Virus record (IMG/VR): IMGVR_UViG_3300017719_002653
Span: 1-30,757 of that record
From: a virus
DNA length: 30,757 nucleotides
Strand: one strand, 5' to 3'
The position numbers and the translations under genes were made by a program. Below, one piece after another: positions 1 to 30,757 of this stretch (position 1 is the stretch's first letter; every line of letters starts with the position of its first letter). A model generated the notes under the pieces. That model did not search any database. It was not told the origin of the DNA and was given only the letters and a program-made list of their open reading frames with translations.

Positions 1-48
1 GCTAAGGTACAACAATACTTGAATAAAACAAGCACAAAAGCAGAATAA
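1..48 (+). CDS. Possible 3' end of an upstream gene
   Basis: Frame 1 is open from the first base to a TAA at 46-48 and would encode a 15-residue C-terminus, AKVQQYLNKTSTKAE. The other two forward frames stop sooner. The composition is ordinary for a phage protein and the strand agrees with nearly all other genes here. With only 15 codons visible this is weak, and no function can be assigned. Confidence 0.3.
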   Translation, partial: AKVQQYLNKTSTKAE

Positions 49-231
49 TTTTTGTCGGATTCTTGAAACGTAGTAACAGCAACGGATACAGGACGAAAAA
101 AAAATCTTGTTTGTTCATTCTTTGGCTCGTGATTCTATATAGATAAGAGCGCGAGAGATTCACGTTCATTTGTTTAGGCAGTATACACAGGGCTCGGAGG
201 CTTAGCAACATCTCTTGGTGCTTACTTTCTC

Positions 232-249
232 AGTGTCGTTACGGACACT
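232..249. promoter_or_regulatory. AGTGTC-N6-GACACT dyad, copy 1
   Basis: Perfect inverted repeat with 6-bp arms AGTGTC and GACACT around spacer GTTACG, in noncoding DNA. The same arms and spacing recur at 1717, 12434, 19590 and 27035. Its role is unknown; a protein-binding operator or an RNA hairpin are both possible. Confidence 0.6.
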
Positions 250-255
250 CAGACA

Positions 256-287
256 GGGACCGAGGGCGGAGGGCGGAGGGAACAGGG
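256..287 (+). other. G-quadruplex motif
   Basis: Five GGG tracts lie at 256, 264, 271, 278 and 285. The last four are separated by exactly 4-nt loops (CGGA, CGGA, AACA), which fits the canonical G3N1-7 quadruplex pattern. The tandem part is a 7-bp repeat, GAGGGCG. Such a run is unexpected in an otherwise AT-rich phage. The pattern is visible; folding is inferred. Confidence 0.6.
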
Positions 288-419
288 CAAACAACAGGCA
301 ATAATGTATACGTAACGCACGAGCGGTAACGTATACGTGGCGGAGCAAAGCAGGTTGTTCAGCGTTACACGTACCGCGTACAAAAACGTCAAAAAATTGG
401 GACATCACAGCAGGAAACA

Positions 420-439
420 GCACCCCCCATACAGGGTGC
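420..439 (+). other. Hairpin in noncoding region
   Basis: Arms GCACCC (420-425) and GGGTGC (434-439) flank an 8-nt loop. No T-run follows, so it is not a standard intrinsic terminator. It may belong to the structured region around it. Confidence 0.35.
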
Positions 440-516
440 AGGTCGGTTCCGGCGAGGGGGTGGCACGGCGCGCGCGGCATAGAACCCAAACACTATGGGC
501 ATCTAAAAAAAATTTG

Positions 517-524
517 TACCTTTG
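517..524 (+). promoter_or_regulatory. Bacteroidetes-type -7 element, TACCTTTG
   Basis: Matches the Bacteroidetes -7 consensus TAnnTTTG and ends 28 nt before the ATG at 553. No TTG is visible at -33 spacing. It would drive the small gene that follows. Confidence 0.6.
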
Positions 525-552
525 ATAAATAAACCCTATATTAGTAGAACTT

Positions 553-753
553 ATGATGACCTACAGAGATTTAATAAACAGTGATTACACCATCAAGAAT
601 GGTAGGCTGATAAATAACGCACCACCCTTACAGACGGGATTATGCAAAATGGCTAAGATGCGAAAGGCTATGAAGAAGTCTGAAAAGGTTTCGATGATAG
701 CAGACGGAATGGATATAGCTGAGATGCGAAAAGAAATGAAAAAGATGTTTTAG
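553..753 (+). CDS. Small Met/Lys-rich protein of unknown function
   Basis: 66 residues starting with two consecutive Met codons (553 and 556). The first half is ordinary (MTYRDLINSDY). The second half is rich in Met, Lys and Glu, with repeated MRK/MKK helical patterns (KMRKAMKKSEK, then EMRKEMKKMF at the end), suggesting an amphipathic, partly basic helix. It stands alone between its own predicted promoter at 517 and a strong terminator at 811, so it is probably a separate transcript. I do not recognise the family. The isolated promoter-gene-terminator layout fits an early or regulatory small protein, but that is inference. Confidence 0.6.
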   Translation: MMTYRDLINSDYTIKNGRLINNAPPLQTGLCKMAKMRKAMKKSEKVSMIADGMDIAEMRKEMKKMF

Positions 754-810
754 GTAAGTTAGTGTTTGATGATTCGGGGTACACACATACCCATTATTAC
801 CTAAGTTTAA

Positions 811-839
811 AGAGGACTCTCCTACGGTCCTCTTTTTTT
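811..839 (+). terminator. Intrinsic terminator
   Basis: Seven-bp stem AGAGGAC (811-817) and GTCCTCT (827-833), a 9-nt loop, then an uninterrupted T-run to 839. It ends the transcript of the 553-753 gene and insulates the groEL operon. Confidence 0.85.
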
Positions 840-861
840 ATGCTATAAACTATAATACTTA

Positions 862-894
862 TGTTGACCTAATGTTGACTTTGTGTTGACTTTT
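862..894 (+). repeat. Three 11-bp iterons starting TGTTGAC
   Basis: TGTTGAC occurs at 862, 873 and 884, exactly 11 bp apart, with variable 4-bp tails (CTAA, TTTG, TTTT). A period near one helical turn would present all three sites on one face of the DNA. It lies about 150 bp upstream of the groEL promoter, after the terminator. An operator array or replication iterons are possible. Confidence 0.55.
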
Positions 895-965
895 AGAACC
901 TAACTAACTGATAATCAATACTAAATGTTAAGATGTTAACTTTCTTTATATACAGACAAACGTTT

Positions 966-995
966 AATAATAATAATAAAGAGAGAGAGAGAGAG
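966..995 (+). repeat. TAA and GA microsatellites
   Basis: A short (AAT)n run is followed directly by a (GA)n run of about eight units, just upstream of the groEL promoter. Such tracts are prone to slippage. No further function is visible. Confidence 0.5.
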
Positions 996-1016
996 TAGGG
1001 AGCATAAAACTCTACA

Positions 1017-1046
1017 TTGCATATGTTGTTATTATTTATATCTTTG
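1017..1046 (+). promoter_or_regulatory. groEL promoter (TTG-N19-TATCTTTG)
   Basis: A -7 element TATCTTTG (1039-1046) matches TAnnTTTG and is preceded by TTG at 1017-1019 with 19-nt spacing, as in the full Bacteroidetes -33/-7 promoter. It ends 22 nt before the groEL ATG and is the most complete promoter in the window. Confidence 0.7.
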
Positions 1047-1068
1047 TTCCAAATTAAATCAAATACAA

Positions 1069-2649
1069 ATGAATCAGAGTTATTCGCCAAAGGACTTAGA
1101 GTTCGGCACAGAGGGGAGAGACAAGCTCATCTCCGGCATCACAAAAATTTCTAAAGCAGTAAAGAGTACGTTAGGACCTATGGGTAACACTGTGCTCATA
1201 GAATCACCGGACCACACACACGGGATTACGGTAACGAAAGACGGAGTAACAGTAGCGAAGTCTATCAGTCTAATGGACCCTATCGAGAACCTTGCGGTTC
1301 GTATGATGAAGGAAGCGGCAGATAGGACAGCTACCTCAGCGGGTGACGGGACAACGACAGCGATAGTGTTAACAGAGGCACTTGTAAAAGCGGGTACTAA
1401 GCGTATGAAAGATTCTAACAGGACGGAAGTTTTGCGTATGCTTGTAGAGAAAACGAAAGAGATAGTAGAGAACCTAAAGAAAGTATCAAAGAAGGTGGAC
1501 ACGAAAACACTTAGGGACGTTGCGGTTATATCAGCGAACAACGACAAGCTCATCGGGGATACCATAGCCGACGTATACGAAAAAGTTGGCAAGGACGGTA
1601 TCGTTACAGTTGAGCGTTCACAGACATCAGAAACATATTATGAGACTACCAATGGTATAAAGATAGACAGGGGATATTTGACCGACCTGTTTGTCAATGA
1701 CCAAAAGAAAGATGAGAGTGTCCTTGACGACACTTACATATTGGTATCAGATGCAGAGGTCAGCAACATCCTACAGATAGAGAAGGTATTGAAACCAATC
1801 ATACAGGAAGGCAAGAAGTTATTGATTATTGCACCTGTCGCGGGGCAGGTAGTAAACACATTAGCAGCCAACGTTATGAAGAACAACCTAAAGGTTTGTG
1901 CTATACCACCACCCAACTTTGGGTACAAGCAGCACGAGCTTATGCAGGACATTGCACTTAGTGTTGGAGCGACATACTTCTCCGAGAAGACAGGGGATGA
2001 CTTGAGTCTAATTGAATTTAGCGATTTGGGTCACGCTTCCAAGGTGATAGTTGGGAGGGACTCGACGGTCATCCTCAAGGATGATAACGAAGAGAATGAT
2101 GAGACCATCAAGAAGCGTGTTGAGGAATTAACTCACGCACACAGTCTCGCCAAGAAGAAAGCTGACAGGGAGTTTATCCTTTCGCGTATAGCCTCACTAA
2201 CGGGTGGCATAGGTGTCATCTATGTTGGTGGTAACACAGACCTTGAGCAGAAGGAGTTGTATGACCGAGTAGACGATGCGGTGTGTGCAGTACGCTCAGC
2301 ATTGGAAGAGGGAATACTTCCGGGTGGAGGGATTGCTTTATATAAACAAGCATTATCTCAAGATGACACTGTTGCGGGAATGATGTTAGCTGATTGTCTT
2401 AGTGAACCTCTTTGGCAAATTTGGACCAACGCAAGTTTAGGTAACAAAATGTTTTACAAAGTTAACGAAGGTAATTCAACCTATGGCTTAAACGTGAAGA
2501 CAGGAGATTGGGGGGATATGTACAAGATGGGTGTCATTGACCCGCTGAAGGTAACCCGTAGTGCACTACAGAATGCGGTCAGTGTTGCGGTAACCATATT
2601 ATCAACGGATGCCATTGTAACTATGGCACGCTCATACGAGAAAGAATGA
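1069..2649 (+). CDS. groEL: Phage-encoded GroEL chaperonin (Hsp60)
   Basis: 526 residues, near the bacterial length of about 548. It should form the ATP-driven folding ring. Nucleotide-site motifs are intact: TLGPMG (34-39), TKDGVTVAK (56-64), GDGTTT (92-97), GGG (419-421) and D491 in the VIDPLKVTR segment. The catalytic aspartate equivalent to E. coli D398 is D403 in RVDDAV. The apical substrate-binding segment RGYLTDLF is preserved. The C-terminus ends ARSYEKE without the Gly-Gly-Met tail of bacterial GroEL. Two genes downstream lies groES; the membrane-protein gene between overlaps the groEL stop by ATGA. It likely folds phage proteins such as the capsid protein (inference), as proposed for other phage chaperonins. 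Confidence 0.97.
   Translation: MNQSYSPKDLEFGTEGRDKLISGITKISKAVKSTLGPMGNTVLIESPDHTHGITVTKDGVTVAKSISLMDPIENLAVRMMKEAADRTATSAGDGTTTAIVLTEALVKAGTKRMKDSNRTEVLRMLVEKTKEIVENLKKVSKKVDTKTLRDVAVISANNDKLIGDTIADVYEKVGKDGIVTVERSQTSETYYETTNGIKIDRGYLTDLFVNDQKKDESVLDDTYILVSDAEVSNILQIEKVLKPIIQEGKKLLIIAPVAGQVVNTLAANVMKNNLKVCAIPPPNFGYKQHELMQDIALSVGATYFSEKTGDDLSLIEFSDLGHASKVIVGRDSTVILKDDNEENDETIKKRVEELTHAHSLAKKKADREFILSRIASLTGGIGVIYVGGNTDLEQKELYDRVDDAVCAVRSALEEGILPGGGIALYKQALSQDDTVAGMMLADCLSEPLWQIWTNASLGNKMFYKVNEGNSTYGLNVKTGDWGDMYKMGVIDPLKVTRSALQNAVSVAVTILSTDAIVTMARSYEKE
1717..1734. promoter_or_regulatory. AGTGTC-N6-GACACT dyad, copy 2 (inside groEL)
   Basis: Arms AGTGTC and GACACT around spacer CTTGAC, within the groEL apical-domain region. 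Here the site is in frame and encodes SVLDDT. Confidence 0.55.
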
Positions 2650-2840
2650 GAGAGAGTGTAATCAAGAGGCTTATTGAGCTGAACCCTAATGACGCTGACT
2701 TAGGGGCAAGCATCCGTGAGCTGTATAAGAAGCGGTTGTATAATCGAAACACAATACTACGCTATGCGTTATGGGGAGGTTTGTTCTACCTTGGCGTAGT
2801 GGGATTGATATTGTTGTTAGTGTTATTAAATAAATATTAG
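2646..2840 (+). CDS. Small single-pass membrane protein
   Basis: 64 residues. The start ATG overlaps the groEL stop as ATGA, so translation is probably coupled. The first 38 residues are charged and probably helical, with several Arg/Lys before the membrane (KKRLYNR). They are followed by one hydrophobic segment of about 22 residues (roughly 40-62, rich in Leu, Val and Gly) and a short NKY tail. The positive residues before the segment favour an N-in orientation. It sits between groEL and groES, where no membrane protein is expected. I do not recognise a family. It might anchor or modify a step linked to chaperonin function, or simply be a hitch-hiking gene. Confidence 0.8.
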   Translation: MRESVIKRLIELNPNDADLGASIRELYKKRLYNRNTILRYALWGGLFYLGVVGLILLLVLLNKY

Positions 2841-2841
2841 T

Positions 2842-3099
2842 ATGAAACCAATAGGAAAACATATAGTAGTGAGCTTGATAGAGGAGGAAGTAAAGACTGA
2901 CTCCGGATTATTATTATCTGCACAGGACGCGAATGCTTTTAGGTATCAGAAGGCTACCGTTGTAAAGCCGGGAACAGATGTATCTATTATCAACGAGGGT
3001 GATGAGATTTACTTTGACAAGCGTCAGTGTTACACAATGATGATTGAGGGTGAGCAGTACACCATCATTCAAGAGCGCGATGTCGTTGTTGTTTTATAA
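2842..3099 (+). CDS. groES: GroES-type co-chaperonin (cpn10)
   Basis: 85 residues against about 95 in bacteria. The N-terminal strand MKPIGKHIVV matches the GroES start. The segment EEEVKTDSGLLLS corresponds to the mobile loop that binds GroEL, ending in a hydrophobic triplet (LLL). Then come VVKPGTDV, the GDEIYFDK strand and the closing QERDVVVVL strand typical of cpn10. It starts one base after the previous stop. The operon order is groEL first and groES last, the reverse of the usual bacterial groES-groEL. The final 35 bases overlap the 3' end of the minus-strand gene at 3065-3502. Confidence 0.92.
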   Translation: MKPIGKHIVVSLIEEEVKTDSGLLLSAQDANAFRYQKATVVKPGTDVSIINEGDEIYFDKRQCYTMMIEGEQYTIIQERDVVVVL

Positions 3100-3502
3100 A
3101 CGCATTCATCTCCTTTATCATATTCCTGTACACCTTATCTGTGTATGACACCTTAGTCTTGAACATAGGATTCTTAGATGGTGAGGTTGGTATCTCCTCA
3201 CCGTTTAACTTTTTGTACACAGAGTTCAACAATCTTTTAGATTTGAATGATAGCTGATACAGGGCTTTTCGTTTACCGTCGTTCTTTCTGAACACCTCTA
3301 TCCAACCATCCCTCCTTAGTTTATCAAAACGATTCACACTCCAACTGAGTAGCTCATCGAACTCATCGAACTTATCCTTAGAGAAGTATCCCTCTGTTTT
3401 TAGGAACAGTAACATCTCAAGCTCTCCTTGAGTAATATTATATTTTGCTTTTACAAAGTACCGGACCACTCTCCAATACTTAAGATAATCGTCAACAGGC
3501 AT
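3065..3502 (-). CDS. Winged-helix-like DNA-binding protein, putative regulator
   Basis: 145 residues from the ATG at 3502. The frame extends further upstream but would cross the divergent promoter and encode a hydrophobic leader, so the MPVDDYLKYW start is preferred. The middle reads like a MarR-type winged helix: helix ITQGELEMLLFL, helix FDELLSWSVNRFDKLRRDGW as the likely recognition helix, then the wing EVFRKNDGKRKALYQLS. A basic C-terminal helical tail follows. It is the only convincing minus-strand gene: convergent with groES (35-bp overlap) and divergent from the lysine-rich cassette, a common layout for a regulator. Fold assignment is by eye. It could instead be a replication or accessory DNA-binding protein. 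Confidence 0.75.
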   Translation of the reverse strand: MPVDDYLKYWRVVRYFVKAKYNITQGELEMLLFLKTEGYFSKDKFDEFDELLSWSVNRFDKLRRDGWIEVFRKNDGKRKALYQLSFKSKRLLNSVYKKLNGEEIPTSPSKNPMFKTKVSYTDKVYRNMIKEMNAFIKQQRHRALE

Positions 3503-3516
3503 AAATTTAATTTTAT

Positions 3517-3524
3517 TAACTTTG
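3517..3524 (+). promoter_or_regulatory. -7 element, TAACTTTG
   Basis: Matches TAnnTTTG and ends 18 nt before the ATG at 3543. It lies in the 40-bp divergent gap between the regulator gene and the basic-protein cassette, so it is a natural place for autoregulation. Confidence 0.65.
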
Positions 3525-3542
3525 TGTAAATATAAAAAAGTT

Positions 3543-3926
3543 ATGGCAATCATTAATAATAAGGGTAAGTATAATCCTAAGTCAAACAGATACAGTAAGG
3601 ACGAGATTACTGTTTCAAAACCGGATGCTAACTGTATGATAACATCAACAGTTAAGGCTACAGGAAAGGTGTTAAGCAAATCTAAGCTAGACCCTGCGGC
3701 TTGTAAGAGAGCTAAGGGAACAGCAACAGAGTCTGAGGTAGATGCTTTTAAAGCAAAGAAGAAGGCAGATAAAATTAGCAGTGAGCCATCTAAGAATTAT
3801 ACCGAGGCTTATGACAAAGCTAGTCCTTCTGATAAAAGAAAATTAAGAATTGCCAAAGGTAATAAGACAGGTATGACACCGGCACAAATAGCAAGAGCTC
3901 TTGGCAGCTCCAATAAAACAAAATAG
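3543..3926 (+). CDS. Lysine-rich protein of unknown function (cassette gene 1)
   Basis: 127 residues from ATG 3543 (MAIINNKGKY), chosen because it sits at the usual distance from the -7 element. A TTG at 3522 falls inside that element and is rejected. The protein is basic and hydrophilic with two cysteines (NCMITS and AACKRAK) and no membrane segment. Residues 8-50 look beta-like (NPKSNRYSKDEITVSKP). The C-terminus ends TPAQIARALGSSNKTK, which resembles a short helical DNA-binding stretch. First gene of a run of small basic proteins. The family is not recognised. DNA binding is a guess from charge and context. Confidence 0.7.
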   Translation: MAIINNKGKYNPKSNRYSKDEITVSKPDANCMITSTVKATGKVLSKSKLDPAACKRAKGTATESEVDAFKAKKKADKISSEPSKNYTEAYDKASPSDKRKLRIAKGNKTGMTPAQIARALGSSNKTK

Positions 3927-3932
3927 TTTTAA

Positions 3933-4166
3933 ATGGCAGTAGCAAAGACAGATAAAGAAAAGAAAGCTGACAAAGACAAGGTTCCGTTTAAGAACAAAGT
4001 CATTGAGCGTCTTGAGCGTCTTGAGGATATGACTAAGGCTACTCGTGAAGAAAGAAAGGCTGAAAGAAAAGCCAAGAGAGAAGCCAATAAGAAAAAACGT
4101 AGAGCAAGAAAGTCACGTGCGGACATCACGGGATTAGCAAAGTTTCAAGGATTTATAACTAAGTAA
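3933..4166 (+). CDS. Highly charged helical basic protein (cassette gene 2)
   Basis: 77 residues, about half of them Lys, Arg, Glu or Asp. The central stretch (roughly 20-62) is one long predicted helix with heptad-like LERLERLEDM followed by REERKAERKAKREANKKKRR, so coiled-coil dimerisation with a basic arm is plausible. The tail ITGLAKFQGFITK is the only hydrophobic part. Its stop overlaps the next start by one base (TAATG). No cysteines, no membrane segment. A nucleic-acid-binding role is inferred from charge only. Confidence 0.75.
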   Translation: MAVAKTDKEKKADKDKVPFKNKVIERLERLEDMTKATREERKAERKAKREANKKKRRARKSRADITGLAKFQGFITK

Positions 4167-4546
4167 TGGCAAAGAAGGATGCCTGTTATAGAAAGATTAT
4201 GCGCCGCTATAAGAAGTGGTCTGCTCGTGCGGCACAGGCTACAGCTAAGTGTCGTAAGAAGAAGGGTATTGTTAGAAAAACAAAAGCAGGCTCTAACTTA
4301 AAGAGATGGGGTAAAGAAAAGTGGATTGATACTCGAACAGGTAAACCCTGTGGTACAGGAAGTAAGAGTGAATACTGCAGACCTTCCAAGAGAGTGTCGT
4401 CAAAGACACCCGTCACCAAATCAGAGATGTCTAAATCAACTTTAAGAAAGAAGCAGGCAGAGAAAAAGAGAATAGGTAAGCAGGGTGCAGGCGGAAAGAA
4501 AGTTAAGGCTGTAAGAAGAAGAAATAGCTATGGCAGAAAAAAGTAA
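4166..4546 (+). CDS. Small basic Cys-containing protein (DUF5872-like)
   Basis: 126 residues, very rich in Lys and Arg. Two segments look familiar. CYRKIMRRYKKWSARAAQA followed by KCRKKKG resembles a short repeat common in marine phage and algal-virus proteins (CYxKxxxxYxxW...S...A...CRK). KEKWIDTRTGKPCG, then YCRPSKRVSSKTPVT, resembles the related KPCG...CRP..R...TP pattern. I think of the family labelled DUF5872, but this is memory, not a search. The four cysteines of the second half could bind a metal. It overlaps the preceding stop by one base and the next gene by 17. A degenerate copy of the 18-bp dyad lies inside (4393-4410). Confidence 0.78.
   Translation: MAKKDACYRKIMRRYKKWSARAAQATAKCRKKKGIVRKTKAGSNLKRWGKEKWIDTRTGKPCGTGSKSEYCRPSKRVSSKTPVTKSEMSKSTLRKKQAEKKRIGKQGAGGKKVKAVRRRNSYGRKK
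4393..4410. promoter_or_regulatory. Near-copy of the AGTGTC-N6-GACACT dyad
   Basis: AGTGTC, spacer GTCAAA, then GACACC: 11 of 12 arm positions match and the spacing is the same. It is coding here, in a third frame relative to the arms (encoding RVSSKTP). Confidence 0.4.
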
Positions 4547-4820
4547 GATGAAATGCAATCGGGTTACTGCATCAGACAGACCCGGTAAGAAGAAGATGGT
4601 GAAAGGTTGTGAGGGTGGCAAGGAGAAGCTTATTCACTTTGGTGCTAAGGGTTATGGTCACAACTATTCTGCAGCAGCACGTAAGTCATTTAGGGCACGC
4701 CACAAGTGTGGCACTGCAAAGTCAAAGCTCACTGCAAGGTATTGGTCCTGTAAGAATCTATGGGCAGGAAAGGGTGGCTCTACAAAGAGCTCACCAAAAA
4801 ATCGTCAAGGAAAATATTAG
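4530..4820 (+). CDS. Conserved small basic phage protein with RARHxC and YWSCKxxW motifs
   Basis: 96 residues. The core carries a signature I recognise from many marine phage genomes: KLIHFGAKGYG, then RKSFRARHKC, then KLTARYWSCKNLW. Cysteines at CNR, GCEG, HKC and SCK, with a His, could form a small zinc site. Strongly basic, with no membrane segment. The start lies 17 bases inside the preceding gene. A second open frame (4609-4833) covers much of the same DNA but lacks this conserved pattern and is a shadow. Function is unknown; nucleic-acid binding or virion packaging fits the charge. Confidence 0.82.
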   Translation: MAEKSKMKCNRVTASDRPGKKKMVKGCEGGKEKLIHFGAKGYGHNYSAAARKSFRARHKCGTAKSKLTARYWSCKNLWAGKGGSTKSSPKNRQGKY

Positions 4821-4828
4821 TATATTTG
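4821..4828 (+). promoter_or_regulatory. -7 element, TATATTTG
   Basis: Matches TAnnTTTG, begins immediately after the TAG of the preceding gene and ends 16 nt before the ATG at 4845. It splits the basic-protein cassette into two units. Confidence 0.6.
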
Positions 4829-4844
4829 TATAAATAAAAATATT

Positions 4845-5057
4845 ATGCAAGGATACAACGCAAGACTCGATGAGTCATTAGGAGCTAAGAACGGAATGAA
4901 GTCTCAGTCAATGAAGTCTCGTAGAGATGAGTCTAAGGCAATGTCTAAGAAAGAATACGGTCACGCTTACGGTGGAGACCACTCAATGTCTTACGAGCAC
5001 AAGTGTATCAAGGACAGACAGGTTGGTCCACATCTTACAAAACTTATTAAAAAGTAA
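4845..5057 (+). CDS. Small hydrophilic protein with RLDESLGAKNG and RRDESKAM motifs
   Basis: 70 residues. The N-terminal GYNARLDESLGAKNG and the SRRDESKAM stretch resemble short conserved peptides I associate with small marine-phage proteins of unknown function. The C-terminal half contains several His and one Cys (HAYGGDHSMSYEHKC). Basic and without hydrophobic segments, so probably flexible. It has its own promoter (4821) and starts the second half of the cassette. No function is assigned. Confidence 0.72.
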   Translation: MQGYNARLDESLGAKNGMKSQSMKSRRDESKAMSKKEYGHAYGGDHSMSYEHKCIKDRQVGPHLTKLIKK

Positions 5058-5069
5058 AAAAAACCGATT

Positions 5070-5273
5070 ATGAAATACCAAGTAAGAAAATCTTTTCCTT
5101 TAGCGGAGACTCAGTTTAATGGAGATGATGACAAGAAGAAGAAGAAGAAGAAGAAGAAGACGTATACAGAGAAAGATTTAACACCGGAACAAATAAAAAA
5201 AATAAACTCCATTAACCTTTCTGCTTCTGCAAAACAGAAAGCAATAAATGCTTTTGCAAAAGAAAATAATTAA
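5070..5273 (+). CDS. Poly-lysine protein with PLAETQF N-terminal tag
   Basis: 67 residues. The N-terminus MKYQVRKSFPLAETQF is followed by an acidic patch (NGDDD), then nine consecutive Lys encoded by a nearly pure AAG repeat. A helical tail (LTPEQIKKINSINL...) resembles a small three-helix bundle start. The PLAETQF tag and acidic patch recur in the gene at 6054, and PLAxT in those at 5390 and 5830. The AAG run is slippage-prone and could vary in length. The lysine run suggests DNA or RNA binding; the tag may be a targeting signal (inference). Confidence 0.75.
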   Translation: MKYQVRKSFPLAETQFNGDDDKKKKKKKKKTYTEKDLTPEQIKKINSINLSASAKQKAINAFAKENN

Positions 5274-5279
5274 AAAGTA

Positions 5280-5387
5280 ATGGGAAGAGCTTTAGTATGG
5301 TTGGGAAATAAAATCATCGCAATGGGATTGTGGTGTAAGAGAACGTGGAACAAGTTCCTTAATAAGTTAATGTTTAAAAACGTATAA
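5280..5387 (+). CDS. 35-residue amphipathic/hydrophobic peptide
   Basis: A complete short frame from ATG 5280 to TAA 5385-5387: MGRALVWLGNKIIAMGLWCK, then RTWNKFLNKLMFKNV. It fits exactly between its neighbours (6 bases after one stop, 2 before the next ATG), which supports it as real. It has three Trp, one Cys, a hydrophobic N-half and a basic C-half, as in a short membrane-active or membrane-associated helix. It could be a small membrane protein or a toxin-like peptide; no family is recognised. Confidence 0.55.
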   Translation: MGRALVWLGNKIIAMGLWCKRTWNKFLNKLMFKNV

Positions 5388-5389
5388 CA

Positions 5390-5830
5390 ATGGCATATAA
5401 AAGAGATTTAGCAAACCCATTAGCCCCTACCTTTGGTAGTGCGAAACCTAAGAAACCTAAAAAGAAAAAAAAGGTTAAAAATTTAAAAGAGGTAAAGGTT
5501 AATCCTGTCGGTAGGTATACTGACAAAGAACAATCAATGTCTAAGGCTAAGAAACAGGCTAAAAACTTTTCAAAAAATGAAAATACGGGATATGCTGCTA
5601 AGGTTACACCTAAGAAGGTAAAGACAATCACATATAAAGACGGTAAGAAAGTTAAAACTACTGTCGCAAAAGATGGTAAGCTTGTGAGAGAAAGAGGTAA
5701 GGAAGTTCGTCAAGAAAATAAAGAGCTAAGAAAAGCTGACAGAAAAAGAAACCAACAAGGACGAAAAGATGTTCGTCAGATAAAAAAAGAAAGGCGTAAA
5801 GAAGAAAGAAGAACTAAAAGAAAGAACTAA
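5390..5830 (+). CDS. Lysine-rich protein with MAYKRDLANPLAPTF tag
   Basis: 146 residues, roughly a third of them Lys or Arg. After the tag MAYKRDLANPLAPTFG come a Lys/Pro run (KPKKPKKKKK) and a short beta-like piece (KTITYKDGKKVKTTVAKDG). A long charged helix (RERGKEVRQENKELRKADRK) follows, and the end is EERRTKRKN. The tag is repeated almost exactly in the next gene (MAYKRDLANPLASTFG) and so is the EERRTKRKN end, although the middles differ. The stop overlaps the next start by one base. The charge resembles histone-like or capsid-internal proteins; function is unproven. Confidence 0.78.
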   Translation: MAYKRDLANPLAPTFGSAKPKKPKKKKKVKNLKEVKVNPVGRYTDKEQSMSKAKKQAKNFSKNENTGYAAKVTPKKVKTITYKDGKKVKTTVAKDGKLVRERGKEVRQENKELRKADRKRNQQGRKDVRQIKKERRKEERRTKRKN

Positions 5831-5839
5831 TGGCATATA
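5800..5839 (+). repeat. 40-bp direct repeat, copy A
   Basis: Identical to 6024-6063. It spans the end of one gene (encoding EERRTKRKN and the stop) and the start of the next (MAY). Two copies 224 bp apart delimit the 5830-6054 gene, as expected from tandem duplication. Confidence 0.85.
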
Positions 5840-6054
5840 AAAGAGACTTAGCGAACCCTTTAGCGTCCACATTTGGACCCGGAGATAAAGTAGGTGACCA
5901 AAAGAATGCTCCTAACAGTGGTATGATTGGAAAAGGTTTAGCATCAATAGGTATGTTAATCTTTGGTAACAAGATTGGTACTGACAAGATGAGGCAGACA
6001 CGAGCCAATAGATTAAAAAAGAGAGAAGAAAGAAGAACTAAAAGAAAGAACTAA
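5830..6054 (+). CDS. Short paralogue with same tag and tail as the preceding gene
   Basis: 74 residues. The head MAYKRDLANPLASTFG and tail KKREERRTKRKN match the preceding protein, but the middle (residues 17-60) is different: Gly-rich and milder (GMIGKGLASIGMLIFGNKIG), with a short hydrophobic stretch. This head/tail sharing with a swapped middle points to duplication and recombination through the 40-bp repeat at each boundary. It overlaps its neighbours by one base on both sides. Function unknown; the shared ends suggest that they carry the common property, such as localisation or DNA binding. Confidence 0.72.
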   Translation: MAYKRDLANPLASTFGPGDKVGDQKNAPNSGMIGKGLASIGMLIFGNKIGTDKMRQTRANRLKKREERRTKRKN

Positions 6055-6063
6055 TGGCATATA
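6024..6063 (+). repeat. 40-bp direct repeat, copy B
   Basis: Second copy of the repeat at 5800-5839, again covering an EERRTKRKN end, the stop codon and the following MAY start. Confidence 0.85.
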
Positions 6064-6644
6064 GAATATCACAACCCTTAGCGGAAACTCAGTTTGATGA
6101 TGACAAACCTAAGAAGAAAAAGAAGAAGACAACTACAAAGACAAAGACAAGAACTGTTCGTGGAATGTCTGTAAGGCAAGCAGCCAAAGCCGGTTCCGGT
6201 TCAATAGATAGAGCAAAGACAACTACAAAGACAACTGTAGAAAAAGCTCCAAAATCAAAATCCAAAAAGGAGAAAACAACTATGCTCGACAGGAGGATAG
6301 ATAGAACTATTAAAAGGTATAAGAAAAAAGGATTTAATACCGAAGGGACAAGAGACGCTATGGAGCGTGACTCAAAAAGCAAAGCTCGTAAAGACAAAAG
6401 AAAATCTAAAAAAGCTCAAAAAGCAAAAGACAAAGCAACTTGGGCTAACGCGACTCCCCAAGAAAAAGCGGCTATGAATGCAACAAAGAAGCAACAAAGA
6501 CAGACTAAAAGAAAAACAGCATTAAGAAAAATAGGTTTAGGACCAAGCAATACAGTGAAAAAAAACAGAAAAGCAAGAGTCGACCCAAATTGTGGTACAG
6601 CAGGACAGAACAAAAGATTAACGGAAAAAAGCTGCAAGGGATGA
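6054..6644 (+). CDS. Long lysine-rich protein with PLAETQFDDD tag
   Basis: 196 residues. The N-terminus MAYRISQPLAETQFDDDKP joins the MAY start of the two previous genes to the PLAETQF-acidic patch of the gene at 5070. Lys/Thr repeats follow (TTTKTKTRT and TTKTTVEKAP, from a duplicated segment near 6127 and 6216), then a long Lys/Arg/Ala helical region and a Cys-containing end (NCGTAGQNKRLTEKSCKG). The extreme basicity and low complexity recall DNA-condensing proteins. Its stop overlaps the next start as ATGA. Function is inferred from charge only. Confidence 0.76.
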   Translation: MAYRISQPLAETQFDDDKPKKKKKKTTTKTKTRTVRGMSVRQAAKAGSGSIDRAKTTTKTTVEKAPKSKSKKEKTTMLDRRIDRTIKRYKKKGFNTEGTRDAMERDSKSKARKDKRKSKKAQKAKDKATWANATPQEKAAMNATKKQQRQTKRKTALRKIGLGPSNTVKKNRKARVDPNCGTAGQNKRLTEKSCKG

Positions 6645-6808
6645 CATACAAACAAAAGAGTCGAGGTCTTGGTGATAGCATCGAGAAGTTTACAAAGGCT
6701 ACAGGAATAAAGACTGTAGTTGATAAGGTTGCTAAGGCTACAGGAAAAGACTGTGGCTGTGACGCACGTAGAGACTCTTTGAATCGCAAGTTCCCATTTA
6801 AAAAATAA
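6641..6808 (+). CDS. Small protein with CGC...LN..FPF motif
   Basis: 55 residues from ATG 6641, which overlaps the previous stop as ATGA. A longer frame from 6590 lies inside the preceding gene and is not needed. Sequence order: GLGDSIEKFTKATGIKTVVDKV, partly a helix, then KDCGCDARRDSLNRKFPFKK. The CGC-x(2)-R-x(3)-LN-x(2)-FPF ending recurs in small proteins of many phages, from memory, with no known role. The two close cysteines could bind metal. Last gene of the basic cassette; the next promoter follows at 6870. Confidence 0.75.
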   Translation: MTYKQKSRGLGDSIEKFTKATGIKTVVDKVAKATGKDCGCDARRDSLNRKFPFKK

Positions 6809-6866
6809 TCCTATGCAGATATCTATTTCAATCGTAATAAAGTAGTTTAAAACAATATTTAAAAAA

Positions 6867-6882
6867 TACTATCTTTGTAGTA
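6867..6882 (+). promoter_or_regulatory. Palindromic -7 promoter, TACTA-TCTTTG-TAGTA
   Basis: The -7 element TATCTTTG (6870-6877) lies inside a perfect 5-bp inverted repeat, TACTA and TAGTA. It ends 19 nt before the ATG at 6897. The same design with arms TCCTA/TAGGA occurs at 9780 and 27650. Confidence 0.65.
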
Positions 6883-6896
6883 ATAAAAAAAAACAA

Positions 6897-7511
6897 ATGC
6901 CAACACCACCGAGTAACGAACAGTTTGTAGGAATAAACGCCTCACAAGATTTAACAGAAAAAGGCTCAGCTCTTACTAATAGCGTAAGACAGATATATAC
7001 ATATGCTGACTTAATGGCAGGAGCTACAGGAGTCAATGAATTAGAAGCTTCATCCACAACAGCAGGACTTTTTGCAGGTGTCTCTAAGCTTGCAAATACT
7101 ATGAAGCTTGGAACATTTGTGTATGATGTTTATAATTTTAAAGCTTTAATTTCTCTAAGACCCCAAGCAACAGACTTCATTGTACCACTTGGAGTTATAG
7201 CAGTATCTGAAGGAGAAAATATATTTTTTACTAACAACAGAACAAATATAGAGGCGGTTGATTTTGATGGAATAGGTGGATACACTAATAATCCGATAAA
7301 TTTTGGAGCAATGGTAGATGATTCTACAAACGTAGCAAGACCTATAAATGTGGAATGTTATGTAAACCAAGATAATGACTTTGGCTTACCACCCGAATTT
7401 AATGGTATGTATATAGTAGCAGAAGATTCTGCTGCATTTGAGTGTGATGTTTATGTTGATATGGATTTTATAATCCCTACAGGCTCATCCGTAGAATTTA
7501 CAATAGCTTAA
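6897..7511 (+). CDS. Putative virion structural protein
   Basis: 204 residues, start fixed by the promoter 19 nt upstream. It is neutral to acidic, with no signal peptide and no membrane helix. The N-terminal 60 residues look helical and Ala/Thr-rich (LMAGATGVNELEASSTTAG). From about residue 75 it turns beta-rich (FVYDVYNFKALISL, FIVPLGVIAVSEGENIFF, CDVYVDMDFIIPTGSSVEFTIA), as in beta-sandwich virion proteins. It begins the unit that leads to the lysis genes. No family recognised. A structural role is inferred from composition and neighbours. Confidence 0.65.
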   Translation: MPTPPSNEQFVGINASQDLTEKGSALTNSVRQIYTYADLMAGATGVNELEASSTTAGLFAGVSKLANTMKLGTFVYDVYNFKALISLRPQATDFIVPLGVIAVSEGENIFFTNNRTNIEAVDFDGIGGYTNNPINFGAMVDDSTNVARPINVECYVNQDNDFGLPPEFNGMYIVAEDSAAFECDVYVDMDFIIPTGSSVEFTIA

Positions 7512-7527
7512 AAATAAAAAAAAAAAA

Positions 7528-7941
7528 ATGGAAGAGAGATTAATAACGGTAAGAGACGAAAGAGGAACGCTTCTTAAACCTGTGAATGCAACCTTTGAAG
7601 TAGACTATAAGTACGCAGGAGAACCTTCAGCAGAAAGAGTATTGCAAGGAGACGTATCAAGAGGAGCGGTTATCGGTGATGTTTTTCCTTCCCCAACCGC
7701 AGGAAAAGATTTAGAATATTCAGAAGTAAAAGTTACACCTAAATCAACTCCTTGGGAGGCTTACTCTGCAAAAGTTCGTAGATTTAATGCAGAGATTCCT
7801 GTAAAAGATTCTGAAAAAGAAGGAGTAGATATGAAGCTTCCATATACAGGACCCACTAACCCAACCAAAGAACAGATTGTAGAGGCTCTTGAAAAAAAAG
7901 CAGTGTGGAAGAGAGACAGAATAAAAGCAAAATCTAAATAA
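7528..7941 (+). CDS. Conserved phage protein of unknown function
   Basis: 137 residues after an A-rich 16-bp gap. Mixed beta and helix: the start MEERLITVRDERGTLLKPVN is beta-like, and there is a VKVTPKSTPWEAYSAKVRRF segment. The C-terminal end is helical and basic (EQIVEALEKKAVWKRDRIKAKSK). No membrane segment. It lies between two putative virion proteins with 2 bp before the next gene, so it is co-transcribed and probably linked to virion assembly. No recognised family. Confidence 0.6.
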   Translation: MEERLITVRDERGTLLKPVNATFEVDYKYAGEPSAERVLQGDVSRGAVIGDVFPSPTAGKDLEYSEVKVTPKSTPWEAYSAKVRRFNAEIPVKDSEKEGVDMKLPYTGPTNPTKEQIVEALEKKAVWKRDRIKAKSK

Positions 7942-7943
7942 AA

Positions 7944-8405
7944 ATGGCTTATCAAAAATTACAGGCTTCAACAGCCTTAGAAGTAATACCAAGTGATAGT
8001 ATAAACATTCCTAATCCTGCAGTTCTTTCAGTAAGCAGCACAACAACTGCTGCTGCTGCATTAAAGCTTATAGATTCTTCGGGAGATTTTATTAATAAAA
8101 GAATAAATATTGGAGATATTGTTTATGCAGGAGCTGTTGCTGCTACAGTAACAGCAGTAGATAGTGCAACTCAGTTAAGTGTTACTACAGCAATTCCAAC
8201 AACAACAGCATATAAAATATTCAGAAAACAAAATGCGAATTTAGGATGTGTTCTTTATGTTGGAGCAGCAGGAAACATTAAAGTAACAACCGCAGGAGGT
8301 GATGTTGTTACATTTAACGGTGTTCTTGCAGGAAGCTTTATGCCTGTGCAAGTGTTAAAAGTTTGGGCAACAGGAAGCCCTACAAATATTATTGCATTGT
8401 GGTAA
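7944..8405 (+). CDS. Putative virion/decoration protein with VGDxV-type beta module
   Basis: 153 residues, Ala/Thr/Val-rich and beta-rich, typical of small structural proteins of environmental phages. Residues about 35-94 form a module (RINIGDIVYAG, AATVTAVDSATQLSVTTAI, YKIFRK). The same pattern is visible in the connector at 20471 and in the capsid protein at 18138. The C-terminal part, IKVTTAGGDVVTFNGVLAG then PVQVLKVWATGSPTNIIALW, matches a common ending of phage decoration-like proteins, from memory. No signal peptide. Last gene before a hairpin and the lysis cassette. Confidence 0.68.
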   Translation: MAYQKLQASTALEVIPSDSINIPNPAVLSVSSTTTAAAALKLIDSSGDFINKRINIGDIVYAGAVAATVTAVDSATQLSVTTAIPTTTAYKIFRKQNANLGCVLYVGAAGNIKVTTAGGDVVTFNGVLAGSFMPVQVLKVWATGSPTNIIALW

Positions 8406-8413
8406 ACTTCTAT

Positions 8414-8430
8414 TCCACCGCATCGGTGGA
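8414..8430. other. Short perfect hairpin between structural and lysis genes
   Basis: Arms TCCACCG and CGGTGGA around loop CAT, 9 bp after the preceding stop. No T-run follows, so it is at best a weak terminator. It may stabilise or process the transcript, or bind a protein. Confidence 0.5.
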
Positions 8431-8459
8431 TGTAAAAATAAATTATGAAATAGTTAGCG

Positions 8460-8723
8460 ATGGAGACGATTAGTGAGAGTACAAAAATAAAACTATCCCC
8501 AAAGAATTTTATTTTTATTGTCGGGTTGGTAACAACCTTTGTAAGTATGTACTACTCATTACAGGCTCAGATTGAAGACGCTAAACAACTACCCGCTCAA
8601 GACCAACAGGTGAAAGAAGCGGTAATAAAAACCTCTAATGAGCTTACGTTCATCAAGGAGGAAATCACAGACATTAAGGGACAACTTCAAATAATGGAAG
8701 AGCGTCTCTATGAACTCCAATAG
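8460..8723 (+). CDS. Membrane-anchored coiled-coil protein of the lysis cassette
   Basis: 87 residues. One hydrophobic segment at about 17-34 (NFIFIVGLVTTFVSMYYSL) is followed by a charged helical C-terminal half with coiled-coil character (NELTFIKEEITDIKGQLQIM). No signal cleavage site is obvious. It lies 3 bases before the endolysin. A single N-terminal membrane segment plus a long coiled coil fits an inner-membrane spanin subunit or an accessory holin/anti-holin; the 3TM holin is encoded separately after the endolysin. The spanin or holin choice cannot be made from the sequence. Confidence 0.7.
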   Translation: METISESTKIKLSPKNFIFIVGLVTTFVSMYYSLQAQIEDAKQLPAQDQQVKEAVIKTSNELTFIKEEITDIKGQLQIMEERLYELQ

Positions 8724-8726
8724 ATT

Positions 8727-9386
8727 ATGGCAAAAGTATGTAGATGCTGTCACCAAGAAATCAAGAGTGATTCAAAGTACATTTGGATTCTTGATAATGG
8801 TCACGGTGGAATTATTGATGGTGTCTATCAGACACCCGGAAAGCGTAGCCCTATTTGGTCAGATGGTACTCAGCTCTTTGAGGGTGAGTTCAATCGTGCT
8901 ATTGTAGACAGGATTGCTAAGTATTGCGATAAGAACAATATCGAGTACATAAACTTGGTCAACACCAATGAGGATGTTCCTCTATCTACGAGAGTTAAGA
9001 TGGCTAATGAGGTTTATCGTGAGTCAGACAAGCCCTGTATATATGTGAGCGTACACGCAAATGGGTTCAGTGATGAGTCGGCAAATGGTTGGGAGGTGTA
9101 TACATCTCCGGGAGAAACTCAGTCAGACCATATAGCAACGGTGTTGTATGAGGAGACAGAGAAAGAGTTCCCTAACTACAAGATGCGTAAGGATACAAGG
9201 GATGGTGATGTAGACAAGGAGTCAAACTTCTATGTGCTTATACACACAGCTATGCCTGCTATACTATCTGAGAACTTCTTTATGACAAACGAGAGAGAGT
9301 GCAAGACGCTCCTTCTTAGTGAAGAAGGTAGGGACCGCATCGCAAAGGCTCACATTGAAATGATAAATAAAATCGAGAACGAATGA
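8727..9386 (+). CDS. N-acetylmuramoyl-L-alanine amidase endolysin (Amidase_3)
   Basis: 219 residues. Amidase_3 zinc enzymes cut the amide bond between N-acetylmuramic acid and L-alanine in peptidoglycan. Visible motifs: H26 in DNGHGG, a Glu in FEGEFN (E52 or E54), H110 in VSVHANG and catalytic E182 in ILSENFFMTN. The N-terminal CRCCH (residues 5-9) is unusual and could be a small metal site. No signal peptide is visible, so export through the holin is expected. Its last codons overlap the holin gene as ATGA. A near-copy of the GTGTC dyad with a 5-bp spacer lies at 8820-8836. Confidence 0.92.
   Translation: MAKVCRCCHQEIKSDSKYIWILDNGHGGIIDGVYQTPGKRSPIWSDGTQLFEGEFNRAIVDRIAKYCDKNNIEYINLVNTNEDVPLSTRVKMANEVYRESDKPCIYVSVHANGFSDESANGWEVYTSPGETQSDHIATVLYEETEKEFPNYKMRKDTRDGDVDKESNFYVLIHTAMPAILSENFFMTNERECKTLLLSEEGRDRIAKAHIEMINKIENE
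8820..8836. promoter_or_regulatory. Variant dyad GGTGTC-N5-GACACC
   Basis: Perfect 6-bp arms GGTGTC and GACACC with spacer TATCA, inside the endolysin gene. It differs from the main dyad family by the outer base pair and a spacer one base shorter, so its membership is doubtful. Confidence 0.25.
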
Positions 9387-9778
9387 AAGAAATATTAACA
9401 AGACTATTTGGAAAGGGTTCGGGAATTGTTGAGCAGGTCGGAGGAGTTGTAGACAAGTTTGTTAGAACCAAAGAAGAAAAGGCTCAGTTTGAGAAAGAGA
9501 TGGCAGAGATACTCATCAATGCTGAGGCTGATATGCAGAAGAACGTCACCGAGAGATGGAAGGCAGATATGACTTCAGACTCTTGGCTGTCAAAGAATGT
9601 ACGACCATTGGTATTGATGTTCTTAATTTTTAACACTATGCTGTTGATATTTATTGATGCAGGTCAGCTTGACTTTAAGGTTGAAGATAATTGGGTGAGC
9701 CTACTAGAGATATTACTACTTACGGTTATTGCTGCATATTTTGGCGGTAGAACCATTGAGAAGACAAGAAAGAAATAA
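9383..9778 (+). CDS. 3TM-type holin
   Basis: 131 residues. The N-terminal half is charged and amphipathic (VEQVGGVVDKFVRTKEEKAQFEKEM). Then comes SDSWLSKNVRPLVLMF, the short W...RP signature at the start of the membrane part in GTA_holin_3TM-type proteins. Two clear hydrophobic segments follow (about 74-91 and 105-122) and a basic tail (EKTRKK). Holins of this type permeabilise the inner membrane to release the endolysin. It overlaps the endolysin by four bases. Family named from the motif and layout, without a search. Confidence 0.82.
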   Translation: MKEILTRLFGKGSGIVEQVGGVVDKFVRTKEEKAQFEKEMAEILINAEADMQKNVTERWKADMTSDSWLSKNVRPLVLMFLIFNTMLLIFIDAGQLDFKVEDNWVSLLEILLLTVIAAYFGGRTIEKTRKK

Positions 9779-9779
9779 T

Positions 9780-9795
9780 TCCTATCTTTGTAGGA
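9780..9795 (+). promoter_or_regulatory. Palindromic -7 promoter, TCCTA-TCTTTG-TAGGA (copy 1)
   Basis: The -7 element TATCTTTG (9783-9790) lies in a perfect 5-bp inverted repeat. A 19-nt block (9777-9795) is identical to 27647-27665. A TTG at about 24 nt upstream could be a -33 element. The gene starts 21 nt after the -7 element. Confidence 0.7.
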
Positions 9796-9811
9796 AATAA
9801 AATATAATACA

Positions 9812-10039
9812 ATGAAACTTAATGAAAAAGAATTAGAGACTATCCGTGAGATGCAGGGAGAGTTTCAGAAGGCAAAACTTGCCTTAGCAGATTTAGAGCT
9901 TAACAAGCACCAACTTCTAAAGACGATTGATGTCTTGAAGGTTGACTTTGGTAAGCACGAGCAGAAGCTTATAGACAAATATGGAGCCGACTCTGTTATA
10001 AATGTTCAGACAGGAGAGGTTACTGAAAACAAAAAATAA
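9812..10039 (+). CDS. Small coiled-coil protein
   Basis: 75 residues. Residues 3-60 are a continuous charged helix with heptad spacing of Leu/Ile (LETIREMQGEFQKAKLALAD, then LELNKHQLLKTIDVLK), ending in a short GADSVINVQTGEVTE stretch. I have seen similar short proteins next to fibre or terminase genes of marine phages, without a known role. A chaperone for the following fibre protein is possible but speculative. It has its own palindromic promoter and starts 2 bases before the next gene ends its gap. Confidence 0.75.
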   Translation: MKLNEKELETIREMQGEFQKAKLALADLELNKHQLLKTIDVLKVDFGKHEQKLIDKYGADSVINVQTGEVTENKK

Positions 10040-10041
10040 AG

Positions 10042-11178
10042 ATGGCAAGAATAAGTACATACACAAATGCAAGTCCGGTAACACTATCGGATAAATTTAT
10101 TGGAACTGAGGTTGCAGGAACACCTGTAAACGTTACTAAGAACTTTTTAATTAGTGACCTTCTCGCATTGTTCCAATCTAATATTACTTTGCAGAATGTA
10201 CTTGATGCAGGTAACACTGCCATTCAAGATATTAACCTCACAGGTAATATATCTCTTGACGGGGGCAACCTTACTTTAGACACAACTGCTTCTTTATATG
10301 TGGGTGGTCTTTTAATAGATTCAACAGGAGCTACGGGAGCTTTAGGGCAAACTCTTACTTCTGATGCAAGCGGTAATCCTGTTTGGGGGTCCGGAGGTGG
10401 AGGTAGTCAGAATCTTCAACAGCTATTAGACATTGGTAACACTGCCATTCAAGATATTAACCTCACAGGAGATATAATTCAGACAGGTGGTGAATATAAT
10501 CTAACAGGAGATTTTACTCAAACAGGTGGTGACTATACCCTAACAGGTAACATCACTCAAACGGGAGGAGATTACACTCTAACAGGTAATATTATTCAGA
10601 CAGGAACCATAAATCTTACAGGTAACTATCAGCAATTAGGAACTATGCGTCTTACAGGCGATATGATTCACGCAGGTGCATATACCTATAGCGGGGGTCA
10701 GTTTACGATGGATGCTACAGGAACAATGGTTCTTGGTGGAGCGTTAACTTGCAACAGTTCAGTTAGCTTGACGGGTACAGTAAAAGATTTTACAGATACG
10801 TTAGGTGGAGATGGTCAGATTCTTGTTTCAGATGCAAGTGGTCAAGTTACTTGGCAAGACAGTGTACCCACAACGGTACGCTCAAGTGCTTTGACGACCA
10901 CTAATATTATTCTTTCTGATAAGAATGGTGTTGTTATTACAACTACCTCAAGTGCGACTGATGTAAGGATACCTACAAACGCAGGTGCAGCATTTGATAG
11001 AGGGACCAAGATAACCATCATTCAAGAGGGTTCGGGAACTGTTACCGTAGTTGGAACTGCAGGGGTTACGCTTCAGTCAGCTCAAGGACACGATAGGTTG
11101 TCTCATCAGTATTCAGTAGCCACTGTTGTAAAGACAGACACGGACACTTGGTACTTGTACGGAGATATAAAGGCATAA
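10042..11178 (+). CDS. Repetitive fibre/spike-like virion protein
   Basis: 378 residues, beta-rich and nearly free of charge. The N-terminal domain (1-50, starting ARISTYTNASPVTLSDKFIG) resembles adaptor parts of phage fibres. A repeat region follows: the segment GNTAIQDINLTG occurs twice (about 57 and 132), then QTGGDYTLTGNI-type units about 11 residues long are repeated several times, suggesting a beta-helix or similar fold. A GSGGGGS linker sits near 116-121. The C-terminal domain (from about 280; ILSDKNGVVITTT, RGTKITIIQEGSGTVTV) matches a common end of environmental phage fibre proteins, from memory. Probably a tail fibre or head fibre for host contact. Confidence 0.75.
   Translation: MARISTYTNASPVTLSDKFIGTEVAGTPVNVTKNFLISDLLALFQSNITLQNVLDAGNTAIQDINLTGNISLDGGNLTLDTTASLYVGGLLIDSTGATGALGQTLTSDASGNPVWGSGGGGSQNLQQLLDIGNTAIQDINLTGDIIQTGGEYNLTGDFTQTGGDYTLTGNITQTGGDYTLTGNIIQTGTINLTGNYQQLGTMRLTGDMIHAGAYTYSGGQFTMDATGTMVLGGALTCNSSVSLTGTVKDFTDTLGGDGQILVSDASGQVTWQDSVPTTVRSSALTTTNIILSDKNGVVITTTSSATDVRIPTNAGAAFDRGTKITIIQEGSGTVTVVGTAGVTLQSAQGHDRLSHQYSVATVVKTDTDTWYLYGDIKA
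10210..10244 (+). repeat. 35-bp direct repeat in fibre gene, copy A
   Basis: Identical to 10435-10469, in the same frame (encoding GNTAIQDINLTG). DNA identity including third positions suggests recent duplication or gene conversion. Confidence 0.85.
10435..10469 (+). repeat. 35-bp direct repeat in fibre gene, copy B
   Basis: Second copy of 10210-10244, offset by 225 bp (75 codons), keeping the reading frame. Confidence 0.85.
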
Positions 11179-11188
11179 ATTAAATTAA

Positions 11189-11416
11189 ATGGATATTAGA
11201 AAAGTATCAATAGGAACAGATTTTAAATCAGCAATGCACTACATAGTAGGGCAGGAGGTTTTAGGAGGCAACTATGTGATACACCTAATAAAGTTCAACT
11301 CAACAAATTCTTCTTACAAACTTTACATAGAAGAGTCAGAAGGAGATATGGTTGTGCTTTGGAAGGAGTTTAATTCTAATCTTCCTATAACAGTAGAATA
11401 CAATATAAACTTTTGA
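11189..11416 (+). CDS. Small conserved phage protein of unknown function
   Basis: 75 residues, single compact beta-rich domain: MDIRKVSIGTDFKSAMHYIV, then GGNYVIHLIKFN, a strand ending in KLYIEE, and VVLWKEFNSNLPITVEYNI. I recall similar short proteins (MDIRKVSIG...AMHYIVGQ) in other marine phages, with no known role. The stop codon overlaps the TTG start of the next gene by four bases, so translation is probably coupled. Its place between fibre and terminase genes suggests a virion or assembly role. Confidence 0.72.
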   Translation: MDIRKVSIGTDFKSAMHYIVGQEVLGGNYVIHLIKFNSTNSSYKLYIEESEGDMVVLWKEFNSNLPITVEYNINF

Positions 11417-11976
11417 AATCACCAACTCAATTTATAGTCACACCATTAAAAGGAAAACGATATAACAACACCAAGGATATAGGAGGTGTTGATTTAATTA
11501 TAAGCACATCAGAGGAAGACCATACGTTTTCAAACAGGTATGCAGAAGTATTGGCGACACCCTTAGATTACAATGGAGAGATAAAAAAGGGAGATACACT
11601 ATTGGTTCACCATAATGTTTTTAAGTTCTATAACGATATGAAGGGACGTAGACAGAGTGGGAAGAGTTTTTTAAAAGACGATATGTTTCTTGTAGACCAA
11701 GACCAATTCTATATGTACAAGAATGAAAATGGTTGGAACTCATATGAAAGATACTGCTTTGTAAAGCCTGTCTCTGTAGAAGAGTCTTACATATTTAAAC
11801 CCTTTAGCGAGGAGCCATTGGTAGGAGAAATGAAATACCCTAATAATTACTTGTTAAAAAAAGGAGTTAAGGTAGGAGATAGAATTAGCTTTAAGCCCGA
11901 CAGTGAATATGAGTTTACTGTGGATGGTGAAAAGCTTTACAGGATGTATGACCATCAAATAACAATGCTCGTATGA
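11413..11976 (+). CDS. GroES-like tandem beta-barrel protein (second co-chaperonin candidate)
   Basis: 187 residues from a TTG codon overlapping the previous stop as TTGA; no ATG lies near. Two segments each resemble the closing part of a GroES domain. In the first, EVLATPLDYNGEIKKGDTLL is followed by VHHNVFKFY and a strand DDMFLVDQDQFYMYK. In the second, GVKVGDRISFKPDSEYEF is followed by VDGEKLYRMYDHQITMLV, which closely matches the GroES pattern GDRVxF...xxDGxxYxxxxxxDIxAxV. This would make it a two-barrel relative of cpn10, like the phage co-chaperonin idea of T4 gp31. Fold assignment by eye; other OB- or barrel-type proteins are possible. Confidence 0.65.
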   Translation: MKSPTQFIVTPLKGKRYNNTKDIGGVDLIISTSEEDHTFSNRYAEVLATPLDYNGEIKKGDTLLVHHNVFKFYNDMKGRRQSGKSFLKDDMFLVDQDQFYMYKNENGWNSYERYCFVKPVSVEESYIFKPFSEEPLVGEMKYPNNYLLKKGVKVGDRISFKPDSEYEFTVDGEKLYRMYDHQITMLV

Positions 11977-12251
11977 CACCTACAGAACTAAAAGAAAATA
12001 TTATTAAGGCAGGAAATATAGCTGTTCAGCAGCTTATAAAGGTTGCCAAAGAAGAAATCATCAGACACGACCCCGAAGACGAGCTTGCAGCGGACAGATT
12101 AAAGAACGCTGCAGCAACAAAGAAGCTTGCTATTTTTGATGCCTTTGAGATTCTAAACAGAATAGAGACAGAGAAAGAGGCTTTAGAGCTGAGCAAGACA
12201 GGAACTAAAAATAATTCAAAACAGGGTTTTGCAGAAAGACACGCAGGATAA
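11973..12251 (+). CDS. Helical protein, small-terminase candidate
   Basis: 92 residues, overlapping the previous stop by four bases. Nearly all helical and charged (LKENIIKAGNIAVQQLIKVA, then RLKNAAATKKLAIFDAFEIL). Its end overlaps the terL start by 23 bases. Position directly before terL and the length fit a small terminase subunit, which recognises phage DNA for packaging. I see no helix-turn-helix that I can name with confidence, so the assignment rests on position and all-helical character. Confidence 0.6.
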   Translation: MTPTELKENIIKAGNIAVQQLIKVAKEEIIRHDPEDELAADRLKNAAATKKLAIFDAFEILNRIETEKEALELSKTGTKNNSKQGFAERHAG

Positions 12252-14475
12252 GCTATACAGGGTCTTAGAGGATTACATCCCAAAGACTGTAATGACCAAC
12301 AAAAACAAGAGTGGTAGTTGGAAGTATGGTTATGACTCAAAGTACGATGTGGTTATAATATCTAAGACGGGTCAGATAGGAGAGGTTGTGAGTATACAAG
12401 GTCTACCTATTGCTCTTCCAAAAGCACCCAAGGAGTGTCGTCAGCGACACTCAAAAAAATCAGAACAATATTGGGAAAGATATCCTATACCAAAGGAGCT
12501 AAATAAAATTCAATCTATATTTCAGTGGAATGAACAGCACGCAGTATTTAAAAACAGTTGGGTTGATTACATAGAAGAAGAGTTCAACAGAAGAGAAGAG
12601 GGGCATTGGTTTATGAACAATGGAAAGAAAACCTACATAACAGGTGGACACTATATGTATCTTCAATGGACAAAGATTGATATTGGATATCCGGATTACA
12701 GAGAAGCTAACAGGATACTTTACCTTTTTTGGGAAGCCTGTAAAGCAGATAGCAGAAGTTTTGGTATGGACTATCTCAAGATACGACGTTCGGGATTCTC
12801 TTATATGGGCTCAGAAGAGTGTGCAAACATAGGGACTATATCTAAGGATTCAAGGATAGGAATATTATCCAAGACAGGAGCGGACGCAAAGAAGATGTTC
12901 ACAGACAAGGTTGTGCCTGTAGTAAATAACTATCCATTTTTCTTTAAGCCCATACAGGATGGTATGGATAAACCAAAAACAGAATTAGCATTTAGAATAC
13001 CTGCCTCTAAGATTACAAAGAAGAATATGTACGATGTATCTGATGGTGAGATGCAGGGACTTGACACAACAATAGATTGGAAGAACACAGACGACAACAG
13101 TTATGATGGTGAAAAATTACTATTGCTGATACACGATGAAAGCGGGAAGTGGATTAAACCTAACAGCATTCTAAATAATTGGCGAGTAACAAAAACGTGC
13201 TTACGTTTGGGTAGTAAGATTATAGGCAAGTGTATGATGGGTTCAACATCTAATGCTTTAGCGAAAGGTGGAGGAAACTTTAAAAAACTTTACGAAGACT
13301 CAAGGCTCACAACACGAAATGCTAACGGACAGACGAAGAGCGGTATGTATTCTTTATTTATTCCAATGGAATGGAATATGGAGGGGTTTATTGACAGATA
13401 CGGTATGCCTGTTTTTAGGAAGCCGCCTGTTGAGGTATTAGGCGTTGACAATGAAATGATTTCAAATGGAGCTATAGATTATTGGGAAGCAGAGGTGGAT
13501 TCATTAAAGAATGACCCCGATGCACTGAATGAGTTCTATCGTCAGTTTCCAAGAACAGAGTCTCACGCATTCAGAGACGAAAGCAAAGAGTCTTTATTCA
13601 ACCTCACAAAGATATATCAGCAGATAGACTACAATGATTCAATGATAAAAGAACACCACATAACAAGAGGTTCTTTTCATTGGAGAGACGGTATAAAGGA
13701 TACCGATGTAATATTTACACCCGATAGTCGTGGTAGATTTAAAGTTTCTTGGACACCGAGGAAAGGTTTGAACAATAGGGTGTCTGTTAAGAACGGTATT
13801 AAGTATCCGGGGAATGAACATATGGGGGCATTTGGATGTGACTCCTATGACATATCCGGAGTAGTAGGCGGCGGCGGTTCTAATGGTGCACTTCACGGAT
13901 TAACCAAGTTTAGTATGGAGGATGCTCCTTCTAATGAGTTCTTTCTTGAGTATGTAGCAAGACCTCAGACAGCAGAGATTTTTTATGAAGAGGTTTTGAT
14001 GGCGTGTATTTTTTACGGTATGCCTATACTTATAGAGAACAACAAACCAAGACTATTATACCATTTTAAGAATAGAGGATACAGGGGGTTTTGTATGAAC
14101 AGACCCGACAAGACATATACAAAGCTGTCTAAGACAGAAAAAGAGCTCGGCGGTATACCTAATACAAGTGAGGATGTTAAACAAGCTCACGCCTCAGCTA
14201 TTGAATCCTACATAGAGAAGTATGTGGGTATGGATATGGACGGAACTTTTAGAGATAACGACACTATGGGTACAATGCCTTTTGTTAGAACGCTTGAAGA
14301 TTGGGCTAAGTTTGATATAAACAATAGAACCAAGTATGATGCCTCTATTAGTTCGGGGCTTGCAATAATGGCGTGTCAGAAACATCTATACACCCCACAG
14401 AAAAAAGAGTCAAAAATAAAAGTTAACTTTGCAAGGTATAGTAACACAGGAACATTAAGTGAGATAATCAGATGA
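12229..14475 (+). CDS. terL: Terminase large subunit
   Basis: 748 residues from TTG 12229, inside the previous gene; ATG 12292 (residue 22) is an alternative. It is the ATP-driven DNA-packaging motor and nuclease. A Walker A-like loop lies at 184-195 (KIRRSGFSYMGS, a deviating P-loop). Walker B is LLLLIHDE (297-304) and the coupling motif is MGSTS (337-341). The RNase H-type nuclease shows D538 in AFGCDSYDIS, E603 in PILIENN and D704 in TKYDASISSG, a full metal triad. It is long for a TerL, with about 100 extra N-terminal residues. The portal follows with an ATGA overlap. One dyad copy lies in the 5' part (12434), sharing 23 bases with the capsid terminator. Confidence 0.95.
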   Translation: MQKDTQDKLYRVLEDYIPKTVMTNKNKSGSWKYGYDSKYDVVIISKTGQIGEVVSIQGLPIALPKAPKECRQRHSKKSEQYWERYPIPKELNKIQSIFQWNEQHAVFKNSWVDYIEEEFNRREEGHWFMNNGKKTYITGGHYMYLQWTKIDIGYPDYREANRILYLFWEACKADSRSFGMDYLKIRRSGFSYMGSEECANIGTISKDSRIGILSKTGADAKKMFTDKVVPVVNNYPFFFKPIQDGMDKPKTELAFRIPASKITKKNMYDVSDGEMQGLDTTIDWKNTDDNSYDGEKLLLLIHDESGKWIKPNSILNNWRVTKTCLRLGSKIIGKCMMGSTSNALAKGGGNFKKLYEDSRLTTRNANGQTKSGMYSLFIPMEWNMEGFIDRYGMPVFRKPPVEVLGVDNEMISNGAIDYWEAEVDSLKNDPDALNEFYRQFPRTESHAFRDESKESLFNLTKIYQQIDYNDSMIKEHHITRGSFHWRDGIKDTDVIFTPDSRGRFKVSWTPRKGLNNRVSVKNGIKYPGNEHMGAFGCDSYDISGVVGGGGSNGALHGLTKFSMEDAPSNEFFLEYVARPQTAEIFYEEVLMACIFYGMPILIENNKPRLLYHFKNRGYRGFCMNRPDKTYTKLSKTEKELGGIPNTSEDVKQAHASAIESYIEKYVGMDMDGTFRDNDTMGTMPFVRTLEDWAKFDINNRTKYDASISSGLAIMACQKHLYTPQKKESKIKVNFARYSNTGTLSEIIR
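12430..12452. repeat. Dyad copy 3, 23-bp block shared with capsid terminator
   Basis: Contains AGTGTC-N6-GACACT at 12434-12451, extended to an 8-bp stem (GAGTGTCG/CGACACTC) with loop TCAG. The 23-bp block is identical to 19585-19607. Here it is coding (KECRQRH) in a frame different from the other coding copies, and an A-run follows instead of a T-run. Confidence 0.75.
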
Positions 14476-16907
14476 AAGACGTAAAAATAAATATTTCATC
14501 TGCAGGTTTCCCAAGTCAGTTTGTATCGGATGCTGAGAAAGCTACCGACGAGTTTGGATTACAGATTGGACAGGCTATTCAATATGAATGGTTTAAAAAA
14601 GACGGGCAACAATGCAGATTCTACAGTCAATGGAGAGACTTTAATAAGCTAAGATTATACGCACGAGGTGAACAGTCTGTTGCTAAATATAAGAACGAAC
14701 TTGCTATTGATGGTGACCTTTCTTATCTCAACTTAGATTGGACACCCGTACCTGTTATACCTAAATTTGTTGACATTGTTGTTAATGGAATGTCTGACAG
14801 ATTGTTTAAGGTTAAGGCTTATGCTCAAGATGCACTGTCTCAATCAAAGAGAAGCAAGTATCAAGATATGGTTGAGGGTCAAATGGTTGCCAAAGAGACT
14901 CTTAATATTATTAAAGAAAAAACAGGAGCGAATCCTTTTATTATAGAGCCCGAAGAACTTCCTAATACAGACGAAGAGATGTCTTTGTATATGAACCTAA
15001 ACTACAAGCCTGCCATTGAGATAGCAGAGGAGGAAGCTATAAACACTATACTTGAAGAGAATCATTACCAAGACCTTAGAAAGAGATGCGACTATGACCT
15101 CGCTACATTAGGTGTTAGTATGGCTAAGCACAACTTCCTAAAGGGTTCGGGTGTTGAGGTAGAGTATGTTGACCCTGCGAATGTGGTATACAGCTACACT
15201 GAAGACCCACACTTTAAAGATTGTTTTTATTGGGGAGAGATTAAGACACTACCTATCGTAGAGTTATTAAAGATAGACCCTTCATTGACAAGAGAAGATT
15301 TAGAGGAGATAGCTAAGTACAGTCAAAATTGGTACAACTACTACAACGTTGCTCAGTATTACGAGAACGATATTTTTTATAGAGATACCGTAACCGTTAT
15401 GTACTTTAACTACAAGACCACAAAGAAGATGGTCTATAAGAAAAAAATTCTTGAAACAGGAGGCAGTAAAGTTGTGGAGAAAGACGACCAATTTAATCCT
15501 CCTACTGAGATGATGGAGGAAGGTCGATTCGAAAAGATTGAGAAGACCATTGATGTATGGTATGACGGTGTTATGGTTATGGGAACCAATATTCTACTAA
15601 AGTGGGAGTTAGCTCAGAATATGGTACGTCCAAAATCTTCAAGTCAGCACGCACTACCAAACTATGTTGCTGTGGCTCCAAGAATGTACAAGGGAGTTAT
15701 TGAATCGTTGGTTAGAAGAATGATTCCTTTTGCTGATTTGATTCAGATGACACACCTAAAACTACAGCAGGTAATATCAAGGGTTGTCCCCGACGGTGTA
15801 TACATAGATGCAGATGGATTAAATGAGGTTGACTTAGGAACAGGTCAAGCTTACAATCCCGAAGATGCGTTACGTATGTATTTTCAGACGGGTAGTGTTA
15901 TTGGTAGGAGTTATACTCAAGACGGAGATTATAATCAAGGCAAGGTTCCAATAAAGGAGCTTCAGTCCTCATCGGGAGCGAGTAAGACACAGATGCTTTT
16001 AACAAACTATAATCATTATCTAAATATGATTAGAACTGTAACCGGACTTAACGAAGCTCGTGACGCATCTACTCCGGACCCTAACTCTTTAGTTGGCTTA
16101 CAGAAGCTTGCTGCGCTAAACTCTAATACAGCAACACGACACATACTCGATGGTAGTCTTTATATATTTAGGAGCTTGTCAGAGGCTCTTACATACAGAG
16201 TAGCAGACATATTAGAGTATGCCGATTTTAAAGATGATTTTGTAAACAAGATAGGGAAGTATAACGTGAGTATACTTAATGATATCTCAGACCTTTACAT
16301 ATATGATTTCGGTATTTTTATAGAGGTAAGTCCCGATGAAGAGCAACAAGCACAGCTTGAGCAGAACATACAGATGGCTCTACAGAAGCAGGATATAAAT
16401 CTTGAGGATGCTATTGACATAAGAGAACTCAAGAATATAAAGCTTGCGAATCAGTTGCTTAAAGTAAAGAGAGTTCAGAAGGAAGAGAAAGAATTAAAGA
16501 AACAAAAAGAACTACAGCAGAATCAAGCTCAGCTTAATATGCAGTCACAACAGATGGCGGCACAAACATCTATGCAGAAACAGCAAGCAGAGTTACAGGG
16601 TAAGATGCAGCTTAAGCAAGCTGAGGTGGCATTTGAGATTGAGAAGCTTAAGAACGAGGCTCAGCTTAAGAAAGAGCTTATGCAGACGGAGTTTGATTTT
16701 AATATGCAGCTTAGAGATATGAGTGAGAATGCACTACAGAGTAGAGAGAATCAGAGAGAGACTGCTAAGTCAGACCGTATTAGTCAGCAGAACACTGAGC
16801 AATCTAAGCTTATAGACCAAAGAAAAAACAATCTACCCCCACAGACATTTGAGTCTAACGAGGATAGCCTTGATGGATTTGATATGGCAGAGTTTGAGCC
16901 GAGATAG
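14472..16907 (+). CDS. Portal protein
   Basis: 811 residues, the dodecameric ring through which DNA enters and leaves the capsid. It follows terL with an ATGA overlap and precedes the scaffold, the standard place. The N-terminal wing includes WRDFNKLRLYARGEQ and PKFVDIVVNGMSDRLF. A central region resembles the stem/crown of large podovirus portals (VAPRMYKGVIESLVRRMIPF, then DLIQMTHLKLQQVISR). The C-terminal part, from about 640, is a long Gln/Lys-rich coiled coil ending in an acidic tail (DSLDGFDMAEFEPR). Similar long portals with Gln-rich tails occur in Bacteroidetes podoviruses, from memory. Confidence 0.9.
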   Translation: MKDVKINISSAGFPSQFVSDAEKATDEFGLQIGQAIQYEWFKKDGQQCRFYSQWRDFNKLRLYARGEQSVAKYKNELAIDGDLSYLNLDWTPVPVIPKFVDIVVNGMSDRLFKVKAYAQDALSQSKRSKYQDMVEGQMVAKETLNIIKEKTGANPFIIEPEELPNTDEEMSLYMNLNYKPAIEIAEEEAINTILEENHYQDLRKRCDYDLATLGVSMAKHNFLKGSGVEVEYVDPANVVYSYTEDPHFKDCFYWGEIKTLPIVELLKIDPSLTREDLEEIAKYSQNWYNYYNVAQYYENDIFYRDTVTVMYFNYKTTKKMVYKKKILETGGSKVVEKDDQFNPPTEMMEEGRFEKIEKTIDVWYDGVMVMGTNILLKWELAQNMVRPKSSSQHALPNYVAVAPRMYKGVIESLVRRMIPFADLIQMTHLKLQQVISRVVPDGVYIDADGLNEVDLGTGQAYNPEDALRMYFQTGSVIGRSYTQDGDYNQGKVPIKELQSSSGASKTQMLLTNYNHYLNMIRTVTGLNEARDASTPDPNSLVGLQKLAALNSNTATRHILDGSLYIFRSLSEALTYRVADILEYADFKDDFVNKIGKYNVSILNDISDLYIYDFGIFIEVSPDEEQQAQLEQNIQMALQKQDINLEDAIDIRELKNIKLANQLLKVKRVQKEEKELKKQKELQQNQAQLNMQSQQMAAQTSMQKQQAELQGKMQLKQAEVAFEIEKLKNEAQLKKELMQTEFDFNMQLRDMSENALQSRENQRETAKSDRISQQNTEQSKLIDQRKNNLPPQTFESNEDSLDGFDMAEFEPR

Positions 16908-16935
16908 TTAAATAAAATGTAACAAAATTTATTAT

Positions 16936-16943
16936 TAACTTTG
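16936..16943 (+). promoter_or_regulatory. -7 element, TAACTTTG (head-gene promoter)
   Basis: Matches TAnnTTTG, same octamer as at 3517, ending 15 nt before the ATG at 16959. It would drive scaffold and major capsid protein. Confidence 0.65.
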
Positions 16944-16958
16944 TAAAAATATAATTAA

Positions 16959-18092
16959 ATGGAATTTAAAGTAAAAGAAGTTTCCGGTACAGAGCAAAAG
17001 TCTCGTGCGGAAGTAGAAGAAGAATTATTAGCAAAAGCAGCGGCAGCTAATGAAGGAAATGAAACTAACTTGGAAGGAGTGGAGACAAGCACTGAGAGTG
17101 CCCCCGCCCCGCAAGAGCAAGAAACAATACAGCCGGAAGGCGAAACACAAACTCAGTCCTCAGAGTTAAAAGAGGAAGACGTTCTTTCATATATTAAGAA
17201 TAGGTACGATAAGGAGATAGACTCTGTGGGTCAGTTGTTTGATGCAAAAGAATCAAACGAAGAACTACCCGAAGATGTTGCAGCTTACTTTGAGTACAAG
17301 AAAAAAACAGGACGTGGAATTGAAGACTATGTTAAATTAAACCAAGACTTCGATTCTATGGACGAAAACACTTTGCTAAAGAATTATATTCTTTCTACAG
17401 AAGAAGAATTAGATTCTGATGATGTAGATGTTTTGTTAGATGACTATAGCTATGATATAGATGTTGATGACGAAACAGACATAAAGAAAATAAAGTTAGC
17501 GAAGAAAAAAGCGATTGGAAAAGCCAAGAAGTATTTCAATGAGCAGAAAGAGATGTACAAACAGCCCCTTGAGTCAAGTACGGTTGAACTCTCTGAAAGT
17601 GAGAAGAAAGAGCGCGAGGCATACAACCAATATATAGAAGAAGCAAAGAGCTTTGAAGAGGAACAAAAGCGGAGACGTGATTGGTTCGTGGAAAAGACAG
17701 ATGAGGTATTCTCAGATTTCAAAGGTTTTGATTTCAAGATAGGAGAGGACCAAGTTCTGACTTACACCCCCACAAATGTGGACGACCTAAAAAAAAGAAA
17801 CTTAGATACAAGTAACTTTATGAAGAAGTTTGTTGATGAGAACGGTTTGATTAGTGACGCTACAGGATTTCATAAAGCTTTAGCTATAGCATCAAATCCC
17901 GAAAGGTATGCCAAGTTCTTTTACGAACAAGGTTTAGCTGCAGGAACTGAAGGTGTTACGAAGAAGATGAAAAACATTAATATGTCTGAACGTAAAGCAC
18001 CCGAAGTTACTTCAAAGGGAGGGATGCAGGTTAAGTCTTTGAATCCCGACAATGGTAGAGGTTTAAAGATTAGAAAAATAAAAAGATTATAA
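16959..18092 (+). CDS. Scaffold protein
   Basis: 377 residues, very acidic in its first half (EVEEELLAKAAAANEGNE; the Gln/Glu/Pro-rich 45-68; LDSDDVDVLLDDYSYDIDVD) and mostly helical. The end is basic (GRGLKIRKIKRL), as expected of scaffolds that bind the capsid protein through a C-terminal basic segment. It lies between portal and major capsid protein, has its own promoter at 16936, and is sized like a podovirus scaffold. No protease motif is visible, so it may be released whole or cleaved elsewhere. Assignment rests on composition and position. Confidence 0.85.
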   Translation: MEFKVKEVSGTEQKSRAEVEEELLAKAAAANEGNETNLEGVETSTESAPAPQEQETIQPEGETQTQSSELKEEDVLSYIKNRYDKEIDSVGQLFDAKESNEELPEDVAAYFEYKKKTGRGIEDYVKLNQDFDSMDENTLLKNYILSTEEELDSDDVDVLLDDYSYDIDVDDETDIKKIKLAKKKAIGKAKKYFNEQKEMYKQPLESSTVELSESEKKEREAYNQYIEEAKSFEEEQKRRRDWFVEKTDEVFSDFKGFDFKIGEDQVLTYTPTNVDDLKKRNLDTSNFMKKFVDENGLISDATGFHKALAIASNPERYAKFFYEQGLAAGTEGVTKKMKNINMSERKAPEVTSKGGMQVKSLNPDNGRGLKIRKIKRL

Positions 18093-18120
18093 ACAATTAA
18101 CAAAGCCCTCTGAATAAAAT

Positions 18121-18126
18121 AGGAGG
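18121..18126 (+). promoter_or_regulatory. Strong Shine-Dalgarno AGGAGG before the capsid gene
   Basis: AGGAGG is followed by 11 nt and then the major capsid ATG at 18138. It is the only clear Shine-Dalgarno before a start in this window, where most starts have only A-rich leaders, as usual in Bacteroidetes. The spacing is slightly long. Confidence 0.5.
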
Positions 18127-18137
18127 CACAAAGAAAA

Positions 18138-19568
18138 ATGGCAGTAGAACCTACTCCCGGTTTTGATTTGCAACCGTCGGCACAACAAGTGCCAACAGCG
18201 ACAAATTACATAACCAATTTTGATTTCTTGAATCAGTATCTTCCGGATACTTACGAGAAAGAATTCGAGCGATACGGAAATCGCACAATTAGTTCATTCC
18301 TAAGATTAGTTGGAGCAGAGATGCCTTCTAACTCTGACTTAGTGAAATGGGCAGAACAAGGACGTTTACACACGAAGTATGTAAATTGTCAGTCGAGCGC
18401 AGCCGCAGCGGCTAACAGTGCTACAATCACTGTTAACGATACAGGTGTACCCGGATTTACTGCAAGCAATGGTATCGCAGTTCGTGTTGGACAAACAGTT
18501 ATGATTGTTGACAATGCAAGCGGCGGAAGTAACAAAGCTATTGTTACTGCTGTTGATTTAGCTAACGACGATTTTGACGTAGCTTACTACGAAGCAGGTG
18601 GTCAAGATTTTACAGGTGGTGCAGGAACAGCTTGTACTGTATTTATTTACGGTTCTGAGTTCAAGAAAGGAACAGAAGGAATGGTTGGTTCTTTAGAGGC
18701 TGACGATATCTTCTTTGAGAACTCTCCGATTATCTTAAAAGATAAGTACGCAGTATCGGGTTCTGATATGGCACAGATTGGATGGGTTGAAGTAACGACT
18801 GAGAATGGTGCTACAGGATACCTTTGGTACTTAAAGTCTGAGCACGAAACTCGTCTACGTTTTGACGATTACTTGGAAACTTCAATGATTGAGGCAGTTC
18901 CTGCTGAAGCTCCAACTGCGGGTACGGGTAACGCTCAAGACTTAGGTTTCAAAGGTTCTGAGGGTATTTTCTACTCTGTTAAGAATCGTGGTAACGTATG
19001 GTCCGGTGGTAACCCTACTGACCTTATAGGTTTTGACTCTATCATTTCAAGATTAGATAAGCAGGGTGCTATTGAGGAGAATGTTATTTTCCTTGACAGA
19101 GACTTTGGTTTCGATATCGACGATATGTTAGCAGCTCAGAACTCTTACGGAGCAGGTGGTACATCTTACGGATTGTTTGACAATGACGAGGAGATGGCAC
19201 TTAACCTTGGATTCACAGGATTCCGAAGAGGATATGACTTCTACAAGTCTGATTGGAAATACTTGAACGACCCAACAATGCGCGGAGGTTTACCTACAGG
19301 TGCAGGTTCGGGAGCGGTAAACGGATTGATGGTTCCTGCAGGTTCCACATCTGTGTATGACCAAATCCTTGGTAAGAACGCTAAGCGTCCATTCCTACAC
19401 GTTCGTTACCGAGCGTCAGAAACTGAAGACCGAAGATACAAGTCTTGGGTAACAGGTTCTGCAGGTGGTGCAGCAACATCTTCTTTAGATGCAATGGAGG
19501 TTCACTTCCTATCTGAAAGATGTGTATGTACTATGGGTGCAAACAACTTCTTCATTTTTGAAGACTAA
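18138..19568 (+). CDS. Major capsid protein
   Basis: 476 residues, right after the scaffold and ended by a strong terminator, as for the most abundant virion protein. The N-terminus (NYITNFDFLNQYLPDTYEKE) is helical. At about 85-173 a beta-rich stretch (RVGQTVMIVDN, KAIVTAVDLANDDFDVAYYE, CTVFIYGSEF) appears inserted and resembles modules in the proteins at 7944 and 20471. Residues after about 250 (FIIFED ending preceded by DAMEVHFLSERCVCTMG) fit an HK97-type coat fold. Preceded by an unusual AGGAGG. No cleavage site is obvious. Confidence 0.88.
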   Translation: MAVEPTPGFDLQPSAQQVPTATNYITNFDFLNQYLPDTYEKEFERYGNRTISSFLRLVGAEMPSNSDLVKWAEQGRLHTKYVNCQSSAAAAANSATITVNDTGVPGFTASNGIAVRVGQTVMIVDNASGGSNKAIVTAVDLANDDFDVAYYEAGGQDFTGGAGTACTVFIYGSEFKKGTEGMVGSLEADDIFFENSPIILKDKYAVSGSDMAQIGWVEVTTENGATGYLWYLKSEHETRLRFDDYLETSMIEAVPAEAPTAGTGNAQDLGFKGSEGIFYSVKNRGNVWSGGNPTDLIGFDSIISRLDKQGAIEENVIFLDRDFGFDIDDMLAAQNSYGAGGTSYGLFDNDEEMALNLGFTGFRRGYDFYKSDWKYLNDPTMRGGLPTGAGSGAVNGLMVPAGSTSVYDQILGKNAKRPFLHVRYRASETEDRRYKSWVTGSAGGAATSSLDAMEVHFLSERCVCTMGANNFFIFED

Positions 19569-19584
19569 GAGTTGATACAATACG

Positions 19585-19614
19585 AAGGAGTGTCGTCAGC
19601 GACACTCCTTTTTT
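19585..19614 (+). terminator. Capsid-gene terminator containing dyad copy 4
   Basis: Stem GGAGTGTCG (19587-19595) and CGACACTCC (19600-19608) with loop TCAG and a six-T run to 19614. It contains AGTGTC-N6-GACACT at 19590-19607, and 19585-19607 is identical to 12430-12452 in terL. It ends the scaffold/capsid transcript. Confidence 0.88.
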
Positions 19615-19636
19615 ACTTTAATATAACTTAAATCAA

Positions 19637-20386
19637 ATGAAAAAACAACAACAATACGTTGACAAAACGTACAGATTACTAAGGGATGCAGCACCCTTAT
19701 CTTTTATGCTGCCTGTCAGAAACTCAAGAAGAAGTCCGCTTCTACATTTTGATGAAGACAAAGGAATTAACAGACCATTACGATACGCAGTAAACCAAAA
19801 GTCTCCATTTGAGGATGAACAGGATGGTAATGCTATTGTAGAGCCTGTGGTTTTTGAAGACGGTTTCTTAATAGTATCAAGAACCAATCAAGTTCTTCAA
19901 GAATTTTTACACTACCATCCGCTTAATGGAAAAAGATTTGCTGAAGTAAACGAAGAGAAAGATGCTTCTGATATTGTTGAGGCACTTAATGCAGAAGTAG
20001 ATGCTTTAGTTGAGGCAAGAAAACTAACAGTAGAGCAGCTTGAAACAATAGCGAGAGTAGTAATTGGCGCAGGTGCTGCCAATATGACAACAGCAGAACT
20101 TCGTAGAGATATGCTTATTTTTGCTAAGAATGCTCCAAGTGACTTCTTAAATCTTATATCTGACCCTGCTGTAAAGCTACAGTCTACAGTTCAAAAATTC
20201 TTTGACGATAGATTATTGGCTTTTAGGAATCAGAAAAAAGAAGTTTACTTTAATTTACCGGGTAACAAAAAAAGAATGATGAACATACCATTTGGTGAAG
20301 ACCCTATGTATGTAGTAACTTCTTATATGCAATCTGACGAGGGAGTAGAGATACTTGAGTATCTTGAAAAGCAGTTGGAAGAATAA
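19637..20386 (+). CDS. Putative head or neck protein
   Basis: 249 residues, hydrophilic, no membrane segment. The N-terminal part (TYRLLRDAAPLSFMLPVRNS, then RRSPLLHFDEDKGINRPLRY) is probably extended or beta. The middle is helical (VEALNAEVDALVEARKLTVE, LETIARVVIGAG). The C-terminus is again mixed (MYVVTSYMQSDEGVEILEYL). It sits between two terminators with no TAnnTTTG element, so expression likely depends on read-through or a weak promoter. Proteins of this kind follow the capsid gene in related marine phages, from memory. It may be a head-completion or capsid-associated protein; no family named. Confidence 0.7.
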   Translation: MKKQQQYVDKTYRLLRDAAPLSFMLPVRNSRRSPLLHFDEDKGINRPLRYAVNQKSPFEDEQDGNAIVEPVVFEDGFLIVSRTNQVLQEFLHYHPLNGKRFAEVNEEKDASDIVEALNAEVDALVEARKLTVEQLETIARVVIGAGAANMTTAELRRDMLIFAKNAPSDFLNLISDPAVKLQSTVQKFFDDRLLAFRNQKKEVYFNLPGNKKRMMNIPFGEDPMYVVTSYMQSDEGVEILEYLEKQLEE

Positions 20387-20411
20387 TTTTATTTTGCTTG
20401 TACTATGAGTA

Positions 20412-20442
20412 AGGGGGCTTTTAAGGAGCCCTCTTTTTTTTT
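20412..20442 (+). terminator. Intrinsic terminator after head genes
   Basis: Stem AGGGGGCT (20412-20419) and AGCCCTCT (20427-20434) with one G-U pair, a 7-nt loop and a nine-T run. A promoter follows within 4 bases, so this is a tight transcript boundary. Confidence 0.85.
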
Positions 20443-20445
20443 GCT

Positions 20446-20453
20446 TATCTTTG
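20446..20453 (+). promoter_or_regulatory. -7 element, TATCTTTG (tail-gene promoter)
   Basis: Matches TAnnTTTG, directly after the terminator T-run, and ends 17 nt before the ATG at 20471. It would drive the connector and nozzle genes. Confidence 0.7.
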
Positions 20454-20470
20454 TGTAAAGAAGATAACGA

Positions 20471-21421
20471 ATGATAAACTCAGTAAGAAATACAGTTCTA
20501 TCTATACTGAACAAGAACAACTACGGATACATCTCTCCATCAGACTTTAACCTATTTGCTAAACAGGCGCAAATGGATATATTTGAGGATTACTTTTATC
20601 AGTATAACTATCAGTTATTAAAAGAGAATGCAAGACAATCGGGTACAGGATATGCCGACATAAAAAAGGGGTATGAAGAAGTGATTGAGGTGTTCTCAGA
20701 AACTAAGTACCTTACTAACAGCACCAACAACACATTCTTTTTACCTGCTCAGATATACACAGGAGATGATTACTATTTGATAAACAAGGTGTTGGGATAT
20801 CAAACCACTGCAGCTACAGGAACTGTGACCACAGTTACAGCAGGACAGCTTGTCGATACAAATGTAAACTTTCAATCTTTAGGTGTGCAGGTGGGTGATA
20901 TTGTTTTTAACTACAGACCTACAGCACCAACTTTTGCTACTGTTACTAACGTTGTAAATGCAACAACCTTAGATTTATCTTCGGGTATCTTTGATAACGT
21001 TTTAGACTTGGGTGCTTCATATGCAGTGTTTAAGCCTAAACAAAATGAGCTTGAGAAGGTTACGCTTAGCAAGATTACGATGCTAAACAATTCAATGCTA
21101 ACCGCACCAAACAGATTGTTTCCTGCATACTCACAAGAGGGTGGTCTTTTAACCGCATATCCATCTGATTTAACAGAGGGAATACTTTGTCAGTACATTC
21201 GATACCCTAAAGACCCAAAGTGGACGTATGTGCAATTAACAAACGGAGAGCCATCGTTTGATTCAAGTCAGTCAGACTATCAAGATTTTGAGCTTCCTAA
21301 TGATGATGAGCCATCTTTGATTATGAAGATACTTCAGTACGCAGGAATGTCTATCAGAGAGATACAAGCTGTACAGTTTGGACAGGCACAGGACCAAGAA
21401 GATTCACAAGAAGAAAAATAA
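20471..21421 (+). CDS. Head-tail connector / tail-ring protein 1
   Basis: 316 residues. The helical N-terminus (VRNTVLSILNKNNYGYISPS, then DFNLFAKQAQMDIFEDYFYQ) is a pattern I associate with neck proteins of crAss-like and marine Bacteroidetes podoviruses. Residues about 112-188 form a beta-rich insert (VQVGDIVFNY, ATVTNVVNATTLDLSSGIF, ASYAVFK) like that in 7944-8405. The end is acidic and Gln-rich (QDQEDSQEEK). It starts the tail unit, directly before another connector. Role in joining portal and tail is inferred from place and N-terminal likeness. Confidence 0.75.
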   Translation: MINSVRNTVLSILNKNNYGYISPSDFNLFAKQAQMDIFEDYFYQYNYQLLKENARQSGTGYADIKKGYEEVIEVFSETKYLTNSTNNTFFLPAQIYTGDDYYLINKVLGYQTTAATGTVTTVTAGQLVDTNVNFQSLGVQVGDIVFNYRPTAPTFATVTNVVNATTLDLSSGIFDNVLDLGASYAVFKPKQNELEKVTLSKITMLNNSMLTAPNRLFPAYSQEGGLLTAYPSDLTEGILCQYIRYPKDPKWTYVQLTNGEPSFDSSQSDYQDFELPNDDEPSLIMKILQYAGMSIREIQAVQFGQAQDQEDSQEEK

Positions 21422-21424
21422 ACT

Positions 21425-22348
21425 ATGGCATACATAACAGCATATCAATACTATGAGAACGGAGGTAACAATCCCGAAAATGAAAATTGGGGTTCCTATC
21501 AGTACGTTAGTCTGTACGATATTGTAAACAACTTTATGTTGATGTACAGCGGAAATCATAGTCTAATAAATAACGAGGAGAGATACAAGGTTCTGTTTCA
21601 CGCTAAACGTGGTATACAAGAGTTGAACTACGATGCGTTTAAGGAGATAAAAATATTAGAGCTTGACGTTTGTGATAGCCTAAGATTTGTTCTTCCTCCC
21701 GACTTTGTTAATTGGGTGAGAGTATCTATATATCAGAACGGAGTTCTAAGACCATTGACAGAAAATATTCAGACGAACTATAGCGATGCTTATTTGCAAG
21801 ACAATAACTTTAGAATTTTATTTGATGAAGATGGTAACATTTTAAAACCGGAAAACTCAAACATAGACTTTGACAGGATTGTTGGTAGCAAGAGGTCTAT
21901 ATATCTAAATCAGAATAGTGTGTATAATAACTATGAGGGTTGGAATATAGATGGTACTTGGTACTTTGACTATAGCATTGGTGCAAGATTCGGATTAAGT
22001 ACAGAGACAGCAAACATAAACCCGACATTTAAGATAGACAAGAAAGGCGGTGTTATAAACTTCAGTTCAGAAATGGCGAACCAACAGTGCATACTTGAGT
22101 ATGTTTCAGATGGTATGGAGAATGGAGATGATTCTTTGGTGAGCGTTAACAAGCTCTTTGAAGATTACATCTACGCATATATTGAGTACAGCCTTCTTAG
22201 TTCTAAAATTAATACGCAAGAGTACATCATTGCGAGATTAAGAAAGAAGTCTACAGCTTTGTTAAGAAATGCTAAAATTAGAATGAGTAACATTCACCCC
22301 GGAAGATTGTTGATGAATCTTCGAGGTAGAGATAAGTGGATAAAATAA
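21425..22348 (+). CDS. Tail tubular / connector protein 2
   Basis: 307 residues, three bases after the previous stop. The pattern AKRGIQELNYDAFKEIKILE and then VLPPDFVNWVRVSIYQNGVL is typical of tail tubular or gatekeeper-like proteins in crAss-like and related podoviruses, comparable in role to T7 gp11 or P22 gp4. The C-terminal helical part (YIYAYIEYSLLSSKINTQEY, then ARLRKKSTALLRNAKIR) fits the helix bundle that docks to the portal. One base separates it from the nozzle gene. Assigned by motif memory and gene order. Confidence 0.8.
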   Translation: MAYITAYQYYENGGNNPENENWGSYQYVSLYDIVNNFMLMYSGNHSLINNEERYKVLFHAKRGIQELNYDAFKEIKILELDVCDSLRFVLPPDFVNWVRVSIYQNGVLRPLTENIQTNYSDAYLQDNNFRILFDEDGNILKPENSNIDFDRIVGSKRSIYLNQNSVYNNYEGWNIDGTWYFDYSIGARFGLSTETANINPTFKIDKKGGVINFSSEMANQQCILEYVSDGMENGDDSLVSVNKLFEDYIYAYIEYSLLSSKINTQEYIIARLRKKSTALLRNAKIRMSNIHPGRLLMNLRGRDKWIK

Positions 22349-22349
22349 T

Positions 22350-25300
22350 ATGGCGAATTTAAAGAGACATTTTATAGCAGGCAGAATGAACAAGTCTGTG
22401 GACGAAAGACTTGTGCCTAACGGTGAGTACATTGATGCAATGAATGTTAGACTTGGTTCTACTGAAGCTTCAGAGATAGGCTCAGTTGAGAACTCAAAGG
22501 GTAACACTCAGATTAGTTCACTTCAATACAACAACACAGCGTTAAGCCCATCGGCAAAATGTATAGGAGCTTACGAAGACGGAGCTAACGAGACTATATA
22601 TTGGTTTGTTCACGACCCTGCATTTACAGGTGCAGGTGCAGGTGCTACAGGTAAGCTTGATATGATTATTTCTATGAACGTAAACACAGAAGTAATTACA
22701 TATCACGTAATTAGTGTTAAGAATGGCTCAACCACCAACACTACTTTAAACTTTAATCCTGCGTATTTAATAAACGGTGTCAATATGGCGGGGCAGGACT
22801 TGCTTATTTTTACCGACAACATAAATCCTCCAAGGATAATTAATGTTAGAAAAAATTATCAAGACCCTACGGGAGCTCCTTTGATAGACCAATTCACTGA
22901 AGAAGAAATACTTGTAATAAAAAAACCACCTGTTACATCACCAATAATAAAGACTAATACCATACCCGGTAACGATGACTTCATAAAAGAAAGGTTTCTT
23001 TGCTTTGCTTACAGGTACAGGTATGCAGATAATCAATACTCTGCTATATCTCAGTTTAGCAGCCCTGCATTTGAGCCGGACTTTTTTAATGTAACTATAG
23101 CTACATTCTTAAATGAAGGAATGCAGAATGCGGACAACAATGTAATCATAACTATGGATACAGGAGGTCCTTTAGTATTAGGATTTGATTTGCTATACAA
23201 AGAATCTACAAACTCTGTTGTTCGAGTAGTGCAAAAATTTGACAAGAACACAGATGGTATTTCTGACAACACTAATTTTATTTATGAATTAAGCGGATAT
23301 AAAGTTTTTACTGTTCTTTCCGATTCTGAAATTTTAAGAACTTATGACAACGTGCCTTTATTAGCCAAGGCTCAAACGTTAATGGGCAATCGCCTTGTTT
23401 ATGGTAACTATGTAGAGGGTTATGACTTAGAGGATAAAAACGGAAACAATATTAATCTAAATTTTAACACCTCTTTAATAACTGAAGAGGTATCTACGTT
23501 AGATATTCCCACAACACTTGGTAATCCGGGTTATTTTGCAGACCCTGCCAATTCACCGTATCTCGTTCTTAATGCTCTAATGCAGATGAACTTTAATGGC
23601 ATTGAGCTCACAAGGGGTTCTACAATATCTATAGACTTTACATTAGACCACGCAGACTTTACAAGCAACACTACTCCGCCCTTAGCTGAAGAACAACAGC
23701 CTGTGGATATTACTTGGGAGTATACCCTTATTCAAGATTATCTTACTGATGGAACTTCCACAGGAGCATACAAACTTGCTACGTCGGCTGATTTTTTAAA
23801 TTCCCTTGGTACATCACCCCCAACAGGAACAATGCTACCCGTGTACGATGCAACTAATCCTACATCTTGTAATGGCTTTACCCTTACCGATGTAATAAAC
23901 TGTGCTATTCAGAACGTATTAGATGCGGGTACGCCTCAAGCAAGAACAAAGTATGAGTCGGGGTATGATGACATTCCCGCAAATGGTAACCAAGGTGTAG
24001 CATATGTATTAGCATTATCTCCTCCTGCGGTAACATCGGATGTTATAAACATACAGCTTCCTGCAATGCGAAGGGTAGATGATGTTGTTACTCCAACAGC
24101 AAGCACCTATGAATACTTTCAAATAGTTAATCCACTAAATAGATTTAGTTCTGTTAAGACACCTTTGAGTTTACACAGTAATAGAAACTATGAGGTAGGG
24201 TTAATATATATGGATGAGTATAACAGGGCTACAACAGCCTTGGTAAGCACGAACAACTCAGTGCAGGTTCCTTGTTCTAATTCAATATTTAGAAACTCTA
24301 TTCAGCTTAATATACCCCCTTCTCAAATTGCTCCTTCTTTTGCAACAAGGTACAAGTTATGTATTAAGCCGGACAAAAAGGGATACGATACTATTTATTC
24401 TAATTTTTATATTCAAGACCCAAGCACAGGGGATACCTATATTTTATTGGAAGGTCAGAACACACGAAAGGTAGAAGAGGGTGACACTTTAAATGTAAAA
24501 AGAGATTCTGTTGGTCCGATAAATTCGTGCACCGAAGTGGTAGTATTAGAGAAAAAACCACAGCAAAAAAACTTTTTAGACCCTGCCCCAACTGATGATG
24601 CAGGTGACCCAATACCTTTGCCTTCGGGTACATATATTAAGTTGGCTACAAATAGCATTAGCTTAGACCTACCCGACAATGCGTTAATTAACCCCGGACA
24701 GGAAACCGTGTTTAACAATTTCAATAGTAACGACCAACCGCTTATGGCTTATGGGGAGCTTGGTGATTTTACAATTCCGGAAAGAGCAAGAATAGTTTTA
24801 AAGTTTAAGTTTGAAAGACTTGGTACAGGAGATGGAAATAATAACTGTGAAAGAAGAATATATGAGTACGAGCGTACCTTCTTTGCGGATGCTAACTATG
24901 ATGACATTGTAGATTGGTTTGAAGGACAAGGAATACAGGGTACTTTAGCAGATGGTGAAACAACCACAGGAAATGGCAGCTCTATTACTAATACTTATCT
25001 TGCACCCACATCCTCAACAGCTAACGATTATCAGATGCCAACTGATTCTTTTACAAACTATTACAGATGGTATAGAAACGGAACTGATATCAGATTTATT
25101 ATGACGGGTCCACCAAGATGTGGTAATGGTAACAGCGAAAAGAAAAGGTCATCCATTACTTGTGAGTGGCAGATATTTCGTTCAGAAAATATTCTCGTGT
25201 TTGAAACGCAACCGGAAGATGCAACTCCCGACCTTTGGTATGAAGCGTCAGAATCTTATGCGATAGACCAAGCTACAGGTTTTCATAGTGGCTCTCCTGC

Positions 25301-26828
25301 TATAGTAGGAGGTCAAGACCAAACCGCAGTAGACGATGCTATTGTTAAAACTACTTTTGGAAACTGCTACTCCTTTGGGAATGGTGTTGAAAGCTTCAAG
25401 ATATTAGATTCTATAGTTGGTAAGCCTATGGAGCTTGGAGAAAGATTCTTTTCTACATCCGCTGAAGATTATTCAAGAGTTCACAGATTTGCAGACTTAA
25501 CTTACAGCGGTGTATTTAACGATGAGACGAACGTTAACAAGCTGAATGAATTCAACCTTGGTCTTTTAAATTTCAAGACCTTAGAGGACTCCTTTGGACC
25601 TGTATACTTGATTGACGGAAGAGAAACAGATATCCTAACGCTACAGGAAGACAAAATATCTTATGTGCTTGCAGGAAAAAATCTGCTTAGCGACTCTACA
25701 GGAGGAGGTTCTATCGCATCTGTGCCCGAAGTATTAGGTACGCAGATAGCAAGAGTAGAGAAGTACGGTATAAGTCATAATCCGGAGAGTTATGTAAAGT
25801 GGGGGTTTTATAAGTTCTTTACTGATGCAAAAAGAGGGGCTCTTATACAGCTCAAAGGTTCGGGACAGGCGGAACAGCTCACCGTAATTTCAGAAATGGG
25901 GATGCGTTCTTGGTTTAGAGATTTATTTATTGGAAGTTCAGACACGCAGAAGCTCGGTGCTTTCGACCCGTATATGAATGAGTACGTATTGTCATCGAAC
26001 GAAACTAAAACACCACAAGAACAACAGGCTCAAAATTGCGGTGTTAAAAGAACGATTACTGTTACCCAACAAGACCCACTTAGCTTTACAGTTAACTTAG
26101 GGAATACGGTTGGAATTTGTGATATAGATTATAACATACTATCTATTGCTTCAGATGCAGGTGCAGCAGGAGGTATAACCATAGCGGAAGATTATCAAGG
26201 AACTTCAACCTTTATAAACACTGTTGGCGCAGGCACCTTTAGCTTTAACAAAGACAGCGTGGGAGATACGGATGTTGTTATTACATTGACACCATTCTCT
26301 CCTGCAGGCAAACAAACTGTTGAGCTTGAGATTTTAGTTGGATGCCCGCAGGCACAGGAAGTAACTCTTACTACTTTTTGTGTTACTGATGCCGCCGATG
26401 CAGGTAAGTTTATTCACAATCAATATCAATGGACAGACGGTTCATTTACTTCAGCACTTCAGAGTGAGCAAGTTGAGTTTTCACCGGGAAGACCTACCAT
26501 ATCCGCACCTATTGTGTCATCCACAACGGTTGTTACCGCTCCTCAAGGGGGTGGTATAATACCTAATAACGGTGATATTTTATCTGTGATAAGCAACGCT
26601 ATACCACCGTCAGATAATTACAAGTTTCAACCAAGTAATAGATTGTTGTTCTGTAGAAGCGCAACGCTTTACCCTCCTACATTCTTGGGGTACAACTCTT
26701 TACTAACAGACCCCGGATTGCAGGTGCTTCCACAGACAGGCGCAATACCTACAATCACAGGAACATACACACTTCCTGCAGGCGGAACAGAGGAGTATAT
26801 GTATATTATATTTGATTACTTTAGCTAA
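22350..26828 (+). CDS. Tail nozzle / stabilisation protein, very large
   Basis: 1492 residues, the largest gene here. The N-terminus (RHFIAGRMNKSVDERLVPNG, then EYIDAMNVRLG) is a strong signature of podovirus tail nozzle/stabilisation proteins (T7 gp12 or P22 gp10 role). About 1135-1210 shows EKYGISHNPESYVKWGFYKF and GMRSWFRDLF, conserved in that family. From about 1215 to the end lies an extra region with Ig-like features (QDPLSFTVNLGNTVGICDID; HNQYQWTDGSFTSALQSEQV), ending FDYFS. In crAss-like relatives the family continues with a segment that here sits in the next gene. Probable function: DNA exit channel and receptor contact. Confidence 0.85.
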   Translation: MANLKRHFIAGRMNKSVDERLVPNGEYIDAMNVRLGSTEASEIGSVENSKGNTQISSLQYNNTALSPSAKCIGAYEDGANETIYWFVHDPAFTGAGAGATGKLDMIISMNVNTEVITYHVISVKNGSTTNTTLNFNPAYLINGVNMAGQDLLIFTDNINPPRIINVRKNYQDPTGAPLIDQFTEEEILVIKKPPVTSPIIKTNTIPGNDDFIKERFLCFAYRYRYADNQYSAISQFSSPAFEPDFFNVTIATFLNEGMQNADNNVIITMDTGGPLVLGFDLLYKESTNSVVRVVQKFDKNTDGISDNTNFIYELSGYKVFTVLSDSEILRTYDNVPLLAKAQTLMGNRLVYGNYVEGYDLEDKNGNNINLNFNTSLITEEVSTLDIPTTLGNPGYFADPANSPYLVLNALMQMNFNGIELTRGSTISIDFTLDHADFTSNTTPPLAEEQQPVDITWEYTLIQDYLTDGTSTGAYKLATSADFLNSLGTSPPTGTMLPVYDATNPTSCNGFTLTDVINCAIQNVLDAGTPQARTKYESGYDDIPANGNQGVAYVLALSPPAVTSDVINIQLPAMRRVDDVVTPTASTYEYFQIVNPLNRFSSVKTPLSLHSNRNYEVGLIYMDEYNRATTALVSTNNSVQVPCSNSIFRNSIQLNIPPSQIAPSFATRYKLCIKPDKKGYDTIYSNFYIQDPSTGDTYILLEGQNTRKVEEGDTLNVKRDSVGPINSCTEVVVLEKKPQQKNFLDPAPTDDAGDPIPLPSGTYIKLATNSISLDLPDNALINPGQETVFNNFNSNDQPLMAYGELGDFTIPERARIVLKFKFERLGTGDGNNNCERRIYEYERTFFADANYDDIVDWFEGQGIQGTLADGETTTGNGSSITNTYLAPTSSTANDYQMPTDSFTNYYRWYRNGTDIRFIMTGPPRCGNGNSEKKRSSITCEWQIFRSENILVFETQPEDATPDLWYEASESYAIDQATGFHSGSPAIVGGQDQTAVDDAIVKTTFGNCYSFGNGVESFKILDSIVGKPMELGERFFSTSAEDYSRVHRFADLTYSGVFNDETNVNKLNEFNLGLLNFKTLEDSFGPVYLIDGRETDILTLQEDKISYVLAGKNLLSDSTGGGSIASVPEVLGTQIARVEKYGISHNPESYVKWGFYKFFTDAKRGALIQLKGSGQAEQLTVISEMGMRSWFRDLFIGSSDTQKLGAFDPYMNEYVLSSNETKTPQEQQAQNCGVKRTITVTQQDPLSFTVNLGNTVGICDIDYNILSIASDAGAAGGITIAEDYQGTSTFINTVGAGTFSFNKDSVGDTDVVITLTPFSPAGKQTVELEILVGCPQAQEVTLTTFCVTDAADAGKFIHNQYQWTDGSFTSALQSEQVEFSPGRPTISAPIVSSTTVVTAPQGGGIIPNNGDILSVISNAIPPSDNYKFQPSNRLLFCRSATLYPPTFLGYNSLLTDPGLQVLPQTGAIPTITGTYTLPAGGTEEYMYIIFDYFS

Positions 26829-26833
26829 AAGAT

Positions 26834-27646
26834 ATGCAAGGACTAACAGGAGATTACACGTTAACATATAGCGAAACATCTAAAGGATTCCCATCTTTTT
26901 ATTCTTACTATCCGGATATGATGATAGGTATGAATAATTATTTGTATTCATTCAAGGGAGGTAATCTGTACAGACATAACACCAATGATGAAAGAAATAC
27001 CTACTATGGTACGTTTACTTCTTCTCAGATAACGAGTGTCTTCAACGACACTCCGTTGGAGAACAAAATATTTAAGACCATACACCTTGAGTCAGACTCA
27101 GCTTGGACAGGAACGTTTATATCAGACCAACAAACGGGAGGAAATATAGATGCGGATTGGTTCGTTAAGAAAGAGGGGAATTGGTTTGCTTTTATTAGAG
27201 ACACAGCATTTACTCCTGCATCTACAGCAGAATATCCATTACGTTCTTTAAATGGTATCAGCTCTTCTCAGACGGTAAATTCTGTAGCTCCCGCAGCGGT
27301 AGAGGTAAACTTTAATATCAACACATCTATAGGAAGCATATTGAGCATTGGAGACACATTGTATTTTATTCCTTCTCCTGTTGCTTCGGGGTCAACACCC
27401 ACTTTATGCGGAGCTGTTACGGAAATAAATATTGACCTTCCTGCAGGACTTAATCAGATTGTGGTCGATACATCAGCAGGTGCTATACCTCCGGGACAGA
27501 CAGACTACTTTTTATTCATAAAGAACCAAGTAGCCGAATCACACGGTGTATTAGGTCACTATTGCGAGTTTACTTTAACCAATGATGACACAACAGCTAC
27601 AGAGTTATTTACTGTAGAGTCTGAGGTAATGAAAAGTTTCCCTTAA
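26834..27646 (+). CDS. Nozzle C-terminal-like protein, separate gene
   Basis: 270 residues, 5 bases after the nozzle stop and in another frame. The start YTLTYSETSKGFPSFYSYYP, then MNNYLYSFKGGNLYRHN and FNDTPLENKIFKT, match the C-terminal part of crAss-like stabilisation proteins as I remember them. The natural partner is therefore the preceding protein. Residues about 155-231 (SILSIGDTLYFIP, CGAVTEINIDL, YFLFIKN) faintly resemble the VGDxV module of other virion proteins. A dyad copy (27035) is in frame and encodes SVFNDT. Ends MKSFP just before a promoter. Tail assembly role inferred. Confidence 0.75.
   Translation: MQGLTGDYTLTYSETSKGFPSFYSYYPDMMIGMNNYLYSFKGGNLYRHNTNDERNTYYGTFTSSQITSVFNDTPLENKIFKTIHLESDSAWTGTFISDQQTGGNIDADWFVKKEGNWFAFIRDTAFTPASTAEYPLRSLNGISSSQTVNSVAPAAVEVNFNINTSIGSILSIGDTLYFIPSPVASGSTPTLCGAVTEINIDLPAGLNQIVVDTSAGAIPPGQTDYFLFIKNQVAESHGVLGHYCEFTLTNDDTTATELFTVESEVMKSFP
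27035..27052. promoter_or_regulatory. AGTGTC-N6-GACACT dyad, copy 5
   Basis: Arms AGTGTC and GACACT around spacer TTCAAC, extended to 7-bp arms by flanking G and C. It is inside the tail gene at 26834-27646. Confidence 0.55.
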
Positions 27647-27649
27647 AAT

Positions 27650-27665
27650 TCCTATCTTTGTAGGA
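27650..27665 (+). promoter_or_regulatory. Palindromic -7 promoter, TCCTA-TCTTTG-TAGGA (copy 2)
   Basis: Second copy of the promoter at 9780: 27647-27665 is identical to 9777-9795. The -7 element TATCTTTG (27653-27660) ends only 7 nt before the ATG at 27668, so the transcript may be almost leaderless. Confidence 0.7.
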
Positions 27666-27667
27666 GT

Positions 27668-28207
27668 ATGGAGATATTAGAAGTTTCTACAACAGAAGAG
27701 TACAGACCCGAACAGATTCTTGAGTATATTCAAGAGAGCAGAGGTCTTATATGGGATAGAATAGAAGACTTTCAAAACCAATTAAAAAAAATTGAAGGTT
27801 TCTTAGAGCATAAAGCAGGTACGCCTCAGTCAAAAGAAATGGCAGAAATGTATCCACTAAAGCAGCATATTGAAGGTGGTCTTTACACAAGAGAATTGTT
27901 TATGCCCAAGGGCTCTCTTGTTGTTAGTATGATTCATAAGCAACAGCATCCGTCATTTTTATTGAAGGGTAAGGTTTCTTATCTTACTGACAGTGGAGAA
28001 CTTAAAACAATAGTCGGACCCCATACTATTTTTACGCAGACAGGAACTCAAAGGGTTCTTTATATTCACGAAGACACGGAGTGGTGTTGTGTATATAAAA
28101 CGGATGCAAAAACTTTTGAAGAAGCAGAGGCAGATGTTTATACAAATAACTATAAGGAGTTGCCTCAAGAAACTATAAACAAAATTAAAGGATTATGTCG
28201 GGAATAG
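27668..28207 (+). CDS. Cupin-like phage protein
   Basis: 179 residues. The N-terminal third is helical (EQILEYIQESRGLIWDRIED, then FQNQLKKIEGFLEHK). Residues about 74-150 look like a single cupin barrel: YTRELFMPKGSLVVSMIHKQ, then LLKGKVSYLTDSG, VGPHTIFTQTGTQRVLYIHE and WCCVYKT. A short C-terminal helix follows. I recall similar barrels (KGxLVVxxIHKxxH...LxKGKV) in many phages, function unknown. The metal-binding His set of enzymatic cupins is incomplete (His in IHKQQH and IHED). Overlaps the next gene by 13 bases. Predicted nearly leaderless from the promoter 7 nt upstream. Confidence 0.75.
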   Translation: MEILEVSTTEEYRPEQILEYIQESRGLIWDRIEDFQNQLKKIEGFLEHKAGTPQSKEMAEMYPLKQHIEGGLYTRELFMPKGSLVVSMIHKQQHPSFLLKGKVSYLTDSGELKTIVGPHTIFTQTGTQRVLYIHEDTEWCCVYKTDAKTFEEAEADVYTNNYKELPQETINKIKGLCRE

Positions 28208-29040
28208 CGATAGCAGGATTAGCGATAACAGTGGGAACAACCACCGCTTCATTTATACAAGCAGGAAAACAAAAGAAATTAGCTGAAGATGCGGCAACAA
28301 AAGCAGATGATGCTATGAAAGACGCTCGTGCGGCTTTGGACGTGAACTACTTTGAGGACCTTGCTATAAACAAAGAAGCGTATGAGTTAGAGCGTGATGC
28401 CACCCTCCAAGCAGAAGCAGGAGCACTACAGGCTCTACAGGAATCCGGTCAGCGGGGTGTTGCAGGTGGGGTTGGAAGGCTTGCATTAGCAGGACAAAAA
28501 CAGCAGGCGGCTACACGAACAGCTATGGCGAAAGAACTCGGAGACCTTGAGAAGCTTACAGCTCAAGAGGACTCACGACTACGTGACCTCGGTGTTCAGT
28601 TAGACTTAGAGGAGGTTGCAGGAGCACAGCAGGCTGCAGCACAGGCGGAAGAGATGCGTGCCGCTAAAATATCTGAGGGTATACAGGGAATTGGAAGTGC
28701 GGCTCAACAAGGATTAAGTATGGTTCCGTTGTACCAACAGAAACAAACAGCTCAAAGAGCGGCTATAGGAAAAATGGCAGGAACTGAAAGTGGTCTGAGT
28801 ACACTTAAGAATACATTTGACCCTAATTCTATGAGTCCCTCAATGATGGATAATAATCCATTTAACATTAATGCAAGTCAGTTCGGAAATGCTGTTACAC
28901 AGCAATACTATCAGAATATGAGTCCTCAACAGTATAGAGGATTTAAAAAAGGTTTGTCAAAAACTCAAAAACAAAATTTATATTTTGGAAGTGATTATAC
29001 TAATGCTTATCAAGACCCGAATCAAGGACCTAATCTTTAA
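28195..29040 (+). CDS. Alanine/glutamine-rich internal virion protein (ejection type)
   Basis: 281 residues. N-terminal Ala/Gly-rich segment (MSGIAIAGLAITVGTTTASF) could insert in a membrane. A long Ala/Glu/Gln helical region follows (TLQAEAGALQALQESGQRGV, KQQAATRTAMAKELGDLEKL, GAQQAAAQAEEMRAAKIS). The C-terminal 90 residues are polar and Asn/Gln/Tyr-rich. Composition and place after the tail genes match T7 gp14-like internal proteins that are ejected to bridge the cell envelope. It overlaps the previous gene by 13 bases and precedes a large internal protein. Assignment rests on composition. Confidence 0.7.
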   Translation: MSGIAIAGLAITVGTTTASFIQAGKQKKLAEDAATKADDAMKDARAALDVNYFEDLAINKEAYELERDATLQAEAGALQALQESGQRGVAGGVGRLALAGQKQQAATRTAMAKELGDLEKLTAQEDSRLRDLGVQLDLEEVAGAQQAAAQAEEMRAAKISEGIQGIGSAAQQGLSMVPLYQQKQTAQRAAIGKMAGTESGLSTLKNTFDPNSMSPSMMDNNPFNINASQFGNAVTQQYYQNMSPQQYRGFKKGLSKTQKQNLYFGSDYTNAYQDPNQGPNL

Positions 29041-29047
29041 ATAAACT

Positions 29048-30757
29048 ATGGCTACCTATTACAAATACGCAGAGAGGAGCGCAGACTCAACAATAAATTG
29101 GGCGCAGGTCGGACAGGGAATGACCGATATGCTGAAGGAGGAAACTCGAATCCGAGAGGAAAAGAAAGCGGCTATTGATGAGGCATCAAGGGAGTACGGA
29201 AAAACATTACAAGACTTACCTTCGGGTGAGTTTCAAACTGCAAATGAGTTTGCAATTAAGTTTGCCGGTAAGGCGCAGGAGCAGTTGCTAATTCAAGACA
29301 GGTTATTAAAGTCGGGTATGCTAAAACCAAATGACTACGCAGTCCTAAGACAGAACCTCAACGACGGAACAACTCAGATGTTTGACTTAGCTAAGGAGTA
29401 CGAGGCTGAGTATCAAGATAAGTTGTCAAGGATAGATAACGTAGACCCTGCTAATAGAAGTCAGCAATTAGAATCTTTTTTAATGGGTCAGATGGAAGGA
29501 CTCAGTAATCTTACAAATGTAGATGCTGTTATTAATCCAATCACAGGAGTGGTTAGCTTGGGTAAGTATGTTACCAAGACCATTGATGGAAAAGAGGTTA
29601 AGGTCCTTAGTGATAGCCCTAACGACGTTGCTACTATTGGTGAGCTTAGAAATAGAATTAAGACTAAGTACGATTACTTTGATGTTGCTACAGCAACAGC
29701 CAACGCAGCAGATGGTCTTGGAGAAGTAAAGACACAGATGCTTGTAGCAGCTACAAGAGGTGGAGACCTAAATAAAATATATGCTCTTTCAGATAAGAAA
29801 GAAGGAATGTACTTGACCAAGGCTGAGATGGCAAACCTTCAAAACCAATTAAATAACAAAGAAATATCTCAAGTAGAATTTGATGAGATAATGGCGGCTA
29901 ACTCTTATTCGGGGTCAGAAAAGCTTCTTATTGAGGAGATGTTGGTTAATAAATTTAATGTAACCTCAATACTCACAGAGAATCTATCCGGAACTTTTAC
30001 TGAAGAGTTTGATGAGGAGAAGGCTAAGGCTGCTCACGCAAGAGGAGACCAATCTGTTATATTCTACAAGATGACACAAACGGGTCTTGAGGCACAGCCT
30101 ACAGAGGAGCAAGAGGAAATGGCTTATGATTATTTAAAGACGCAGATACGAATGAGGATATCAACAAGCAATGAGGCTAAGACAGCAGGTATGAAAGCTT
30201 TCGACCCATTAGCAGGGAAATACTTTGATGCGAACCAAGAAAACAAACCCAAATACAATGCACTTTCTGCTTGGAACGGAATATTTACCGCCACCAACGC
30301 TCAAGCTAGAGACGCAAAAATTAACGCACTTATAAATAGTGATATTGCTAAGGATAATAATTTGACAAAAATAGATTTCTCAAGGGTGGGAACAGATAAG
30401 AAGGTTTACTATGTTAAAGATGGAGCCGAGCAGTCTATTCCTTATAACGTAGATGATATGACTTTAGAGAACCACGCTTTGCTTGGTAACATTGTACACG
30501 GAATTAATGATTTGGAAAAAATAAAAAAACGTACCCCTAACTATACGAAAACATTGTCCTACTTCACGAACGAAGGTGCTCAAGCTTTTTCAAATACAAA
30601 AGCAGAACTTATTCCTACAGGAACTACCGCTGCTAAAAATTTAAAAAGCTACTACACACAATTAGAAGCTGCAACAACAGCGGAGGATGTGGAGTCTTTG
30701 CTTTCAGAACAGGGGTTAGGTGTAACAACTGAAGAGGTAGATGATGGTTACATTGAC
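29048..30757 (+). CDS. Large internal virion protein, 3' end outside the window
   Basis: An open frame of 570 codons from ATG 29048 to the last base, with no stop, so the gene continues beyond the window. The N-terminus is MATYYKYAERSADSTINWAQ. The body is mainly helical and charged (EETRIREEKKAAIDEASREY; LIQDRLLKSGMLKPNDYAVL). No signal peptide, membrane segment or enzyme motif is visible in the part seen. It follows the alanine-rich protein in the same unit, which is where podoviruses encode large ejection or cargo proteins (T7 gp15/gp16 role). Enzymatic domains could lie in the missing part. Confidence 0.75.
   Translation, partial: MATYYKYAERSADSTINWAQVGQGMTDMLKEETRIREEKKAAIDEASREYGKTLQDLPSGEFQTANEFAIKFAGKAQEQLLIQDRLLKSGMLKPNDYAVLRQNLNDGTTQMFDLAKEYEAEYQDKLSRIDNVDPANRSQQLESFLMGQMEGLSNLTNVDAVINPITGVVSLGKYVTKTIDGKEVKVLSDSPNDVATIGELRNRIKTKYDYFDVATATANAADGLGEVKTQMLVAATRGGDLNKIYALSDKKEGMYLTKAEMANLQNQLNNKEISQVEFDEIMAANSYSGSEKLLIEEMLVNKFNVTSILTENLSGTFTEEFDEEKAKAAHARGDQSVIFYKMTQTGLEAQPTEEQEEMAYDYLKTQIRMRISTSNEAKTAGMKAFDPLAGKYFDANQENKPKYNALSAWNGIFTATNAQARDAKINALINSDIAKDNNLTKIDFSRVGTDKKVYYVKDGAEQSIPYNVDDMTLENHALLGNIVHGINDLEKIKKRTPNYTKTLSYFTNEGAQAFSNTKAELIPTGTTAAKNLKSYYTQLEAATTAEDVESLLSEQGLGVTTEEVDDGYID

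Follow-up and report, generated by a model that had tools for sequence, protein, structure and literature searches.

The groEL-groES junction of a clade of phages is a variable point within an otherwise rigid gene block. A gene for a 64-residue membrane protein, found at this junction, has moved between lineages, as judged from sequence comparisons. In our estimation this protein is probably exchangeable cargo of the junction that places a small helix-turn-helix module at the inner membrane, and not a subunit of the chaperonin. The analysis was centered on a virus record of 30,757 bases (IMG/VR record IMGVR_UViG_3300017719_002653), the whole of which is referred to as the window.

Three genes are arranged head-to-tail on the + strand of the window. 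The groEL gene (1069 to 2649) encodes a group I chaperonin of 526 residues that lacks the Gly-Gly-Met tail. Its product matched Pfam Cpn60_TCP1 (PF00118; 4e-54, residues 27-519), PHROG 5725 (groEL; 1.5e-132) and 166 PDB sequences, giving the Cpn60 fold over its full length. The start codon of the 64-residue ORF (2646 to 2840) overlaps the groEL stop codon as ATGA (-4 nt), and groES (2842 to 3099, 85 residues; Pfam Cpn10, PF00166, 6.2e-12) starts +1 nt after this ORF. A convergent repressor-like gene on the - strand (3065 to 3679; PHROG 17028, 2.2e-14; PHROG 12817, transcription regulation, 2e-4) shares 35 nt with the 3′ end of groES. ORF calls, Pfam and PHROG matches and hydropathy thus agree with the first-pass annotation on the existence, order and coordinates of groEL, the membrane ORF and groES. 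The phage origin that it assigned to the locus was confirmed by the terminase, portal and structural genes lying downstream in this virus record. A crAss-type Muzzle C-terminal domain (PF25729, 7e-17) is encoded at 26834-27646. The nearest named relative is MW202828, a podovirus genome from Manatee Spring (61% for GroEL, 77% for the terminase), followed by the Flavobacterium elemo phages (46% identity for the terminase).

Comparisons were made across 87 loci: the window, MW202828, the best 80 of 191 GroEL-coding stretches and five loci added after a search with the 64-residue protein, with three duplicate loci dropped. Because those five were added for carrying the 64-residue gene, frequencies of this gene are quoted for the 80 only. 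Spacings of control neighbor pairs were taken from the window, MW202828 and 26 retrieved stretches, 28 regions in all. The repressor-like gene is downstream of groES in all 28.

A complete GroEL-GroES pair is encoded, and the phage chaperonin looks active, judging by its motifs. TKDGVTVA, AGDGTTTA and DRVDDAV, which we take to contain the counterparts of E. coli D52, D87 and D398, start at residues 56, 91 and 399 of the window GroEL. They are kept in 86/86 related GroELs, so that the activity previously proposed for this protein remains the predicted one. The lack of a C-terminal Gly-Gly-Met tail had also been noted. This is true of the window, but GGM was found within the last 40 residues of none of the 86 relatives, and tail loss is therefore a trait of the clade and not specific to the window. 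The window GroES carries its hydrophobic mobile-loop tripeptide within SGLLLS (residues 21-26). The roof-loop stretch is absent from it, with an eight-residue gap relative to Thermus GroES at ENGQRVPL. GroES is 85 residues long in 79 of the 87 loci. A second, larger GroES-like protein of 187 residues (11413 to 11976, +; PHROG 13932, co-chaperonin GroES, 4e-23) is encoded two genes upstream of the terminase, and was found in 26/28 regions. Its structure model (pLDDT 73.8) best matched a tandem co-chaperonin chain, 7ekq_R (Foldseek E 5.8e-5, TM 0.54). The protein is thus modeled as what is probably a tandem Cpn10, and the phage probably possesses two lids.

In all 87 clade loci groEL precedes groES, as was found when the order was checked in related phages following a proposal of the first-pass annotation. 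That annotation had contrasted the order with that of bacteria; the order itself holds, but it is not special to the window. Reversed groEL-groES order is ordinary among phages of Bacteroidota. In elemo phages groES overlaps the groEL before it and nothing is inserted, and in Maribacter phage Panino groEL is followed by a 44-residue ORF (4069-4203 of that locus, L092) and a groES-like ORF of 88 residues. Other arrangements were also found in phages more remote from the clade: groES then groEL in Flavobacterium immuto, a groES-like ORF before groEL in Bacteroides phage SJC03, and groES, an ORF of 90-91 residues and groEL in Cellulophaga phi38:1 and Calle_3. In crAss-like cr111_1 the gene annotated as “10 kDa chaperonin” follows groEL at a distance of five genes, and the groEL neighbors in Vibrio K364 and cr108_1 include none annotated as groES. 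GroEL has already been recorded in Flavobacteriaceae phages, in 36 genomes of group 2 according to PMC5332604, and PMC11590407 reports both GroEL and GroES of Panino.

Eight distinct copies of the 64-residue gene were recovered, all at groEL-groES junctions. Ratios of dN/dS among them range from 0.05 to 0.34 (27/28 pairs, those with finite dS), a substitution pattern that marks the ORF as a real protein under purifying selection. An AlphaFold model of the window copy (mean pLDDT 90.6) has helices at residues 3-12, 16-31 and 34-63. The last of these (2745 to 2834, +) is a predicted transmembrane helix and includes the single strongly hydrophobic segment of the protein (18-residue Kyte-Doolittle mean 2.63). 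Arg and Lys residues before this helix suggest, by the positive-inside rule, that the N-terminus is cytosolic. The first two helices, joined by a turn at P14-N15-D16, form what we call the PND module (2652 to 2738, +; placed by alignment A2 and the structure model), within which lies the motif PNDADLGASIR (2685-2717, +). No family in Pfam, NCBIfam or PHROG was matched by the protein, and a fold search with its model returned nothing below E 2.7. The short length of the ORF and its lack of family matches could be read to mean that it is spurious, or that variable gaps at the junction are assembly errors. This explanation is extremely improbable: the selection seen across eight distinct sequences already refutes it, the same arrangement recurs in eight contigs from different samples, and the flanking gene order is constant. 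The middle gene, as previously described, thus encodes what the model and dN/dS values indicate to be a genuine, selected membrane protein. The earlier annotation would have abandoned its functional proposal had the protein been absent from all other phage groEL operons and failed to interact; seven other contigs carry it, always at this junction.

The distribution of the gene is patchy. Of the 80 loci for which GroEL was the sole criterion, two have it (L004 and L005). The copy nearest to that of the window, in L087, is 88.9% identical in DNA, while the groEL segments next to it are 64-76% identical and groES 73%. The converse pattern is found with L004, where the first two groEL segments are 93% and 91% identical to the window, the last 300 nt of groEL 74%, groES 91.5% and the small gene 71.9%. 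Since the nearest copy sits beside a groEL that is so divergent, the 64-residue gene moves independently. Relatives whose GroEL is 84-88% identical to that of the window carry a different small ORF or an additional one. The former is the case in L003 (GroEL 88% identical), where a 52-residue ORF has the motif and lacks the membrane helix. Mosaicism was also noted within groEL itself, near 2110-2160 and 2335-2470 of the window. Identity to L086 drops from ∼88% to 70% over the last 300 nt, and identity to L003 climbs to 92.7% over the same interval. A tiny hydrophobic ORF precedes the 64-residue gene in four of its eight loci (22 residues in L004, L005 and L089; 26 residues in L085).

Distances from the groEL stop to the groES start, the latter taken as the nearest Met, range from -17 to 2095 nt across the 87 loci, and in 20 of these there is no room for an insert (gap ≤11 nt). 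Inserted ORFs were picked as a simple chain, which misses deep overlaps in L003, L026 and L075; by this procedure 64/87 loci have at least one junction ORF, and the 95 ORFs found were grouped by similarity into 30 clusters. No Pfam match was obtained for the largest of these (24 ORFs). Other cargo includes a zinc-ribbon-like protein, DUF3310 and a class II tRNA-synthetase-like protein, together with HNH-like and MazG-like proteins whose Pfam scores fall below the cut-offs. Immediately downstream of groEL, L071 and L074 encode a Tad2-like anti-Thoeris protein (PF11195, 1.4e-23). The gene following it in both contigs encodes a 171-residue protein with no assigned family. A C-terminal tail shared by many inserted ORFs (ETNRK..) was considered as a domain and rejected; from the frames we take it to be the beginning of groES read out of frame.

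Within the 28 regions, groEL-groES spacing ranges from -17 to 1481 nt (median 238). The spacing between terminase and portal is -4 in 26/26 regions, and the gene before the terminase (g11973) overlaps it by 20-23 nt in 26/26. For groES and the convergent repressor-like gene, all three quartiles of the spacing are -35, with extremes of -68 and 343. Variation occurs elsewhere too, with 305-4884 nt separating the repressor-like gene from the next gene that is conserved, and the slot is therefore not unique in these genomes. A second variable place follows the 187-residue GroES-like gene, where the gap to the next gene exceeds 60 nt in 11/26 regions. Seven of the loci (L099, L102, L104, L105, L109, L112 and L114; gap ∼470-850 nt) carry a related gene there that has an EPxxIHxDxMxGDxT motif and is dioxygenase-like by eye. 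When four classes of slot content were mapped onto a quick GroEL tree of 86 rows, with L003, L017, L026 and L075 set by hand as module-bearing, at least 21 changes were required for the classes and at least three for presence of the 64-residue gene; note that groEL itself recombines. We found no report of a slot between groEL and groES in the literature on viral chaperonins and gene order, although this is weak evidence of novelty, and subscription papers lie largely outside the coverage of the search.

Translational coupling to groEL had been put forward as a property of the membrane ORF. The ATGA overlap bears this out for the window, and the start lies inside the groEL stop codon in 4/8 copies. 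The next start is, however, ≤12 nt from the groEL stop in 83/87 loci (the ORF picker favors close starts), and coupling thus belongs to the slot and not to the membrane gene. Hydrophobic products occur in 10 of the 30 cargo clusters; in a control set of 57 small annotated genes from elemo and MW202828 there are 11 (p 0.19). The idea that the slot is especially rich in membrane proteins was therefore rejected, and the cargo offers no reason for a membrane site in particular, which weighs against the inner-membrane part of our reading.

These data bear on the proposed role of the 64-residue protein as an accessory factor dedicated to the chaperonin, which it would tether to the membrane. Its gene lies between groEL and groES in 8/8 cases, with starts inside the groEL stop codon in four, and some other cargo is also small and hydrophobic (the 10 clusters above). 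Moreover, strict matches to the PND module within the clade were found only at this junction (13 distinct ORFs; whole clade records carry one in one place each in 6/30), a pattern also consistent with a chaperonin link of some kind. Against these points, close relatives manage without the gene, which recombines independently of both chaperonin genes, and hydrophobic cargo is not enriched. The soluble part of the protein occurs in more than 100 phage loci with no groEL nearby. A dedicated tether is therefore unlikely, and it was rejected on the basis of patchy presence, independent recombination and occurrence of the module away from groEL. The related suggestion of a new accessory factor of the ring does not accord with a gene present in 2/80 loci, with 20/87 loci that have no room for an insert, or with close GroEL relatives (84-88%) that carry different or extra small ORFs. 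A role of the 64-residue protein in serving the chaperonin has little support.

The PND module is defined by PNDx[DE]LGxxIR with a hydrophobic helix on either side, and the window protein conforms to this definition. Junction ORFs both with and without a membrane helix share this N-terminal motif in alignment. In alignment A2 (57 proteins) P14, N15, D16, L19, G20, I23 and R24 are invariant, but the rows were found by the motif itself, which fixes six of these seven residues by selection. A degenerate DNA pattern for the motif retrieved at least 120 viral stretches from IMG/VR. Among the 120 listed, the module is in frame in all, and the ORF is ≤130 residues in 116. Module ORFs among the listed viral matches have a median length of 61.5 residues, and the module lies a median of 9 residues from the C-terminus. 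Leu and Arg are present in all 120 even though the pattern tolerated Phe for Leu and Ser for Arg. Conservation in the listed matches also extends to positions outside the pattern (I/L at -8, L at -5, V/I/C at -4, Y/T at -1 and Y/F/I at +13). A permuted-codon control, consisting of a single permutation and scanned to completion, yielded 12 stretches, 3 of them in frame. Cellular genomes (84,980 species) gave 33 motif stretches, of which 14 are in frame and four (L279, L298, L303 and L308) are module-like by eye. L298 is a 4,630-base contig binned as Aliivibrio MAG Ust_30 that carries a clade groEL (68%), a module ORF and groES, and is probably phage contamination. A narrower pattern gave 45 stretches, 6 of which are among the 120 listed. 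Provided that the listed matches represent the collection fairly, IMG/VR would contain several hundred module stretches.

When the module was masked, the 123 distinct proteins among the listed matches fell into about 58 partner groups. A KYGTTLxxNN-type partner domain also occurs with no module in Escherichia phage Halfdan, Pseudomonas phage LPPA15, Flavobacterium phage tooticki and MW202640, and two proteins (L157 and L333) have tandem modules. The module is separable, given partner domains with and without it and its tandem copies. A hydropathy cut was passed by 8 of 162 module proteins, of which 7 come from this junction and the eighth is L190. The membrane-anchored form was seen only next to groEL, a point that counts against the cargo reading. 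Searches of 57 module members against Pfam, NCBIfam and PHROGs at 0.01 gave 0/57 matches in each, and PDB sequences gave a single match at E 0.65; the power of these searches is low because the sequences are short. Three module proteins had no tblastn match in 50,697 phage records. A fourth matched 140, via its partner domain in the rows listed, and none of four records inspected among these contained the module. DNA searches for the habitat or host of module phages returned short patches only. The literature on promiscuous short motifs yielded no report of the module, which is likewise weak evidence of novelty, subscription papers again falling largely beyond what was covered. Elsewhere in the window, two neighboring Lys/Arg-rich ORFs (5390-5830 and 5830-6054, +) have near-identical N-termini (MAYKRDLANPLA.TFG) that look like a short N-terminal tag reused.

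We tentatively put forward, as a possibility that we rate well below even, that the PND module is a viral docking tag not recognised before: a helix-turn-helix of 25 residues which phages add to, and remove from, dozens of unrelated small proteins, bringing all of these to a single target in the infected cell. The window would then encode its membrane-anchored form, within a chaperonin operon acting as an exchange slot for genes of phage-host conflict. If the module is such a shared tag, one host or phage target may serve hundreds of small phage proteins.

For the 64-residue protein itself, a rather improbable alternative, though a better one than the tether, is that it acts in superinfection exclusion or lysis timing through its membrane helix, the module being merely a soluble head. 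Small single-helix phage membrane proteins often act in these ways, and the slot holds other genes of phage-host conflict, such as that for the Tad2-like protein. Because the window has a separate holin and amidase, encoded by distinct genes at 8727-9778, exclusion would be likelier than lysis. No result of this analysis points to exclusion, and two features run counter to both roles: the part shared beyond the 64-residue family is the soluble module, and this is under strong purifying selection together with the rest of the protein.

The reading of the 64-residue protein as exchangeable cargo runs as follows. The comparisons show the junction to be a slot that takes up small genes, one or more at a time, head-to-tail and translationally coupled. 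Its contents come, go and are replaced, with no such turnover of groEL, groES and the convergent repressor-like gene around it, and the 64-residue gene is one item of this cargo. The advantage of the slot would be co-expression with an abundant chaperonin. The N-terminal 30 residues of the window protein constitute the helix-turn-helix module of the model, which recurs in many unrelated small proteins, is nearly confined to viruses and is joined here to one membrane helix. The module may face the cytosol and, as a guess, dock a common partner. The protein could then anchor the partner at the inner membrane during infection, or hide it there. Should the slot reading be right, new genes of phage-host conflict can be sought at one constant site, the junction, where two contigs already have the Tad2-like anti-Thoeris protein and many orphan families occur.

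Variable phage loci and morons, such as the P2/P4 hotspots treated in PMC9122126, resemble the slot in their fixed place, conserved flanks and changing small cargo. A further likeness is that the slot cargo includes one known anti-defence family. Like a moron, the 64-residue gene is patchy between conserved genes and spread by exchange, but it does not have its own promoter and terminator, being placed -4 nt from groEL and +1 nt from groES. Autonomous transcription is a defining trait of morons. It is missing here, as there is no promoter space inside the two-gene operon.

Compared with the bacterial groES-groEL operon, the phage locus has the same protein families, ATPase motifs and hydrophobic mobile-loop tripeptide. 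It differs in that groEL comes first, a small gene can lie in between, the GGM tail is absent and GroES is without the roof-loop stretch. The elemo phages and their GroEL-bearing relatives (group 2 of PMC5332604) share the groEL-then-groES order, a similar terminase (46% identity) and a second GroES-like gene before the terminase, whereas elemo groEL and groES overlap, lack an insert and lie on the strand opposite the structural genes. Panino, an isolated phage that does not belong to the clade, likewise has groEL and a groES-like ORF separated by a small ORF, but its 44-residue product is basic, is not a membrane protein and is unrelated to the 64-residue protein of the window. T4 Gp31, according to PMC6318259, is without the roof loops of GroES, a lack considered to aid it in folding the large capsid protein. 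The GroES of this clade is likewise gapped at the roof loop. Gp31 partners host GroEL and has a longer mobile loop, whereas this phage encodes its own GroEL and its loop is not longer. The two kinds of co-chaperonin described here, one without the roof-loop stretch and one tandem-looking, bear on the folding of phage capsid proteins.
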